Source of the DNA: Thiocystis violascens DSM 198
Lineage (GTDB): Bacteria > Pseudomonadota > Gammaproteobacteria > Chromatiales > Chromatiaceae
NCBI RefSeq assembly: GCF_000227745.2
Contig: NC_018012.1
Coordinates: forward strand, 2,340,501 to 2,404,500
DNA: 64,000 nt
Direction of reading: 5' to 3'
The notes beneath the pieces are model-generated. The model saw only the letters and a program-made list of their open reading frames with translations, made no database searches and was not told the origin of the DNA. A program made the position numbers and the translations under genes. The stretch's first letter is position 1. Each line of letters opens with the position of its first letter. Shown here piece by piece: positions 1 through 64,000 of this stretch.

Positions 1-960
1 ACCGCGGGAGGAAACGACAACGGACTCTCCACACCCACGCTCTACGACAGCGACGGCAATGGCAAGATCGACACCGTCTACGCCGGGGATCTGAAAGGCA
101 ATGTCTGGCGTTTCGATGTCACTGGAGCAGCATCTGCCTGGGACTCCCATTATCTCTCGGGTACTACGCCCGTTCCCTTCTTTACCGCCATGAGTCCGGT
201 CGATCCAGCCCCTTCGACGCCCCCCGTGTTTGTCGACGAGAACAAACCGCAAGCGATCACGGCCCAATTGACAGTCGCCAAGAATACCGTCACCAGCGAC
301 CCAAATTATGGCAAGACCTTCCTGTTCTTCGGCACTGGCAGCTATGTCTACCAAGGCGACCCCGCTTACGAACAGGTTCAGTCCTGGTATGGTCTGATCG
401 ATGACAACACAACGATCAGTTCGCGAACGAACTTGGCGTTGCGCGAGATCAAATTGAGTGGCACGGTCGCAAGTTATGACGTTAGGGCTTTCTCCGAGGC
501 AACTGCCGGGGACATGACAGGCAAGAAGGGTTGGGTTCTGGATCTGATGGACCCAGATCCGCGCGGCGAGCGTATCGTGACCCGCTCGAATCTCTATCAG
601 CTTCTTGAGCCGGTGTTGATTGCGAGCAGTATCATTCCCGACGATGATCCGTGCGAGGCTGGCGGCAGTGGATTCGTGAACGCGATCAATCCCTTCACGG
701 GGGCGCGGCTTGGATATTCGCCTTTCGATCTGAATGACGATGCCCAATTTGACGAAAGCGACAAGCTCGTTCCCACTGATGGCACGAGTCGTAAAGTCGT
801 TGGATCGTTCGATCCGGGGGTTGCAATGCCTGGGGAACCAAGCGTCATCGGAGATCGTTTAGTGGTCGGCGGCTCATCCGGAGATATTGCCGATATGCGT
901 GTCAACCTCGGCAATAAACGCACAGGTCGTCTGTCATGGCGAGAAATCAAGGGGGATTGA
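1..960 (+). CDS. PilY1-like type IV pilus protein, C-terminal part
   Basis: The reading frame is open from base 1, so the 5' end lies outside the window and about 319 C-terminal residues are visible. The first visible residues carry an acidic DSDGNGKID loop followed by VYAGDLKGNVWRFD. This matches the calcium-binding loop and beta-propeller blade of PilY1 C-terminal domains, which sit at the pilus tip or in the outer membrane and control pilus extension, retraction and adhesion. The stop codon is 3 bases before the start of a pilin gene, so the two are probably co-transcribed in a minor-pilin operon. The N-terminal half (often a vWA domain) cannot be judged here. Family confidence is good; the specific role is inferred. 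Confidence 0.8.
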   Translation, partial: TAGGNDNGLSTPTLYDSDGNGKIDTVYAGDLKGNVWRFDVTGAASAWDSHYLSGTTPVPFFTAMSPVDPAPSTPPVFVDENKPQAITAQLTVAKNTVTSDPNYGKTFLFFGTGSYVYQGDPAYEQVQSWYGLIDDNTTISSRTNLALREIKLSGTVASYDVRAFSEATAGDMTGKKGWVLDLMDPDPRGERIVTRSNLYQLLEPVLIASSIIPDDDPCEAGGSGFVNAINPFTGARLGYSPFDLNDDAQFDESDKLVPTDGTSRKVVGSFDPGVAMPGEPSVIGDRLVVGGSSGDIADMRVNLGNKRTGRLSWREIKGD

Positions 961-963
961 GGC

Positions 964-1365
964 ATGAGATCTCGGAAAGGCTTTACATTGATCGAATTGA
1001 TGATCACGGTAGCGATCGTCGGCATTCTCGCGGCGATCGCTTACCCGAGTTATCAGAATCAGGTTTTGAAAACGCGCCGCGCGGCCGCAAAGGGCTGTTT
1101 ACTTGAACTCGCCCAGTTTATGGATCGATTTTACACGACTACGATGGTGTATACCGGGGCTGTTTTACCGGCAACCGCCTGCCGGACAGACCTAGCGAGT
1201 TTCTACACCTTTAGTTTTCCGGTTGCCGTCACGGCAACGACCTACTCGATTCAGGCCGCCCCTCAAGGTGCTCAGACAGGCGATACGCTGTGTGGCACCT
1301 TGGGCATCAACCAGGTCGGAACCAGAACCGAAAGCGGCACCGGCACGGCCGCCGATTGCTGGTGA
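964..1365 (+). CDS. Type IV minor pilin, PilE-like
   Basis: This 133-residue prepilin has a short basic leader ending in glycine (MRSRKG), then FTLIELMITVAIVGILAAIAYPSY. That is the prepilin peptidase site with the conserved Glu5 and hydrophobic assembly helix. The C-terminal half has two cysteines (DTLCG and DCW at the very end) that could close the disulfide-bonded D-region of type IV pilins. It lies 3 bases after the PilY1-like gene, and the pilY1-pilE order is typical of minor pilin operons that prime pilus assembly. The start is fixed by the leader peptide. Whether it is PilE or another minor pilin cannot be decided from this alone. Confidence 0.85.
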   Translation: MRSRKGFTLIELMITVAIVGILAAIAYPSYQNQVLKTRRAAAKGCLLELAQFMDRFYTTTMVYTGAVLPATACRTDLASFYTFSFPVAVTATTYSIQAAPQGAQTGDTLCGTLGINQVGTRTESGTGTAADCW

Positions 1366-1372
1366 GCCAGCC

Positions 1373-1395
1373 GGACGGGGGCATTCGCCCCGTCC
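1373..1395 (+). terminator. GC-rich hairpin after the pilin gene
   Basis: GGACGGGG (1373-1380) pairs perfectly with CCCCGTCC (1388-1395) across a 7-base loop, 8 bases after the pilin stop codon. No T-tract follows, so it may slow RNA polymerase or protect the 3' end rather than act as a full intrinsic terminator. Confidence 0.35.
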
Positions 1396-1485
1396 CGCAG
1401 TTCCGGGGACAGTGCCTGCAATTGCCAGCGGATCGTGCCTAGATCCGTTCCCATCCCCCGCCGGCGAATCGGCTACACTCGCCCC

Positions 1486-2475
1486 ATGACAGCAGACAAC
1501 TCAACCGCCGAGACCTCACTCAAATAACGACTTCGACAGCCCCTGGTAAAGAAGCCCTGGAACGCTTCTTCCCGGAGTTCCTCGCGCTGTTGTTCCCGGT
1601 CATTCATGCCCAGATCGACTGGCGCGCGGCACCGGAGTTTCTCGACAAGGAACTGCAACAGATCGGCGCCGATAGCCCGCGCGGTCGGCGCTATGCCGAC
1701 AAACTGGTGCGCGCGCGCGCTCGACGGTCACGCGGTCGCGGTGCTGATCCATGTCGAAGTCCAAGGCGACGCCGAGAGCGGTTTTGGCGAACGGATGTTC
1801 GTCTACCAGACCCGACTGCGCGATCGCTACGGCTTGGATGTCGTCAGCCTCACGGTCCTGACCGACACCACCGCCAGCTTTCGCCCCAGCCAGTTTCGCC
1901 ATCGTCGCTGGGGCTGCGGGATCGCCTTCCGCTTTCCGATGGTCAAACTGCTTGACTGCGTCGCGCCGCAACGCTGGGCGGAACTGGAAGCGAGCGACAA
2001 CGTCTTCGCCCTGGTGGTCATGGCCCAGATCCGCGCCAAGGTGACGAACGAGGCCGAGACGCTCAAAGGCTGGAAATTTCGCCTGATCCGCCGGATGTAC
2101 GAACGCGGCTATCCGCAGACGCTGATCCTGGAAGTCTTCCGCCTCATCGACTGGATGATCCGTCTGCCCAAGGCACTGGAAGCGGACTTTCGTCAAGAAC
2201 TCTATGCCTACGAGGAGCAACACCGGATGCCGTATGCCACGACTGTTGAACAAGCGGGGATTGAGAAGGGGTTGCAGCAGGGAGTGCAACAGGGGTTGCA
2301 ACAGGGGTTGCAGCGTGGCGAAGCCACCATCCTGATGCGCCTGTTTTCCTGCAAATTTGGTCCCGATTTGGTTGAGACCTATCGCTCGCGCATCGAATCC
2401 GCCGAGCCCGAGCAACTCGAAGTCTGGTCCGAGCGTCTCCTCACCGCCGATACCCCCGAGACCATTTTCCATTGA
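1486..2475 (+). pseudogene. Rpn-family recombination-promoting nuclease/putative transposase, frameshifted
   Basis: The family is recognised from GKEALERFFPEFLALLFP, then DWRAAPEFLDKELQQI, RRYADKLV, VLIHVEVQG, and the Gln-rich GIEKGLQQGVQQGLQQGLQRG stretch near the C-terminus. These are hallmarks of Rpn/DUF4351-type PD-(D/E)XK proteins. The reading frame is broken. RRYADKLVRA is read in one frame and LDGHAVAVLIHVEVQG in another, with the switch inside a 12-base alternating GC run at 1709-1720. The likely ATG at 1486 is in the frame of the 3' part but meets a TAA at 1525, so a second, compensating shift near 1515-1530 is probable. It could be a decayed copy, a phase-variable gene or a sequencing artefact. 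Members of this family are often multicopy and broken in Chromatiaceae. Confidence 0.65.
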
Positions 2476-2524
2476 GCCGGGGAGAGACAAGGGCGTCTCC
2501 CCTTTGAACAGGATGCAGGCTGGT

Positions 2525-2606
2525 GGGGGCGAATTTATTCACCGCGTGGGGTGCGCGGATTCAGGGGGGTGCGGGAGATGTAGGAGCGAATGAATTCGCC
2601 CCTACG
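2525..2606. repeat. Dispersed palindromic repeat, GAATTTATTCACCGCG type
   Basis: The unit begins with GGGGGCGAATTTATTCACCG and ends with GCGAATGAATTCGCCCCTAC, so its two ends are imperfect inverted copies of each other around a GC-rich middle. A second copy with the same ends and a shorter middle lies at 32968-33028. It fills the gap between the Rpn pseudogene and the hemerythrin gene. REP-like intergenic element; function unknown. Confidence 0.6.
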
Positions 2607-2715
2607 ACGATACAGTGCCGCATCCGCGTCTAGCGGATCGCTCCGCGTTCTGGAGCCCTGGCGGATCGGTCAAGCCTTTCCTGAAAATCGCCCGAACGGC
2701 AATTGGATCGCACCC

Positions 2716-3126
2716 TCAACTGACCGCCCCGGCCCTGAAATGAAGGGAATAAAGCATATCTTCGTCGGCGATATGGTCGATCAGCCAATCCTGCGTGATA
2801 TCCAGAGCACGATCCGCGAGAGCCTGGCTTGGGCCGAAGATCATGAGATCGTTTTCCAGTTCGTCCAGGCGCCGGAAGAATCCAGCATGCAGTCTCAAAT
2901 GCTCCTGTAGGCTGGGGTAGTGATGCTGACGCATGAAGGCCTCTTCGGTCTGAAAATGCTGCTCGGCGTACTCCCTCATGAAGGCCATGGCTTCGACAAC
3001 GGCGCTTTTCCCGTCACGGTCCAAAATATCTTCGTACAATCGGTGCGCCGCGGTAAAAAACCCCTGATGCTGCCGATCGATCTCGGCGATGCCGATCAGG
3101 TAAATGTCGGACCAGTCTCGTAACAT
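2716..3126 (-). CDS. Bacteriohemerythrin
   Basis: This 136-residue four-helix protein carries the hemerythrin iron ligands in order: IDRQH (about residue 20), EQHFQTEE (His and Glu near 57-61), EHLRLH (about 75-80) and DHIADED near 117-122. Bacteriohemerythrins bind O2 reversibly at a non-haem di-iron centre in the cytoplasm and are used for oxygen storage, delivery or sensing, often in bacteria that live near oxic-anoxic boundaries. The length is normal for single-domain members. It stands alone, transcribed toward the Rpn pseudogene and divergent from the XRE regulator. Confidence 0.9.
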   Translation of the reverse strand: MLRDWSDIYLIGIAEIDRQHQGFFTAAHRLYEDILDRDGKSAVVEAMAFMREYAEQHFQTEEAFMRQHHYPSLQEHLRLHAGFFRRLDELENDLMIFGPSQALADRALDITQDWLIDHIADEDMLYSLHFRAGAVS

Positions 3127-3333
3127 GAGGCACCTTAGGACGCGGTTCGGTGGGAGCGAAATGTCTCGTTTGAAGCGAGATCATAGCCTGTTTACGCCTC
3201 GACCGGCAATCCTAACTAACCGAAATTTAAGCCGTTCATGACTTGATCAGCCGGTTGCAGCCGAGGCTTTACGGTGCGCGAAACCATGAACGCCGCTTCG
3301 ATCCGATGCCCTGAATGCTTGCACATACAATAG

Positions 3334-3352
3334 AATCACACATGACGTGATT
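3334..3352. promoter_or_regulatory. Palindrome upstream of the XRE regulator, candidate operator
   Basis: AATCAC (3334-3339) and GTGATT (3347-3352) form an inverted repeat around a 7-base centre, 65 bases upstream of the GTG start of the XRE-family gene, and are followed by a run of nine T. A short dyad like this in front of a helix-turn-helix gene fits an autoregulatory operator. An AT-rich terminator is the alternative reading, but the stem is weak. Confidence 0.35.
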
Positions 3353-3417
3353 TTTTTTTGCTACAGTTATCCGATCGGGATCGTGGATTCCCGCCAACCT
3401 TTAGGAGTGCTCTCATC

Positions 3418-3792
3418 GTGGAACCTGAATTTGCATCACTGACACGACGGATTGGAAGCCGTCTTCGCGCCGAGCGGCAGCGTCGCGGCTGGTCCCTGAG
3501 CGATTTGTCCGCGCGGACCGCGGATCAGCTGTCCAAATCCAGGATCAGCAACTACGAACAGGGAATTCGTCGTATGGGATTGGAGGCGGCACATCAGATC
3601 GCGGCTGCCCTGGAGACCGTCTCGCCTGCCTGGTTATTGATGCTGGAGGAATATAATCCACTCACCGATGACGAGTTGCGGCTGATTCAAGGCTTTCGTG
3701 CCATGAATGAGGCCCGCCAGCGTCAATTGCTCGACATGGTGGAGATCCCGGAGCAGCAGGACACCTCTTCGGAGCCAGTAACCACAACCTGA
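3418..3792 (+). CDS. XRE-family helix-turn-helix regulator
   Basis: This 124-residue protein has an N-terminal HTH_XRE domain (about residues 8-65: LRAERQRRGWSLSDLSART, then SKSRISNYEQGIRRMG as recognition helix and following turn). A helical tail ends in a low-complexity acidic and Thr stretch. The GTG at 3418 is chosen because TAGGAG at 3402-3407 gives normal spacing; a longer in-frame reading starts at 3358 but lacks a ribosome site. It is likely a DNA-binding repressor of its own promoter and possibly of the downstream acetolactate synthase. The target is not visible beyond a nearby palindrome. Confidence 0.85.
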   Translation: MEPEFASLTRRIGSRLRAERQRRGWSLSDLSARTADQLSKSRISNYEQGIRRMGLEAAHQIAAALETVSPAWLLMLEEYNPLTDDELRLIQGFRAMNEARQRQLLDMVEIPEQQDTSSEPVTTT

Positions 3793-3900
3793 AGGGCAGT
3801 GCCTGCGAAAGCAGGCGTTGGGATTGACGGAAGATCCTTCGCTTCGCGTTATGATGGCGGGCTTCGCTGCCAGTCAGTCTTATCGTCGATCAGCATCGCC

Positions 3901-5634
3901 ATGACAAATTCGATCCGTACCGGGGCCTGCCTCCTGCTCGATGTGCTCACCGACCTGGGTGTCGATTATCTGTTCGGGCACACCGGCGGGGCGGTCATCC
4001 CCATCCATGTGGAACTCAACAAGCGTCTGCGCCGCGGCGCGGCCGTGCCAAAATTCATTCTGTGCCGTCAGGAAGGCGGCGCTGGCCATGCCGCCGAGGG
4101 GTATGCGCGGGTCAGCGGGCGGGTCGGGGTCGCGCTCGCCACCTCCGGGCCGGGCGCGACCAATCTGGCCACGCCCATCGCCGATGCCTATAAGGATTCG
4201 CTGCCGACGCTCTTTATCACCGGTCAGGTGCCGAGCGGCGCGATCGGCACGGATGCCTTTCAGGAGGTGGATACGGTTGGGTTCACGCGCCCCATCTCCA
4301 AGCACAATTATCTGGTCAAGGACGTGCGCGACCTGGAGTGGGTGCTACGCGAGGCCCATGCGCTCGCGCTGCACGGACGCCCCGGTCCGGTGGTGGTGGA
4401 CATCTGTAAGGATGCGCAGCTTGCGACGGTCGAGAGTCAGAACCCGCCGCGCACCCGGCACCGGGAAGTCATTCCCTTCGACTCTGTCAGGGCCGCAGCC
4501 ATTCTGGATGCGCTGGCCAGCGCCAGCCGCCCGGTGGTCAAGGCTGGCGGTGGGGTGATTCATGCCGGTGTGGCGCCGGCGCTGGCGGCGTTTGCCGAAC
4601 GCTTCGACGTTCCGGTGACCACTACCTTCAACGCGCTCGGCACCCTGCCTTTCGAGACACCGTACAACCTCGGCATGCCGGGCATGCACGGCACCATCCC
4701 GGCCAATTACGCCCTGCGCGACGCCGATCTGATTCTGACCCTGGGCGGTCGCTTCGACGATCGGGTCGCGGTGCGCGGATTCGCCGCCGACAAACGCATC
4801 GCCCATGTCGACATCGATCCGTCCGAGATCGACAAGATGATCGCGACCGACCTGTCGCTGGTGGCCGGACTGGATGACTTTCTGGAGTACGCGCTGGCCT
4901 CGGGTCGCACCGCTCGCCATCCCGACTGGCTGTCCCAGGTCGGGGAGTGGCGCGAGCAGATGCCCAAGCCCTATGGCGTCTCGGAGTACATCAAACCTCA
5001 GGCGGTGGTGGAACTGCTGTCCGAACTCACCCAGGGTGACGCGACCCTGGTCACCGGGGTCGGTCAGCATCAGATGTGGGCGGCGCAGTATTATCGCTTC
5101 CAGCGTCCGCGCCAGTGGGTCAGCTCCGGCGGGCTCGGCACCATGGGCTTCGGGCTGCCGGCGGCCATCGGCGCCTGGTTCGCCGATCCCTCGCGTCCTG
5201 TGGTTTTGATCGACGGCGACGGCAGTTTTCAGATGAACCTGCAGGAACTCGGCACCGTGGTTGCCAACCGCATCCCGCTCAAGATGTTCGTCCTGAACAA
5301 CAGCTTCCTCGGCATGGTGCGCCAGTGGGAGGACATGATGGACGGCGGTCATCATTACGAAACCTGTCTCGCGCGCGTCGCCGACTGCGATGCCGACTGC
5401 ACCGAGCTGGATCAGACCTGCCGGCGCCAGATCCCCAACCTGACCGGTTTGAAATACGTCTATCAACGTCTCGCCACCCTGCGGATCAAGGAGCCCGCCG
5501 AATTGCGCGAGCAGCTCGCCGCCGCGCTGGCGGAGCCGGGTCCGATGCTGGTGGATGTCTGGATCGACAAGGCCGAAAACGTCATTCCGATGGTCCGTCC
5601 CGGTCATACCCTGGCGCAGATGATCGAAGCTTGA
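3901..5634 (+). CDS. Acetolactate synthase-like ThDP enzyme (large subunit)
   Basis: This 577-residue member of the acetohydroxyacid synthase branch would condense pyruvate to acetolactate in the valine/leucine or isoleucine route. The catalytic glutamate is visible at residue 58 in CRQEGGAGHAAEGYAR, the FAD/ThDP middle domain follows, and the ThDP-Mg motif GDGSFQMNLQELG to LNN sits near residues 438-465. The C-terminus (ENVIPMVRPG) fits biosynthetic AHAS. Oddly, a segment with four cysteines (C489, C496, C500, C507; spacing 6-3-6) sits where canonical enzymes have a shorter loop. No regulatory small subunit (ilvN) lies next to it; the next gene encodes a WD40 protein. The start at 3901 follows family alignment, with a weak ribosome site. 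A related ThDP carboligase with another substrate is possible. Confidence 0.8.
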   Translation: MTNSIRTGACLLLDVLTDLGVDYLFGHTGGAVIPIHVELNKRLRRGAAVPKFILCRQEGGAGHAAEGYARVSGRVGVALATSGPGATNLATPIADAYKDSLPTLFITGQVPSGAIGTDAFQEVDTVGFTRPISKHNYLVKDVRDLEWVLREAHALALHGRPGPVVVDICKDAQLATVESQNPPRTRHREVIPFDSVRAAAILDALASASRPVVKAGGGVIHAGVAPALAAFAERFDVPVTTTFNALGTLPFETPYNLGMPGMHGTIPANYALRDADLILTLGGRFDDRVAVRGFAADKRIAHVDIDPSEIDKMIATDLSLVAGLDDFLEYALASGRTARHPDWLSQVGEWREQMPKPYGVSEYIKPQAVVELLSELTQGDATLVTGVGQHQMWAAQYYRFQRPRQWVSSGGLGTMGFGLPAAIGAWFADPSRPVVLIDGDGSFQMNLQELGTVVANRIPLKMFVLNNSFLGMVRQWEDMMDGGHHYETCLARVADCDADCTELDQTCRRQIPNLTGLKYVYQRLATLRIKEPAELREQLAAALAEPGPMLVDVWIDKAENVIPMVRPGHTLAQMIEA

Positions 5635-5693
5635 ATCAAGAATCTGCCGCGAACCAAACCGATCGCGACCAACGAATCAGAGGAAATCACACG

Positions 5694-6746
5694 ATGCCAA
5701 CCTCCACATGGCGCTCGGTGCAGCGCAAGGCAGGAACGGACACCATCTATGGCGTCGCGCTCAGTCCCGACGGCAAGCGCCTGGCCACCGCAAGCTGGGA
5801 CAGTCTGGTGAAACTGTGGGATGTCGCCCAGGGCCGCGTCGAACACACCCTCGCGGGTCATGAGGGGCGCGTCTATACGGTACGCTTTCATCCCGATGGT
5901 CAGCGGCTCGCCTCCGGCGGCACCGATACCTCGGTTCGTCTGTGGGACGCCAACACCGGGCAGGAGCTTTGGAATCGTAGCGGCCATTCCAGTCTGGTCT
6001 ACAGCGTCGATTTCCAGCCCCAGGGCGAGTTGCTGGCCTCCGCGAGCGAGGACGGCACCATCTGTCTCTGGACGGTCGACAGTGGCGAGCTGGTCCGCAC
6101 CATCGAGGGGCATCCGCAATATGTGCAGGGCGTCGTTTTCACGCCCGACGGCGAACGGCTGATCTCCGGCAGCCGCGACTCGACCGCGGCGATCTGGGAG
6201 GTGGCGACCGGCGCCGAGCTGGCCCGTTTCGATGTCATCAACAATGGCATCAACAGCGCCCAGATCAACGCCGATGGCACCCGGTTGCTGCTCAGTAATG
6301 TCGACGGCTCAGTGGGTCTGTGGGATCTGAACAGCCTGGCGATGATCCGGGAGATGGAAGGACACACCTATCCGGCCTGGAGCGCGATTTTCAGCCCTGA
6401 CGGCAAGCTGATCGCCTCCGGCAGCGCGGACAAGACCATCGTGCTGTGGGACGCCGCGACCGGCACGGAACTGTCGCGCCTGACCGGTCATGGCATGGAT
6501 GTCTACAGCGTCGCCTTCAGCCCGGACGGTCGCTGGCTCTATTCCGGCGGCGTCGATAAAACGATCCGCGTCTGGGGGCTGGATGTGACGGACGCCGAAT
6601 GGCAACCGGTCAGCGCCGCCTGGCAGGTCGCCGAGGCGGAGTCGCGGATCGAGGAAGAGGCCGCGCTTGCCCTGGCCGAACAGCAGCGCCAGCAAAGCGC
6701 GTCCGCGCCGAAGCTGTGGGGGCGGTTGTTTGGCGGGAAGCGTTGA
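5694..6746 (+). CDS. WD40-repeat protein
   Basis: This 350-residue protein is almost entirely seven WD40 repeats, each with a recognisable SPDG(K/R) turn and a (L/V)WD end, enough to close one seven-bladed propeller (about residues 15-290). The remaining tail is helical, Glu/Ala/Gln-rich and ends in basic KLWGRLFGGKR. No signal peptide is seen, so it is probably a cytoplasmic protein-interaction scaffold. The start at 5694 has AGAGGA upstream at normal distance. It lies 59 bases downstream of the acetolactate synthase-like gene on the same strand and may share its transcript. A partner cannot be named. Confidence 0.85.
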   Translation: MPTSTWRSVQRKAGTDTIYGVALSPDGKRLATASWDSLVKLWDVAQGRVEHTLAGHEGRVYTVRFHPDGQRLASGGTDTSVRLWDANTGQELWNRSGHSSLVYSVDFQPQGELLASASEDGTICLWTVDSGELVRTIEGHPQYVQGVVFTPDGERLISGSRDSTAAIWEVATGAELARFDVINNGINSAQINADGTRLLLSNVDGSVGLWDLNSLAMIREMEGHTYPAWSAIFSPDGKLIASGSADKTIVLWDAATGTELSRLTGHGMDVYSVAFSPDGRWLYSGGVDKTIRVWGLDVTDAEWQPVSAAWQVAEAESRIEEEAALALAEQQRQQSASAPKLWGRLFGGKR

Positions 6747-6828
6747 TGCCGTTTACTCGTGACACCGCTCCGCGATGTCACGAGATCCAACGGGAAATCT
6801 TCGGATTTGGAGCGATTTCATCCTATCC

Positions 6829-6910
6829 GTAGGAGCCCGCTTGTGGGCGACGCGCCCCCCACCAAGAAGCTTTCCGTGCGCCCACCTGTCGCCCGCAAGC
6901 GGGCTCCTAC
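6829..6910. repeat. Inverted repeat with 23-bp arms (GTAGGAGCCCGCTT type)
   Basis: The left arm (6829-6851, beginning GTAGGAGCCCGCTTG) and right arm (6888-6910, ending GCGGGCTCCTAC) match at 22 of 23 positions and are separated by 36 bases. This arrangement is typical of dispersed REP/BIME elements in GC-rich proteobacteria. It lies 82 bases after the WD40 stop codon and may fold in its mRNA. Confidence 0.7.
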
Positions 6911-7001
6911 GGGGTTTGGCGCTTGGCGAAGTCATTTCCGGAATTCCCCTAAAGCGAACTCAAGCCGGTCGCTGACGACTGATCGCTGGCCCGTTCTTGT
7001 T

Positions 7002-7030
7002 CCCTTGCCCCTTGCCCCTTGCCCCTTCCC
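7002..7030. repeat. Short tandem repeat of CCCTTGC
   Basis: Three and a half head-to-tail copies of a 7-base CCCTTGC unit lie 64-92 bases upstream of the kinase start codon. The copy number of such an array could change by slippage and alter promoter spacing, but this is only a possibility. Confidence 0.5.
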
Positions 7031-7093
7031 TATTGATTCCTTGCGCAAACATCGACGCACGCCTTGCTCAATCGCGTTCATAATGCGCCGGGT

Positions 7094-8551
7094 ATGGGAA
7101 TCAAAACCAAGCTCAAGCTGATCGGGCTGCTGCCTCTGTTGATGGCGGTGGTCTTCGGCGTGACCGCCTATCGCGGCCACGAAAGCCTGCGCGAGCTGCG
7201 TGACCTCACCGTGCTGGCCGACGGGATGCAGGATCAGGTGGAGCAGTTGGAATCGGCCATCCATCGCTTTGTCGAGACCCGCGCGGATCGGTTCAGACAG
7301 GAAACCTATCTGCTGCTCGACTCGCTGGAGATCCAGGCGCATGTCGCGGGCCATCGCTTCGAGTCGCCCTCCGCGCCCGAGCTCGTGGCCGATCTGCGCA
7401 AACGGTTGGTCCAGTCCCGCTGGTCTTTCATGCAGCTGGATGCGCTCTATCTGCCCGCGCTGACCGCGTTCGAGATTACGCGGCTCCAGCAGGCCGCCCA
7501 ACGCATCCAGATCGAAATCAGCCGCATCAAACCCCTGTTGCACCGGTTGCATCATGACAGCCACCGCACGGCGGTCGCCTATAGCGACACGCTCTGGACA
7601 ACCGAATTCATCCTGATCGTCGTGACCGCGATCCTGGTGCTTTCTCTGATGGCGCCCGTCCTGTATCGGGTCGCGACCGCGCTGCACATCCTCGGTCGGG
7701 GGACGCGGGAACTCGGGCAAGGCGGTATTCCGCCCCGTCTCGTTCTGCCCGGCAAGGATGAATTCAGCCGGCTGGCGGCGGATTTCAATCAGATGTCGCA
7801 ACGGCTCGCGGAGGCCGAGGCGGTGCGCGAAAAACGCGCTACCGAATTGGAAAACGCGGTGCAGGATCTGGAAAATTTCAGCTATTCGGTCTCGCACGAT
7901 CTGCGCGCGCCATTACGCGCCATCGACGGCTTCGTTGCGATCCTGAAGGAGGAGTACGCGCCCCAATTGGATGTGGAGGGTCTGCGGCTGTTTGGCGTGG
8001 TCAGCGCCAATGCCAAAAAGATGGAGCAGCTCATCAACGATATTCTGGCGTTGTCGCGCGCTGGCCGACTGGAGCTCGATCCGCGTCAGGTCGATATGAA
8101 TACCCTGGTGCGCGAGGTCTGGACCGCTTTATCCGAACAGCAGACCGCGCGCGCGATTCAATTCCAGTGCGCGGACTTGCCGGAGATCTTCTGCGATCCG
8201 CGGGCCATCCGCCAGGTCTGGCAGAACCTGCTGGACAATGCGATCAAGTTCACCCAGGGTCGCGACCCGGCGGTGATCGAGGTCGGCGCGGAACGCCGGG
8301 CGGGGATGATCCGTTACACCGTGAGAGATAATGGCGCCGGGTTCGATCCCACCTATGCCGACAAACTCTTCGGCCTCTTTCTGCGGTTGCATGGAATGGA
8401 CGAATTCGCGGGCACGGGAGTGGGATTGGCCATCGTCAAACGGTTCGTCCAAAAGCATAATGGGGCAGTCGATGGAACTGGCGAGATCGGCGTGGGGGCG
8501 ACGTTCAGCTTTAGCCTGCCTGTCGAACGGATCGAATCGTGTCCGGGATAA
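7094..8551 (+). CDS. Membrane sensor histidine kinase
   Basis: This 485-residue kinase has a transmembrane helix near residues 5-27, an extracytoplasmic helical sensor region, and a second transmembrane helix near 170-200. A HAMP linker, a HisKA dimerisation domain with phospho-acceptor H268 (SVSHDLRAPLRAIDGF) and a HATPase domain (NLLDNAIKFTQ, DNGAGFD, GTGVGLAIVKRF) follow. The His-box type SHDLRAPL resembles the kinase modules that pair with Rcp1-like single-domain receivers, and such a receiver lies 50 bases downstream. It probably phosphorylates that protein. The ATG at 7094 is preferred over an in-frame TTG at 7064 because the transmembrane segment then begins normally. The signal is unknown. 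Confidence 0.88.
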   Translation: MGIKTKLKLIGLLPLLMAVVFGVTAYRGHESLRELRDLTVLADGMQDQVEQLESAIHRFVETRADRFRQETYLLLDSLEIQAHVAGHRFESPSAPELVADLRKRLVQSRWSFMQLDALYLPALTAFEITRLQQAAQRIQIEISRIKPLLHRLHHDSHRTAVAYSDTLWTTEFILIVVTAILVLSLMAPVLYRVATALHILGRGTRELGQGGIPPRLVLPGKDEFSRLAADFNQMSQRLAEAEAVREKRATELENAVQDLENFSYSVSHDLRAPLRAIDGFVAILKEEYAPQLDVEGLRLFGVVSANAKKMEQLINDILALSRAGRLELDPRQVDMNTLVREVWTALSEQQTARAIQFQCADLPEIFCDPRAIRQVWQNLLDNAIKFTQGRDPAVIEVGAERRAGMIRYTVRDNGAGFDPTYADKLFGLFLRLHGMDEFAGTGVGLAIVKRFVQKHNGAVDGTGEIGVGATFSFSLPVERIESCPG

Positions 8552-8601
8552 CCGGGACTCTGTCGCGTGTCCGGGCGACACCATGATGCTGGGAGAGATC
8601 G

Positions 8602-9063
8602 ATGGTCGAAAGAGAGTTGGTGGTCGACATTCTGCTGGTCGAGGACAATCCGAGCGATGCCGAGCTTGCCATTCGCGCCTTGAAAAAACATAACCTGGCC
8701 AACCATCTGGAGTGGGTCAAGGATGGCGTGGCCGCGCTGGATTTCCTGTTCCAGCGAGGCGACTACGCCGGTCGCTCCAGTGTCCTGCCGAAGGTGGTTC
8801 TGCTGGATCTTCGGCTCCCCAAGCTCGATGGGATTGAGGTGCTGACACGCATCCGCGCGACACCGGAGACCCGCGAGTTGCCGGTGGTGATCCTGACCTC
8901 CTCGAAGGAAGAACAGGATCTGGTCGCAACCTATCAACTCGGCGTCAACAGCTTCGTCGCCAAACCGGTGGCGTTCGACGAATTCGCCCGCACCGTGGCC
9001 GAACTGGGCATGTACTGGGTGCTTGTCAATCGCGTTCCGCCCGAGATCCGGCATCCCGCATGA
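8602..9063 (+). CDS. Single-domain response regulator, Rcp1-like
   Basis: This 153-residue receiver has the acidic pocket VEDNPSD at the N-terminus, phospho-acceptor D69 in [13 protein letters not shown], a Thr/Ser switch (VVILTSS) and Lys in [12 protein letters not shown]. There is no output domain. The Rcp1 hallmark is the extended loop ([17 protein letters not shown]) before the phosphorylated strand. It is placed between a membrane kinase and a hybrid kinase, and its stop overlaps the next start by 4 bases (ATGA), implying translational coupling. It likely shuttles phosphate between the two kinases. A GGGAGAG ribosome site precedes the ATG. Confidence 0.9.
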
Positions 9064-12000
9064 CCGATCGGCTACGCATCCTGCTGCTGGAAGATAATCC
9101 CGCGGACGCGGAGTTGATCGCGCGTTTTCTGAAAAAGTCGGGGCTGTCCTTCGACTCCCGCCGGGTCGAGCGCGAAGATACCTTTGCGCGGGCCCTCGCG
9201 GAATTCCGCCCGGATGCCATTCTGGCCGACTACAGCCTGCCTCAATTCGACGGGTTGCAGGCGTTGAATCTGGTCCGCTTGCGCGATCCCAATCTGCCGT
9301 TCATCTTCGTCACCGGCGCGCTGGGCGAGGAGGGTGCGGTCGAGCTTCTGTGCAAGGGCGCCAACGACTACGTCCTCAAGGATGTGCTCACCCGTCTACC
9401 CATGGCGCTGGAGCGCGCGCTGGAGACGGCGCATCAGCGCAAGGCGCTGCATGCCGCCGAGCAATCGCTCCGGGAGAGCGAGGAACGCTTTCGCGCCATC
9501 GTGGAGACGACCATGGACTGGATCTGGGAGGTGGACGCCGAGGGCCGCTATACCTATGTCAGCCCGGCCTCGACCAGACTGCTGGGCTATGCCCCGGAGG
9601 AAATGCTGGGACGCCGCCCCATCGATTTCATGCCGCCGGACGAGGCCGCGCGGATCGGCGCAAACTTTTTCGGGATCGTCGCCGCGCAACAACCCTTTTC
9701 GTTGCTTGAAAATACCTGCCTGCGCAAGGACGGGATACCCGTCGAGATGGAAACCAGCGGGATCCCGATTGTCGGGGCCGACGGCCGTTTCCTGGGATAC
9801 CGGGGGATCGACCGCGATATCACCCAACGCAAGCGCCATGTGGCAACGCTGCTGTTGCAGGCCCGTCGCGCTACGGCCCTGCTGGAGCTGCCGCGCGCCG
9901 CCGAGCACATGGATGAGCGGGAATTCATGCAATTCGGTCAGGAGTTGGCCGAGGAATTGACCGCGAGCCGAATCGCGTTCATCCATTTCGTCAACGAGGA
10001 TCAGGAAACCATCGAACTGGTCACCTGGTCGCGCCGCACCCTGGACGGTTATTGTCAGGCGGCCTATGACAAACATTATCCGATCAGCCAGGCGGGCGTG
10101 TGGGCGGATGCCCTGCGTCAGCGTGCCCCGACGGTGTTCAACGAGTATTCGACGACGCCTCGCAAGCACGGCCTGCCCGAGGGTCACGCGGAGTTGACGC
10201 GCCTGATCAGCGTGCCCGTGATGGAAGGCGACCTGGTTCGCATGATGGCCGGGGTCGGCAATAAAGACAGCCTCTACACCGACCTGGATGTCGAGAGCGT
10301 TCAGCTCATCGCCAATGAGATCTGGCGCATCGTCCGTCAGCGGCGGGCGGATCAGGAGCTTCGTAAACTCTCGCTGGCCGTGGAACAGAGTCCGGCCAGC
10401 ATCGTCATCACCGATCTGGATGCCCACATCGAATACGCCAATCCCGCGTTCACCAGGGTTTCGGGCTACCGCCTCGACGAGGCCATGGGTCAGAATCCGC
10501 GTGTCCTACAATCCGGGCAAACAACGCGCAACGTGTACGACGACCTCTGGACGACCCTGGGCCGAGGCGATGTCTGGCGTGGCGAGTTCTCCAACCGGCG
10601 CAAGGATGGCAGCGACTATGTCGAGTTGGCCATCATCTCGCCAGTGCGCCAGCCGGATGGGCGCATCACCCACTATCTTGCGGTCAAGGAAGATATCACC
10701 GAGCGTAAACGTGTTGAAGAAGAACTCAAACACTATCGTCTGCATCTGGAAGAACTGGTTGAAACCCGGACTCTGGAGCTGAAAACACTGGAGGAGCGCA
10801 GCCGACTCATCCTCGAATCGAGCGCCGATGGACTCTATGGCGAGGATACCGAGGGACGCGCGACCTTCATCAATCCGTCCGCCTGCGCCATGCTGGGCTA
10901 TCGTCCGGAGGACGTGCTGGGCTGCTGCACGCATGATCTGATTCACCACAGCCACCCCGATGGGACGCACTATCCGAAAGAAGACTGTCCAATCCACCGC
11001 GCCTCCGGCCATAAGCATGTGCTACGGCAGGACGAGGACGTGTTCTGGCACGCCGACGGCCATTCCTTTCCGGTGTCGTATTCGTCCCATCCCATGTATC
11101 GGGACGACCAGCTCATCGGGGCGGTGGTCAGCTTCTTCGATATCTCCGCGCAAAAGCAGACCGAGGCGGCGCGCGAGGCGGCGCTCGCCGAGGCGGAGCG
11201 TCTCGCCCGTCTCAAGAGCGAGTTTCTAGCCAATATGAGTCATGAGATCCGGACCCCGCTCAATGCCGTGCTGGGATTCGCGCAGATCGGCGTGCGCCAG
11301 AGCGACGGGCGCAAGGCCAGGGATTTTTTCAAGCGGATCATGGATTCGGGACAACTGCTGCTCGGCATCGTCAACGACATCCTGGATTTCTCCAAGATCG
11401 AGGCCGGTAAGCTCAACATCGAGCAGGGTTTGATCAACTTGAACGATGTGATCGAGCACTCGCTGGATCAGTTGCGCGCGCGCGCGCGGGATAAGGCGCT
11501 GGATCTCCAGGTCGAGGTGGCCGGCGATCTTCCCGCTTCGTGCCGCTGCGACGGCTTGCGGTTGACGCAGATCCTGGGAAACCTCTTGTCCAACGCCATC
11601 AAGTTCACCAGCGAGGGGAGCGTCAGTCTGGCGGTCTCCCGCGATCGGGACAGTCTGCTGTTCCGCGTCTCGGACACGGGTATCGGGATGACCGAGGACC
11701 AGGTACGCGGATTATTCCAGCCTTTCGAGCAGGCTGACGGATCGATCACCCGTCGCTTTGGCGGCACCGGACTGGGGCTTGCCATCAGCAAGCGCCTGGT
11801 GGATATGATGGGTGGGGAGATCGGCGTTCGGAGTCGGCTGGGAGAGGGGGCGCGATTCGAGATGCGGATCCCCTTGATCGAACCGGCCGGCTCGATCCTG
11901 GCGCAGCAGCCGGTCGAGGTCGCTCCGTCGCCACAGACGATCCCGAGCCAGCGTCTGAGCGGCCTGGTCATCCTGGTTGCCGAGGATAACGCGGTCAATC

Positions 12001-13013
12001 GTCTGGTGATCGAAGAGATGTTCAAGGATGAGGGATGCTGGCTGGTTCAGGTCGAAAATGGCCTCCAGGCCGTGGAGCGCATGCGCCAGGATGGCGCCAA
12101 TGCGTTCGATCTGGTGCTGATGGATATCCAGATGCCCATTTTGGACGGGTATGAGGCGGCCCGGCAAATTCACGCTTTCGCCCCCGATCTGCCCATCATC
12201 GGTCTCACCGCTCATGCCCTGCCGGCCGAGCGCGCTCAATGCCTGGCGTCGGGGATGGTCGATCATGTGGCGAAACCCGTGGATCTGGATACGCTGGTGG
12301 CAACCATTTTGAATTATGCGCCGATCGGGTCCGGTACTCATCGCGCTTGCGAGGCGGCGGATCGGGGGGAGCGGTTTTCAGGCGAGACGGTATCCGTGCC
12401 CGGCGACGGAGCCGCTGACGAGACGATGATCGACTGGCCGGCGCTGACATCGCGTTATCTGCGGCGCCCTGAGTTTTTACCCAAGCTGCTGGAATCGGTG
12501 CTGACGGGCAATGCCGCCAATTCGGCCGCTCTGCGTCAAGCCGTCAACCAGGGCGACCTGCGACACCTGGCCTTTCTCGCGCACAGCCTTAAGGGGACGG
12601 CGGGCAACCTTTGCGCCGATGGCTTCAGGGATCTTGCCGCGCGGACCGAAAGTCATGCCCGCGCGGAACGGACAGCGGCCTCGCTGGACGCTTTTCGGCT
12701 TGCGCATGCGCTGGATAAACTGTTATTGGAGGTGACCGTCCGCCTGGATTGGGTCAGGGTTGCGGCGAGGGTTCCCGGCGCGACATCCCCGTTCGATCCA
12801 GCCGCTTTAGCCGAGGCCATCGAGCGCCTTGAGGCGTTGCTTGCCGTTGACGACACGGCGGCAAACTCGACCTTCGCTCAATTCCAGGGGCTGTTTTTAC
12901 AGGCATTCGGCGAACAGGCTCATCAACTCGGTCAGCAGATCGAACGTTTCGACTATCAAACGGCGCTCGACACTCTGCGCGCGGTCAAGGCGGTTCCGCC
13001 GCGTCCAGCGTAA
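9060..13013 (+). CDS. Large hybrid histidine kinase (REC-PAS-GAF-PAS-PAS-HisKA-HATPase-REC-Hpt)
   Basis: This 1317-residue soluble phosphorelay protein has no transmembrane segments. In order: a receiver with D57 (residues 1-125), a PAS domain (about 140-260), a GAF domain (about 275-440), and two further PAS domains (about 450-560 and 585-705), the last unusually rich in His and Cys. Then come HisKA with H728 ([16 protein letters not shown]), a HATPase ([23 protein letters not shown]), a receiver with D1022 ([13 protein letters not shown]), and an Hpt domain with H1175 ([11 protein letters not shown]). All steps of a His-Asp-His relay are therefore present in one chain. The N-terminal receiver suggests control by the upstream kinase. 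No DNA-binding output is nearby, so the final target is unknown. Confidence 0.9.
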
Positions 13014-13134
13014 TCCGCGCTGTTGCGAGTAACCCCGACCGTGCGATCGCCAAGAGCGAGCGGCGGTTGCGTTTCAATGGTTCTTACTTTGGCTGAATAA
13101 TTCCCGGCTGTTTCAGAGGGTGGAGATCGCGACG

Positions 13135-15327
13135 ATGATCGAACGACTGGAGACCGGCGGCCTCAAGGTCGCCAAACCCTTGTATGACCTGGTCAGCAAC
13201 GAGATCGCTCCAGGAACCGGGATTGCCCCGGACGATTTCTGGAGAGATTTCGGCGCAATCCTGAGCGAGCTTGCGCCGCGCAATCGCGAGCTGCTCGCCC
13301 GGCGGGACGCGCTACAGACGCAGCTCGACGCCTGGCATCGCGAGCGCCGCGGCCAGCAATTGGATCTGGACGCCTATCGCGCCTATCTGTCCGAGATTGG
13401 CTATCTGGTTCCCGAGGGACCGGATTTCCTGGTCAGCACCACCAATGTCGACCCGGAAATCGCCGCGATTGCCGGCCCCCAGCTCGTGGTGCCGCTGAGC
13501 AATGCGCGCTATGCCCTGAACGCGGCCAATGCGCGCTGGGGCAGTCTCTACGACGCGCTCTATGGAACCGATGCGATTCCGGAGGAGGATCATCTCAAGC
13601 GCGGTCACGACTTCAACCCCGAGCGCGGGGCGGCGGTGGTCGCGCGCGCCGCGGCCTTTCTGGACGCGACCGTCCCGCTCAATCGCGGCTCCTACGGCGA
13701 TGCGTGCGGATTCAAGCTCGAACAGGGCAAGCTGGTCGTCTGTCTCCCCGATAACAGTCAGACCATGCTGACGGATCCGGCGCAATTCATCGGCTACCGC
13801 GGCAGTCCGGAACAGGTTTCGGCCATTCTGCTCGTCCATCATGGACTGCATATCGAGATCCAGATCGACCGCGAGCACGCCATCGGCAGGGAGAGCCCGT
13901 CCGGGATCGCGGACATCCTGCTGGAGTCCGCCGTGACCTGCATTCAGGACTGCGAGGACTCGGTCGCCGCCGTCGATACCGAGGACAAAGTCGGCGTGTA
14001 TCGCCACTGGCTCGGCTTGATGAAAGGCGATCTGACCGTGCAGTTCAGCAAGGGCGGCCGGATGGTCGAACGCGCGATGGAACCTGATCGCAACTATATC
14101 CGGCTCGGCGGCGGCACCTTGGCCATGCCCAGCCGCGCGCTCATGCTGGTGCGCACGGTCGGCCATCTGATGACCACCGACGCCGTGCTCGACGCCGCGG
14201 GCCAGGAGGTGCCGGAAGGTATGCTCGACGCCATGATCACGGTCCTGTGCGCGCTGCACGACGTGCACCCCGATGTCGGCGCGCGGCGCAACTCGCGCGC
14301 CGGCAGCGTCTACCTCGTCAAGCCCAAGCTGCACGGACCCGAGGAGGTCCAGCTTGCCGTCGACCTCTTCGCGCGCGTCGAGGCGGCCTTGGGTCTTCCC
14401 GTCAACACGGTCAAGATCGGTATCATGGACGAGGAGCGTCGCACCACGGTAAACCTCAAAGAATGCATCCGGGTCGCCCGCGAGCGGATCATCTTCATCA
14501 ATACCGGTTTTCTCGACCGCACCGGCGACGAGATTCATAGCGGCATGGAAGCCGGTCCGGTGCCGCGCAAGGGCGACATGAAGCGCCAGCCCTGGCTCCT
14601 GGCCTACGAGGACTGGAATGTGGATGTGGGTCTGGCCTGCGGCCTGCCCGGACACGCTCAGATCGGCAAGGGCATGTGGACCATGCCGGACGAGATGCGC
14701 GCCATGCTCGCGAGCAAGATCGCGCATCCTCAGGCCGGCGCCAACTGCGCCTGGGTGCCCTCGCCAACCGCCGCGACCCTGCATGCCATCCACTATCATC
14801 AGGTCGACGTGGCCGAGGTTCAGGCCGAACTGGCACGGGGCGGGCGCCGCGCCAGTCTGGACGATCTTCTGCAGGTTCCGACAGTGCTCGATCCGGCCTG
14901 GACCGCCGAGGAAATCCAGCAGGAACTGGACAACTGCTGTCAGGGTATTCTGGGTTATGTGGTGCGCTGGATCGATCAGGGCGTGGGCTGTTCCAAGGTG
15001 CCGGACATCGCGAACGTAGGTCTGATGGAAGACCGCGCGACCCTGCGCATTTCCAGTCAGCAGGTCGCCAACTGGCTGCATCATGGGGTTGTCAGTCGGG
15101 AACGGGTGCTGGAAACGCTGCAACGCATGGCGGGCGTGGTGGACGGTCAGAATGCCGGCGATCCGTGCTACCGGCCCATGGCGCCTGGCTTCGACGGCAT
15201 CGCCTTCGAGGCCGCCCGCGAGCTGATTTTCCAGGGCCGAGCGGCCCCGAACGGCTATACCGAACCCCGGCTGCATGCCATGCGCCGACGACGCAAGCAA
15301 TTGGATGGCACGCGAGCGGATTCCTGA
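13135..15327 (+). CDS. glcB: Malate synthase G
   Basis: This 730-residue enzyme has the normal length of the G isoform. It joins glyoxylate and acetyl-CoA to make malate in the cytoplasm. Family blocks seen include [50 protein letters not shown], and [16 protein letters not shown] near the active site. No isocitrate lyase gene is in the window, so here it may serve glycolate/glyoxylate use, including photorespiratory glyoxylate in an autotroph. The ATG at 13135 is preceded by a GGTGGAG ribosome site; an in-frame GTG at 13120 is the alternative. Confidence 0.95.
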
Positions 15328-15438
15328 CATCATTCTTGCGACAACCGCTTTCGGGCGGCGCTCGCCAGCCGTTCCGACAGATCTCGACCTCTTAAGCCAG
15401 GGCGCCCGAGCGGACTTTGCCCCTTGATCGGCCTCGCC

Positions 15439-15444
15439 TATAAT
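15439..15444 (+). promoter_or_regulatory. Candidate sigma-70 promoter (-10 box) for the FmdB-like gene
   Basis: A perfect TATAAT lies at 15439-15444 with TTTGCC 17 bases upstream as a weak -35. Transcription would begin near 15451, leaving a leader of about 65 bases that contains a partial TTAAACCGCGTC repeat. Confidence 0.45.
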
Positions 15445-15514
15445 CCGCTGCCTTAAACCGCGTCCGCCACCAAGACGCGACTGAACATTTGTCAAACGAC
15501 CCTGGAGAATGATG

Positions 15515-15772
15515 ATGCCCACCTACGATTACCGTTGCGACACCAATAACCGCGTGGTCGAGATTTCCCACCGGATGAGCGAGAGTCTGAGCAGTTGGGG
15601 CGAGCTTTGCGCGCGCGCCGGTCTCGAGACTGGCGACACGCCGACCGATGCCCCCGTGCATCGTCTGGCGACAGGCGGGAATGTCATTTCCAGTCGCAGC
15701 CTCGGCAGCGGCAATGCTCCGGCCTGTGCGACCGGTTCCTGCTGCGCGGGAGGCATGTGCGGACTGAACTGA
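15515..15772 (+). CDS. Small FmdB-like zinc-ribbon protein
   Basis: This 85-residue protein starts MPTYDYRCDTNNRVVEISHRMSE, the FmdB/Zn-ribbon N-terminal signature. The first knuckle has only one cysteine, while the C-terminal tail is cysteine-rich (ACATGSCCAGGMCG). It may therefore bind metal or form a different site from the classic two-knuckle ribbon. Three consecutive ATGs occur; the third (15515) has the best spacing from CTGGAG. The role of the family is not firmly known (putative regulatory protein). It is monocistronic and converges with the transporter gene downstream across a hairpin. Confidence 0.7.
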   Translation: MPTYDYRCDTNNRVVEISHRMSESLSSWGELCARAGLETGDTPTDAPVHRLATGGNVISSRSLGSGNAPACATGSCCAGGMCGLN

Positions 15773-15818
15773 GAAGAGCCTTGCCCGTCGTTTTGGTTAA
15801 CCCGAATTAAACATAAAT

Positions 15819-15853
15819 CCTGGGAGCGCCGAGTTGCACTCGGCACGCCCAGG
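15819..15853. terminator. Hairpin between convergent genes
   Basis: A 15-base stem (CCTGGGAGCGCCGAG against CTCGGCACGCCCAGG, two mismatched pairs) with a 5-base loop lies 46 bases after the FmdB-like stop codon and 9 bases before the 3' end of the opposing transporter gene. It could end transcription in either direction, although no long T-tract is present. Confidence 0.5.
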
Positions 15854-15862
15854 GTGTCCGAA

Positions 15863-16933
15863 TCAAGCCACGCCGGTCTGCTCCGCCTCCGGTCGCTTCG
15901 GCCAGGCGGTCAGGATGGCCTGAACAAGCGTCGCCAGCGGTATCGCGAAGAAGACTCCCCAGAATCCCCAGAGCCCCCCGAAGACCAGGATGGCGACGAT
16001 GATCGCCACCGGATGCAGATTCACGACTTCCGAAAAGAGCAGCGGAACCAGCACATTGCCATCCAATGCCTGAATGATGCCATAGGTCGCCATCAACCAG
16101 GCGAACTGCGAAGACCACCCCCATTGGAACCAGGCGACCAAGAGCACCGGCAGGGTGACGATCGTGGCGCCGACATAGGGAATGATGACCGACAGCCCGA
16201 CCAGCAGGGAGAGCAGCATGGCGTACTTGAGTCCAAAGGCATAGAAGGCCACATAGCTGGTGCCCCAGACGATCAGAATTTCCCACGCCTTGCCGCGCAC
16301 GTAGTTGGATATCTGCCGGTCAACATCCCTCCAGACAGTGCCGGCAATGCCGCGATGCCTGGGTAGCTGATAGCGAAACCAGTTAAGAATCAGATTCTTG
16401 TCCTTCATGAAAAAGAACACGAGCAGCGGCATCAGGATCAGATAGACCAGGATCGTGATCACCCCGACCACGCTTGCCAGCGACCAGGAAACGACGTGTT
16501 GCCCGAATGTGACGGCCTCGGAGCGGATCGCGGCGATCAGTTCGTCGATCTGGGCCACGGTCACGAGTTCAGGATATTTCTCGGGCAAGGCCGTCAGCGC
16601 ATTGGTCCCTTCCGAGATCATGTTCGGCAACTGCTGTACCAGTTCGGTGATCTGTCGCGAAACCAATGGCATGACACCGAGCAGAACCAGGGCCACGAAC
16701 AACAAAAAAAGCGTATACACCAGAAGCACGCTGGGAAGACGGGGCATGCCGCGCCGCTCCAGATAACCGACCAAACCCTCCAGTAGATAAGCAATGACGA
16801 TGCTCGCCAGCACCGGCGCAAGCATATTGCCCAGGGTGAGCACGACCGCGAAGACGATCGACAGAAGTAACGCCAGAAAGACAACCTGTGGGTCGGATAA
16901 ATGACGCTGAAACCAGTTTGCGACAATATTCAT
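15863..16933 (-). CDS. AI-2E family transporter (PerM/TqsA-like)
   Basis: This 356-residue integral membrane protein has paired N-terminal helices, a central soluble segment, and a C-terminal set of helices including GLSVIIPYVGATIVTLP and the family-typical GLWGFWGVFFAIPLATL. The superfamily includes exporters of autoinducer-2 and Na+/H+ antiporters, so the substrate cannot be named. Its ATG overlaps the stop of the upstream small gene by 4 bases (ATGA), so the two are translated together. Confidence 0.85.
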   Translation of the reverse strand: MNIVANWFQRHLSDPQVVFLALLLSIVFAVVLTLGNMLAPVLASIVIAYLLEGLVGYLERRGMPRLPSVLLVYTLFLLFVALVLLGVMPLVSRQITELVQQLPNMISEGTNALTALPEKYPELVTVAQIDELIAAIRSEAVTFGQHVVSWSLASVVGVITILVYLILMPLLVFFFMKDKNLILNWFRYQLPRHRGIAGTVWRDVDRQISNYVRGKAWEILIVWGTSYVAFYAFGLKYAMLLSLLVGLSVIIPYVGATIVTLPVLLVAWFQWGWSSQFAWLMATYGIIQALDGNVLVPLLFSEVVNLHPVAIIVAILVFGGLWGFWGVFFAIPLATLVQAILTAWPKRPEAEQTGVA

Positions 16934-17331
16934 ACGGATGACGGCTCGTCGTTGGCGTCGTACTTGGCCCGATAGTCCTGATAATGACGGGCGAACAGGG
17001 CTTCCAGTTCATCGATGACCTGCATGGCGCCGCGGCCCTGGAGGACATGGGCGGACATCAGGGCCGATGTCTCGTTGAGCAGCGGCCCGCGGTCGAGCAT
17101 GTCATAGGTGTGGGACAGGCGTTTGATCGCCCCGACCACGCTTTCCGTGTCGGGACGCGGCAGAGCCCGCGGTTCGCGCGGTTCTTTCTCCTCCCCGAGG
17201 CGCTCGGGTTGGGCGCGCTGGGCCAGAAAGTCGGCAAAGGCGAGGAGGGTCTGGCGGTCGGTCGCGGACAATCCCTGAAACAGCTTCGCCAGCCGTCTCC
17301 CGTCCGCCGACTCCGATGTCCGGGTCAGCAT
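16930..17331 (-). CDS. Conserved hypothetical protein, coupled to the AI-2E transporter
   Basis: This 133-residue, mostly helical and charged protein has no signal peptide or membrane segment. An N-terminal helical part (residues 1-40, RRLAKLFQGLSATDRQTLLAFADFL) is followed by a Pro/Glu-rich linker and a C-terminal helical part. I do not recognise the family. The 4-base overlap with the downstream transporter suggests a cytoplasmic partner or regulator of it. The gene is first in the pair and starts at an ATG. Confidence 0.7.
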   Translation of the reverse strand: MLTRTSESADGRRLAKLFQGLSATDRQTLLAFADFLAQRAQPERLGEEKEPREPRALPRPDTESVVGAIKRLSHTYDMLDRGPLLNETSALMSAHVLQGRGAMQVIDELEALFARHYQDYRAKYDANDEPSSV

Positions 17332-17406
17332 ATCAATCTCCCGTGGATGCCGTTGCGCCCCAACGGGTGAAACGCTTGCTTGAGAGCGGGTCGGCGGGCG
17401 AACGGG

Positions 17407-18315
17407 CTAGGTGCGTTTGCATTGTGCGCGGCAATAGTCACGGGCGAATTCCAGGAGTTCCTCCATCACGCGCAGCCGAAATTTCTGCTTCTGGTGCACG
17501 AAGGAAAAGGGCCGGGCCAACGGCGGATCCAGAGGGAGCGCGACCAGCGTCCCCAGCTTCAACTCTTTCTGAACGGTCGTCCCGGAGACCACGGAGACGC
17601 CCATGCCGGCTTCGACCGCGCCCTTGAGTGCCTCCGGACTGCCCAGCTCCATTGCGATCTTCAAGGTGGCATGACCCTCGGGCTGTTGCTGGAGATAGTC
17701 GCCGATGACTTCGCGGGTGCCCGAGCCTTCCTCGCGGCAGATGAAGGGATATTCCAGCAGTTGCTCGAAGGTGACTTCCGGAAGCGATGCCAGCGGATGG
17801 CTGGGGGGCATGATCGCGACCAGATAATCCTGTTTACAGATTTCCACCACCAGATTTTTATTGGCGACCGGAGCCTCCACCACGCCGAGATCGATGGCAT
17901 TGTTCTCCACCATCGACACGATGCCCTCGGTATTGGAGACCTTGAGATGGATGGCGACCTCCGGATAGCGCTCCTTGAAGTCTCCGAGCAGGGGCGGCAG
18001 CATGTATTCGGCGATCGTGGTGCTGGCACCGATGGTGAGCACGCCACTGATCTGACCGGTAATCCCCCGGACCGCGTTCTCCATCTCCGCATACAGCTCG
18101 AAGATGCGATCCGCCGATTCGCAGACCTTGCGCCCGGCATCGGTTAGACTGATCCGGTTGTGCGTGCGGTCGAACAAGCGGGTGTTGAAGTGTTCTTCCA
18201 ACTGGCGAACCTGGAAGGTCACCGCCGGTTGCGTCATGTGGAGCGTCTGCGCGGCCTTGGTAAAACTCAGCAGCCGTGCAACCGTATGAAACACCTGAAG
18301 TCTACGATCAGCCAT
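17407..18315 (-). CDS. LysR-type transcriptional regulator (CysL/CbbR-like)
   Basis: This 302-residue protein has an N-terminal winged HTH (LQVFHTVARLLSFTKAAQTL, then MTQPAVTFQVRQLEEHF) and a periplasmic-binding-like effector domain (from about residue 90, GVLTIGASTTIAEYMLPP). The effector domain resembles the CysL/CbbR subgroup, which senses metabolic or sulfur/carbon signals. It is divergent from a FadL-type porin gene, the classic arrangement for a LysR regulator controlling its neighbour and itself. The shared 142-base gap holds three copies of CGAGATA. The effector is unknown; no RuBisCO genes are in the window, so cbbR is not assigned. Confidence 0.88.
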   Translation of the reverse strand: MADRRLQVFHTVARLLSFTKAAQTLHMTQPAVTFQVRQLEEHFNTRLFDRTHNRISLTDAGRKVCESADRIFELYAEMENAVRGITGQISGVLTIGASTTIAEYMLPPLLGDFKERYPEVAIHLKVSNTEGIVSMVENNAIDLGVVEAPVANKNLVVEICKQDYLVAIMPPSHPLASLPEVTFEQLLEYPFICREEGSGTREVIGDYLQQQPEGHATLKIAMELGSPEALKGAVEAGMGVSVVSGTTVQKELKLGTLVALPLDPPLARPFSFVHQKQKFRLRVMEELLEFARDYCRAQCKRT

Positions 18316-18385
18316 CGAGATATCACTCTATTACGAGATACCTACATAGAAAATGCTTATATCATAGCCGGTCGGTTGCGAGATA
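18316..18385. promoter_or_regulatory. Divergent regulatory region with three CGAGATA repeats
   Basis: CGAGATA occurs at 18316-18322, 18334-18340 and 18379-18385, all in the same orientation, between the LysR gene and the FadL-type porin gene. The first copy directly abuts the LysR start codon. Repeated sites like these could bind the regulator, but this is inferred only from position. Confidence 0.4.
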
Positions 18386-18457
18386 GTTGCTGTTTCGCGG
18401 CGCGTTCGATTCGCCAAATACCTGATAGAGAATACTGATTCTTTAAGGAAACTTTCC

Positions 18458-19732
18458 ATGATCAACAACAGGACCAGCCAGTCGATCGGTTTCGCGCTGG
18501 CGGCGCTCGCGGTGAATGCCCAGAATCCAGCCGGCGCGGCGGGTTTTTCGCTGCCTGAAGCCTCCACCGCCGGCCTGGGGACCGCCAACGCGATGGTCGC
18601 CAACCCCAACGAAACGGGCGCATTCCCCTACAACCCCGCCGCCATGGGCTTCCATGATGCCTCCAGTCTCGCGGCCGGGACGATTCTGATCGGCCCCAGT
18701 TTCAGCGTGGACACCGCGAGCGGCGATCACGACAGTCAGGGCGCGGACTGGCTGGCTGGCCCGATGCTTCAGGGCATGTTCAAGCTCAACGATCAGTGGC
18801 GGCTCGGTCTGGGTCTGACCGCTCCGTTCGGGCTGGAGACGCGCTGGGAGGATGGCACCTTTCCGGCCGTCAGCACACTGCCGCCGCCTCGGAATCTCCC
18901 GCGCGGACATCCGACCGCCAGCAAACTGGAGATTCTCGATTTCAGCCCGACCGCGACCTATCGAATCACCGACGATCTAAGCCTCGCCGCCGGACTGGAC
19001 GTGTATTGGGCCAAGACCGCCCAACTCAACTCGACCGCCGGGCAACTCAGCGGCGACGGCACCGGACTCGGTTTCAACCTCAGCGCACTCTACCGGCAAG
19101 GCCCCTGGAGCCTGGGTGCAGCCTTCCGCTCGTCGGCGACCCTGAGTCTCGAAGGCGACTACGCCCCGCTCAGCCAAACGCTGGTCACGATGGGCCGATT
19201 GGCGCCCGCGCAATCCGCCGAGTTGGATGTCAACCTGCCCTGGCGACTGCAAATTGGCGCGCGTTACGCCTTCAATGACCGACTGGCCGTGGAATTCGAC
19301 GTCACCCGGACTGGCTGGAGCGAATTCAGAAATCTGAAAATCGAGGGTAAAAAGACGGGGACGCTGATCTTCAACGATGCCAACAACTGGGATGACGCCA
19401 ACGCCTACCGTCTCGGCGCGACCTACCAGTTGCGCCCCGCGACTCAGTTGCGCGTCGGTTATTCCTACGATGAAACCGGTCAAGGAGACGATCACTTCAG
19501 CGCCAGAGTGCCGGACAACGACCGTCACCTGTTCAGCATCGGTCTCGCCCAGACGCTGGGGCAGGGGTATTCGGTGGAAGCGGGCTACATGTACGTCGTG
19601 GCACGGGATCGCGACTATCGGGGCGGCACCCATTATGTCCCCGGCGGCGACCTCAATGGCACCGACGCACTCAATGGCGACTACTCGATGGACGCCCATC
19701 TGCTCGGTGTGGAGATCGTCAAGGTCTTCTGA
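18458..19732 (+). CDS. FadL/OmpP1/TodX-family outer membrane channel
   Basis: This 424-residue protein has a short signal peptide ending near AQNPAGAAG. It then shows the FadL N-terminal pattern: GFSLPEASTAGLGTANA, then NETGAFPYNPAAMG, corresponding to the hatch that plugs the barrel. Many amphipathic strands follow, and the protein ends in aromatic VKVF, as outer-membrane barrels do. These channels take up long-chain fatty acids and other hydrophobic compounds. An AAGGA ribosome site lies 8 bases before the ATG. It is likely controlled by the divergent LysR regulator. The actual substrate is unknown. Confidence 0.9.
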   Translation: MINNRTSQSIGFALAALAVNAQNPAGAAGFSLPEASTAGLGTANAMVANPNETGAFPYNPAAMGFHDASSLAAGTILIGPSFSVDTASGDHDSQGADWLAGPMLQGMFKLNDQWRLGLGLTAPFGLETRWEDGTFPAVSTLPPPRNLPRGHPTASKLEILDFSPTATYRITDDLSLAAGLDVYWAKTAQLNSTAGQLSGDGTGLGFNLSALYRQGPWSLGAAFRSSATLSLEGDYAPLSQTLVTMGRLAPAQSAELDVNLPWRLQIGARYAFNDRLAVEFDVTRTGWSEFRNLKIEGKKTGTLIFNDANNWDDANAYRLGATYQLRPATQLRVGYSYDETGQGDDHFSARVPDNDRHLFSIGLAQTLGQGYSVEAGYMYVVARDRDYRGGTHYVPGGDLNGTDALNGDYSMDAHLLGVEIVKVF

Positions 19733-19748
19733 AATCCCAGGGAACTCA

Positions 19749-19819
19749 TCACTGCCATTAAGTGAAGCCGTTCGTGTTGAGGCTCTCGAACCACGAACGG
19801 CTTCACTTAATGGCAGTGA
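19749..19819. repeat. Perfect 28-bp inverted repeat after the porin gene
   Basis: The arms at 19749-19776 and 19792-19819 are exact reverse complements, separated by a 15-base loop. The start of the left arm is TCACTGCCATTAAGTGAAGC. The inner part (CCGTTCGTG, then a loop with CTCGAAC) resembles the CCGTTCGT repeats at 39.4 and 49.7 kb. It begins 16 bases after the porin stop codon, so the transcript would fold into a very stable hairpin, which may serve as terminator or mRNA cap. No T-tract follows. Confidence 0.85.
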
Positions 19820-19884
19820 GGTAACTCGTCCGCGACATCCAGGGCTAACCAGGAACAAGCGTGGACGGCAAGCATCCCGATCCC

Positions 19885-20226
19885 TCACGCCTTGCGCAGA
19901 TAACATGCTTTCAGCATGAAGCTACCCCCGTCGATCTTGCAATCGACCTCGTGATCGCCGCCAACCAATCGAATCTTCTTGATCTTGGTGCCCACCTTGA
20001 GCGTCGTGGACGAACCCTTCACCTTCAGATCCTTGATCAGCGCCACGGTATCGCCATCCGCGAGCGGGATGCCATTGGCATCCCGCACCACCCCCTCCGC
20101 CCCCTCGTCATCGCCAACCGCCACATCCATCGGCCATTCGTGGCCACACTCGGGACAGATGTAGAGGGTACCGTCGGAATAGACGTTGTCGGCGGAGCAT
20201 TGGAGACACAGCGGGAAAGATGACAT
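19885..20226 (-). CDS. PhnA/YjdM-like zinc-ribbon protein
   Basis: This 113-residue protein has an N-terminal zinc ribbon (CLQC, then CPECGHEW) followed by the compact C-terminal domain of the YjdM family (VVRDANGIPLADGDTVALIKDLKVKGSS). Despite the old name PhnA, most members are not phosphonoacetate hydrolases and their function is unclear. The ATG at 20226 is chosen because MSSFPLC matches family starts; a longer in-frame reading to 20307 has no family support. It lies downstream of the dienelactone hydrolase gene on the same strand. Confidence 0.85.
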   Translation of the reverse strand: MSSFPLCLQCSADNVYSDGTLYICPECGHEWPMDVAVGDDEGAEGVVRDANGIPLADGDTVALIKDLKVKGSSTTLKVGTKIKKIRLVGGDHEVDCKIDGGSFMLKACYLRKA

Positions 20227-20312
20227 CGGGTTTCCAGAGTGAGTGGCCGAAAGGATGGCGTGACAAGGCGCGCTCCACGGAGAAGCGGCCCTGCCCCAGG
20301 GACTCATTGCGT

Positions 20313-21092
20313 TCAGACGCCGAAGAGTTCGTTAAAAAAGACCTGCATCCGCTGCCAGGAGCGGGTGTCGGACTGGGCGTCGTACTTCAGATTTTCCATG
20401 CCGTACTCGCCAGCATTCGGGTTTGTGAAGCCGTGCCGCGCGCCGCCGTAGAGATCCATTTCCCAGTTGGCACCAGCCGCTTCCAGCGCGTTCTGGAAGT
20501 TGGTTACGACCTCCGGCGCGACAAAGCTGTCGGCCTGCCCATGCAAGACCAGAAGCCTTGGCTGGATCTTGCCCTTGACCTCCGCCGGCGCGGCGGGTAA
20601 CGAGCCGTGGAAGCTGACGACTCCTTTGACATCGGTCCCGCCATAGGCCATCTGCAACAGGGTGCCGCCACCGAAGCAATAGCCGATCGCGGCGATGCGA
20701 GCGGTGTCGACGAGATCGCTCGCTTGCAGTTGCGCCAGACCCCGGCTAGCGCGCTGGCGCCAGAGATCGACATCCGCGGTGATTTCCTGCATCCACTCGC
20801 TGGCCTGCTCTCGCTTGTCGGTGACACGATTGCCGCCGTACATATCCACGGCAAAGGCCACATAGCCCAGCTCCGCAAGCATGCGCGCGCGCTCCTTCGC
20901 ATAGTCGTTCAGTCCCCACCACTCGTGAACCACCAGGATGCCGGGGCGCCGACCGCTGAGCGCGTCATCCCAAAACAGATAGCCGGTCAGCGGCGTCCCC
21001 TCGTCGTCATACGTGATCGCTTTGGACTGAACCTCGGCGTGGACGACCGTTCCGACCGCCAGCAAAAAGAGCATTCCGATCAACCGAAGCAT
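20313..21092 (-). CDS. Dienelactone hydrolase-family protein, exported
   Basis: This 259-residue alpha/beta hydrolase has a signal peptide at residues 1-19 (MLRLIGMLFLLAVGTVVHA). The nucleophile is cysteine in GYCFGGG, as in true dienelactone hydrolases, with Asp in LHGQADSFV and His in GGARHGFTNP completing the triad. It probably hydrolyses an ester or lactone in the periplasm; the substrate is unknown. The ATG at 21092 has a GGGAGAA ribosome site and begins the signal peptide. A longer in-frame extension to 21260 would bury the signal peptide and is rejected. Confidence 0.88.
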   Translation of the reverse strand: MLRLIGMLFLLAVGTVVHAEVQSKAITYDDEGTPLTGYLFWDDALSGRRPGILVVHEWWGLNDYAKERARMLAELGYVAFAVDMYGGNRVTDKREQASEWMQEITADVDLWRQRASRGLAQLQASDLVDTARIAAIGYCFGGGTLLQMAYGGTDVKGVVSFHGSLPAAPAEVKGKIQPRLLVLHGQADSFVAPEVVTNFQNALEAAGANWEMDLYGGARHGFTNPNAGEYGMENLKYDAQSDTRSWQRMQVFFNELFGV

Positions 21093-21290
21093 TGGATTTC
21101 TCCCGTGAGGATACCTGAGGGTGTCGAGATGAGCATCGCGGTGTGGATGGATCCAAATCTTCGCGCTGGACCGCGCAAGGATCGAATGGAGAGCATTCGG
21201 GCGGAGCGCTACGGCATCGCCTGAAATCCAGCCAGTCGAACCGTCAAGATGCGGGTGCAATGGGTGGCCGGTCGATTGACCGGCCAGCGC

Positions 21291-21376
21291 TAAACCGCGT
21301 CCCGAGCGAAAAACGTCGTTTTCGCTTTTACCCCCGCGTCGCGGTCAATCAAGGCGATCGGCGAGACGCGGTTTAA
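21291..21376. repeat. TTAAACCGCGTC-type palindromic element, copy 1
   Basis: Left end TAAACCGCGTC (21291-21301) and right end GACGCGGTTTAA (21365-21376) are inverted copies. The right end overlaps the stop codon of the dsrE2 gene, whose TAA is part of the repeat. The inner sequence holds a smaller hairpin (GAGCGAAAAACGTCGTTTTCGCTTTT). Other complete copies lie at 26771, 31989 and 32096. Confidence 0.75.
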
Positions 21377-21852
21377 ATATAGAGACAGATATCGCTCTCG
21401 CCGGCAAACTCGAAGAACGCCGCCGCGCCGGCGTATTCCACGCCGTCGATGAAGTCGCTCTTGTCCATATCGAACAGATCGACCGTCATCTGGCAGGCGA
21501 TCAGCTTGACTTCGGCCTCCTGACACAGCTCGCGCAATTCCTCGACGCTCGCGACGCCCTTATCCTTCATTTTCTTCTTCATCATCGCGGTCATCATGCC
21601 CTGCATGCCGGGGAGCGTCATCCCGAGCACGGGGAACCACTTATCCATGCCCATTGGCATCGGCATGCCCGGATTGCCAAGCGGAGTCACCTCCAAAGCC
21701 AGATTCTTCTTCAGCAACTGAAGACCATAGAAGGTGAAGAAAATCTGCGTTTCATAGCCCAGCGCCGAAGCCGTCGAGGCCAGAATAAAAGGCGGATAGG
21801 CCCAGTCCAGCGAACCCTTGGTGGCGATGATTGCAAGCTTTTTTGGTTCCAT
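21373..21852 (-). CDS. dsrE2: DsrE2-type sulfur-carrier protein
   Basis: This 159-residue DsrE/F-like protein opens with PKKLAIIATKGSLDWAYPPF. It has a hydrophobic segment (about 20-45), a Met/Gly-rich linker and two cysteines at C110 and C120 (ELCQEAEVKLIACQMTVDLF), the latter in the conserved position that binds persulfide sulfur. It is third in the order rhd-tusA-dsrE2, the cluster found in sulfur oxidisers where the three proteins pass sulfane sulfur through the cytoplasm to the oxidation machinery. A GAGGAGG ribosome site is present. A partial repeat element lies between it and tusA. Confidence 0.9.
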   Translation of the reverse strand: MEPKKLAIIATKGSLDWAYPPFILASTASALGYETQIFFTFYGLQLLKKNLALEVTPLGNPGMPMPMGMDKWFPVLGMTLPGMQGMMTAMMKKKMKDKGVASVEELRELCQEAEVKLIACQMTVDLFDMDKSDFIDGVEYAGAAAFFEFAGESDICLYI

Positions 21853-21907
21853 CGAGTCCTCCTCGCTGCGCGGTTCAGGCGCGCGGGTTATTGTGATGAG
21901 TCGATCA

Positions 21908-21986
21908 TTGAAACCGCGTTCGCGGCGAGTTCACGCAAGGCCGAATCCAGCTCGAAAACCATGCGTACCCTAGTCAAACGCGGCTT
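21908..21986. repeat. Degenerate TTAAACCGCGTC-type element between tusA and dsrE2
   Basis: TTGAAACCGCGTTCGCGGCG on the left and CAAACGCGGCTTA on the right are diverged copies of the ends of the repeat family seen complete at 21291. It sits inside the rhd-tusA-dsrE2 operon, in the 141-base gap, where it could fold in the mRNA and set the relative output of dsrE2. Confidence 0.5.
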
Positions 21987-21993
21987 ACCGAGT

Positions 21994-22224
21994 TCAGGAT
22001 TTCTTGATAAGAAAATGGAACTTGCCGCCCTCTTCACGGGACTCCGTCAATTCGTTACCGGTCTGCTTGGCGAAGGCATCGAAGTCCTTCACCGAACCGG
22101 GATCGGTCGCGACGATATGCAGAACCTGACCGCTCGCCATTGCATTCAGGGTCTTCTTCGCGCGCAGGATCGGCAGCGGACAGTTCAGGCCGCTCGCGTC
22201 AAGTTCTTGATCGAAATCTGCCAT
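21994..22224 (-). CDS. tusA: Sulfur carrier protein TusA
   Basis: This 76-residue protein has the diagnostic LNCPLP motif with the persulfide-carrying cysteine at C15, followed by the two-helix, four-strand fold (ATDPGSVKDFDAFAKQTGNEL). TusA receives sulfur from rhodanese or IscS and hands it to DsrE-type proteins; in sulfur oxidisers it feeds the Dsr or Hdr pathway. It lies between rhd and dsrE2 on the same strand. GGAGG lies 6 bases before the ATG. Confidence 0.95.
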   Translation of the reverse strand: MADFDQELDASGLNCPLPILRAKKTLNAMASGQVLHIVATDPGSVKDFDAFAKQTGNELTESREEGGKFHFLIKKS

Positions 22225-22368
22225 GGAGTACCTCCAGTCTGGGGCTATTTAGAATATCAGTAGACACAAGGATTCGGGTTTATAGGCGAAAGACTACAAA
22301 AAGGCAAGCGGGCGCGATCCCGCGCTCACCCCGGAAAGACGAAGCTCAAACCTGACAACGCCGCTCGC

Positions 22369-22692
22369 TCAAAAGGCAGGCGTCTCGATGGGGAATCCAT
22401 GCCGCGCCCACGCGATGATTCCGCCGCGCAGATTCAGAACCCGGTCATAGCCCTGCTGCATCAGATAGGCGCAGGCCTGATACGAGCGCGCGCCGCTACG
22501 GCAATACAGCACCACCTCCCGATCCTTGGGTAACTCGCTCAGGCGCAGCGGGATCAGATGCATGGGTATCAATACAGCGTCGGGGATGGCGCCCTGCGCA
22601 ATCTCGGCCGGGGTGCGAATATCCACGAGCAGCACCTCCTCGCCATCCGTGAGCCGCTTGCGCAGCGACTCGGAATCGATCTCGATGATCAC
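22369..22692 (-). CDS. rhd: Single-domain rhodanese (sulfurtransferase)
   Basis: This 107-residue rhodanese has its catalytic cysteine at C64 in LYCRSGARSYQACAYL. It transfers sulfane sulfur from a low-molecular-weight persulfide or thiosulfate to an acceptor, here most likely TusA, whose gene follows. The start is GTG at 22692, with AGGA 7 bases upstream, giving MIIEIDSESL. It is the first gene of rhd-tusA-dsrE2 and is divergent from cysG. Confidence 0.9.
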   Translation of the reverse strand: MIIEIDSESLRKRLTDGEEVLLVDIRTPAEIAQGAIPDAVLIPMHLIPLRLSELPKDREVVLYCRSGARSYQACAYLMQQGYDRVLNLRGGIIAWARHGFPIETPAF

Positions 22693-22696
22693 AGTG

Positions 22697-22750
22697 TCGT
22701 CCTACCACAAAACAAACTAATTAAGTATATTAAGGACTTTTGACAATCAA
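22697..22750 (-). promoter_or_regulatory. Candidate promoter for rhd-tusA-dsrE2
   Basis: On the minus strand, TTGTCA is followed after 17 bases by TAATTA in a notably AT-rich stretch (CTTAATATACTTAATTAG) within the 97-base gap between rhd and cysG. The match to sigma-70 boxes is fair, not strong. Confidence 0.35.
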
Positions 22751-22789
22751 CTCAACGATCCTGCGGGGTCTTCGCGGCTGAACATAACC

Positions 22790-24211
22790 ATGGAACTCCT
22801 CCCGATCTTTCTTGACATGAAGGGCAAATCCTGCCTGATCGTCGGCGGCGGCACGACCGCGGCCCGCAAGGCAAGCAACCTGCTGCGCGCCGGCGCCGCG
22901 ATCACGGTCGTCGCGCCGCGGTTGTGCGAGTCGCTCGCCCGCAAGGCCGAGACAGGCGAATGTCGCCACCTCGGCCGCCCTTTCGAGCCAACCGACATTC
23001 CCGGTCACACCCTGATCGTCGCCGCCACCGACGACCGTGACGTCAACCGACGCATCGCGGAACTCGCTGGCGGCTCGGGCATCCCCGTCAACGTGGTCGA
23101 CGACCCCGATGCCTGCACCTTCCTGCTACCCTCGATCGTCGACCGCTCGCCCGTCACCATCGCCGTGTCGAGCGGCAAGACCTCGCCGGTACTGGCGCGG
23201 ATGCTGCGCACCCGGCTCGAAGCGCTGATCCCCGCCGGCTACGGCCGGCTCGCCGACCTCGCCGGACGCTACCGCGAACGGGTCAAGACACGCTTCAGCG
23301 AGGCGCGCGACCGCCGCCGCTTCTGGGACCGGGTGCTGCAGGGCGCCGTCGCCGAGCGCATCCTCGCCGGCCAGTTCGCGGAGGCCGAAGCCGTCATTGC
23401 ACGCGAGCTGGCCCCGGACGCACTGGAATCCGATATGGGCGAGGTCTATCTGGTCGGCGCCGGACCTGGCGACCCGGATCTCATGACCTTTCGCGCGCTG
23501 CGCCTGATGCAACAGGCGGACGTGGTGGTCTATGACCGTCTCGTCGCCTCGCCCATCCTCGAAATGACACGTCGCGACGCCCGCCGCATCTATGTCGGCA
23601 AGGAGCGCAACCATCACGCCATGCGTCAGGAGGAAATCAACCGGCTGCTCGCCGATCTCGCCAAGGACGGGCATCGGGTGCTGCGGCTCAAGGGCGGCGA
23701 CCCCTTCATCTTCGGGCGCGGCGGCGAGGAGATCGACACCCTAGCCGCCGAGGGCGTGCCCTTCCAGGTCATCCCCGGCATCACCGCCGCCTCCGGCTGC
23801 GCCGCTTATGCCGGCATCCCGCTGACCCATCGCGATTATGCCCAGTCCGTCACCTTCGTCACCGGCCATCTCAAGGACGGCACCATCAACCTCAACTGGC
23901 CCGCGCTCGCCCAACCGAACCAGACGGTCGTCTTTTACATGGGCCTGGTCGGCCTGCCGGTCATCGTCGAGCGACTGATCGCCCATGGCGTCTCGCCCGA
24001 GATGCCCATCGCATTGATCCAGCAGGGCACGACCCATCTGCAACGGGTCTACTCCAGCACTCTGGCGACCATCCTGGACGTCGTCACGAGCGACCCGCCG
24101 CAACCACCGACGCTCGTCATCGTCGGCGAAGTCGTCACGCTGCGCGAAAAGCTGAACTGGTTCCGCCCGCCCGACGTGCCCGTCGAGGGGGCGACCACGC
24201 CGATTGTTTAG
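22790..24211 (+). CDS. cysG: Siroheme synthase (trifunctional CysG)
   Basis: This 473-residue fusion has an N-terminal dehydrogenase/ferrochelatase module (about residues 1-210: IVGGGTTAARKASNLL for NAD, NVVDDPDACTF near the active site). The C-terminal uroporphyrinogen-III methyltransferase module (about 215-460) has LVGAGPGDPDLMTFRALR, GGDPFIFGRGGEE and GITAASGCAAYAGIPLTHR. It makes siroheme from uroporphyrinogen III using SAM, NAD and Fe2+. Siroheme is the cofactor of dissimilatory and assimilatory sulfite reductases, so its place next to rhd-tusA-dsrE2 fits supply of reverse-Dsr type sulfur oxidation. Length and motifs are complete. Confidence 0.95.
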   Translation: MELLPIFLDMKGKSCLIVGGGTTAARKASNLLRAGAAITVVAPRLCESLARKAETGECRHLGRPFEPTDIPGHTLIVAATDDRDVNRRIAELAGGSGIPVNVVDDPDACTFLLPSIVDRSPVTIAVSSGKTSPVLARMLRTRLEALIPAGYGRLADLAGRYRERVKTRFSEARDRRRFWDRVLQGAVAERILAGQFAEAEAVIARELAPDALESDMGEVYLVGAGPGDPDLMTFRALRLMQQADVVVYDRLVASPILEMTRRDARRIYVGKERNHHAMRQEEINRLLADLAKDGHRVLRLKGGDPFIFGRGGEEIDTLAAEGVPFQVIPGITAASGCAAYAGIPLTHRDYAQSVTFVTGHLKDGTINLNWPALAQPNQTVVFYMGLVGLPVIVERLIAHGVSPEMPIALIQQGTTHLQRVYSSTLATILDVVTSDPPQPPTLVIVGEVVTLREKLNWFRPPDVPVEGATTPIV

Positions 24212-24304
24212 GCTGCGGGTGAATTCGGCTGTTTTCACGCAGGATCCACCTTGCGGCTTCGTTGGGTATCCTTCTTTTTGCCTTTCGCCTCCAGCGCATG
24301 TGAC

Positions 24305-25267
24305 ATGGAATTGACGACAATGCATCCATCGACGACACCGACGCCAAACTCTGGCGCCGCGCACTGGCTTCTGCTCGGCCTGCTCCTGAATCCAGCCTGG
24401 TCCCAGGCGAGCGAGGAGATTGAACCAGCGAAGCCGAACAGCCCCAAGGAAACGGCCACGGATTTGAGGCAAGACGCGTCGGACAGGGTTCCGACACGGC
24501 CGAGTTCGCCTGATCGGCCAATCCCCAAACCAGCCCCCCAGCGCACGGAACTTAAGTCCAAAGTCGACCAGGCCGCGCGCCAGCATGGCCTGGATCGCGA
24601 CCTGGCGCACGCGCTCATCCGCGCGGAAAGCGCCTACAACCCGCAGGCGGTTTCCTCGGCGGGCGCGATCGGTTTGATGCAGGTGATGCCGGAGACGGCG
24701 GCGGATTATGGCGTGCAAAATCCTGACGCCCTGTTCGAGACGGAGACCAACCTGAACACCGGCATGCGCCATTTCAAGCGTCTGCTCGACAAATACGGCA
24801 ACATCGGCGCGGCGGTGATGGCCTATAACGCTGGCGAGGGCGCGCTGGAACGCAGCGGCGGTTTCGTCTCCTATGCCGAGACCCAGCGGTATACCCATCA
24901 GGTGTTGACGAGCTATCTCGGCAGCAAGGGCATCGACCCCTATTCCGCGCGGGCGCGCGAGGCGACCGGCATCGCCTTGACGCCCGCGATGGCGACCGCT
25001 GGCGGCGGCAAGGCTGGCGGGGGCGTCCGGCGCAACGAACCCGACACCGCTCGGCCAGTAACCGATCAGGTCTGGCAGTCGACAGTCAGGCGGCCCGAGT
25101 TCAGGCCCGAATTCAATCGAGTCGCGAGTTCGCGGTCGCGCGCCATACAGACCAGGGTGTCGTCGCGTTCGCCCTCCCCTCTCGCGCTGAAGGTTTCCAG
25201 CTTGCGGATGACACCACCTCGTTATGCAAATCAACTGTCCAGGGCAGTCGCCGCCAAGCGTCGTTAA
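24305..25267 (+). CDS. Lytic transglycosylase, SLT family
   Basis: This protein of about 320 residues has an N-terminal hydrophobic signal (HWLLLGLLLNPAWSQA), a Pro/Lys-rich linker and an SLT domain (about 95-220). The SLT motifs are LIRAESAYNPQAVSSAGAIG (catalytic Glu), GLMQVMPETA and VMAYNAGEGAL. It cleaves peptidoglycan glycan strands in the periplasm, making 1,6-anhydro ends. The C-terminal 80 residues are basic and low-complexity. The ATG at 24305 is preferred; an in-frame TTG at 24251 would add FFLPFASSAC, an imperfect lipobox, so a lipoprotein form cannot be excluded. It is monocistronic, upstream of the Ter cassette. Confidence 0.85.
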   Translation: MELTTMHPSTTPTPNSGAAHWLLLGLLLNPAWSQASEEIEPAKPNSPKETATDLRQDASDRVPTRPSSPDRPIPKPAPQRTELKSKVDQAARQHGLDRDLAHALIRAESAYNPQAVSSAGAIGLMQVMPETAADYGVQNPDALFETETNLNTGMRHFKRLLDKYGNIGAAVMAYNAGEGALERSGGFVSYAETQRYTHQVLTSYLGSKGIDPYSARAREATGIALTPAMATAGGGKAGGGVRRNEPDTARPVTDQVWQSTVRRPEFRPEFNRVASSRSRAIQTRVSSRSPSPLALKVSSLRMTPPRYANQLSRAVAAKRR

Positions 25268-25438
25268 GCGGTTCTGTCGAGTTATCGCCAAGACCGGGTT
25301 CCCGTGGCAATGAACGCGGAACCTGATAAAGCCCTTATACCATCGCGCCAGCGAGTCGACTAAACTAGCGCGTCCCTGACTTTGATTTGGCAGCGATCCT
25401 TAAAATGATCGCCCGATCACCAACCCGAGGAAATACAC

Positions 25439-26017
25439 ATGGCAATCAGTTTGCAGAAAGGCGGGAACGTCAGCCTGACCAAGACCGATCCGGGCCTGAT
25501 CAATGCGCTCGTCGGGCTGGGTTGGGACGCCCGCTCCACCGATGGCGCGGCCTTCGATCTGGATGCCAGCGTCTTTCTGGTCGGCGAGACCGGCAAGGTG
25601 CTGTCCGACGGGCATTTCATCTTTTACAACCAGAAGACCTCGCCCGATGGCGCCGTGGTCCACTCCGGCGACAACACCACCGGTGCCGGCGAAGGCGACG
25701 ACGAAACCGTCTCGATCAATCTGCCGGGGGTCGACGCTCAGATTCAGCGCATCGTCTTCGCGGTCACCATCCACGAGGCCGAGACCCGCAACCAGAACTT
25801 TGGCATGGTCCGCAACGCCTTCATGCGCGTGCTGAACAAGGACAGCAACACCGAACTGGCCCGCTTCGATCTGTCGGAGGACTACTCGACCGAGACCGCC
25901 ATGGTGTTCGGCGAGGTCTACCGCAACGGCGCGGAATGGAAGTTCAAGGCCGTCGGCCAAGGCTTCGCCGGCGGTCTGAATGCGCTGGCGAAGGACCATG
26001 GGGTGAATGTTGGCTGA
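25439..26017 (+). CDS. TerD-family stress protein (1)
   Basis: This 192-residue protein is a single TerD domain beginning [20 protein letters not shown]. The calcium-site acidic clusters are [27 protein letters not shown] and [17 protein letters not shown]. TerD domains are Ca2+-binding beta-sandwich proteins that decorate membrane-associated stress complexes linked to tellurite, phage and pore-forming toxin resistance. It is the first gene of the ten-gene Ter cassette, with GAGGAAA before the start. It is about 70 percent alike by eye to the TerD at 29688, so one is probably a duplicate. Confidence 0.92.
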
Positions 26018-26090
26018 CCGTCGGGGGCGGGTTTCAAACCCGCCCCTGCTGGTGCTTTATCCCTGACACCTTGCCGGGAGGACTCAGCCA

Positions 26091-26774
26091 ATGCCCACGT
26101 TCACCGTCACCGGGGAGATCGATCCCTTCCTGCACGTCAGTCTGCAAAAGGGCGAAAAGATCTTTTGCGAATCGGGCGCCATGGTCATGATGGAGGCAGC
26201 GCTTCAGGTCAAGGGCCAACTGCGCGGCGGTCTGGGGCGTGCCCTGCTGCGGCGCATGGCCACCGACGAATCGCTGTTTCAGCAGGAAATCGAGGCCGTG
26301 AGCGGCGACGGCGACTGTCTGCTGTCGCCCACCCTTCCAGGCTCGATCGAACTGCTCGATGTTGGGCCGGGCGATGCCTATACGCTGTCGGATGGCAGTT
26401 TCGTGGCGGCGGACTCCTCCGTCGAGGTGCGCGCGCGCATGAACACGGTCGGCGGCGGGCTGTTCGGCGGCACCGGCGGATTCGTCATCATGGAGGCGAC
26501 GGGGCGTGGCAAACTGGCGGTGTCCGGGTTCGGCTCGATCTTCACGCTTGACATCGCGCCTGATCGCGAAACCGTGATCGACAACAACCATGCGGTGGCC
26601 TGGTCGTCCAATCTGCAGTACGAGGTCGGCATGCCGCAGACCGGGGGCGGGTTCTTCGGGAACATCGTCAATTCGGTGACCTCCGGCGAGGGTCTGGTGC
26701 TCCGCTTTCGGGGCCAGGGCAAGGTCGTGATCTGCTCGCGCAACCGCGGATTATTCCAACCGCAGGCCCATTAA
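26091..26774 (+). CDS. AIM24/TIGR00266-family protein
   Basis: This 227-residue protein has the family's beta-helical pattern and Gly-rich turns: FCESGAMVMMEAALQVKGQL, then GGGLFGGTGGFVIMEATGRG and DNNHAVAWSSNLQYEVGMPQ. Its relatives include the mitochondrial biogenesis protein AIM24; bacterial members have no settled function. Being placed inside a Ter operon, between two TerD genes, suggests a role in the same membrane-associated stress complex. Its TAA stop codon is part of a TTAAACCGCG repeat end. A CGGGAGGA ribosome site precedes the ATG. Confidence 0.85.
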   Translation: MPTFTVTGEIDPFLHVSLQKGEKIFCESGAMVMMEAALQVKGQLRGGLGRALLRRMATDESLFQQEIEAVSGDGDCLLSPTLPGSIELLDVGPGDAYTLSDGSFVAADSSVEVRARMNTVGGGLFGGTGGFVIMEATGRGKLAVSGFGSIFTLDIAPDRETVIDNNHAVAWSSNLQYEVGMPQTGGGFFGNIVNSVTSGEGLVLRFRGQGKVVICSRNRGLFQPQAH

Positions 26775-26857
26775 ACCGCGCTCGGCGCGGTCGGCGATGT
26801 TTTTTAATAAGAGCAACCTCGGCAGCCTCTGTGCCTATCGGAGCGGGCGCGGTTTAA
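26771..26857. repeat. TTAAACCGCG-type palindromic element, copy 2
   Basis: The TTAAACCGCG left end (26771-26780) and the GCGCGGTTTAA right end (26847-26857) are inverted copies. It lies between the AIM24-like gene and the second TerD gene and overlaps the stop codon of the former. The inner part contains TTTTTTAATAA, so it could also weaken read-through within the operon. Confidence 0.75.
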
Positions 26858-26895
26858 GCGATTAATCAATCAATTTCACATCGAGGAATCTTGAG

Positions 26896-27492
26896 ATGGG
26901 TATCAGCCTGCAGAAAGGTCAGAAAATCTCGCTGGAGAAGGAAGCCGGCGGCGGCTTGACCCGTATCGTCATGGGCCTCGGCTGGGATGCCGCGAAGGGC
27001 AAGAGCGGCGGCATGCTGGGCGGTCTCTTCGGCGGTGGCGGTGGCGAGAGCATCGATCTCGACGCCTCCTGCCTGCTCTTCGACGAGCCGGGGAATCTGG
27101 TCGATACCGTGTGGTTCCGTCAACTGCGCAGCCAGGATCGCAGCATCGAGCACACCGGCGACAATCGCACCGGCGAGGGCGAAGGCGACGACGAACAGAT
27201 CAAGGTCGATCTCGCGGCGGTTCCGGCCAACGTGAAAAGCCTGGTCTTTACCGTCAACAACTTCACCGGCCAGGATTTCTCCAAGGTCGAGAATGCCTAC
27301 TGCCGCATCATCAACGGCAGCAATAACAGCGAGATCGCGCGCTACGACCTGAGCTGTCAGGGCAGTCATTCGGCCATGATCATGGCGAAGGTCTATCGTC
27401 ACGGCGGCGAATGGAAGATGCACGCCATCGGCGAGGTCGGACAGGGCCGGACGGCGGAACAGCTGCTGCCGCAGATCAAGCCGCATCTGTAA
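26896..27492 (+). CDS. TerD-family stress protein (2), TerX/TerZ-like
   Basis: This 198-residue TerD domain has a Gly-rich insertion (GGMLGGLFGGGGG) before the first acidic cluster SIDLDASCLLFDE. The second cluster is HTGDNRTGEGEGDDEQI, as in Ca2+-binding TerD proteins. It differs more from copies 1 and 3 than they do from each other, and its insertion resembles TerX/TerZ-type paralogues. It is followed after 19 bases by the ATP-grasp gene. GAGGAATC precedes the start. Confidence 0.9.
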   Translation: MGISLQKGQKISLEKEAGGGLTRIVMGLGWDAAKGKSGGMLGGLFGGGGGESIDLDASCLLFDEPGNLVDTVWFRQLRSQDRSIEHTGDNRTGEGEGDDEQIKVDLAAVPANVKSLVFTVNNFTGQDFSKVENAYCRIINGSNNSEIARYDLSCQGSHSAMIMAKVYRHGGEWKMHAIGEVGQGRTAEQLLPQIKPHL

Positions 27493-27511
27493 ATCCGACA
27501 GCGACGGCACC

Positions 27512-28540
27512 ATGACCCGCGTCTGGTTCAACCGAACCTTTTCCAATGTCCGTGCCGTTTTCGACCTCGTCCGTCAGGGCGACGAAGCCGGCGAATTCCA
27601 TCTGGTCTGCTCGCACACCCAGAAGGAGTTCCCCGGCTTTCTGTCGGCGCACGAATTCGCACTGGAACCGACCGGTACGGTCGGCGAGGCCTATCTCGAC
27701 TTTTGTCTCGGTTTTTGCCGGAAACGGCGAATCGATTTCCTCTGGCCGGGCAAGGGCGTTCAATGGCTGGCCGCGCACCAGGAGCGCTTTGCCGAACAAG
27801 GTGTGCGCGTCCTGACGCCAGCGTCGGCGGACCATCTAACGACACTGATGGATAAGGCGCGCTTCTACGCGGAGGCGCGGCGCTTTTCCATTCCGCCGCC
27901 CGATTACCTGGAATTTCGCACGGCCGATGAATTCGAGACGGCCTATGCGCGGTTGCGCGCCTCCCACGAGGTGCTGTGCGTCAAACCCGCCGAGGGCGTC
28001 AACGGCGCCGGTTTTCGCGTCATCGACGAGCAGCGCGGCGGATTGGAAATCCTGCTGCAAAACGCGCTCTATTCGATTCATCGCGACGGCCTGCGGCGGC
28101 TCCTGAGTGAGTCGGAGACCTTTGAAACATTGCTGCTGATGGAATTCCTCGAAGGATATGAATTTAGCGTCGATTGCGTCGGCGATGGCCAGCGGCTCAT
28201 CGCCGCCGTCCAGCGGCGAAAATCAAAAGCGGGCGGGTACGGCCAGGAGATCGTCGACATCCCCGAACTCACGCAAGCCATCCGCGAGATGACCGAGGCT
28301 TTCGGGCTGCTCGGACTGTTCAACGTGCAATTTCGGGAAGGGCGGAACGGCTTTCGCCTGCTGGAGATCAACCCCCGATTCTCCGGCGGCATCGGTTACG
28401 CGGGAGCGGTCGGTATCAACCTCCCCTATCTGGCGTTGCATGGCTTGACGCACGGATTTTCCGATCAAGCGCACAAGGTCGACAGCGGTGTCCGCGTGCT
28501 GGAACTGGCCCACTTCCGCCGGGTCGAGGATCACGTTTGA
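27512..28540 (+). CDS. ATP-grasp enzyme of the Ter cassette
   Basis: This 342-residue protein has an N-terminal Rossmann-like part (WFNRTFSNVRAVFDLVRQ) and an ATP-grasp fold. It shows VLCVKPAEGVNGAGFRVI for nucleotide binding, LLLMEFLEGYEFSVDCVG, and metal/ATP ligands in FRLLEINPRFSGGIGYAG. ATP-grasp ligases join a carboxylate to an amine via acyl phosphate. Family knowledge places this gene in the Ter-linked pathway proposed to make a nucleoside-like metabolite. Its stop codon overlaps the next start by 3 bases (TTGA). The substrate is unknown. Confidence 0.88.
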   Translation: MTRVWFNRTFSNVRAVFDLVRQGDEAGEFHLVCSHTQKEFPGFLSAHEFALEPTGTVGEAYLDFCLGFCRKRRIDFLWPGKGVQWLAAHQERFAEQGVRVLTPASADHLTTLMDKARFYAEARRFSIPPPDYLEFRTADEFETAYARLRASHEVLCVKPAEGVNGAGFRVIDEQRGGLEILLQNALYSIHRDGLRRLLSESETFETLLLMEFLEGYEFSVDCVGDGQRLIAAVQRRKSKAGGYGQEIVDIPELTQAIREMTEAFGLLGLFNVQFREGRNGFRLLEINPRFSGGIGYAGAVGINLPYLALHGLTHGFSDQAHKVDSGVRVLELAHFRRVEDHV

Positions 28541-29703
28541 GCGAATCGCACCGGGCGGAACTGCCCACCGGAATCCTTGATGTCCAGGTGCGCGAATCCG
28601 CGTTTCCGCTGGATGAACTCTGCGGTTTCGCCGCCCGCAACAACCCCAAGCGAGGCTTTCTGTTTCTCAGTAAGGTGCTGGGCAAACACTGGCCGGCGGC
28701 GCCCTCGCGGATGCTGCGGGTGCATGAGTATCTGGCGTCCGCGCTGGACCTGGGGCCAGGCCCCTGGGCCTTCATGGCGATGGCCGAGACGGCGACAGGT
28801 CTCGGACAAGGTGTCTTCGAGGCGGCGCTGACTCAACGGTCCGAGGCCGACGCGCTCTTTCTACATTCCACCCGGTATCGCGTCGCGGGACGTCCGTTCC
28901 TGGAGTTTCAGGAGCCCCATTGTCACGCGCCCGATCAAATGCTCTATGAGCCGTTAAACGCACGTCATCGGGAATTATTCCAGACAGCCCGCGAACTGAT
29001 CGTGGTGGACGATGAAATCAGCACCGGTTCCACCCTCTGCAATCTGGTCGCGGCCTATCGGACGCGGAATCCGCGACTCGAACGGGTGCATTTCGTGGCG
29101 ATCACCAACTTCAGCGGCGAACCTAGCGCCGACCAATTTTCAGAACGATTGGGACTGCCGGTTCGGTGCGTGGCGGCGCTCCACGCGGATTTTTCCTTCC
29201 AGCCGGCAGCCGACTGGGAGCACGAACCAGCGCCGGCTGCGGTGGGCGACAACCGGCGCAAACCCGGTCAGATCGCCGACCATCTTGGACGCTTCGGCAT
29301 CGATCGGCCCATCTCGATTTCTGAGACGGATCGTGAGAGTCTGTCCGTCGGACTGCCCCCCGGGGCGCCGATCCTGGTTCTCGGCACTGGGGAATTCATG
29401 CACCTCGCCTTTCGGGTCGGACTGGAGTTGGAATCGCGCGGATTCGCCGTCGCGGTGCAGGCGACCACCCGCTCGCCGATTCTGCCCGGCGCCGACATTG
29501 GACACAGACTCGTTTTCGCGGACAATTACGGGGAAGGCATCCGGAATTATCTGTATAACGTCGATCCCGACGATTTCGCCCGTATCATCGTCTGCCATGA
29601 AACGCCGCTCGAAGGTCTGGGCGATCTGATGCAACACCTGGGGTCCAACTGTCTGACCTATCGCTATTCGCACTCAATGGAGGATTTATGGCCATCAGTT
29701 TGA
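28537..29703 (+). CDS. Phosphoribosyltransferase with C-terminal TRSP domain
   Basis: This 388-residue protein has a PRTase core with PRPP motif [16 protein letters not shown] near residues 150-165, and a C-terminal TRSP-type domain ([20 protein letters not shown], then [15 protein letters not shown]). The two-domain form is typical of Ter gene clusters. The start is judged to be TTG at 28537, because it overlaps the previous stop (TTGA) and gives a sensible N-terminus ([18 protein letters not shown]). No ATG lies nearby in frame. Its 3' end overlaps the next TerD start by 16 bases. Predicted role: attach or remove a ribosyl phosphate in the Ter metabolite pathway. Confidence 0.85.
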
Positions 29704-30266
29704 ACAAAGGCGGCAACGTCAATCTGAGCAAAGAGGCGCCCAATCTCGAAAACGTCCTCGTGGGCCTGGGCTGGGACGCGCGCGCGACCGATGGGCAGGC
29801 GTTCGATCTCGACGCGAGTCTCTTCATGGTGAAGGAAGACGGCAAGGTGCCGAGCGACGCCTATTTTATCTTCTACAATCAGAAAACCTCGCCCGAAGGC
29901 TCGGTCGAGCACACCGGCGACAACCTGACCGGCGCCGGCGAAGGTGACGACGAATCCGTACATGTGACACTGTCGAAGGTGCCGCCCGAGATTCAGCGTC
30001 TGGTGATCGTGGTCACCATCCACGACGCCGACGCCCGCAGGCAGAATTTCGGCCAGGTCGCCAACGCCTTCGTCCGGGTTGTCAATCGCGACAACAATCT
30101 TGAAGTCGTCCGCTTCGATCTCTCCGAGGACTATTCGACCGAGACCGCGATGATCTTCGGCGAGATCTACCGGCACGCTGGCGACTGGAAATTCAAGGCC
30201 GTGGGCCAGGGATATGCCGGCGGACTCCGTGCGCTCGCCTTGCAACACGGCGTCAACGTGGGTTAA
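29688..30266 (+). CDS. TerD-family stress protein (3)
   Basis: This 192-residue TerD domain ([49 protein letters not shown]) closely resembles copy 1 in length and in all acidic calcium-site motifs. The start codon lies inside the end of the PRTase-TRSP gene, with GGAGG just upstream. This copy is therefore translated with the biosynthetic genes, whereas copy 1 leads the operon. It is followed 4 bases later by the TerA-like gene. Confidence 0.92.
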
Positions 30267-30270
30267 GCGG

Positions 30271-31464
30271 ATGAATCTACAACGCGGACAACGGGCCAAA
30301 ATCGCCGATCTGGTCCCCAACGGCCAGCGCTTCACGCTCGGCGTGGCCGTGAACGCACCCGGCCTGATTCTCGATTTCGCCTGCTTCGGCCTGGATGGTC
30401 AGGGCAGGCTTTCCGATGATCGCTACATGACCTTCTTCAATCAGCCGACGACGCCCTGCGGCGGCGTGCGGCTGGAAACGCCCGCGGGCGATGCGGCGGG
30501 TTTTGCCGTCGACCTTGGCAAACTCCCCGCGACCATCGAGCGTCTGACGATCACCGCCGCGCTCGACGGCGCCGGCGCCATGTCCAGCATCGGCAGCGGT
30601 CATGTGCGTTTCATGGATGCCGGCCGCGAGACGGGGCGCTTCGACTTCAGCGGCGCCGACTTCGCCGCCGAGCGCGCGCTGATGCTGCTGGAGATCTACC
30701 GCAAGGACGGCGTCTGGCGCACCAGCGCGCTGGGCCAGGGGTTCAATGGCGGCATGGCGGCACTGGTCGGACATTTCGGCGGCACCGTGGAGGAGACACC
30801 CGCCCCAGTCTCGGCACCCGTTCCGCCCAAACCTCAGCCGGCGCCGCTCAATCTGAGCAAGATCACCCTGGAAAAGCGCGGCAACACGGTTTCGCTCGAC
30901 AAGAAGGCCAATGCGGCCCACGGCGAGATTCTCATCAATCTCAACTGGACAACCCGCGCCGGCCCCGTCAAAAAGGGCTTTTTCGGCGGCACCCGTTCCA
31001 ACAGCATCGATCTGGATCTCGGCTGTCTGTACGAACTCAAAGATGGCTCCAAGAGCGTGGTCCAGGCGCTGGGCAATACCTTTGGCGAGTACCGGGATCC
31101 GCCCTATATCGCCCTCGACGCGGACGACCGCACCGGCACCCGGACCGAGGGCGAGAACCTGCGCATCAACGGCCAGCATTGGGATGACATCCAGCGCATT
31201 GTCGTCTATGCCTTTATCTACGAAGGGACTCCGAACTGGGCCGAGGCCAACGCGCGCATCACCCTGAAAACGCCCGGACAGCCGGAAATCGAGATCCAAC
31301 TCGATTCCAGCCGCAACGATCGGCCCATGTGCGCCATCGCCCTGATCGAGAATCAGGGCGGCTCGGTCAAGATCACCAAGCTCGTCGATTACTACCGGGG
31401 CCATCTCGATGTCGACAAGGCCCATCGCTGGGGCTTGGATTGGGTGAGAGGCAAGAAGGATTGA
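30271..31464 (+). CDS. TerA-like protein with two TerD-type domains
   Basis: This 397-residue protein has a divergent N-terminal TerD-like domain (residues 1-175, lacking the GEGDDE cluster). A Pro-rich linker (EETPAPVSAPVPPKPQPAP) and a C-terminal domain with VSLDKKANAAHGEILINLNW, SIDLDLGCLYELKDG and DADDRTGTRTEGENL follow. The C-terminal half and the ending KLVDYYRGHLDVDKAHRWGLDW are characteristic of TerA. The first domain probably does not bind calcium in the usual way. ATG at 30271. Confidence 0.85.
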   Translation: MNLQRGQRAKIADLVPNGQRFTLGVAVNAPGLILDFACFGLDGQGRLSDDRYMTFFNQPTTPCGGVRLETPAGDAAGFAVDLGKLPATIERLTITAALDGAGAMSSIGSGHVRFMDAGRETGRFDFSGADFAAERALMLLEIYRKDGVWRTSALGQGFNGGMAALVGHFGGTVEETPAPVSAPVPPKPQPAPLNLSKITLEKRGNTVSLDKKANAAHGEILINLNWTTRAGPVKKGFFGGTRSNSIDLDLGCLYELKDGSKSVVQALGNTFGEYRDPPYIALDADDRTGTRTEGENLRINGQHWDDIQRIVVYAFIYEGTPNWAEANARITLKTPGQPEIEIQLDSSRNDRPMCAIALIENQGGSVKITKLVDYYRGHLDVDKAHRWGLDWVRGKKD

Positions 31465-31530
31465 TCGCCAGCGTCGCCTGCCCACTGAACAACATTTTCG
31501 TCAATCGCGATCCAACAGAGAGCAAACGCC

Positions 31531-31986
31531 ATGAGCTTCCAAGACTTCGTCAGCAACCTGAAGCAGAAAGCCTCCGAACTGAAAAACGAGGCGATGAAAT
31601 TCAAGAACAAGGATTTTCTGAACGCGGCCATCAGCGGCTCGGTGCTGATCTCCATGGCTGACGGTCACGTCTCCTCCGAAGAAAAGCAGAAGATGATGCG
31701 CTTCATCGAGAACTATGAGGCGCTGTCCGTCTTCTCCAGCAAGGATCTGATCGACGCCTTCCAGAACGCCATGAGCCAGATCGAATTCGACAAGGATCTG
31801 GGCGAGGCCAAGGCCTACGATGCGATCCGCAAGATGAAGGGCAAGGATGACGCCGCTCGTCTCATCATGCGTCTGATCATCGCCATCGCCGCCGCCGACG
31901 GCAATTTCGACGATAGCGAGAAGCGCGTCGCCCGCAAGATCGCCATGGAACTCGCCCTCAACCCGGCGGATTTCGAGCTGGTTTAA
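31531..31986 (+). CDS. terB: TerB-family protein
   Basis: This 151-residue all-helical protein carries the repeated TerB metal-site pattern: VLISMADGHVSSEEKQKM in the first half and IIAIAAADGNFDDSEKRVA in the second. TerB proteins bind divalent metal and partner with TerC/TerD at the membrane. The length matches classic TerB. TAA stop, immediately followed by a TTAAACCGCGTC element. No TerC membrane protein is in the cassette. Confidence 0.93.
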   Translation: MSFQDFVSNLKQKASELKNEAMKFKNKDFLNAAISGSVLISMADGHVSSEEKQKMMRFIENYEALSVFSSKDLIDAFQNAMSQIEFDKDLGEAKAYDAIRKMKGKDDAARLIMRLIIAIAAADGNFDDSEKRVARKIAMELALNPADFELV

Positions 31987-31988
31987 AC

Positions 31989-32074
31989 TTAAACCGCGTC
32001 CAGCGCGATCCGCGAAGCTTGCAAGACAGACCAGCTTCGCGGCAACCACCAACCATCGGCGAGACGCGGTTTAA
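31989..32074. repeat. TTAAACCGCGTC palindromic element, copy 3
   Basis: The exact ends TTAAACCGCGTC (31989-32000) and GACGCGGTTTAA (32063-32074) are 12-bp inverted repeats. It lies 3 bases after the terB stop codon. Copy 4 follows 21 bases downstream, making a tandem pair between terB and the HAD gene. Confidence 0.85.
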
Positions 32075-32095
32075 ATGAGCGGAAAAATGAAAATC

Positions 32096-32182
32096 TTAAA
32101 CCGCGTCAACTCCGATGTGCGCGAGTCGTGGCGACGCGAAACGAAGACACCGACAACGCTGTTCATGCCGGACGCGGTTTAA
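32096..32182. repeat. TTAAACCGCGTC palindromic element, copy 4
   Basis: The exact ends TTAAACCGCGTC (32096-32107) and GACGCGGTTTAA (32171-32182) bound an 87-bp unit. The right end sits one base before the GTG start of the HAD gene, so the repeat forms the whole translation-initiation region of that gene. Confidence 0.85.
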
Positions 32183-32183
32183 G

Positions 32184-32942
32184 GTGCGCAAGCTGGTTTT
32201 TCTCGACCTGGACGACACCCTCTTCCAGAGTCGGCCAAAATGCCCGACCGACGCGGATCTGCGACCGGTCGCTTATCTTCGCGATGGCAGCGCCCATTCC
32301 TTCATGACGGCGAAACAGCAGGCGTTCTGGCATCTGCTGGACACCAATACGACGGTGATCCCCACCACCGCGCGGGATCTGGATTCGCTCCGTCGGGTGG
32401 AACTACCCTTTCAGAGCTGGCGCATCATCGACTATGGCGGAATCGTCCTGAACCCCGACGGCGTTCCCGACGCGCCCTGGCTGGAACGCATGACGACCGC
32501 CTCCCGGAACCATCTGGAGGATTTGAACGAACTGCTCGATCATGTCGCCACCTTCATCGTCCAACAGGGACTCTCCGCCCACGTCCGGATCATTGAGGAT
32601 TTCGACCTGCCCTTTTATTTGGTCGCCAAATATCGGGAGGGCCGCGACGGCGATCTCGATGTGTTACAGCGCGTCTTGATCCAGCCCTGGGTCGCGGATC
32701 GAACTAGCGTCTATCGACTGCATCGCAACGGGAACAACCTCGCGGTGCTGCCCCGCACGCTCGGCAAAGAACACGCCGTGCGCTATCTGATCGAAATACT
32801 GGGAGGAGAATGGGGCGAATTGATGACCGTCGGCATCGGCGACAGTCTCATCGACGGCGCCTTCATGGCCGAATGCGATTATTCGCTGACACCGCGGGGC
32901 TCGCAGTTATTCGGCGAAACCATCGGCCGGCCCCTGCTGTAA
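32184..32942 (+). CDS. HAD-superfamily phosphatase of the Ter cassette
   Basis: This 252-residue protein has HAD motif I at the N-terminus (VFLDLDDTLFQSR), a mid-protein VIPTTARDLDSL motif II-like segment, Lys in TLGKEHAVRYL and acidic motif IV in GIGDSLIDGAFM. It resembles Cof/sucrose-phosphatase-like HAD enzymes found in Ter clusters. The start is GTG at 32184 (VRKLVFLDLDD), because the 23 in-frame codons upstream lie within a repeat element and look non-coding. The ribosome site is poor (AAGG, too close). Predicted role: dephosphorylate an intermediate of the Ter metabolite. Confidence 0.85.
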   Translation: MRKLVFLDLDDTLFQSRPKCPTDADLRPVAYLRDGSAHSFMTAKQQAFWHLLDTNTTVIPTTARDLDSLRRVELPFQSWRIIDYGGIVLNPDGVPDAPWLERMTTASRNHLEDLNELLDHVATFIVQQGLSAHVRIIEDFDLPFYLVAKYREGRDGDLDVLQRVLIQPWVADRTSVYRLHRNGNNLAVLPRTLGKEHAVRYLIEILGGEWGELMTVGIGDSLIDGAFMAECDYSLTPRGSQLFGETIGRPLL

Positions 32943-32967
32943 GCCACCTGCGATGATCGAAGCCCTG

Positions 32968-33028
32968 TAGGGGCAAATTTATTCACCGCGCGGTTGCGCG
33001 GATGCAGGGGCGAATGAATTCGCCCCGA
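32968..33028. repeat. Dispersed palindromic repeat, GAATTTATTCACCGCG type (second copy)
   Basis: It starts with GTAGGGGCAAATTTATTCAC and ends with GCGAATGAATTCGCCCC, the same ends as the element at 2525-2606 but with a shorter middle. It lies between the HAD gene and the StiP-like gene of the Ter cassette. Confidence 0.6.
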
Positions 33029-33170
33029 CAAGGGATGCCGTGCAACGTCCGCGTTGAACGCATTGATCCGCGCCGTGGAACAGTGGCGGGGCGGCGATCA
33101 TCCCACATTGACAATTGCTGACACGTACCAGCCTTCGTCCCGCTTGCGAAAACCACCTCACCGGAGACCG

Positions 33171-34286
33171 ATGCCCATGCCTCCAGTCGAACAGCGCGCG
33201 CAATTTTCAGGGAGTTACCGCCCCGAGGATGTCAGCATTCTGCTCAAGCCCATCGCGATGGAGCCCGTCGCTATTGCCGAGAAAGAACGCCTGATTCAAA
33301 GCGGTCAACGGCATTACAGCGAGATGCTGAGTCCCGAAACCCTGCCCTCGCCGCACTACATGGACATTTTCCACCAGGCGTTCGCCATGAACCGGCAACG
33401 CATGGCACAAGGGCTGCTCGACCTAGCCGCCATCGTCGCGGCACGCCGACCCTACGACATCACGCTGGTCTCGCTCGCGCGCGCCGGCACCCCGGTCGGC
33501 GTGGCGCTCAAGCATGTTCTCACCGACATCCTCGACCGCCCGGCCACCCATTATTCACTCTCGATCATTCGCGACCGGGGCATCGACCAAAACGCACTGC
33601 GCTTTATCCTGAATGACGAGGCAAGAGAAGCGGCCGGGATCGTCTTCGTGGATGGCTGGACCGGCAAGGGCGTCATCGCCCGCGAGTTGAAGGCATCGGT
33701 CGAGTCATTCGACAGAACACATGGCATTCGTCTGGACACCACGCTCTTCGCCCTGACCGATCTGGCCGGTGTCGGCATAGCACCCACGGACGCGGACTAT
33801 CTGATCCCGTCGAGCATCCTGAACGCGACCATGTCGGGCCTGATCAGCCGCTCCATCTTGAACGAACGGATCGGACCCGACGATTTCCACGGCTGCGTCT
33901 ATTACCGCGAATTCGCCTCGGAGGATCGATCCCGGTGGTTCGTCGACGAACTCCTGCGAGAGATCCGCGCCTTGCTGGAGGAAGGTTACGTGCCCTGCCC
34001 CACCCCGGTCGATCCACTGCCCGCGCGCGAACGCTCCCGGATCTGGCTCGCCGCGATCCAGGATCGCTGCGGGATCACGGACGAGAATCTCATCAAGCCA
34101 GGCATTGGCGAAGCGACCCGCGTCCTGCTGCGGCGCGTCCCGGAACGGCTCATCGTCCGCGATCCGACCGCCCCGGAGGCGCGGCATCTCTTACAATTGG
34201 CCCAGGAAAAAAAGGTGCATTGGGAGGTCGATCCAGCATTGCCCTACCAAGCCGTCTCGCTCATCAAAGGTTTATCCGATGCTTAA
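33171..34286 (+). CDS. StiP-family protein (phosphoribosyltransferase/cysteine protease StiP-like)
   Basis: This 371-residue protein has a PRTase-like core: ITLVSLARAGTPVGVALK, then HYSLSIIRDRGIDQNALRFI and IVFVDGWTGKGVIARELKAS, a PRPP-loop-like segment. A C-terminal helical part ends in LRRVPERLIVRD. The family has been labelled cysteine protease StiP, but sequence context in Ter operons supports a second phosphoribosyltransferase with a PELOTA-like C-terminal piece. The ATG at 33171 is preferred (ACCGGAGACCG just upstream). An in-frame TTG at 33054 would add 39 residues with no family match. The 3' end overlaps the next start by 8 bases. Confidence 0.83.
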   Translation: MPMPPVEQRAQFSGSYRPEDVSILLKPIAMEPVAIAEKERLIQSGQRHYSEMLSPETLPSPHYMDIFHQAFAMNRQRMAQGLLDLAAIVAARRPYDITLVSLARAGTPVGVALKHVLTDILDRPATHYSLSIIRDRGIDQNALRFILNDEAREAAGIVFVDGWTGKGVIARELKASVESFDRTHGIRLDTTLFALTDLAGVGIAPTDADYLIPSSILNATMSGLISRSILNERIGPDDFHGCVYYREFASEDRSRWFVDELLREIRALLEEGYVPCPTPVDPLPARERSRIWLAAIQDRCGITDENLIKPGIGEATRVLLRRVPERLIVRDPTAPEARHLLQLAQEKKVHWEVDPALPYQAVSLIKGLSDA

Positions 34287-35148
34287 TGCCTACCGACTTG
34301 GCGGCTCCCTCTATGTTCCGGCAACCCATCGGGATGTTCTGAAAATTGCCAACGGCGTCAAGTGGCCGGAATTGCGTTCGGTCATCTTCTGCACCGAGGA
34401 TGCCGTGGCGGAGGAGGCGCTCGCGTCCGGACTCGACAACCTCCGCGATTGTCTGGAACGGATGCAGGCCAGGTCATCCGCCCTGCGCTTCGTGCGCGTG
34501 CGCAATCCCGAAATTCTGACCTGGCTGCTCGCGCTGCCCGGCGTGGAAAAGCTGGACGGATTCGTCCTGCCCAAGCTGGATCTGAGCAATGTGGATGTCT
34601 ATCTGAGCCAGCTCATGGAGTCCCGGCATCTGTGCATGCCGACGCTCGAAACACGAGATGTCTTCGACACGTCGAGAATGATCGAACTGCGCGACCATCT
34701 GCTCGACCGGGGATATCAGAAGCGGATTCTAGCGCTACGCATCGGCGGCAACGATCTCCTGTCCATTCTCGGCATCCGCCGGCCCCGCGACCGCACCATC
34801 TACCGCACGCCCCTCGGACACACCATCGCCCATCTGGTGACCGTCTTCAAACCCTTCGGTTTTCAGCTCACCGCCCCGGTGTTCGAGCATATCGATTGTC
34901 CGGAGATTCTCCGGGAAGAACTGAGCGAGGATATCGCCCACGGCCTCTGTGGAAAGACCGCCATTCACCCCAGCCAACTTCCGACGATCGAGGCGAGTTT
35001 TCGCGTCTCGCAACTGGAACTGGAGGCCGCCCAACGCATTCTGACCGACGACCGCGCGGTCTTTCAGTTCGGCGGCTCCATGTGCGAAGTCGCCACGCAT
35101 AGCGCCTGGGCGCGGCATATCATCGAACGCACCGCGATCGATTCCTGA
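34279..35148 (+). CDS. HpcH/HpaI aldolase/citrate lyase-like enzyme (CitE-like)
   Basis: This 289-residue TIM-barrel protein of the CitE-like group has FVLPKLDLSNVDVYLSQL, then LALRIGGNDLLSILGIRRPRD (metal-binding acidic region) and GKTAIHPSQLPTIEASF, the conserved family C-terminal motif. It would cleave or form a C-C bond with a Mg-bound carboxylate substrate. As the last gene of the Ter cassette, overlapping the StiP-like gene, it probably works in the same pathway. The start at 34279 is inside the end of the previous gene, suggesting coupling. Confidence 0.85.
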   Translation: MLNAYRLGGSLYVPATHRDVLKIANGVKWPELRSVIFCTEDAVAEEALASGLDNLRDCLERMQARSSALRFVRVRNPEILTWLLALPGVEKLDGFVLPKLDLSNVDVYLSQLMESRHLCMPTLETRDVFDTSRMIELRDHLLDRGYQKRILALRIGGNDLLSILGIRRPRDRTIYRTPLGHTIAHLVTVFKPFGFQLTAPVFEHIDCPEILREELSEDIAHGLCGKTAIHPSQLPTIEASFRVSQLELEAAQRILTDDRAVFQFGGSMCEVATHSAWARHIIERTAIDS

Positions 35149-35169
35149 TCGAATGGAGCCATCCCCTCT

Positions 35170-35212
35170 TCACCCCGCACGATCAGGCCAGAAGTTTTCA
35201 TCCATGATCTGA
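35170..35212 (-). pseudogene. Severed 3' end of the DUF29 gene
   Basis: Read on the minus strand, this 43-base piece continues the DUF29 gene across the IS5-family element as SQIMDENFWPDRAG followed by TGA. That is the typical ending of DUF29 proteins. It is now detached from its gene at 36397-36807 by the 1194-bp insertion. The three bases next to the element (35210-35212) are the target duplication. Confidence 0.75.
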
Positions 35213-36406
35213 GAGGGTGTAGACAAAAATAATTGAGCTGCTATTTGTATACCAGTCTACAACTGAGCTGGTGTGCGCTGATGTCGAAAGCTGGTCGTCC
35301 CCCCAAGATTCACGAGGCGGAGCAAGCGGTATTGCGTCAAATTGTCACGGATCGCCCGACCTCCACGCTGTCAGAGATTGCCCGGGAACTCGCGGCACGG
35401 ACGGGAATCGAGGCTCATGAAGCAACGATTCGCAAGTCCTTGCGGGAGGCGGGCGTCACGCGCCTCCGGGGCGAGAGTGGTCTCGAGGCGCAAGCGCGCG
35501 CAACGCCGCGTCGGTATGGGTATACGGATGCGCATCGTCGCCACGACCCCGACCAAAGCTACCCAAGTTGTCTGACCGATGCGGAGTGGGACTTGGTCGC
35601 CGCTCTCTTTGAGATGCCGGGCGGGCGGGGTCAACCGCCCCGCGTGTCGCGCCGGAGCATCCTGGAGGCGTGTTGCTACGTGGTGCGCACGGGGTGCGCG
35701 TGGCGGATGCTGCCGCACGATTTCGCGCCTTGGCAGAATGTCTACAAGACGTTTCGCCGTTGGAGTGCGGCTGGGAAGTTTGAGCAGATGCATGATCGAC
35801 TGCGGGGGCAATGGCGCGAACGCGAGGGGCGTGAGATCGCGCCGACGGCGGCGGTGCTGGATGCGCAATCGACCCGCGGCTCGCCGCAGGGTGGACCGAG
35901 CGGCTTTGATGCGGGCAAGCAGGTCAAGGGGCGCAAGCGCAGCCTGGTGGTCGATACCTTGGGGTTCGTGTTGGCGGTGAGCGTGGTCGCGGCCAATCTT
36001 CAGGACCGCGATGCCGCCTCGGGCGCCGTCGCTGACGCGGCCGCCAAGTACCCCCAGATCAACACGCTGTTTGTCGATAGCGCCTACGCCGGTCAATTTG
36101 CCCAAACCACCGAGCAGACCCACGCGATCCGCGTGGAAGTCGTGCGCCATCCAGCCAACAAAAGCGTTGGCTCCTGGCACGTGGACGGGGCGCCTGACCG
36201 AGTGGTGATCGCCAACGCCGACGGCTTCGTTCCGCTGCCGAAGCGCTGGGTTGTCGAGCGCACCCATGCGTGGAATGAGCGTGCCCGTCGATTGATCATG
36301 CATCATGACCGTCTGCCAGCGGTCTCCGAAACCTGGGTTTGGCTGGCGGAGGCGCGCATCCTGCTGCGGCGGTTGACCACAACGGTTTGATTTTGTCTAC
36401 ACCCTC
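35213..36406. mobile_element. IS5-family insertion sequence, complete
   Basis: A 1194-bp element with terminal inverted repeats GAGGGTGTAGACAAAA at both ends (35213-35228 and the reverse complement ending at 36406). A 3-bp direct repeat TGA flanks it (35210-35212 and 36407-36409), as expected for the TNA-target IS1031-like group of IS5. It carries one intact transposase gene. Insertion replaced the C-terminus of the neighbouring DUF29 gene. The intact gene and matching ends suggest a recent, still mobile copy. Confidence 0.9.
35281..36390 (+). CDS. IS5-family transposase
   Basis: This 369-residue DDE transposase has an N-terminal helix-turn-helix (GRPPKIHEAEQAVLRQIV) and the DUF4096-type block (SCLTDAEWDLVAALFE, RTGCAWRMLPHDFAPWQNVY). 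The catalytic residues are visible in AAVLDAQSTRGSP (first Asp), NTLFVDSAYAGQ (second Asp) and WVVERTHAWNERARR (Glu). It appears intact. The ATG at 35281 starts the HTH region; an in-frame TTG at 35233 lies close to the terminal repeat and is less likely. Confidence 0.92.
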   Translation: MSKAGRPPKIHEAEQAVLRQIVTDRPTSTLSEIARELAARTGIEAHEATIRKSLREAGVTRLRGESGLEAQARATPRRYGYTDAHRRHDPDQSYPSCLTDAEWDLVAALFEMPGGRGQPPRVSRRSILEACCYVVRTGCAWRMLPHDFAPWQNVYKTFRRWSAAGKFEQMHDRLRGQWREREGREIAPTAAVLDAQSTRGSPQGGPSGFDAGKQVKGRKRSLVVDTLGFVLAVSVVAANLQDRDAASGAVADAAAKYPQINTLFVDSAYAGQFAQTTEQTHAIRVEVVRHPANKSVGSWHVDGAPDRVVIANADGFVPLPKRWVVERTHAWNERARRLIMHHDRLPAVSETWVWLAEARILLRRLTTTV

Positions 36407-36807
36407 TGAGAAAAAGAAAAAGGACAGACGACCGGAAAGGTGGATTCCGCCAATCCGGTTTCGCGCTCGGCCTCGATCAAGGCCAGACGATAGGCTTGTG
36501 CGATCGCCTGATCGAGTTTCGCTGTCAGGCTTGGATTGTCCGCCAGGTGGAGGTCCAACCGGAGACGCTGTTCCTTGATCGACAGCCGCCAGGAGTTCCC
36601 GCGCAACCCAGGCTGAAAACGCCACTTCAGAAGATGAAGCAGCAGCTCGACCAGGCGGTTGACGAGTTCTCGCTGCTCACTGCGACCCATGCTCTCGATC
36701 TCGTCGATAATGTGCGAAAGATCGGCTTCCGCCAGATTCCCGGCGCGTAACAGGCTCGCCTGTTCGTAAGTCCAGGCATGAAAGTCGCTGTCGTAAAGCC
36801 TCGACAT
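36397..36807 (-). CDS. DUF29-family protein, 3' end altered by an insertion sequence
   Basis: This 136-residue helical protein opens with SRLYDSDFHAWTYEQASLLR and carries ADLSHIIDEIESMGRSEQREL, the DUF29 signature. The final codons (QRV, then TAG) come from the terminal repeat of the IS5-family element. Without the insertion the gene would continue as SQIMDENFWPDRAG. Only about a dozen residues are lost, so the protein may still be made. DUF29 function is unknown; the genes are common in Chromatiaceae and cyanobacteria. Confidence 0.8.
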   Translation of the reverse strand: MSRLYDSDFHAWTYEQASLLRAGNLAEADLSHIIDEIESMGRSEQRELVNRLVELLLHLLKWRFQPGLRGNSWRLSIKEQRLRLDLHLADNPSLTAKLDQAIAQAYRLALIEAERETGLAESTFPVVCPFSFSQRV

Positions 36808-36829
36808 GCCCCCCTCCGATTCCCAATGG

Positions 36830-37864
36830 TCAACGCATGGTCAGATCGGACACATACCAATCCATCGCCTCCGCCAGGCCATCCTGAATGCGATGACTGG
36901 GCGCGTACCCCAGCAGGTTCCGGGCCTTGGAAATATCGGCGAGCGAATGACGCACATCGCCCGCGCGGAAATCGCGATAGCTCGGCGCGAAATCTTGCAG
37001 ATGCGGAAAACGTGGCGCCAGCGTGGCGCGAATGGACTCGAAGAGTTCGTTCAGCGACGTGCGCTCGCCAACCGCGACGTTATAGACCTGATTGGCCGCG
37101 TCCGGATGCTCGGCGGTGGCCGCCAGCAGGTTGGCCTGCACGGCATTGGCGATATAACAGAAATCGCGGCTGGTCTCGCCATCGCCGTTGATCCACACCG
37201 GCTCGTTGGCGATCATCGCCGCCGCCCACTTCGGCACCACGGCGGCATAGGCGCCGTTCGGATCCTGATGGGCGCCGAAGATATTGAAATAACGCAGGCC
37301 GATGGTTTTGAAACCATAGGCGCGGGCGAAAACCTCGGCGTACTGTTCGTTGACCAGCTTGGTCACGGCATAGGGCGAGAGCGGCTTGCCGATGACATCC
37401 TCCACCTTCGGTAGTCCTGGATGGTCCCCATAGGTCGAGCTGGACGCCGCATAAACGAAGCGCAGAACTTGCGCATCGCGAGCCGCGACCAGCATGTTCA
37501 GAAAACCGTCGATGTTGGCCGCGTTGGTCGCGATAGGATCTTCGAGCGAGCGCGGCACCGAGCCGAGCGCGGCCTGATGCAGGACATAGTCGACCCCCAC
37601 GCAGGCGGCGCGGCAAGCGTCCGGCTGGCGGATATCTCCTTCGATGAAGTTGAAACGCGCCCACTGCGCCGGCGTGACCGCCTGCTGAATCTGTTCGAGA
37701 TTCTGGCGGTGTCCGGTTGCGAAATTATCCAGACCGACGACAGGCTGATCCAGCTTCAGCAGGATCTCCAGCAGGTTGCAGCCGATAAAACCGGCGACGC
37801 CGGTGATCAGCCAGGTTTTCGGGTTGGCGGACAGATGCAAGCGGAGTTGGGCGTATTGGTTCAT
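36830..37864 (-). CDS. UDP-sugar 4-epimerase (TviC/WbpP-like)
   Basis: This 344-residue extended short-chain dehydrogenase has [17 protein letters not shown] for [15 protein letters not shown] with the catalytic Ser/Thr, and [15 protein letters not shown] with the YxxxK pair. It most resembles UDP-N-acetylglucosamine/galactosamine 4-epimerases that work with the dehydrogenase encoded just upstream; its start is 2 bases after that gene's stop. Together they would supply UDP-GalNAcA-type sugars for capsule or O-antigen. The ATG at 37864 is chosen over an in-frame TTG 15 bases upstream. No glycosyltransferases adjoin the pair. Confidence 0.88.
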
Positions 37865-37866
37865 GG

Positions 37867-39153
37867 TCACAACCGCCAAAGCCTGAAACCCGCAGCCCGA
37901 ATCGCGTCCGGATCATAAGCCGACTTCACATCGGTAAAGACGCCGCCCTGCTTCAGCCTAGAGGTTAGTTCAGCCAGCGACATGGCCAGATACTCCCGGT
38001 GCGACACGGCGGCGACGATGGCCGATGCGTCTTTGGGTAACTGCTCCCAGGGCGTGAGACGGATGCCGTATTCATGTTCGGCCTCCGAGGATTCGGCGAT
38101 GGGATCGTGCACGGCAACCTCGCAACCGAAGGATTGCAGTTCCCGGACGAGGTCGGCGACCTTGGAGTTGCGCAGATCGGGGCAGTTTTCCTTGAAGGTG
38201 AGGCCCAGCACGATGACCTTGTCGCCCTTGATGGTGTCGCCATTGTTGATCAGCGCCTTGACGGTTTGTTGCGCCACATACGCGGCCATGCCGTCGTTGA
38301 TGCGCCGACCGGCCAGGATGACCTCGGGGTGATAGCCCAGCGCCACCGCCTTGTGGGTGAGATAGTAGGGATCGACGCCGATACAGTGGCCGCCAACCAG
38401 GCCAGGCCGGAAGGGGAGGAAATTCCATTTGGTGCCGGCGGCTTGCAGCACTTCCAGGGTATCGATACCAAGCCGCCCGAAGATCAGCGCCAGCTCGTTC
38501 ATCAGCGCGATGTTGAGATCGCGTTGCGTGTTTTCGATGACCTTGGCGGCCTCGGCAACCTTGATCGAACTGGCGCGGTGAACCCCGGCGGTAATCACCG
38601 AGGCATAGAGTGCGGCCACGGCATCGGCGGTCGGCTCGTCATCGCCGGCAACAACTTTCACGATGCGGGTGATGGTGCGCTCCTTGTCGCCGGGGTTGAC
38701 CCGCTCGGGAGAGTAGCCGACATGGAAATCCGTTTTCCATTTCAAACCGGAGTGCTCTTCCAGCAGCGGAACGCAGACCTCCTCGGTGGCGCCCGGATAG
38801 ACGGTGGATTCATAGACCACCGTCGCGCCTCGCTTCATGTGTTGACCGACGGTGGTGGAAGAACCGACTAGCGGCGAGAAATCGGGGATATGGGTGTCGT
38901 CCACCGGAGTCGGCACGGCGACGACAATGAAATCGGCCTTGCCAAGCGTGGATGGGTCGGTGCTGACGCTGAGCCGGGTCGCCGCCTTCAGGTCTTCGGT
39001 ACTGACCTCGCCGGTGGGATCGCAGTGGTTGCGGTACTGCGCGATTTTGGCCTCCGAGAGATCGTAGCCAATGGTTTCGTATTGCTTACCGAATTCGACC
39101 GCGAGCGGCAGACCGACATAGCCCAGGCCAACGACGGCAACGATAGGTTTCAT
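37867..39153 (-). CDS. UDP-sugar 6-dehydrogenase (TviB/WbpO-like)
   Basis: This 428-residue nucleotide-sugar dehydrogenase has N-terminal NAD site [20 protein letters not shown], catalytic Cys in [16 protein letters not shown], and C-terminal [20 protein letters not shown]. The sequence is of the TviB/WbpO type, which oxidises UDP-GlcNAc or UDP-GalNAc to the uronic acid, rather than UDP-glucose dehydrogenase. It is first in a two-gene operon with the epimerase. An AGGGAAAGCCCTC stretch before the ATG supplies the ribosome site. Confidence 0.9.
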
Positions 39154-39657
39154 GAGGGCTTTCCCTTGGAGACGATGGAGCGCGCCAACCGAATCTGCCG
39201 CGGCACGGCGGACCTTGGAACGCGACGGACGGTGCGGATGCGTCTAACGATGCCGGATGATAGCGGGCCGCGCGAATCAGTGCCAGGCTTCGCGGCGCAG
39301 AGCGCCAAGAATCACCGTGACACAGCAGAGAGGCAGTGACGATGTTAATGGTGGTGGTGTAGAGACAAGGTGATTTACGGGAATGACTTTACCGATTTCC
39401 GTTCGTCCTGAGCTTGTCGAAGGACGGGCGGAAATCGCGCTCCGAGGCCGACATTGCATCCGTTCATGGTTCGACAAGCTCACCACGAACGGATGCAATG
39501 TCACCACGAAAGTGGGTATAAGCTTTTCCGGAAATCGCCCAAGGCATTGCCTTGTCTCTACGGCGACGGCGGCAGATGGGTGTGCGTCTCAACCGCCAAG
39601 CTCCGGTTCAAACTTAGAAAGACGCGCCCGAATGGCGCGCCTTTGGTTCCGCGCCCC
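39154..39657. other. Repeat-filled intergenic stretch, no gene seen
   Basis: About 500 bases between the UDP-sugar operon and the BON-LysM gene. It contains two CCGTTCGT/TTCGACAAGCTCA-type inverted repeat units (39393-39500) and copies of the TTTCCGGAAATCGCC repeat at 39369-39390 (inverted) and 39521-39540. It probably holds the promoter of the UDP-sugar operon near its left end. Confidence 0.6.
39369..39540. repeat. Composite CCGTTCGT / TTTCCGGAAATC repeat cluster
   Basis: The left part (GGGAATGACTTTACCGATTT then CCGTTCGTCCTGAG) recurs, inverted, at 49720-49769. The middle has two opposed units: CCGTTCGTCCTGAGCTTGTC and a later TTCGACAAGCTCACCACGAA. The right end carries TTTTCCGGAAATCGCCC. 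The cluster can fold into long hairpins on either strand. Confidence 0.65.
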
Positions 39658-40095
39658 TTAGACTGCGGACTTGGGAATCCGGATTTTCTGGCCGGGGTAG
39701 ATCAGGTTCGGATCTTTGATGACCTCTCGATTGGCCTCGAAGATCCGCGAATAGGCACCGCCATCGCCATAGAAGTTTTTCGCAATGGCCGACAGCGAAT
39801 CGCCTTTCTCGATAACATAAAACTCGACGTCGACGGTCTGGGGCGGGGCGGAGAATTGGTCGACCTTGACCTCCGCAACCCCCTGGATATTGCCGGCCAT
39901 GAGCACGGCTTTCTCCATGGCATCCGGACTGTCCGCCGTGCCGGCGAGCGTGACCACGCCCTGATCGTAGGTCACCGACAGATCCTTGACGCCTGGATTG
40001 TCGCGTTCGATCTCTTCCCTGATCTTCTCGCTTGCCTCGGCATCGTTGCCGAAGACTTTCTTGCCATTCCCCTTCAGAAAGTCGAACAGTCCCAT
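39658..40095 (-). CDS. BON-LysM protein (Kbp/YgaU-like)
   Basis: This 145-residue protein has an N-terminal MGLFDFLKGNGKKVF, a BON domain (about 25-90, VKDLSVTYDQGVVTLAGTAD) and a C-terminal LysM domain (about 95-142, FYVIEKGDSLSAIAKNFYGD, then NLIYPGQKIRIP). It has the size and order of E. coli Kbp, a cytoplasmic potassium-binding stress protein. No signal peptide is seen. The ATG at 40095 is set by the MGLFDF start shared with Kbp; an upstream in-frame extension has no family match. It is the last gene of a five-gene minus-strand operon with the TelA-like gene. Confidence 0.88.
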   Translation of the reverse strand: MGLFDFLKGNGKKVFGNDAEASEKIREEIERDNPGVKDLSVTYDQGVVTLAGTADSPDAMEKAVLMAGNIQGVAEVKVDQFSAPPQTVDVEFYVIEKGDSLSAIAKNFYGDGGAYSRIFEANREVIKDPNLIYPGQKIRIPKSAV

Positions 40096-40154
40096 AAAGA
40101 CCTCCGCTGGCAATTGAGAACGCAGAATGACGCGAACGAGAAAAAGCCGTTGAA

Positions 40155-40454
40155 CTAGCTGAATTTCGACTTGATGCGATCCAGAGAGTCTTTCACGAAG
40201 CCAGTGAGATGAGCCCAGCCCTCCTCGGCATCTTCCTTCAGCTCGTCCCATTTTTCATCGGCGGAATCGATCATTTCCTGACGTTTGCCCTCGCCCTCGT
40301 CCCATTTGAGCTTGATTTCGGCGATCTCTTTCTCGATCGATTCCCTGACATCGTCGGCGGCATCGGCCGCCTTGGCGCGCAGATTGTCCAGATCGACTTT
40401 CCACTCGTCGAGCTGGTTCTTGAGCTTCTCGACGTACTCTTCTTTGGTCATCAT
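40155..40454 (-). CDS. Small charged coiled-coil protein (stress-type)
   Basis: This protein of about 99 residues is almost entirely one long amphipathic helix rich in Glu, Lys, Asp and Trp (KEEYVEKLKNQLDEWKVDLD, then EIAEIKLKWDEGEGKRQEM). Similar small helical proteins are annotated as coiled-coil or sll1863-like stress proteins. The ATG at 40454 gives an 8-base gap to GAGGA; neighbouring in-frame ATGs at 40451 and 40463 are possible. It lies between the BON-LysM and large coiled-coil genes on the same strand. Confidence 0.7.
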   Translation of the reverse strand: MMTKEEYVEKLKNQLDEWKVDLDNLRAKAADAADDVRESIEKEIAEIKLKWDEGEGKRQEMIDSADEKWDELKEDAEEGWAHLTGFVKDSLDRIKSKFS

Positions 40455-40577
40455 CGGCAGCATCCTCTACAGACGTTAAAAAGACAGGGTCGCTGAAAAG
40501 ACAGAGCATCGAACAGAACACAATCACAAGACATCAATATCCTTAGACTGGCCAAGCCGCGTTGTCAATCTTTCGCG

Positions 40578-42017
40578 TCAGAATCCGCCACCCGTACGGA
40601 AACCGCCGCCACTGCCTCCGCCACCGCCGCCGCTCCTTCCAAAGCTGCCGACGATATCGCTCAGACCGCCCGATCCGCCGCCCCACACGGTGCCGCGGCC
40701 ATAACCGCCGGAGCCAAAGGTCGGGTCGGACTGTTGCGGTCGGTAGCGCTGCTGCTCGCGCAGGATGCGCCAGAGGTTGTCGCGGTCCAGCATGCCATTG
40801 ACGAACTGGCCAAGCAGCATGGCGATCATGTCCCCGTCGCCAAAGGTCGAACCGGCTCGGTCGTAGCGGCTGCGCTTGAAATCCGACCGCAGCGCTTCGA
40901 GTTCGGTCAGTCGCTTCTGCTGCTGGAGGATGGCATCCTTGAGCCCCTGAATACTGGCCGCCAACTGGCGGCGCTCGTCTTCGCGCTGGAGCATCCGCCC
41001 GACGATCAGATCGTCCTCGGGATAGGGCGTCGCGAGCGCCTCCCGCCGCAGTTCCATCAGATCCTCCCGCTGGAACTCGGCGGCCATGAAGTTGACCGCC
41101 TTTCTGGTGTGCTCGTCCTCGCCGGCGGCGAAGAGCGCCTTGCGCGCCATCAGAACCTGCTGGTCCGACTCGGCATGGGCGATCCGCTCGTCGATGGCGT
41201 CGAGACTCGCTTGTTCGTCGGCGACGATCCGTTCCAGGGCCGGGATGCCGTCCGCCGCCCGCGCGGCCTCGTCGAGCGCCTTGAGCGCGGCGTACTCGCT
41301 CTCGGCGCCGGCCTGGAGACCTCTGGCATGCTCGCGCAGCCGCTCCGGGATCTCGTTCAGGCGGCTGAAATTGGCGCGGGCGTCCGCGAATCCGATCCGC
41401 TTCGCGACCCAGCGATCCAGCGCCCGGAACAGGCCCCAGGATTTATCCTCGGGCGTGCCATGGTTCCGCTCCCAGAGATAGAGGAACAGCGGATCGCCCC
41501 GGAAGGCAGCGCCCTTTTGTTCACGTTCCTCCTCGCTGCGGGTTGCCTTTTCGCTGGCGTGCATGGCCAGACGCTCGGCCTCCGTGGCCTGTTCGCGCTG
41601 CCTTCGGTAGTCGGGATCCGCATCCAGGCGCGTCTGGATCCGGGCCGCGGCAGCATCCACCGCCGCATCCGCGGCATCCAGGCGGGCGGCCTGGGCGGAG
41701 CGCTCGCGCTCCAGGGTCTGCCGGAGTGCATCGGCGGACTGGAGTTTAGTCTCCAGTTCGCGCAGGGCGGACTCGCGCTGGGACAGGAGTGCCAGCGCCT
41801 GCCGCTCCGCCTGATCCAAATGGCGCAGTGTCTCCGGGTCCGTCATCAGGCCGACGCGCACTTGGGCCAGGTCTTTATAGTCCTGGGTCAGCGCCTGTTG
41901 CAGTTCGGCCAGGCGTCCGTTCACACCCTCGATCTGCGACTCAATGGTAGCGATCCGGGTACGCGCATCGTTGACCGCCTGGTCGATGCTTGACAGGGTC
42001 TGTCGTCCGGAAATCAT
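40578..42017 (-). CDS. Large coiled-coil protein with Gly-rich tail
   Basis: This 479-residue protein of unknown family has an N-terminal half of heptad-patterned coiled coil (residues about 5-160 and 225-300: SQIEGVNGRLAELQQALTQD, REAL/LEEK-type heptads). A conserved central block WERNHGTPEDKSWGLFRALDRW has few charges, and the last 60 residues are almost only Gly, Ser and Arg with scattered Phe/Tyr. No signal peptide or membrane segment is seen. The tail looks disordered and may favour condensation or filament formation. It is third gene of the TelA-like operon, 10 bases after the DUF6384 stop codon. Confidence 0.75.
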   Translation of the reverse strand: MISGRQTLSSIDQAVNDARTRIATIESQIEGVNGRLAELQQALTQDYKDLAQVRVGLMTDPETLRHLDQAERQALALLSQRESALRELETKLQSADALRQTLERERSAQAARLDAADAAVDAAAARIQTRLDADPDYRRQREQATEAERLAMHASEKATRSEEEREQKGAAFRGDPLFLYLWERNHGTPEDKSWGLFRALDRWVAKRIGFADARANFSRLNEIPERLREHARGLQAGAESEYAALKALDEAARAADGIPALERIVADEQASLDAIDERIAHAESDQQVLMARKALFAAGEDEHTRKAVNFMAAEFQREDLMELRREALATPYPEDDLIVGRMLQREDERRQLAASIQGLKDAILQQQKRLTELEALRSDFKRSRYDRAGSTFGDGDMIAMLLGQFVNGMLDRDNLWRILREQQRYRPQQSDPTFGSGGYGRGTVWGGGSGGLSDIVGSFGRSGGGGGGSGGGFRTGGGF

Positions 42018-42027
42018 GCGTCTCTCC

Positions 42028-42957
42028 TCACCACTGCGTAATCGCCCCGCCGGTCGTTTTCATCTCATAACGCGGCACCAGTTCGCCCCGCGTCTTCTGG
42101 CCGAATCGGTCTCGCTCGATGATGCCATCGTCCTGCTTGTCCGCGGCGACCGCCTTAAAGGTGCGCTCGTCGACTCGCAAACCCCAGCGCTTCACCCGCT
42201 CGGTCTTGCGGGTCTCCTCGTTCTCGATTGGCACCGTCAGCACCCTCCCAGTGGGATCGACGGCCTCGACCAGAAGATAGAAGTTGCGCGCCCCGGTATT
42301 GATGTCCGGAATCCGCCAGACCCCCGTCTTCTCGTCGGGCCGATTGACGATGCGCAGCCGATATTCCTGCTCCAGAATGTCGCGCGCATCTTCGATCTGC
42401 CGGATGGCCTCCCGGACGGCGGCCTTGTCATCACCGCGCAACGCGGCCCGACCCGCGTTGAAGGAACGCTCCAGCGTCTCCTGTGCCTGATCGGATTTGG
42501 CCAGCGCGACAGCCTCTGCGTAAACCTCTTCAAGCGTGTCTGGAAGAGCGGCATTGGGAGCCAGCACCACGAAATAATAGAGCGCGCCGGCCAGCGCGCC
42601 GGCCCCCACGAGACCGCCCAGCCATGTCCCCCAGACACCCCGGTTGACATAGATCCGGGCGAGCTTGATGACGAACGAATCCGGCGGCGGCTTATAGGTG
42701 AAGCGATCCTCCTTGAGCGCGGCAACGCCCTGCTCAATGACCGAATCCGGCACCGCGATCCCCTGCGCCGCGTAGATCCGGCGCAGACGCTCCTTCAGGT
42801 CCTCCTCGCGGCCAACCTCGTCCAGCTCCTTTTGCACGATCCGCTCGCGTCGACGCAGCGTATCGACCACATCCATGGCGAGCATCACGTCATCCAGGGG
42901 CGGCTTGCTTGCCGGTGCCGGAGCGGAACCTGATGTCAGGGTAGCCGCCGCGTTCAT
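42028..42957 (-). CDS. DUF6384-family membrane protein
   Basis: This 309-residue protein has an N-terminal cytoplasmic helical part (about 20-105, PPLDDVMLAMDVVDTLRRRE), a transmembrane segment (GTWLGGLVGAGALAGALYYF, about 113-135), and a C-terminal soluble domain with helices and strands (RNFYLLVEAVDPTGRVLTVP). The family has no known activity. It overlaps the TelA-like gene by 4 bases, so the products are probably made together and may form a complex, with this protein as the membrane anchor. Confidence 0.8.
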   Translation of the reverse strand: MNAAATLTSGSAPAPASKPPLDDVMLAMDVVDTLRRRERIVQKELDEVGREEDLKERLRRIYAAQGIAVPDSVIEQGVAALKEDRFTYKPPPDSFVIKLARIYVNRGVWGTWLGGLVGAGALAGALYYFVVLAPNAALPDTLEEVYAEAVALAKSDQAQETLERSFNAGRAALRGDDKAAVREAIRQIEDARDILEQEYRLRIVNRPDEKTGVWRIPDINTGARNFYLLVEAVDPTGRVLTVPIENEETRKTERVKRWGLRVDERTFKAVAADKQDDGIIERDRFGQKTRGELVPRYEMKTTGGAITQW

Positions 42958-44198
42958 GGCCGAACGGGCGACGCGGCGGGCATTTCCAGACCCTTACCCT
43001 GATCGGCAAGCCGGGCCAGCTTGCGCTTGCCCTCCTCCACCGCGTCGCGGATCTCGTTGGCGTTCGCGGTGCTCTGTTTGCGCATCTCCTCGATGATCTC
43101 ATGGGATCTGACCTGCCAGGAGACCACCGAATCCACCAGCTTTTTGACCGAGTCCGCGCGCACCGTAGGGCCATAGCCCGCCTGGACCGCCGCCTCCTGC
43201 ACCTTGCCACCGATGTCCGCCAGCACCTCCAGCGACTGGCTCATTCCTTCCTTCATGGCATTCACGGTCTGCGTGCCCTCGTGCAGACCGAACATGCCCG
43301 TGAAAGAGGCGGTCAGCGCGGTCAGGACCACTTCATTGGTGCTGAAGAAGCTCACCGCCTGCGCATAGACCCGCTCCTTGGCATTGGTGGTCTGAAGCAG
43401 ACGCGCCATGACCACTTCGGAGGTGTTGTAGGAAATCGTGAGGTTATCCGCGAGATCCTTGGCGATCTGATAACGCTTTTCTTCCTGTTGAAGCGCGCGG
43501 ACCTTCTCGTCTCTGGCCATCTCGAAGCGGGCGCGAACGGCGGGCTCCTGCGAGGTGTTGGCCTCGACTTCCTGCATGGCCGCCGCAACTCCGGCCTTAG
43601 CCTCGTCGAGCTTGCCCTGGGCGGTTTTGAGCACTTCCAGGGCCAAGACTTCGGACTGTTTCAGCGCCCCGCGGAAATCCTGATAGGCTTCCAGAATCTT
43701 CTGTTCCCGCTGGATCTGATCGTTGGTGGACGCGGTCACTTCCAGATAGGTACCCTTGATCTTGTCGAAGCGGTCGGCGATGTCCCCGCGCGAGACCTTC
43801 ATCCACACATTGCCGAGTCGCTCGAAGGTATCCAGCTTGCCGTCCTCGATCTGGTCCACCATCGTCTTGGCATCGTCGCGGATGCTGTTGAAGGCGTTGG
43901 TGATCTCCTCGTAGCGGCTGCCGATTTCCATGGCCTGTACCTGCTGACGGACCACGTCGTTGAACAGCGACGCCTCGTTGAGCGTGCGGGCGATGGCGGT
44001 CACGCGGCCTTCGTCGAGGACGGATATCTGGTTCAGCAGGGCGATGATCGGCTCGACTTGTTTGTCCCCATCGGTGGGCAGGAGTCCCAGATCGTGCAGG
44101 CCGTTCATGGCCTTGTCCAGATACTGCATCGGGGTCGCGGCAGAGATCGCGCTCGCGTTGGCAGTAGCGGCGGCAGCGGCGGTGTCGGTCGTCGTCAT
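42954..44198 (-). CDS. TelA-like coiled-coil protein (toxic anion resistance family)
   Basis: This 414-residue helical protein begins MTTTDTAAAAATANASAIS. Its body follows the TelA layout: long helices (FDKIKGTYLEVTASTNDQIQ, EKKRY/LADNL region), then NEVVLTALTASFTGMFGLHE and HEIIEEMRKQSTANANEIRD near the end. TelA proteins are linked to tellurite and cell-envelope stress resistance and in Bacillus lie beside TerD genes. The start at 44198 matches the low-complexity N-terminus; an in-frame extension upstream lacks support. The family match is by pattern, so it is moderate. First gene of the five-gene operon. Confidence 0.7.
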   Translation of the reverse strand: MTTTDTAAAAATANASAISAATPMQYLDKAMNGLHDLGLLPTDGDKQVEPIIALLNQISVLDEGRVTAIARTLNEASLFNDVVRQQVQAMEIGSRYEEITNAFNSIRDDAKTMVDQIEDGKLDTFERLGNVWMKVSRGDIADRFDKIKGTYLEVTASTNDQIQREQKILEAYQDFRGALKQSEVLALEVLKTAQGKLDEAKAGVAAAMQEVEANTSQEPAVRARFEMARDEKVRALQQEEKRYQIAKDLADNLTISYNTSEVVMARLLQTTNAKERVYAQAVSFFSTNEVVLTALTASFTGMFGLHEGTQTVNAMKEGMSQSLEVLADIGGKVQEAAVQAGYGPTVRADSVKKLVDSVVSWQVRSHEIIEEMRKQSTANANEIRDAVEEGKRKLARLADQGKGLEMPAASPVRP

Positions 44199-44289
44199 GG
44201 TTTTTCCGTCCCTAATGGTTTGGTTTTGGTCTGAGGCGGCTTGAACTTTTGAAGCGTTGATTCTGGTACGGACTTTCCCGGAAATCGCC

Positions 44290-44535
44290 TTAGCAAACAC
44301 CCGACCCGGCATGCTGCGCCGGCGTCTGGGTTTTGATCGACAAGGCATGCAGTTCGCCGCTGGCGATCTGGGTCTTGACGGTTTCCATCACCAGGCGCTG
44401 ACGCTTGATCGGCGTCAGACCCTCGAAGACTTCGCTGACGATCAGCGCCTCGAAGTGACTGCCATCGCCGGAGACCTGGACCTCGGCATTCGGGATGCCC
44501 GCGCGGATGAGTTGGGCGACTGCTTCGGTTTCCAA
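44290..44535 (-). CDS. BolA-family protein (IbaG-like)
   Basis: This 81-residue protein has the BolA core: IPNAEVQVSGDGSHFEALIV, then SEVFEGLTPIKRQRLVMETV, including the conserved His that helps hold a [2Fe-2S] cluster with monothiol glutaredoxin. Short BolA proteins of this type resemble IbaG/YrbA, acting in iron-sulfur handling and acid or envelope stress. It is upstream of and on the same strand as the TelA-like operon, separated by 91 bases that include a TTTCCCGGAAATCGCC repeat. Confidence 0.9.
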   Translation of the reverse strand: METEAVAQLIRAGIPNAEVQVSGDGSHFEALIVSEVFEGLTPIKRQRLVMETVKTQIASGELHALSIKTQTPAQHAGSGVC

Positions 44536-44584
44536 AACAAATTCCTCTTCAATAAAGCAAGTTAAACCGCATTAGGCAGCTATA

Positions 44585-44944
44585 TCATTTACTCGTTTGA
44601 GAATAGTGCAATACAGCGTCTTTCACCAATTTGAAATCATTAACGCGCCAAAAAGGAGAGTCTTTCTTTCCAATTTTGGCATTCTTTTGCTTATAGCCGT
44701 CACACTCTCTGCCACACAAGCTCTGCATGAATGGATACATTTGTTTCTCTAGGGATTTTCCTGATAGCGCAATGTCGTAGCCAACGGAAGACGGTGATAC
44801 CCACAAACGACCGTTACAGCCTAAAAATCCCATGTGATTCTGCCTAACACGTTGCTGGTGAAACTGAATTTTGTGCACACTTGTTGAGTTGATCTCTGCT
44901 TCCAACTGAAGCAACAGGTTCTTTAGAATTTCTATCGGATTCAT
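44585..44944 (-). CDS. Low-GC hypothetical protein
   Basis: This 119-residue protein (from ATG at 44944, preceded by TAGGAATTGG) is of no family I recognise. It is rich in Lys, Gln and Asn, with cysteines in FLGCNGRLW and SLCGRECDGYKQ. Base composition is clearly lower in GC than the neighbours, and codon choice uses AT-ending codons, which suggests horizontal acquisition. No mobile-element ends are visible around it; partial TTAAACCGC repeats lie on both sides (44569 and 45069). Confidence 0.6.
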   Translation of the reverse strand: MNPIEILKNLLLQLEAEINSTSVHKIQFHQQRVRQNHMGFLGCNGRLWVSPSSVGYDIALSGKSLEKQMYPFMQSLCGRECDGYKQKNAKIGKKDSPFWRVNDFKLVKDAVLHYSQTSK

Positions 44945-45157
44945 AATTTCCAATTCCTAGCAATCGGTGCGAGCACGGCCCCAGCAGAGGCCGCGTCTCA
45001 CATTCTGCCATGCTCTGCCAGCGGGGCCGTTGATCCGGCGTGGATTCTTGATGAAATAAAACATCCTGTTAAACCGCCTCCCGCCAATCGCCGGTGCTCT
45101 GATCGCCGCAACTCCAGGGAAGGCGACAAACCGCCGTGCTTCGCTCTGGAAGGGGGT

Positions 45158-46738
45158 TCAAAGATCGCGTGTCGCCAGAAACCGCACCTCCGGCCAACGC
45201 TCTTCGGCCAGGCTCAGATTGACCCGCGTCGGCGCCAGATAGACGAGCTGGTCGTCGCCGTCCAAAGCCAGATTCTCGTAATTCTTTTCCTTGAAGCGCT
45301 CCAGCATCTTGGCGTCCGTGCAAGTCACCCAGCGGGCGGTCTTCACGCTCACCGGTTCGACGAAGGCGTCGACCCCGTATTCGTCCTTAAGCCGATACGC
45401 CGCCACGTCGAATTGCAGAATCCCGACCGCCCCGAGAATCAGATCGTTGTTTTTCAGCGGACGGAACACCTGGGTCGCGCCCTCCTCGGCGAGCTGCACC
45501 ACGCCCTTCTGCAAGGCCTTGGTGCGCAACGGATCGCGGAGCACGACCCGGCGAAACAACTCGGGCGCGAAATACGGCACGCCCTCGTATTTCAGATCCT
45601 CGGTCTCGGTGAAGGTATCGCCGATCTGGATGGTGCCGTGATTGTGGAGGCCAATGATGTCGCCGGGCCAGGCGTCTTCCACCTGACGCCGCTCGTCGGC
45701 CTGGAAGGTGATGGCGTTGGCGACCTGAATCGACTTGCCGATGCGCACGTGACGCATCTTCATGCCCTTTTGATAACTGCCCGAACAGACCCGCAGAAAG
45801 GCCACCCGATCGCGATGCGCCGGGTCCATGTTCGCCTGGATCTTGAAGACGAAGCCGCTAAAGGCGTCCTCGGCGGGATCGACCAGACGCTGGCGGGTCT
45901 GACGCGGACGCGGCGGCGGGGCGTATTCCACGAAGGCATCCAGCAGTTCGCGCACGCCGAAATTGTTGATGGCCGAGCCGAAGAACACCGGCGTCTGTTT
46001 GCCCGCCATGTAGTCGGCGAGATTCAGCGGATGACTGGCGCCCTGCACCAGTTCCATCTCGTCGCGCAGTTCCTGGGCCTGATCGCCGAGCACCTCGTCC
46101 ATACGCGGGTTGTCGAGCCCCTCGATGATCTCGCCCTGAGTGATGCGTCCGCCATGCTGGGCGCTGAACAGATGGGTGCGCCCGGAACGCAGGTCAAACA
46201 CCCCCTTGAAGCGTTTGCCCATGCCGATCGGCCAGGTGACGGGCGCGCATCTGATCTTGAGGATATTCTCGATCTCGTCCAGCACCTCGATGGCGTCGCG
46301 GCCCTCGCGGTCGAGCTTGTTGACGAAGGTCAGGATGGGCGTATCGCGCAGCCGGCAGACATCCATCAGCTTGATGGTGCGATCCTCGACGCCCTTGGCG
46401 ATGTCGATCACCATCAGCGCCGAGTCGACCGCCGTCAGGGTGCGATAGGTGTCCTCGGAGAAATCCTCGTGTCCCGGCGTGTCGAGCAGATTGATGATGG
46501 CCTCGCCGTAGGGAAACTGCATGACCGAGGAGGTCACCGAGATCCCGCGCTCCTTCTCCAGCGCCATCCAGTCCGAGGTCGCGTGACGCGCCGCCTTGCG
46601 CCCCTTGACCGTGCCGGCGAGCTGGATCGCGCCGCCGAACAGCAGCAGCTTTTCGGTCAGCGTGGTCTTGCCCGCGTCGGGATGGGAGATGATCGCGAAG
46701 GTACGGCGTTTAGCGAGTTGTTCTTGAAGTTCTGTCAT
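45158..46738 (-). CDS. prfC: Peptide chain release factor 3
   Basis: This 526-residue translational GTPase stimulates recycling of RF1/RF2 after termination. The P-loop is [20 protein letters not shown]; further motifs are [34 protein letters not shown] and [11 protein letters not shown]. Full family length. The ATG at 46738 is preferred ([20 protein letters not shown]); an in-frame GTG 18 bases upstream is the alternative, and neither has a strong ribosome site. Housekeeping gene, apparently monocistronic. Confidence 0.95.
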
Positions 46739-46829
46739 GGGGACTGGTTTGGACACGGCCTGCGCTGGTAAAGCCTGGGATTATACCGATGCGGGATCGC
46801 TCGGGCAGGGAGAACGGAAGCCAAGCCAG

Positions 46830-48500
46830 TCATGGCCGAGCCGACTCCGTCTCGATCCGCGCACGAGCCTCCAGCACTTGCCGCACCACGGTCTCCATGG
46901 CCGCGCGGTCGGTCCAGGGGCTCATGACAAAGGATTTCAGGGCGGCGATCGGGGTCTTGCCGTCGGCGGCGGGGCGATAGGCGTCGGTCCAGGACAGCAA
47001 GACGCCCTCCCCGCGCATCGCCTGTGCGTGGGTCCAATCGAAGATTCGTCGATTGTAGAGGTTGTACCGCTCCAACTCGGGGCGGTAGTCGGGATCGGCG
47101 CATTCGCGCCGGTAGGCCGCGGCGGCGTCGACGCCGTCCGGATAGAGCCTGAACAGCGTGACCGGGCCGAGATTGTCCGCGTTGAGCACCTTCGCGCAGG
47201 TCAGGCTTTCCAGATGCTCGCGCAGACATTCCGACATCTCGACGCTGTGCCCCAGAATGACCTGGTAGCCCTGTTTGCCCAGCAGCTTCAGATTGGCGAG
47301 CGCCGCCAGCGCGCCGGCGCCGGAACGCGAACATTCCAGCGTGAATAGGCCGGGGCGGTAGTGACCGAATTGATAGAGATAGGGCATGGCCGCCGGGTCG
47401 CGGCTGAGCAGCGCCAGATCGGCGCGCCGCTTGATCAGGAAGAGACTCGACACATAGGGTGCGTAGCCGGTCTTGTGGAAATCCATGCCGAGACTGTCGG
47501 CCAGAAACAGCGGCCGCATCCGCTCCAGCGTATCGCGCAGCGCGCGCAGGGTGCGGTCGTGGAAGCCGAGCGGGTTGGCGTCAAAATCATAGTCCTGGAA
47601 CACCAGCCAGGGCCAGCCGATCACCGCATCCGCGTGCAGATAAGGCGGAAACGGCGGCCGATACTCAGCCACCAGCCGCTCGCGCAGGTCGGCGACAGCG
47701 GCCAGATCGTCGATGCCGAAGGCGTCGGTGGTGCCGAGCGTGAGAATGATGGCGAGGACCGTTTCGTCGCGTTCGTAGAGTCCACGCAGGGTCGCTTCGA
47801 GAGCGGGAAGCGAGATGTCGTTGCGGCTGGTGCTGGGGACGGTGATCAGGTTATCGCTCCCCAGCCCCAGCCAGCCGGCGACATTGAGCCGGGCGTAATG
47901 CGAGGCGCCCGAGGCGACGATCTTGTACTCCTGGCGCACGCCGCGTTTCATGGCCTGGCCGCCGGTGAGCTTTTCCAGCGCCAACTTGACGCCATAGAGA
48001 ATCGTCCCGGTACCGCCGAAGGTGAAGACGCCGCCCGCCTCGGCCGGATCGTAGCCGACCAGACTGGCCAGCATGGCGACCGCCTCGACTTCGGCCTCGG
48101 CGAAGCGCGCCGAATATTCGTCCCAGATGATGTTGGGGTTGTAGAGGGCGGCGGCGATGTAGGCGGTGATGCTGGAAATCGTGGGCGGCGGGATGACGTT
48201 GGCCTGGGCGTTGGGATGCGACCAGACGGTCATGCCGCGACAGTAATCCGCCAGCATGGCGTTGATGCTTTCCACCGAGGCCATGTCGTCGGGCATGACC
48301 AGGGTGCGATGCGCGGCGTAATCGGCCTCCCGCTTGCTGCCAAGGACCGGCGCGGCGGACTTGAGCGCGTCGACCCGGTCGAGAAAGCAGGACACGCTAT
48401 GGACGAAATAGCCGTCCATGATGGGGTTTGAGACCGGCGAGGGAAAATAGGTCTTCAGTGTTTCCAGAAGGTCGCTGTAATGACTCGGTGCGCTGTTCAT
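46830..48500 (-). CDS. PLP-dependent group II decarboxylase
   Basis: This 556-residue fold-type I PLP enzyme has its PLP lysine in DSLGMDFHKTGYAPYVSSL. A GGVFTFGGTGTILYGVKLAL block binds phosphate, and ASGASHYARLNVAGWLGLG precedes it. It belongs with the glutamate/tyrosine/aspartate decarboxylase-like branch that removes the alpha-carboxyl of an amino acid; the substrate cannot be read from sequence. The ATG at 48500 gives a 9-base gap to GAGG. It stands between prfC and sppA with no obvious pathway partner. Confidence 0.83.
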   Translation of the reverse strand: MNSAPSHYSDLLETLKTYFPSPVSNPIMDGYFVHSVSCFLDRVDALKSAAPVLGSKREADYAAHRTLVMPDDMASVESINAMLADYCRGMTVWSHPNAQANVIPPPTISSITAYIAAALYNPNIIWDEYSARFAEAEVEAVAMLASLVGYDPAEAGGVFTFGGTGTILYGVKLALEKLTGGQAMKRGVRQEYKIVASGASHYARLNVAGWLGLGSDNLITVPSTSRNDISLPALEATLRGLYERDETVLAIILTLGTTDAFGIDDLAAVADLRERLVAEYRPPFPPYLHADAVIGWPWLVFQDYDFDANPLGFHDRTLRALRDTLERMRPLFLADSLGMDFHKTGYAPYVSSLFLIKRRADLALLSRDPAAMPYLYQFGHYRPGLFTLECSRSGAGALAALANLKLLGKQGYQVILGHSVEMSECLREHLESLTCAKVLNADNLGPVTLFRLYPDGVDAAAAYRRECADPDYRPELERYNLYNRRIFDWTHAQAMRGEGVLLSWTDAYRPAADGKTPIAALKSFVMSPWTDRAAMETVVRQVLEARARIETESARP

Positions 48501-48583
48501 GGACATCAACCTCGTCGCCAATGGATTCGCGCCTTTCGGCGCGAATCGCGGTTGCAGCCACGGGTCAAGCGGTCATTGATCGG

Positions 48584-49591
48584 TCAGTGTGGAGTGCCGC
48601 TGCCCAGCAGGATCCCAAAACGCTCCATCGCCCCGGCCCCGAAGCTTGCCCCGAGACGCTTGGCAAGCGAATCCAGAAGATCCTTCTTCTGAGTGTAGTC
48701 GACGAGCGTCTCGGCGCCGATGAGGTCGCGCGCGACCGAACTGGAACTGCCGAGACCGTCGGCAAGCCCGAGTTCGACCGCTTCCTGGCCACTCCAGAAA
48801 AGTCCGCTGAAGAGTTCGTCTCCACCCTTGAGCTTGTCGCCCCGCCCCGTTTTGACCTCGGCGATGAATTGTCGATGGAGCGTATCGAGCACGCTCTGGA
48901 TAAAGACGCGCTGCGACTCCGGCAGCGGCGAGAAGGGGTCAAGGATGCCTTTGTTCTCGCCCGCGGTCAGCAGACGGCGTTCGACGCCCAGTTCTTCCAT
49001 GGCGTCCTGAAACCCGAAGCCGTCGATGCGCACGCCGATGGAGCCCACCAGACTGGCCTTGTCGACATAGATGGCATCGGCACCGACAGCGATGTAATAC
49101 CCGCCGGAGGCGCACAGGTCGACGGCCACGGCATAGACCGGCATCTCCTTGCCCTTGTCTTTTTTGTATTTGGCCTTGAGCCGCTTGATCTCGTCGTTGA
49201 TATAGCCGGCCTGCACCGGACTGCCACCGGGACTGTTGATCCGCAGGATGACGCCCTTGACCTGATCGGCCTCGAAGGCGGCGCGCAGTGCGGTGATGAC
49301 ATTATCCGCGCTGGCGTCGGTCTCCGAGGAAATGACGCCTTTGACTTCGATCAGCGCGGTATGGCCATCCTTGGACGACATTCGCTCGATCATCTGCGGG
49401 GAGTATGCCGCGACCAGAATCCCAATGAGATAGAGCAGAATCAAAAACTTGAAGAAAACGCCCCAGCGTCGGCGACCGCGCTGGTCGCGCAGATAGTCGG
49501 CGGCCATCCGATTGATAAGCGCGCGCTCCCAATCCGGCTGGTCGGGCGAGGGCATCGCATCCTTGCGCCGGGTCCAGAATGTCCAGTTCAT
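48584..49591 (-). CDS. sppA: Signal peptide peptidase SppA, S49 family
   Basis: This 335-residue membrane serine peptidase has an N-terminal cytoplasmic segment and a membrane anchor near residues 43-65 (FFKFLILLYLIGILVAA). The S49 domain has INSPGGSPVQAGYI, nucleophile Ser in DLCASGGYYIAVGAD, and Lys in AGENKGILDPFSPL as general base. It degrades released signal peptides on the periplasmic side. The length matches the short 36K-type form. It is on the same strand as the HAD and rluC genes, in a conserved gammaproteobacterial order. Confidence 0.92.
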   Translation of the reverse strand: MNWTFWTRRKDAMPSPDQPDWERALINRMAADYLRDQRGRRRWGVFFKFLILLYLIGILVAAYSPQMIERMSSKDGHTALIEVKGVISSETDASADNVITALRAAFEADQVKGVILRINSPGGSPVQAGYINDEIKRLKAKYKKDKGKEMPVYAVAVDLCASGGYYIAVGADAIYVDKASLVGSIGVRIDGFGFQDAMEELGVERRLLTAGENKGILDPFSPLPESQRVFIQSVLDTLHRQFIAEVKTGRGDKLKGGDELFSGLFWSGQEAVELGLADGLGSSSSVARDLIGAETLVDYTQKKDLLDSLAKRLGASFGAGAMERFGILLGSGTPH

Positions 49592-49671
49592 GCAAATCTC
49601 CAGGCAGTAAGAAGTTGGCAGTTGTGAGTTAAGGCGTTTTTTGGAAAAGATCTTACCCAGACTGCATCCGT

Positions 49672-49769
49672 TCGTGGTGACATTGCATCCGTTCGTGGTG
49701 AGTCCTGAGCGCAGTCGAAGGGCTCAGGACGAACGGAAATCGGTAAAGTCATTCCCGGGAATCACCTAA
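49672..49769. repeat. CCGTTCGT / TTCCCGGGAATCACC repeat cluster
   Basis: Two direct copies of TGCATCCGTTCGTGGTGA (near 49672 and 49684) are followed by a GTCCTGAGC...GGGCTCAGGAC hairpin. The tail GGAAATCGGTAAAGTCATT then CCCGGGAATCACCTAA is the inverse of the unit at 39369-39395. It lies in the sppA-HAD gap with no gene. Confidence 0.65.
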
Positions 49770-49885
49770 TTTGAGCACAAGGATTTGGCATTGTGTCTAT
49801 GCCAGACACCTGTTTGCTCGCGGATCGATCACGATGCGAGAGCGGCGCTGCAAGCTGTCCACTGACAACTGGCAACTTTTTATCT

Positions 49886-50545
49886 CTACGGCAGGCCGCG
49901 ACTGGTCAGCCAGTCGGGGATCGCGCCGAGCGAGTCCAGGCAGGCCAGCGGGGAATGCGCCAGCAGACGCTCGGACGCATGCACGCCAAAACTGACCGCC
50001 AGTGCCTCGGCTCCGGCATTGCGGGCCATCTGCATGTCGTATTCGGTGTCGCCGATCATCAGGGTCGCGGCGGGACGCGCGCCGAGTTCGTCCATCAACT
50101 CGAACAGCATTTGAGGGTTGGGCTTGGAGAATGTTTCGTCGGCGCAACGGGTGGCATGAAAAAACCCTTCGAGTCCCGTCTCGGCCATCGATTGATCGAG
50201 CCCTCTCCGGCTCTTTCCGGTCGCCACCGCAAGGCGGTACCCCTGCGCCACGATCCAGTCCAGGGTCTCGCGCGCACCGGGAAAGAGCACCGAGGGCGTC
50301 TGATTCGTGATCAGAAAATGTCGCCGATACTGGACGACCAGCGCGCCCCGCAGGGTCGCGTCCGCCGTCGGCCAAAGCTGCATCATGGCCTCTTCCAGCC
50401 CGAGACCGATGATGTCGCGGGCCGCCTCCCGGCTCGGCTCCGGCAGACCCAGATCGGTAAAAGCGGTTTGCAGACAGGCGACGATCCGGGCCTCGGAATC
50501 CATCAGGGTGCCGTCCCAGTCGAAGACAATCAGATCAAAACTCAC
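49886..50545 (-). CDS. HAD-family phosphatase (phosphoglycolate phosphatase-like)
   Basis: This 219-residue protein has HAD motif I IVFDWDGTLMDSEAR, a helical cap, Thr in LAVATGKSRRGLDQ (motif II/III region) and motif IV LMIGDTEYDMQMARNAG. It is of the beta-phosphoglucomutase/Gph type with a small cap; phosphoglycolate is a likely but unproven substrate. It overlaps the rluC stop by 4 bases and is downstream of it, an order conserved in many gammaproteobacteria. Confidence 0.88.
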   Translation of the reverse strand: MSFDLIVFDWDGTLMDSEARIVACLQTAFTDLGLPEPSREAARDIIGLGLEEAMMQLWPTADATLRGALVVQYRRHFLITNQTPSVLFPGARETLDWIVAQGYRLAVATGKSRRGLDQSMAETGLEGFFHATRCADETFSKPNPQMLFELMDELGARPAATLMIGDTEYDMQMARNAGAEALAVSFGVHASERLLAHSPLACLDSLGAIPDWLTSRGLP

Positions 50546-51588
50546 GTCTGGGCCTCCAGTGCGGACAAAATCTGTTCCAGTTCATCGGGTAATGGCGCCT
50601 CCACGCGTAGCGGGCCGGTCATGTAATCCAGCCGAACGATCAAGGCGGATGCGTGCAAAAACAAGCGCGAGAGTCCGCACGCCTTGAGCGACCGATTGGC
50701 CTGCTCGTCACCATATTTCGGATCGCCCGCCAACGGCGTGCCCAGATGCGCGGCATGCACCCGAATCTGGTGGGTGCGCCCGGTGATCAGATGCGCCTCG
50801 ACCAGGGTCACGCGCTGCTCGCCAAGGGCGAACCGGCGCAGTCGCCGAAACAGGGTCCGGGCTGGCTTCCCCTCGATGGGATCGACCCGCACCAAACGCT
50901 CGCCGCCGCGTAGGACGTTCTTTTTCAGCGGCGCGTCGACCAGCATCTCCGGCTGCGCCAGTTCGCCGACGATCAGCGCCAGATAGCGCTTGTCCATCTT
51001 GCCCTCGCGAATCAGGGCGTGCAGTTCGCGCAGCGCGCTGCGCCGCTTGCTGATCACCAGACAGCCGGAGGTCTCGCGGTCGAGCCGGTGGACCAGTTCC
51101 AGTTCGTGCCCCGGACGCAACTGACGCAGCGATTCGATCAGGCCATAGCTAAGTCCGCTGCCCCCGTGCACGGCGAGCCCCGGCGGCTTGTCGATGACCA
51201 GCAGCCGGTCGTCTTCGTAGAGGACGGAGCGATCGAGACGCGCCAACTGGGTCTCCGGCGCCCGCCCCGGCGGTTCGGGCGGCGCCAGGCGTAGCGGCGG
51301 AATACGCACCAGATCCCCGGTGCGTAGCCGGTGGCTGGCCTTCACCCGGCCCTTATTGACGCGCACCTCGCCGCGGCGCATCACACGATACAGATGACTG
51401 CGCGGAATACCCTTGAGAATCCGAAGCAAAAAATTGTCGATGCGCTGTCCGTCGGATTCCGCATCGACCTGCACGAGTTGCGGTGCAGCGCCCTCGTCCC
51501 CAACTTGGTTTTGCGGGTGCGGGGGGGTCGCGCGCGTCTCCGGACGATTGCCGGGTCGCGTCTTTAAACGAGTCTGTCTTGGATTCAA
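50542..51588 (-). CDS. rluC: 23S rRNA pseudouridine synthase RluC
   Basis: This protein of about 348 residues has an N-terminal S4 RNA-binding domain (IDNFLLRILKGIPRSHLYRV, then MRRGEVRVNKGRVK) and an RluA-type catalytic domain with Asp in LELVHRLDRETSGCLV. Further motifs are GKMDKRYLALIVGEL and LITGRTHQIRVHAAHLGTPL. It converts specific uridines of 23S rRNA to pseudouridine. It is divergent from rne, as in E. coli. The first available start is TTG at 51588 with a poor ribosome site, so the 5' end is uncertain; the disordered N-terminus (about 40 residues) gives no help. Confidence 0.9.
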   Translation of the reverse strand: MNPRQTRLKTRPGNRPETRATPPHPQNQVGDEGAAPQLVQVDAESDGQRIDNFLLRILKGIPRSHLYRVMRRGEVRVNKGRVKASHRLRTGDLVRIPPLRLAPPEPPGRAPETQLARLDRSVLYEDDRLLVIDKPPGLAVHGGSGLSYGLIESLRQLRPGHELELVHRLDRETSGCLVISKRRSALRELHALIREGKMDKRYLALIVGELAQPEMLVDAPLKKNVLRGGERLVRVDPIEGKPARTLFRRLRRFALGEQRVTLVEAHLITGRTHQIRVHAAHLGTPLAGDPKYGDEQANRSLKACGLSRLFLHASALIVRLDYMTGPLRVEAPLPDELEQILSALEAQT

Positions 51589-52180
51589 GTGGATCTGGCC
51601 CTGCCCGATTGGCTCAATTGCTGCTATTAAAGTTCACTGATACCATTGGATACTTGCGCTGGCCAATGGAATCAAGTTTTTTCCCGGAGCGGCAAGTGCA
51701 TCCGAGGCGCGTCTCGAACGCCGATCCATCAGGCGCCGATGCGCTCCTCGGGCTGACAACCGGCAGTTGCGACCCGATCACGCCGTTCGCGGGGACGATG
51801 GGTGCGATCCAGCGAACTTGTCTTGTCGAGTAACGCGGATTCTACACCCAGCGGTTTCCCCCGCGGAGCGCGACAAGGTAGACCACGCGGCCGGTGCCAT
51901 CTTCGCCGCTCCGTAGCAGCCCCCCTTCGCTTGGACGGGGGCACCAAACGCGGGAGCCCATCAGGTCCCGTCTAACGATCGTTCATGCGCGCGTGCCCGT
52001 TTTTAAGCCCACCGGCCGAGCGGACAGTGCCGACGCCCTTAGCCCACTTGTGCTGAGCGAAGCCGAAGCATCCCGAGCCGATTGGCGACGTGCCGAGCCG
52101 CCCGCGAGGCTTCCCCGAGGAAGCCCGTGGCGAGGCGCCCAACCACGGGTCACGCGCCGTGGTGTGTGAGAAGGAACAAC
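51589..52180 (+). promoter_or_regulatory. Long divergent leader between rluC and rne
   Basis: Nearly 600 bases without a convincing gene. The half next to rne contains several GC-rich hairpins (for example CCCCTTCGCTTGGACGGGGG near 51920). rne mRNAs of gammaproteobacteria carry long 5' leaders by which RNase E controls its own transcript, and the position and structure fit such a leader. No specific motif can be aligned by eye. Confidence 0.5.
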
Positions 52181-55100
52181 ATGAAGAGAATGCTGATCAA
52201 CGCAACTCAGCCGGAAGAGTTGCGCGTCGCGACCGTCGACGGCCAAATACTGTACAACCTCGACATCGAATCGCCCGGCAGGGAACAGAAAAAATCAAAT
52301 ATTTACAAAGGCATAATCACAAGAGTCGAACCTAGCCTGGAAGCCGCATTCGTCGAATATGGCGCCGACCGCCACGGCTTTCTGCCGCTGAAGGAAATCG
52401 CGCGCGCCTATTTCGAGCCGGACACCACCAAGGCCGGCACCCGCGTCAGCATCAAGGACTCGGTCCGCGAGGGCCGCGAGGTCGTGGTGCAGATCGACAA
52501 GGAAGAGCGCGGCAGCAAGGGTGCCGCGCTGACCACCTTCATCTCGCTGGCCGGGCGCTATCTGGTGCTGATGCCGAACAATCCGCGCGCTGGCGGCGTC
52601 TCGCGGCGCATCGAGGGCCAGGATCGCAACGAGCTGCGCGACGCCATGAGCCAACTCGTGATCCCCGAGGACATGGGCCTGATCGTGCGCACGGCGGGCG
52701 TGGGCAAGAATGTCGAGGAACTTCAGTGGGATCTCGACTACCTGCTCCAGCTCTGGAAGGCCATCGAGACCTCGGGCGAGGGACGCAAGGCGCCCTTTCT
52801 GATCTATCAGGAAAGCGATGTCATCATCCGCTCGATCCGCGACTATCTGCGCGCGGACATCGGCGAGATTGTGATCGACGACCCGGAGGTCTTCGAGCGG
52901 GCCGAGAACTTCATTAGCCAGGTGATGCCGCAGAATCTCAAGAAGCTGCGCCTGTACGAAGACGAAGTGCCGCTGTTCACCCGTTACCAGATCGAGAGTC
53001 AGATCGAATCCGCCTTCCAGCGCGAGGTGCGCCTGCCCTCGGGCGGCTCCATCGTCATCGATCACACCGAGGCGCTGACCTCGGTCGACATCAACTCGGC
53101 GCGCTCCACCAAGGGCGCGGATATCGAGGAGACCGCGCTCAACACCAATCTGGAAGCCGCCGACGAAATCGCGCGACAACTGCGTCTGCGCGATCTCGGC
53201 GGACTCTTCGTCATCGACTTCATCGACATGACCCCGCCCAAGAACCAACGGGCGGTCGAGGACCGGCTGCGCGACGCGCTCAAGCAGGATCGTGCACGGG
53301 TCCAGGTCGCGCGCATCTCGCGCTTCGGCCTGCTGGAAATGTCGCGTCAGCGTCTGCGCCCCTCGCTCGGCGAATCCAGCCAGCGGGTGTGTCCGCGCTG
53401 CAAGGGTCAGGGCACCATCCGCGGAGTCGAATCGCTGGCGCTGTCGATCCTGCGCATCGTCGAGGAAGAGGCGATGAAGGAGAACACCCAGCGCATCGTC
53501 GCCCAACTCCCGGTCAGTGTCGCCACCTTCCTGCTCAACGAGAAACGCCGTGCGATTCTCGACATCGAACATCGCCAAGGCGCCGAGGTGCTGCTGCTTC
53601 CCAACGAGCATCTGCAGACCCCGGACTATCGCATCGAGCGCGTGCGCGTCCAGGACACAGCCAAACCGGACGAGCTGCAATCGAGCTACGAGCTGACCGC
53701 GCCCCCCGAGCCGAGCGCCGCCCCCCTGTACGCCAAGCTCGACGCGAAACTCGGTCAGCCGGACCGCCGCGAGGAGCCGGCGGTCAAGCTGGTCACCCCC
53801 AGCACCCCGGCGCCGCAGCGCGATGCCTCGCGCATGCCGGCACCGGCCGCGACGCGCAAGGAGCCTGAACGCAGCGAACCGGAAAGCCTGCTGAAACGCA
53901 TTTGGACCGGCCTCTTCGTGCCCCGCGCGCCGGATGCCGAAACGCTGTCTTCACGCGCCGGCAGTCTGGAAGACGCGACCGATACCCATCAGCCGGCCCC
54001 GGCCAGACAACAACCGCAGAGCGCGGACCGGGATCCGCAGCCACAACGCCAACGCTCCAGCAGCGCGCATCGCGACGATCGATCAAGCCCCGGCAGATCG
54101 CTCCAATCCCGCGAAGACCGCACCCGCGGCGGCCGTTCGCGCAGCGATCAGACACCCGCCGGCGCGGACCAGAGCGATCAGGAAAGGCGCCACCGAGACG
54201 ACCGGGGGGAGTCGGCAAAAGCGGCGGACGGCGACGAGCAAACCCGTGGCACCCGTGCGGGCGAGCCGCGCTCGCGCCGCGGCGGCACACGCGGACGTCG
54301 CGGTCCTGGCGATACGCGCGGCACGGCACCGCGCGCGGAAGACCGGGAGCCCCGTCAGGGCGAGGCTGCTTCCTCGCACGTCAATCCAGCGCCGGTTGAA
54401 AAAGACGGAAACGTGCCGTCGGCCACGTCCGCAACCGGCGCCGTCTCCACGTCAGCATCCCAGGATGCGAACGGTCAACGGTGGTGGGAGTCCCCACAGG
54501 ATGCGTCGGAGGAAGAGACCTGGTCCGAATCCACTCCACAGGCCAATGGCGCTTCGGACGCGCGAGCGGAAACCGTCGACCTGGAGCCAGGCGAACGCGA
54601 CGCGGGCGAGGAAGAGACCGATGCCGCCTCGGCGGGCACCGCCCGGCCACGCTCCTCGCGGCGTCGGCGTGGCGGACGCAATCGCCGCCGGCCTCAGACC
54701 AACCCGGAGGCATCCGCGGGCTCGGAGGCGCATGACCCGACGCAGAGCGATGACCCTGAACGCACCCACGACAGCGCGCCCGAACCCGCTGCGGAGTCGG
54801 TTTCGGAGCCGGCCGAGGAGCTTGCTCGCAGCCATCATGAAACCTCGCCCGAGCCAATGACCGCGCCGGACACACCCGTATCCGCGCCGCAACCAACGCC
54901 CCAGGCGTCAACGCAGGAGCCGCACACGCCCAGCGCGCAACCGGAACCCGCCGAGACGCAACCATTGCTGCAAGCCATGCTCCCGATACCGGAACCTGTA
55001 CCGACATCGGAACCCGAACCCATACCGGAGCAGGAACCGGCACGAACTCCGGAGCCCGTCGCTAGTCCGTCCCTCCCGGAGACGACCGATCAAACCGGGA

Positions 55101-55291
55101 GCGCACCCGCGCCCGCGCACAACCTGCCGAGCGACGCGACCGCGGCGGAACCGCAGGGAATCGATGCTCGCTCAAGTGACGAGGAACCCGCCCCGAGCCA
55201 ACCCGAGACGCACTCCAGCGATGCGGAACCGGCGCCCAAGCCGATCGTCGTCGCGCAAGAGGAACCGGAGCGGACCGCCAGCGGTTCCTGA
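52181..55291 (+). CDS. rne: Ribonuclease E
   Basis: This 1036-residue endonuclease is the scaffold of the RNA degradosome. The catalytic half has the RNase E start [20 protein letters not shown], an S1 domain (about 35-125), the DNase-like part with [20 protein letters not shown] and FVIDFIDM holding the Mg-binding aspartates, and the Zn-link CPRCKGQGT. The last 480 residues are a disordered Arg/Pro/Glu-rich tail with long charged and Pro-Glu repeats, which normally bind RNA, membrane and partner enzymes. The ATG at 52181 has AAGGAAC upstream. It is divergent from rluC. Confidence 0.95.
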
Positions 55292-55297
55292 TCCTGT

Positions 55298-55389
55298 CAT
55301 GAAACCGCGTCGCGCCGATCGGCTTTCAAGATCGGCGAGGCGTGAAAAGGCTGCATAACGACGTTTTTCACTCTGGAAGCGGTTTCATG
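55298..55389. repeat. Inverted repeat CATGAAACCGC ... GCGGTTTCATG ahead of the sulfotransferase
   Basis: Perfect 11-bp arms (55298-55308 and 55379-55389) with inner ACCGCGTC resemble a diverged TTAAACCGCGTC element. The right arm contains the ATG start codon of the sulfotransferase gene, so the start could be hidden in a hairpin. Confidence 0.55.
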
Positions 55390-56682
55390 CCAAGACTTTT
55401 CCTCGCCAGCACGGCGCGCCTCGTCGCGCTGATCTACCGCAACTATGTCCCCGCCAAGGGCGCGGGACGGCCAAGTCTGCGACGCCAACTCATCATGACG
55501 GCGTTCATCCCGCTCTTCGTCCTGGTCCAGGGTATCCACTGGTTGGGTTTTCTGCTCGATGAAATCTTCTTTTCCGGCTACCGGCGGGTCACGATTCGCG
55601 AGCCATTGTTCATCCTTGGCGTCCCACGCAGCGGAACGACCCATCTCCATCGCGTCCTGGCCGAGGACGATCAGTTCACCACCTTCTCGACCTGGGAATG
55701 TCTGTTCGCGCTCTCGGTCACCGAACGCCGTTTCTGGCTCGAGCTCGGCCGTCTGGACCGGCGCATCGGCCGCCCACTCGGACGTCTGCTCGACGGGCTG
55801 GAGAGCCGCGTCTTTAACGCCATTGAGAACGTGCACAGCATGCGGTTAAGGGATCCCGAAGAGGATTACTTCGCCCTGATGCCCGTGCTCGCCTGCTTCA
55901 TCCTCATCCTGCCCTTTCCCCACTCGGACTTTCTCTGGCGCATCGGCACCTTCGACCGCGACCTGCCGGACGCGGAGCGTCGCCGTCTGATGGACTTCTA
56001 TCGCCGCTGTCTTCAGAAACACCTCTATGTCCATGGCCCCCATAAACGTCTGCTCTCGAAGAACGCCGCCTTTGCCCCGCTCGCCGGCAATCTCGCCGCC
56101 CATTTCCCGGACGCCCGCTTTTTGATCTGTCTGCGCGAACCCGCACAGACGCTACCCTCTCAGCTCAGTTCGATCGAGTCCGGGATCCGGTTTTTCGATG
56201 CACGCTCGCTCGTGCCGGATCTGTCCGAGCGCCTTACCCGACAACTGGGTTTCTATTATGCTAATCTCCAACGCGCTTTTCAGGACGCGCCCGACGACCG
56301 CTGCGCCTGGGTGACCATGCCGGTCTTGAAGGCCGACCTGACCGAGGCGATCGCACGCATCTACGCGCAACTCGGATTGATGTTCACGGCCGATTTCCAG
56401 GCGAAGCTGAGCCGGCAGGGAGCCAAGGCCCGGCACTATCGCAGCAATCACCGCTACAGCGCGGAACGGCTGGGACTCTCGCCGGAGACGATCGATCAGG
56501 AGTTGGGCGAGCTTTACCGGACGCTCGCGGCGCGTTCCGTCCAGGTGGTGGGCGTCACGACGCCCCGCTCGGGGCAAGCCCCTGGAGATGACTCCTGGCA
56601 GGTATCGACGCCGTCGGCCAATCCGTTATCCGACGATCGCCAACGCACTTCGTCGACCAAGGAGCCCGCGCCTTCATGCTGA
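55387..56682 (+). CDS. Sulfotransferase-family protein
   Basis: This 431-residue protein has the PAPS 5'-phosphosulfate loop FILGVPRSGTTHLHRVLAED near residue 75, and a 3'-phosphate region around RFLICLREPAQTLPSQLSSI. The N-terminal 50 residues include a hydrophobic stretch (TAFIPLFVLVQGIHWLGFLL) and may associate with the membrane. It would transfer sulfate from PAPS to a carbohydrate or lipid. The ATG at 55387 is preferred over an in-frame GTG at 55342. The last 45 residues are Pro/Ser-rich and end within the overlapping glycosyltransferase start. Confidence 0.85.
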   Translation: MPRLFLASTARLVALIYRNYVPAKGAGRPSLRRQLIMTAFIPLFVLVQGIHWLGFLLDEIFFSGYRRVTIREPLFILGVPRSGTTHLHRVLAEDDQFTTFSTWECLFALSVTERRFWLELGRLDRRIGRPLGRLLDGLESRVFNAIENVHSMRLRDPEEDYFALMPVLACFILILPFPHSDFLWRIGTFDRDLPDAERRRLMDFYRRCLQKHLYVHGPHKRLLSKNAAFAPLAGNLAAHFPDARFLICLREPAQTLPSQLSSIESGIRFFDARSLVPDLSERLTRQLGFYYANLQRAFQDAPDDRCAWVTMPVLKADLTEAIARIYAQLGLMFTADFQAKLSRQGAKARHYRSNHRYSAERLGLSPETIDQELGELYRTLAARSVQVVGVTTPRSGQAPGDDSWQVSTPSANPLSDDRQRTSSTKEPAPSC

Positions 56683-57839
56683 ATCTGTCCGCCACGGAGC
56701 GCCAACTTGAAACCTGCGCGCCAACGGATGCGCGCGACCTGCGGGTTGCCATCGTGTCCGACGCCGCGCCCGAGCGCAACGGCGTCGGCGCCTATTACCG
56801 CGATCTCGCCGACCACCTCAAGGCCCGCGGTGCACAGGTCGGCCTGATCGCGCCACGCTATCGCACCGGAACCTGGCATGGCGGATTCCGGCTGCCGCTC
56901 CCCGGCGATCCCACGCAAAAGATTCTCGTCCCCTCCTGGTCGCGCGTGAGCCGACGGCTTGACCGCCTGCGCCCCAACGTCATCGTGGTACCGACACCCG
57001 GTCCCTATGGCATGCTTGGCATGCATCTGGCCGGACGCCTGGGCGTCAACCTGGTGGTCGGTTTCCACACCCATTTCGAGGCACTGACCGACCTGTTTCA
57101 GCATTGGGGACTACGCGCCCGCATCGCCAACGCCTATCTGCGCACCTGCCATCGCCTGCTCTTCCGCCACAGTCGCCTGGTGCTCGCCAATTCCACCGAC
57201 ATGATCGAGATTGCCCGGGAAATCGGCGCACTGCGGATCGGCCTGATGGCCACGCCCATCCCAAAACGCTTCCTCGACCGACCGGTCGTCGACGCCAACC
57301 CCAACCTGAAGCGGGTTCTGTTCGCCGGCCGTCTCGCCCCCGAGAAGAATCTCGACGTCATCGTCGAGGCCGCGCGCCGCCTGCCCGACATGGAGTTCCT
57401 GGTGGCCGGCGATGGCCCGCTGCGGCCCTGGCTGGCGGGACACTGCAACATGCTACCCAATCTCAATCATGTCGGATGGGTCAAGCGAGCCCGTATTCTG
57501 GCGTTGATCGATAGTGTCGATGCACTGGTGCTGCCTTCCAAAATCGAGTCCTTTGGCACCATCGCGCTGGAAGCCATGGCACGCGCGCGCCCCGTGCTGG
57601 TCTCGCCGGCCTGCGGCATTCTGAGTTGGGAACTGCTGAATCGCGGCATCTTCCAGATCCGCGACGACGAACACCTGGCCGACACCCTCGCGCGCGTGCG
57701 CGACCTCGACCCCGCGATCCGCGAGCGCAAATCGCGCATCGCCCGCGAAGCCGCGATCGAAATCAACCGGCGCAATCTGGAGCACTGGCTCGGGGTTCTG
57801 CGCGGCAACCATGACAGCACCATCGATGTCGAGCACTGA
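56676..57839 (+). CDS. Glycosyltransferase family 4 (GT-B)
   Basis: This 387-residue enzyme has an N-terminal GT-B half with SDAAPERNGVGAYYRDLADH and acceptor region FHTHFEALTDLFQHWGL. The donor half has RVLFAGRLAPEKNLDVIVEA, GDGPLRPWL and ESFGTIALEAMARARPVLVS, the EX7E motif. It resembles MgtA/diglucosyl-type enzymes that build membrane glycolipids or surface glycans from a UDP- or GDP-sugar. It overlaps the sulfotransferase gene by 7 bases and the deacetylase-like gene by 29, so the three are coupled. Acceptor and donor are unknown. Confidence 0.9.
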   Translation: MLNLSATERQLETCAPTDARDLRVAIVSDAAPERNGVGAYYRDLADHLKARGAQVGLIAPRYRTGTWHGGFRLPLPGDPTQKILVPSWSRVSRRLDRLRPNVIVVPTPGPYGMLGMHLAGRLGVNLVVGFHTHFEALTDLFQHWGLRARIANAYLRTCHRLLFRHSRLVLANSTDMIEIAREIGALRIGLMATPIPKRFLDRPVVDANPNLKRVLFAGRLAPEKNLDVIVEAARRLPDMEFLVAGDGPLRPWLAGHCNMLPNLNHVGWVKRARILALIDSVDALVLPSKIESFGTIALEAMARARPVLVSPACGILSWELLNRGIFQIRDDEHLADTLARVRDLDPAIRERKSRIAREAAIEINRRNLEHWLGVLRGNHDSTIDVEH

Positions 57840-58569
57840 AGCGTCGCGCCGCGAGCGCCACCGATGGGTCCGCGCGCTGGTCTCGGTGCATGATGTCATG
57901 CCCGAGACGCTGCCCCAGGTCAACCGCATCCTCGCGCTGCTCGCCGCCGAGCAGGTCAGCGCGGTGACGCTCCTGGTCGTGCCAGGCGCCAGTTGGACAG
58001 CCCGCGACCTGGACACCCTGCGCGACTACGAGGCACGCGGCTACGAACTCGCCGGCCATGGCTGGCGGCACCGGGTGGAGCGCTTCGGCGGACTCCGCCA
58101 TCGGCTTCACGGCCAGTTCATCTCACGCAATGTCGCCGAGCACCTGGCGCTCGACAGCGCGGGCATCATCGACCTCATGGGTCGCTGCCATGACTGGTTC
58201 GCGCAGCAGAACCTCCGCGCACCCTCGCTTTACGTCCCCCCCGCCTGGGCCATGGGCGACATCGAGCGCAGCGCGCTCGCCGAATTGCCTTTCCTGAGCT
58301 ACGAACTGTTCTCCGGCATCCTCTCCGCCCAAACGGGACGTCTCCATCCCATGCCCTTGCTCGGGTATGAGGCGGATACCGCGCTGCGGACGCCGCTGTT
58401 ACGACTCTGGAACCGTCTCAACCGACACCGCGCCAGAAACAATGGCTGGTTGCGCATCGGCATTCACCCGCGCGACCTCGATTTGCGACTTGCCGAGGAT
58501 CTACGGCGGGATCTGCGCCAGTTTCGTCTGCATGCCGACTATGCTGCAGTGGGCGACACTGGCATTTAA
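57811..58569 (+). CDS. DUF2334/polysaccharide deacetylase-like protein
   Basis: This protein of about 252 residues has a deacetylase-like TIM-barrel: ALVSVHDVMPETLPQVNRIL (metal-binding His/Asp), YELAGHGWRHRVERFGGLRH, and LRIGIHPRDLDLRL near the C-terminus with the last catalytic His. It probably removes an N- or O-acyl group from the glycolipid or glycan made by its neighbours. The start at 57811 overlaps the glycosyltransferase gene; an in-frame ATG at 57826 is the alternative. Confidence 0.83.
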   Translation: MTAPSMSSTEASRRERHRWVRALVSVHDVMPETLPQVNRILALLAAEQVSAVTLLVVPGASWTARDLDTLRDYEARGYELAGHGWRHRVERFGGLRHRLHGQFISRNVAEHLALDSAGIIDLMGRCHDWFAQQNLRAPSLYVPPAWAMGDIERSALAELPFLSYELFSGILSAQTGRLHPMPLLGYEADTALRTPLLRLWNRLNRHRARNNGWLRIGIHPRDLDLRLAEDLRRDLRQFRLHADYAAVGDTGI

Positions 58570-59057
58570 AGAAACCGCGTCTTCAGATCCGCCAGCAGTC
58601 CCCGCGAGGCCGACTCCAGCAGATCGAAGACCCGTTCAAAACCGCGCTGTCCGCCATAATAGGGATCGGGCACATCCCGTACCTGAAGCTCCGGCGCGAA
58701 ATCCATGAACAGCTTGAGCTTATCCGCCATGCCAGGCGGACAAATCTCGTTCAGGTTTAGATAATTATCCTGATCCATGGCCAGGATATAGTCGAAGTAC
58801 AGAAAATCCTCGGCAACCGCGCGACGGGCGCGCAAATCGCCGATATCGACGCCCCGCCCCAGGGCCGTTTCGCGGGCACGTCGATCCGGCGGCTCGCTGA
58901 GATGATAGGCATGGGTTCCCGCCGAATCGATCTCGACCAGATGCGACAACCCCTCGTCCATGACCATTTGACGGAAAACCCCGTGAGCCGTTGGCGATCG
59001 ACAGATATTGCCCATGCACACGAACAGGACTTTAACTTTCGCGGTTTTGCTCATCAT
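58566..59057 (-). CDS. Low-molecular-weight protein-tyrosine phosphatase
   Basis: This 163-residue enzyme has the P-loop VLFVCMGNICRSPTAHG (Cys14 to Arg20, CX5R) and the general-acid DVPDPYYGG near the C-terminus. It dephosphorylates tyrosine residues, in bacteria often on kinases that control exopolysaccharide, or acts on arsenate in related folds. It is convergent with, and overlaps by 4 bases, the deacetylase-like gene. No BY-kinase gene is in the window. Confidence 0.92.
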   Translation of the reverse strand: MMSKTAKVKVLFVCMGNICRSPTAHGVFRQMVMDEGLSHLVEIDSAGTHAYHLSEPPDRRARETALGRGVDIGDLRARRAVAEDFLYFDYILAMDQDNYLNLNEICPPGMADKLKLFMDFAPELQVRDVPDPYYGGQRGFERVFDLLESASRGLLADLKTRFL

Positions 59058-59130
59058 CGACAGTCACCAAAGAATAGAACGAAACAAGCGCCGTTGAGCG
59101 GCAAAGGCGCAGCGAGCATGAAAACGTTAA

Positions 59131-59154
59131 TGCGATTTCCGGAAATCACCTAAA
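59131..59154. repeat. TTTCCGGAAATCACCTAA repeat copy
   Basis: GATTTCCGGAAATCACCTAAAG lies in the gap after the tyrosine phosphatase gene. The same core (TTTCCGGAA palindrome plus ATCACCTAA tail, with variations) occurs at 6931, 39521, 44273 and 49750. Confidence 0.55.
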
Positions 59155-59346
59155 GAAGGCTTACACCGGCGGTCAGGCCGCGGCGACAGCAACCTGCCCC
59201 GTCTTATTGCGCCCGCCCCTCCACGGACATTCTCAGGCGCATTGCCTCCCACGCCCTTTTCTGCTTGATCGACAAACCCTGGACGCGCGCCGGATTTGTC
59301 GCCGAACTGGCGTGAGGATGGCCGCTGGATCGAGACGCACCGCGTC

Positions 59347-59622
59347 TTACCTGGCGCCGCACACCCTGTAACTCCCGATCTGATTTTGGAGCAATTCGCG
59401 ATAACGCGCATCCTGCCGTTGCCGCAGAGACTGAAAACGCATCTCATCTTCGGACGACACCGGTCCGGTTTCCTGTCGAATCGCGCGCCGGTCCCGCTCC
59501 AGTTGCAGCCAGCCGGAAGCCGCTCGACTCGCCTGCTGTCCGGTCGCGTCCGCCGTCGCCAGATCCGAGCGAATCGGAGCAAACAAAAAACAAAGTGTTG
59601 CGAGAAGACATCTCCGTGTCAT
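59347..59622 (-). CDS. Possible small exported protein
   Basis: This 91-residue reading frame begins MTRRCLLATLCFLFAPIRSD, a plausible signal peptide with cleavage near ATADA. A helical, charged Arg/Gln/Glu-rich body follows (GWLQLERDRRAIRQETGPVS, then RFQSLRQRQDARYRELLQNQ). Third-position GC and helical pattern look protein-like. GGTTGGAA lies before the ATG at 59622. No family recognised; its reality is uncertain because it stands alone between repeats and the transposon. Confidence 0.45.
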   Translation of the reverse strand: MTRRCLLATLCFLFAPIRSDLATADATGQQASRAASGWLQLERDRRAIRQETGPVSSEDEMRFQSLRQRQDARYRELLQNQIGSYRVCGAR

Positions 59623-60005
59623 TTCCAACCTGATTCGCACTGATTTGGCGCAAAACATGGATTCAGTCATCTGAATTGTGTCGATGTTGACTGATATTTG
59701 TGTAGAAAACTGCGCAATGGATATAAAGGAAATTGATTAATTCTACTTTGTTAGCTTGACATAAGCTTATGATTTTCAAATATTATTTTCAGGGAAAATT
59801 TTATTTGGAAATGGCAGATCATGGCTAACGCGATTGGTAGCGAAACCGATGCGATGTTAAAAAACATGGTTGGTAACCTCTCCGCTCATCTGGAGGATTA
59901 TCACGAATTTTTTCAAAACGAAACAGCTGATGGTCATGAACTGAGTCGAGCTTACATCATGGGTCTTCTCAAAACTGAAGCCGGAAAACGGAATCTCGAA
60001 CGCAT

Positions 60006-60013
60006 CAACGAAG
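60006..60013. repeat. Target-site duplication CAACGAAG, left copy
   Basis: CAACGAAG at 60006-60013 is repeated exactly at 60811-60818, directly flanking the IS1-family element. An 8-bp duplication is within the normal range for IS1 transposition. Confidence 0.93.
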
Positions 60014-60810
60014 GGTAGTGCCCTTCTCTATATGATTTCACGAATGAGCTTTAACTGAGAGAGTGCTATTATAATGATGGACAAAATGCCAAATAGCTCC
60101 AATATGGTTCTCAAGCTTTTTTGAGAAAGAAAGTGCTTTTCGTACGAGCCTGGAAATACGTTGCCTGAGTGTGCAGTTGTATCGTTCGATATGATTTGTC
60201 TTTCCCGATTCCTTACCGACAGCGTAATGACGGAATTCTGGAAAAACGGATTGATAAGCTTCCCAAAAATCGGTGTAGAAATCGGCCAATTCTTGATAAT
60301 CGCGTGGCAATGAATTCCATAATCCTTGCGCACCCTTAATGCCACGAGATCCGATATAAAGTCCGACAACATATCCAGAGTCACGATCTTTCGCGATCCA
60401 AACCCATTGTTTTTCATCTTTTTTCAAAACAAATGACCACAGTTCGTCGCACTCGACAACCAGTCGAAAATCAGACAACTTTGGCACGTTTAATTGGCGC
60501 GGAACGCCCTCGTATTTTTGATTGACATAGATTTGCAACCAGGATTCAGAGACATTTGCAACACGCGCGATACCAGCAAGCGCAATCCGTTCAAGAAGCA
60601 GTCGATCGATCAGCGATTTGGTCTCTTCAGAAATCGCTGAAACTAAGGGGTCAATCACGAATTGACGGCCACATTCCCGACAAAGATGGTTTTGCTTTCC
60701 GGTTGCATTAAATCCATTCTTCACGATCTTGGTGGTGTTGCAAGTTGGGCAGTGATTCATGTTTGAATAAATCCAGTCAGATTTTAGATCCTATAGATTG
60801 GGGCACTACC
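60014..60810. mobile_element. IS1-family insertion sequence, complete
   Basis: A 797-bp element with ends GGTAGTGCCC (60014-60023) and GGGCACTACC (60801-60810). Imperfect similarity continues to CTATA. It is flanked by the 8-bp duplication CAACGAAG and carries one intact minus-strand transposase gene. It is clearly poorer in GC than the host chromosome. It sits inside the IS701-family transposase gene. Confidence 0.92.
60038..60760 (-). CDS. IS1-family transposase (single-frame InsAB type)
   Basis: This 240-residue protein has an N-terminal zinc-binding part CPTCNTTKIVKNGFNATGKQ and CRECGRQFV (InsA-like). A catalytic domain has VVECDELWSFV (Asp), YTDFWEAYQSVFPEF (Asp), SGKTNHIERYNCTLRQRISR (His and Glu) and the terminal HHYNSTLSVKAHS. 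Classic IS1 makes this protein by frameshifting between insA and insB; here it is one continuous frame. It looks intact. Confidence 0.93.
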   Translation of the reverse strand: MNHCPTCNTTKIVKNGFNATGKQNHLCRECGRQFVIDPLVSAISEETKSLIDRLLLERIALAGIARVANVSESWLQIYVNQKYEGVPRQLNVPKLSDFRLVVECDELWSFVLKKDEKQWVWIAKDRDSGYVVGLYIGSRGIKGAQGLWNSLPRDYQELADFYTDFWEAYQSVFPEFRHYAVGKESGKTNHIERYNCTLRQRISRLVRKALSFSKKLENHIGAIWHFVHHYNSTLSVKAHS

Positions 60811-60818
60811 CAACGAAG
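60811..60818. repeat. Target-site duplication CAACGAAG, right copy
   Basis: Exact partner of 60006-60013, on the other side of the IS1-family element. Confidence 0.93.
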
Positions 60819-62114
60819 AAATTGATGTGTCCGGTGGTGATGGTTATCAACGGATCCAACAGTTCATCACAGATTCACCGTGGTCGGCGGGAAACCTCAT
60901 CGGTGCGATCGCCCAAGACACCTCAAGTCTGTATGCGAATCAGCCGAATTATCGCGGTCGGGATGTCGGCTACATCATTGATGAGTCAGCGCATCTCAAG
61001 AAAGGCAAGTATTCCGTTGGCGTCGCGCGGCAATATGCCGGTGTCATTGGTAAGGTTGAGAATTGCCAGGTGGGCGTTTATGCCAGCTTAGTTTGGGAAT
61101 CACAGAGCACGTTAATTAATGAGCGGTTGTTCCTTCCAACGTCCTGGACCGCTGATTTAAAGCGATGTGACCAAGCGGGTATTCCTGAAGAGGCACGTCA
61201 GTTTAAAACGAAGATCGAACTCGCACTGGAGATGATTCAATCCGATCTGGCGGCGGGCGTAGACATTGGTTGGGTGGGCGGTGATGGCCTGTACGGACAC
61301 GGGTTAGAGCTTGGTGTTTCTTTAGATAACATAGGGTTAAATTTTCTGCTTGATGTTCATTGCGATCAGATGATCTATCCCCTCAAACCCATTCTATCGG
61401 TTCCGGAATCCGCTGGGCGAGGACGAAAGCCAACCAAACTTCAAGCTGATCGCGACCCCACGCAAGTGAGATGGTATGCCGACCATCTTTATCCTTTCCA
61501 ATGGCGCACGATGGCCGTTCGCAATGGGGCCAAAGGGCCGATCACGCTGTCCGTTCATACCGCTCCCGTGTGGGTTTGGGATGGCAAGTCGGAGCGCGTG
61601 ACCGAGCGGGTATTGGTCATCAGCCGAAATCACGCGGACAACAAGATCAAATACTCACTCAGTAATGTCGATTATCGGAGCACCCCGATCGAAAGGCTGG
61701 CTTACATGCAAGCACAGCGCTATTGGGTTGAACGGGCATTTCAAGAAGCCAAAAGCGAATTAGGAATGTCAGATTATCAAGTCAGAAAATGGAATGCCTG
61801 GCACCACCATATGGCGCTGGTGATGTTGTCGCTGTCCTTTATTGTTAAAGAGCGTCTTTTGCACAAAACCGATTATCCATTGGTGAGTTGCCGTGATCTT
61901 CGGCTTCTCATCATCGCTTTACTACTCAACGATCCGGATGCGGTCGAAAAAAGAATCCAGCAAATGCGGGTCAGGCATGAGCAAAGGCGCAAGGATATCG
62001 AGCGTTATTACAAGCTGACCGCGACGGGATAGTCAATGCGTTTGAATTAAAGTAACAAAGTAGAATTAAAAAGAAATTTTTATTGTAGATTATTCTGGCA
62101 CCGATACTGCTTAT

Positions 62115-62198
62115 ATTTCATCAAGACCCAGCGTCTTGTTTTCTCCGTATTCTGACCTCCTCAGTGGTGATTAACCCCGCATTCGCGGGGTTTTTTTT
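62115..62198 (+). ncRNA. Possible small RNA ending in an orphan terminator
   Basis: A strong terminator at 62175-62198 has no gene in front of it. Upstream, GCTTATATTTC could serve as a -10 region, followed by a small AAGAC...GTCTT stem, giving a transcript of about 85 bases. It may also be the remains of a gene cut off by the transposon. The call is inference from layout only. Confidence 0.25.
62175..62198 (+). terminator. Intrinsic terminator
   Basis: CCCCGC (62175-62180), loop ATTC, GCGGGG (62185-62190), then eight T. A textbook rho-independent terminator on the plus strand. Its natural upstream gene is not visible: the nearest plus-strand gene is the broken transposase ending 140 bases earlier. 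Confidence 0.85.
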
Positions 62199-62321
62199 AC
62201 TGAACCGGCGTCAACAAACCGCCACGGGTCAGCAAGACGGGCAAACGCTATCCACTGTCCATGCCCGCCCTTTGCACAGCACGCCACGACGAACACGTCG
62301 AGGACGACTACCGTCACCTCA

Positions 62322-64000
62322 TCAAAGCATGGACGGATAGCTGGAAATCCCCGGATTCCCCGCGACATTTTTGAGCTTGGGCGTATTCAGCCGCTCGATC
62401 TTGACCGTCTTGACATCGCGCAGATAGGTGGCGACCGTCTCCCAGATCGGCTCGCCCGGCGCCTGACTGCCGACCGTGGCCCAACCGGCGACCACGTAGC
62501 TTTTATCGGCATCGATACGGGTGCCATCGTTCAGCGTCATCTCCTGAATCCGCTCGCCCATGCTCGCCGTGGGATCGCAGACATAATCCAGTCCTCCCAC
62601 GCGCACCATGTCGCCGCCCTGCTGCACGTAGGGATCGGGGTTGAACAGGTTGTCGCCCACATCCTCCAGGATCGCCTTGATCTCGGCGCCGGTCATTTCC
62701 CGACGGTAGGTTTCGGGATAGGTGATGCAGGTCTGATCCATCACGTTGTCCATGGTGATCGCCTGACCGGGCAGCACGGTCGTGCCCCAGCGGAAACCGG
62801 GCGACAGGCTGATCTGGGCGTCCTGTACCTTGATGAGCGCATCGCAGATGACCTGATCGAAGGTGCCGTTGAAATTGCCGCGCCGGAACAGCGTCTCGCC
62901 GGCGGTGGCGAGTTTCTCTTCGAGTTTGTCCCGGTAAGGCGCGCGCACCCCGGCGATGTAGTCGAGCATCCCCTGATCGGGCTTGAGCAGATTCGAGAAG
63001 ACCGGCAGCAGTCGATAGCGGAAATCGCGCAGCTTGCCATCCTTCACGTCCAGATCCATCACGCCCAAGAATTTACCATTGGAACCGGCGTTGGTAACCA
63101 GCGTCTTGCCGCTGGCGTTCTCGACCAGGGTCGGGGCCGGCATACCGTCATGGGTGTGCCCGCCGAAGATGACATCGATCCCGGTGACCCGCGAGGCCAT
63201 CTTCAGATCCACATCCATGCCGTTGTGCGAGAGCACCACCACCAGATCCGGCGTCTCCTCCTCGCGCACCTTGTCGACCATTTCCTGCATCCGTCCGTCC
63301 TCGATGCCGAAGGTCCAATCCGGGATGAACCGCGACGGATTGGCGATCGGGGTATAGGGGAACGCCTGTCCGATGACCGCGACCTTGACCCCGCCGACTT
63401 CCTTGACCGTGTAAGGCTTGAAGGCCAGCCCCAGATCCTCGTCGAACCCGGCGAAATCGGCGAAGCGATAATCGAACAGCGCCTCCTCGCGGACCTTGAC
63501 GTTCTGCGCCACGAAATCGCCCTTGAAGGCGCCGATGTTGCGGATGACCTCGTCATCCCGATAGGTGAATTCCCAGTGCCCGGTCATGACATCGACCCCA
63601 AGCAGATTGCCGGCGCCGACCATGTCCATGCCGCGCGTCCAGTAGGCGGTGCCCGAGCCCTGCCAGGTATCGCCGCCATCGAGCAGCAGACTGTTACCGT
63701 CCCCGCGCTCCGCGCGCAGACGATCCACCAGCGTTTTCAGATGCGCGAAGCCGCCGACGCTGCCGAATTTCGCTGCGTCCTCGTCGAAGTTCAGATAGGT
63801 GAAGGCATGCGCTTCGATGCCACCGGGCTCGATGCCGAAGTGTTTCAGGAATGCCTCCCCGACCAGATGGGGCGCCTTGCCGAACGCGCCACCGATCCCG
63901 ATATTCACATTCGGTTCACGGAAATGGATGGGGTTCAGTTGGGCATGCGTATCGGTGATGTGCAGGAGCGTCAGGTTGCCGAACTTGGGCACCTCATACA
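62322..64000 (-). CDS. soxB: Thiosulfohydrolase SoxB, 5' end outside the window
   Basis: At least 559 residues are visible and the frame stays open to the window edge (YEVPKFGNLTLLHITDTHAQ), so the twin-arginine signal and first residues are missing. SoxB is the periplasmic di-manganese hydrolase that releases sulfate from the SoxYZ-bound thiosulfonate in thiosulfate oxidation. Metal and active-site motifs: ITDTHAQLNP, LLLDGGDTWQGSG, MTGHWEFTYRDDE (in place of the GNHEF of 5'-nucleotidases), VVLSHNGMDVDL and GHTHDGMPAP. The C-terminal half carries a nucleotidase-like substrate domain. No other sox gene is inside the window. Confidence 0.95.
   Translation of the reverse strand, partial: YEVPKFGNLTLLHITDTHAQLNPIHFREPNVNIGIGGAFGKAPHLVGEAFLKHFGIEPGGIEAHAFTYLNFDEDAAKFGSVGGFAHLKTLVDRLRAERGDGNSLLLDGGDTWQGSGTAYWTRGMDMVGAGNLLGVDVMTGHWEFTYRDDEVIRNIGAFKGDFVAQNVKVREEALFDYRFADFAGFDEDLGLAFKPYTVKEVGGVKVAVIGQAFPYTPIANPSRFIPDWTFGIEDGRMQEMVDKVREEETPDLVVVLSHNGMDVDLKMASRVTGIDVIFGGHTHDGMPAPTLVENASGKTLVTNAGSNGKFLGVMDLDVKDGKLRDFRYRLLPVFSNLLKPDQGMLDYIAGVRAPYRDKLEEKLATAGETLFRRGNFNGTFDQVICDALIKVQDAQISLSPGFRWGTTVLPGQAITMDNVMDQTCITYPETYRREMTGAEIKAILEDVGDNLFNPDPYVQQGGDMVRVGGLDYVCDPTASMGERIQEMTLNDGTRIDADKSYVVAGWATVGSQAPGEPIWETVATYLRDVKTVKIERLNTPKLKNVAGNPGISSYPSML

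What the first reader, a model, noticed from the sequence alone, without database searches (positions are those of the whole stretch)
39658..44198. Five-gene operon: TelA-like, DUF6384, large coiled-coil, small helical and BON-LysM proteins
Seen: all five genes on the minus strand, the first two overlapping (ATGA), the next 10 bases apart. Three are helical/coiled-coil proteins, one has a membrane segment, one carries BON and LysM. Known: TelA proteins neighbour TerD genes in Bacillus. Inference: this operon, 4.5 kb from the Ter cassette, may build the membrane-bound part of the same stress system, with DUF6384 as anchor and the Gly-rich-tailed coiled-coil protein as scaffold. I know of no description of this combination.
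Basis: partly seen in the sequence, partly recalled or inferred. Interest (0 to 1): 0.65.

Follow-up and report, generated by a model that had tools for sequence, protein, structure and literature searches.

The report
Three-gene membrane module with DUF6384
Three genes of unknown function are found side by side in many bacteria, on large plasmids and in a giant virus of bacteria, and probably build a sensor and scaffold complex on the inner membrane, in some lineages next to a gene for a potassium-binding protein.

Summary
Genes 1-3 (helical protein, DUF6384, coiled coil) are an obligate module: all 53 of 210 own-order genomes with DUF6384 have gene 1 beside it; the one other gene-1 genome is cut by a contig end. 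The same order holds in 80 further loci, nearly all Alphaproteobacteria (gene 3 seen in 75, five cut), on eight plasmids opened, and in jumbo phage phiR1-37. Gene 1 is not TelA by profile. The Ter link is weak: TerD lies near only here, StiP also on two related megaplasmids. Gene 5 is a Kbp-type potassium binder, within 5 kb of the module in 16 genomes of 5 genera, in three arrangements; gene 4, a stress protein, in 4 of 53. The outer half of DUF6384 also occurs fused to a Ser/Thr kinase, so it is probably a sensor. Best reading: an inner-membrane sensor-scaffold complex tied to osmotic/potassium or envelope stress (0.4; function inferred only). Boldest open reading: gene 1, whose model resembles ClyA-type pore formers (inconclusive), inserts into the cell's own membrane.

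The parts
42954..44198 (-). gene 1: 414-aa all-helical protein, no Pfam/NCBIfam family; core of the module
   Evidence: dN/dS 0.03-0.06 against congeners
43302..43358 (-). gene 1 residues 281-299, its most hydrophobic stretch (AVSFFSTNEVVLTALTASF), in its most conserved region (241-360), next to the part the model cannot place (301-347)
42028..42957 (-). gene 2: DUF6384 protein, predicted single-pass inner-membrane protein
   Evidence: Pfam PF19911 3.7e-124; model pLDDT 83.6
42562..42642 (-). gene 2 residues 106-132, predicted transmembrane helix
42031..42558 (-). gene 2 residues 134-309, three-helix bundle plus beta domain, predicted extracytoplasmic; the same half is fused to a Ser/Thr kinase in L145
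40578..42017 (-). gene 3: 479-aa coiled-coil protein with Gly-rich tail; core of the module
40581..40610 (-). gene 3 C-terminal motif GGGFRTGGGF-COOH; terminal Phe in 72 of 75 relatives with an uncut end, also in phage gp192
40155..40463 (-). gene 4: sll1863-family small helical stress protein; accessory, near the module in 4 of 53 genomes
   Evidence: NCBIfam NF052504 8e-20
39658..40095 (-). gene 5: BON-LysM protein of the Kbp (YgaU) family, predicted potassium binder; accessory
   Evidence: NCBIfam PRK11198 7.7e-48 over cut-off; PDB Kbp 7.8e-26; within 5 kb of DUF6384 in 16 genomes

Best explanation
Genes 1-3 encode one inner-membrane-bound complex. Gene 2 (DUF6384) crosses the membrane once; its C-terminal three-helix and beta domains lie outside the cytoplasm and sense a signal there, and its N-terminal helical domain holds the two soluble partners inside. 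Gene 3 is a coiled-coil scaffold whose flexible Gly-rich tail ends in a docking peptide (F-x-T-G-G-x-F). Gene 1 is a long-helix effector or adaptor whose conserved hydrophobic hairpin contacts the membrane or the partners. In the window's family a potassium binder (gene 5, Kbp) is coupled to the module, and sometimes a small stress protein (gene 4); this points to osmotic/potassium or envelope stress as the occasion. Shown: the obligate linkage, the predicted domain layout, the kinase-fused half of DUF6384, the recurrent Kbp neighbourhood. Inferred: complex formation, topology, sensing, the stress and the output.
For: Linkage: DUF6384 in 53 of 210 genomes of the order; gene 1 in 54 of 210, the same 53 (adjacent by the listed coordinates) plus G426, where gene 1 is cut by a contig end. 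In 80 loci from a scan for gene 1, gene 2 follows in 80 and gene 3 in 75; in the other 5 the contig ends first. Same order in 34 of 36 fetched loci, the other two being DUF6384 without gene 1, and in phiR1-37. Sensor: Pkinase (2.1e-32) plus DUF6384 134-308 (1e-64) in one 566-aa protein (the membrane segment between them is my reading). Anchor: one predicted TM helix. Potassium: full-length Kbp within 5 kb of DUF6384 in 16 genomes of 5 genera, upstream on the same strand, divergent, or downstream; p 3e-5 or 3e-9 if 3 or 5 of 15 genera count as independent events at an assumed 0.004 each. Kbp binds potassium (PMC9481166, passages); the GNIxG loop that carries part of its site, by my numbering, is kept. 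sll1863 is salt-induced (PMC8670252, passages).
Against: Kbp and sll1863 genes were found near none of the 80 other loci (blastp 1e-4, up to 10 kb each side), so the potassium link may belong to one family only. The genome-level Kbp association (39 of 53 against 27 of 157) is not corrected for kinship; in genus g259 most genomes have Kbp, though only three have the module. Of 18 same-contig placements two are far (G578 1.1 Mb, G547 23 kb), and 21 genomes with both have them on different contigs. sll1863 matches occur in 27 of 53 module genomes but near the module in only 4. Loss of Sll1862 and Sll1863 gave no salt-sensitive phenotype (unpublished result cited in PMC8670252). No general-stress (EcfG) promoter motif: 0 of 80. 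The kinase fusion is one case. No interaction data; the gene 1 model is only pLDDT 70.
Confidence: 0.4

Rival explanations
1. Membrane arm of the Ter stress system, with gene 1 as a TelA relative.
For: Ter cassette 4.5 kb away in this window; StiP beside the module on pMPPla107 and pBASL58; TerD slightly commoner in DUF6384 genomes (17 of 53 against 27 of 157) and TelA clearly so (35 of 53 against 47 of 157), kinship not corrected.
Against: No TelA match for gene 1. No TerD by blastp in 36 fetched loci or 80 others. 36 of 53 module genomes have no TerD. On the same contig the listed TerD are hundreds of kb away in G578 and G514 (its list was cut short). The two megaplasmids share their neighbourhood, so they may be one event.
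Confidence: 0.1
2. Gene 1 is an intracellular relative of ClyA-type pore-forming proteins: DUF6384 senses damage outside, releases gene 1, which inserts into the inner membrane and changes ion flow; Kbp reads the potassium result.
For: 27 of the first 36 structural alignments are ClyA-type proteins (by entry title; membership of some recalled), XaxA first (Z 14.1, rmsd 4.6, 277 aligned), the first unrelated chain at 12.2. The most hydrophobic stretch lies in the most conserved region, beside the unplaced hairpin after the long helices.
Against: Z 14 is what helical models without clear relatives can reach (note); no Foldseek match at E<=0.001, and its list mixes in SMC arms, chemoreceptors and designed bundles; no sequence match to any such chain in the PDB at E<=1. 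Model pLDDT 70. No fold similarity shows function.
Confidence: 0.13
3. Mobile phage-bacterium conflict module (superinfection exclusion in phages, defence on plasmids).
For: Complete in jumbo phage phiR1-37, gene 2 and 3 relatives in Dolichospermum phage Dfl-JY45, gene 1 on 11 plasmid records and in four further viral contigs, two of them seen to hold an integrase-like ORF.
Against: No strong match in PADLOC or PHROGs. Apart from antisense ORFs of the core, no neighbour family recurs beyond 14 of 85 loci in one set or beyond Kbp's 9 of 37 in the other; those neighbours look metabolic by eye, but were not annotated by profile. Among 50,697 phage records gene 1 is found only in the two records of phiR1-37.
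Confidence: 0.15
4. A true five-gene operon acting as one system.
For: All five genes collinear here; genes 4 and 5 both near the module also in G404, G505 and G515.
Against: Gaps of 114 and 59 bases; in G401 and G404 an opposite-strand gene separates gene 5, and G401 has no gene 4 there; in G505 and G515 genes 4 and 5 lie divergently upstream; in 80 other loci neither is near.
Confidence: 0.1

Closest known systems
Pfam PF19911 DUF6384
   Same: Gene 2 is a clear member (3.7e-124).
   Different: A family of unknown function; its obligate partners and a kinase-fused form are added here.
Kbp (YgaU), potassium binding protein of E. coli
   Same: Gene 5: same BON-LysM layout, NCBIfam PRK11198 over cut-off, PDB match 7.8e-26, GNIxG loop kept.
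   Different: Here its gene neighbours a membrane module; E. coli's neighbourhood was not examined.
sll1863-family stress protein (Synechocystis Sll1863)
   Same: Gene 4 over the NCBIfam cut-off.
   Different: Near the module in only 4 of 53 genomes.
XpaC-TelA pair (seen in Lactococcus)
   Same: Works alike at most: XpaC-like and TelA genes both rise in a membrane-protein overproduction transcriptome (PMC3139573, one table passage).
   Different: Gene 1 has no TelA profile match; XpaC was not compared with DUF6384.
ClyA-type alpha-pore-forming proteins (XaxA, YaxA, AhlB)
   Same: Best structural alignments of the gene 1 model.
   Different: No sequence match; Z within the range of unrelated helical models.
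Receptor Ser/Thr kinases such as the PASTA kinases
   Same: The L145 fusion has a kinase N-terminally and the DUF6384 outer half C-terminally (PknB-type kinase region matched, below that family's cut-off).
   Different: Gene 2 itself has no kinase; its N-terminal part is helical.

Membership tests
TelA (PF05816) | Profile match above the family cut-off | tested here: not met
   No hit at E<=1 for gene 1; family search of the genome finds only C1:4694591
TelA (PF05816) | Profile-profile similarity | tested here: not met
   hhalign 0.1%; both profiles shallow (Neff about 2)
Ter stress system | TerD genes in a conserved neighbourhood | tested here: not met
   Here yes; by blastp 0 of 36 fetched loci and 0 of 80 others
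Ter stress system | Ter biosynthetic genes (StiP, ATP-grasp) nearby | tested here: inconclusive
   StiP near in this window and on 2 related megaplasmids; no StiP hit in the other loci searched by blastp
DUF6384 (PF19911) | Profile match over cut-off, full length | tested here: met
   414 bits, residues 16-309
Kbp / PRK11198 | Equivalog match over cut-off, BON then LysM | tested here: met
   162.7 bits, cut-off 134; domains
Kbp / PRK11198 | Potassium binding | not testable with these tools
   Loop GNIxG kept; coordination is by backbone carbonyls
sll1863 family (NF052504) | Domain match over cut-off | tested here: met
   70.9 bits, cut-off 35
ClyA-type pore-forming proteins | Fold | tested here: inconclusive
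   Z 14.1 to XaxA, within helical noise; best Foldseek E 0.02
ClyA-type pore-forming proteins | Sequence similarity to solved members | tested here: not met
   No such chain at E<=1
ClyA-type pore-forming proteins | Forms membrane pores | not testable with these tools
   -
Known anti-phage systems (PADLOC) | Profile match | tested here: not met
   Only weak coiled-coil-like matches, best E 0.0011

The most novel reading that the evidence does not exclude
A pore-former-like protein kept inside the cell: gene 1 has a ClyA-like fold and, released by the DUF6384 sensor and the gene 3 scaffold, inserts into the cell's own inner membrane as a controlled valve or plug, with the potassium binder Kbp as read-out; jumbo phages carry the same machine to handle the host membrane.
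Probability: 0.12. Interest if true: 0.88.

Novelty: new variant of a known kind. Interest (0 to 1): 0.6.

Why it matters
Two of the three core proteins have no family name, the third is a domain of unknown function, yet the trio is as tightly linked as subunits of one machine and is shared by chromosomes, megaplasmids and a giant phage. The kinase fusion gives a first handle on DUF6384 (a sensor), and the Kbp neighbourhood offers possible partners for a potassium binder known from E. coli: a testable idea for what bacteria do with potassium sensing.

Tried and rejected
EcfG general-stress promoter upstream of gene 1: 0 of 80 with GGAAC-N16/17-YGTT, 1 of 80 relaxed (consensus recalled; the start of L038 was set too far upstream there). 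An unbiased dyad search found GGAAC-N16-CATT, 6 of 55 dereplicated upstream regions against 6 of 1,082 others, all six in Microvirga. A seeming gene 1-gene 2 fusion in L154 is a masked stretch read as X, not a fusion. Hairpin in the gene 3-gene 4 gap: z 0.36, nothing. Promoter and terminator scan near background. Recurrent partners beyond Kbp and sll1863: none convincing (names by eye). Structure search with the DUF6384 model: its three-helix bundle aligns with generic small bundles (Z 10.7 to a designed protein), its beta domain was barely tested, and no solved chain matches by sequence. Weak PADLOC and Pfam hits of genes 3 and 4 read as generic coiled coils. Paper searches on TelA/StiP and phiR1-37/tellurite gave noise; in PMC13030884 on phiR1-37 the terms g190, g191, g192, gp190 and gp191 do not occur. 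The TerD place list was cut short, so TerD distances use listed matches only. Three of the 11 plasmid records with gene 1 were not opened.
Full report
Observation. The five minus-strand genes exist as described: gene 1 (414 aa), gene 2 DUF6384 (309 aa), gene 3 (479 aa, Gly-rich tail), gene 4 (102 aa) and gene 5 (145 aa, BON-LysM). The ATGA overlap and the 10-base gap are right. Gene 2 matches DUF6384 at 3.7e-124, gene 4 the sll1863 stress family at 8e-20, gene 5 the Kbp/YgaU equivalog at 7.7e-48. All evolve under purifying selection against congeners, gene 1 most (dN/dS 0.03-0.06; others 0.07-0.18). The Ter cassette 4.5 kb away is real, with four TerD proteins, AIM24, ATPgrasp_Ter, StiP-PELOTA and a C-C bond lyase; an IS4/5-type transposase and two sugar-nucleotide genes lie between.

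The unit is three genes. In the own order DUF6384 occurs in 53 of 210 genomes and gene 1 in 54, adjacent by the listed coordinates in all 53; the extra one, G426, has gene 1 running off a contig end. In those 80, gene 2 follows in 80 (cut in one) and gene 3 in 75; the other five contigs end within 300 bases after gene 2 or inside it. Of 36 fetched loci (35 of the own order, L150 from genome G262 of another class), 34 have the trio; the other two hold DUF6384 without gene 1. Gene 1 is on 11 plasmid records; eight were opened, of Bradyrhizobium, Microvirga, Methylorubrum, Rhizobium and four Pseudomonas, and all show the three genes in order. The module is patchy: DUF6384 in 2 of 398 genomes of the phylum sample, the window's own included, and in 2 of 240 of G262's class, G262 included.

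Phages. Yersinia jumbo phage phiR1-37 (262 kb) has gp190, gp191, gp192 in the same order; gp190 is 45% identical to a Pseudomonas gene 1, gp191 matches DUF6384 (4.7e-26), gp192 shows no blastp match to gene 3 but has the position, the size and a tail ending SSSDSF. Dolichospermum phage Dfl-JY45 (209 kb) has DUF6384 (45% to the window over 139 residues of the outer domain) and a gene 3 relative, but no gene 1 was found. Four more viral contigs carry genes 1 and 2, and gene 3 too in the three that are not cut; in two (L118, L119) an integrase-like ORF was seen (name by eye).

Gene 1 is not TelA. No Pfam hit; the genome's one TelA match lies elsewhere; profile-profile 0.1%, with shallow profiles. 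Against this: TelA is commoner in DUF6384 genomes (35 of 53 against 47 of 157; kinship not corrected). Of eight same-contig cases only G547 has it within 11 kb.

Ter link. TerD occurs in 17 of 53 module genomes and 27 of 157 others. Blastp with two TerD proteins finds none in the 36 fetched or the 80 other loci; these loci reach up to about 10 kb on each side, less where contigs end. Two related Pseudomonas megaplasmids have StiP, a PTH2 protein and a dCTP deaminase beside the module, and the window has a StiP about 5 kb away. That is the residual support.

Kbp link. Full-length Kbp occurs in 39 of 53 module genomes against 27 of 157 (kinship not corrected). It lies within 5 kb of DUF6384 in 16 genomes of five genera; G578 and G547 have it far off on the same contig, and 21 genomes have the two on different contigs, which says nothing. 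Arrangements differ: same strand just upstream (G574, G575, G577, G579, G413, and a cut copy in G412), divergent upstream (G505, G507-G511, G514, G515) and downstream (the window's genus). In congeners G401 and G404 an opposite-strand gene separates it, so it is an accessory. sll1863-type genes lie near the module in G000, G404, G505 and G515, 4 of 53, though 27 of 53 have such a gene somewhere. Neither was found near the 80 other modules.

Domain evidence. DUF6384: helices, one TM helix, a three-helix bundle and a beta domain (pLDDT 83.6); no solved chain by sequence, the bundle aligns only with generic bundles, the beta domain was barely tested. In G541 the outer half (profile 134-308) is the C-terminal part of a protein with a Ser/Thr kinase domain, with a hydrophobic segment between that I read by eye: kinase inside, this half outside, hence sensor. 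Gene 3: Phe last in 72 of 75 relatives with an uncut end. Gene 1: all helical, pLDDT 70; ClyA-type proteins lead the structural list (27 of the first 36 rows, XaxA Z 14.1, first unrelated 12.2), but helical models without relatives reach that; Foldseek has nothing at E<=0.001 and a mixed list, sequence search nothing. Its most hydrophobic stretch lies in its most conserved region, beside the hairpin the model cannot place.

Mechanism. Shown: obligate linkage, predicted layout, kinase-fused half of DUF6384, recurrent Kbp neighbourhood. Inferred: that the three proteins form a complex at the inner membrane, that DUF6384 senses outside, that gene 3 docks by its tail, that gene 1 is the effector, and that the occasion is osmotic/potassium or envelope stress. 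Literature seen: passages of PMC9481166 (Kbp potassium site), PMC8670252 (sll1863 salt induction and no salt phenotype), PMC6789579 (sll1863 in a stress table), PMC3139573 (XpaC and TelA in one table). 'DUF6384' is in none of 5.39 million open papers; subscription journals are mostly not held, so absence from print is not proven.

Noticed in passing
window 44290-44535 (-): A BolA-family gene (1.4e-15) ends 91 bases before gene 1 and keeps this place in congeners G401 and G404.
   Followed up: partly
window 35233-36390 (+): IS4/5-type transposase between the Ter cassette and the five genes; may bear on their chance proximity.
   Followed up: no
L145 9604-11304 (-): Ser/Thr kinase with DUF6384 outer half (a zinc-ribbon-like N-terminus is my reading); a second outer half without gene 1 in L146 8895-9707 may be a fragment.
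   Followed up: partly
L188 3978-6709: Dolichospermum phage Dfl-JY45 carries DUF6384 and gene 3 relatives without gene 1 nearby.
   Followed up: partly
upstream of gene 1 in L038, L039, L044-L047: GGAAC-N16-CATT shared by these six Microvirga loci, like an ECF sigma promoter.
   Followed up: partly
L035 and L179: Two Pseudomonas megaplasmids share StiP, PTH2, dCTP deaminase and RNA ligase around the module.
   Followed up: partly
L138 12083-13237 (in its reverse complement) and L151 11434-12816 (-): An acyltransferase-like membrane protein gene (name by eye) between gene 3 or 4 and gene 5 in congeners, absent from that place in the window.
   Followed up: no
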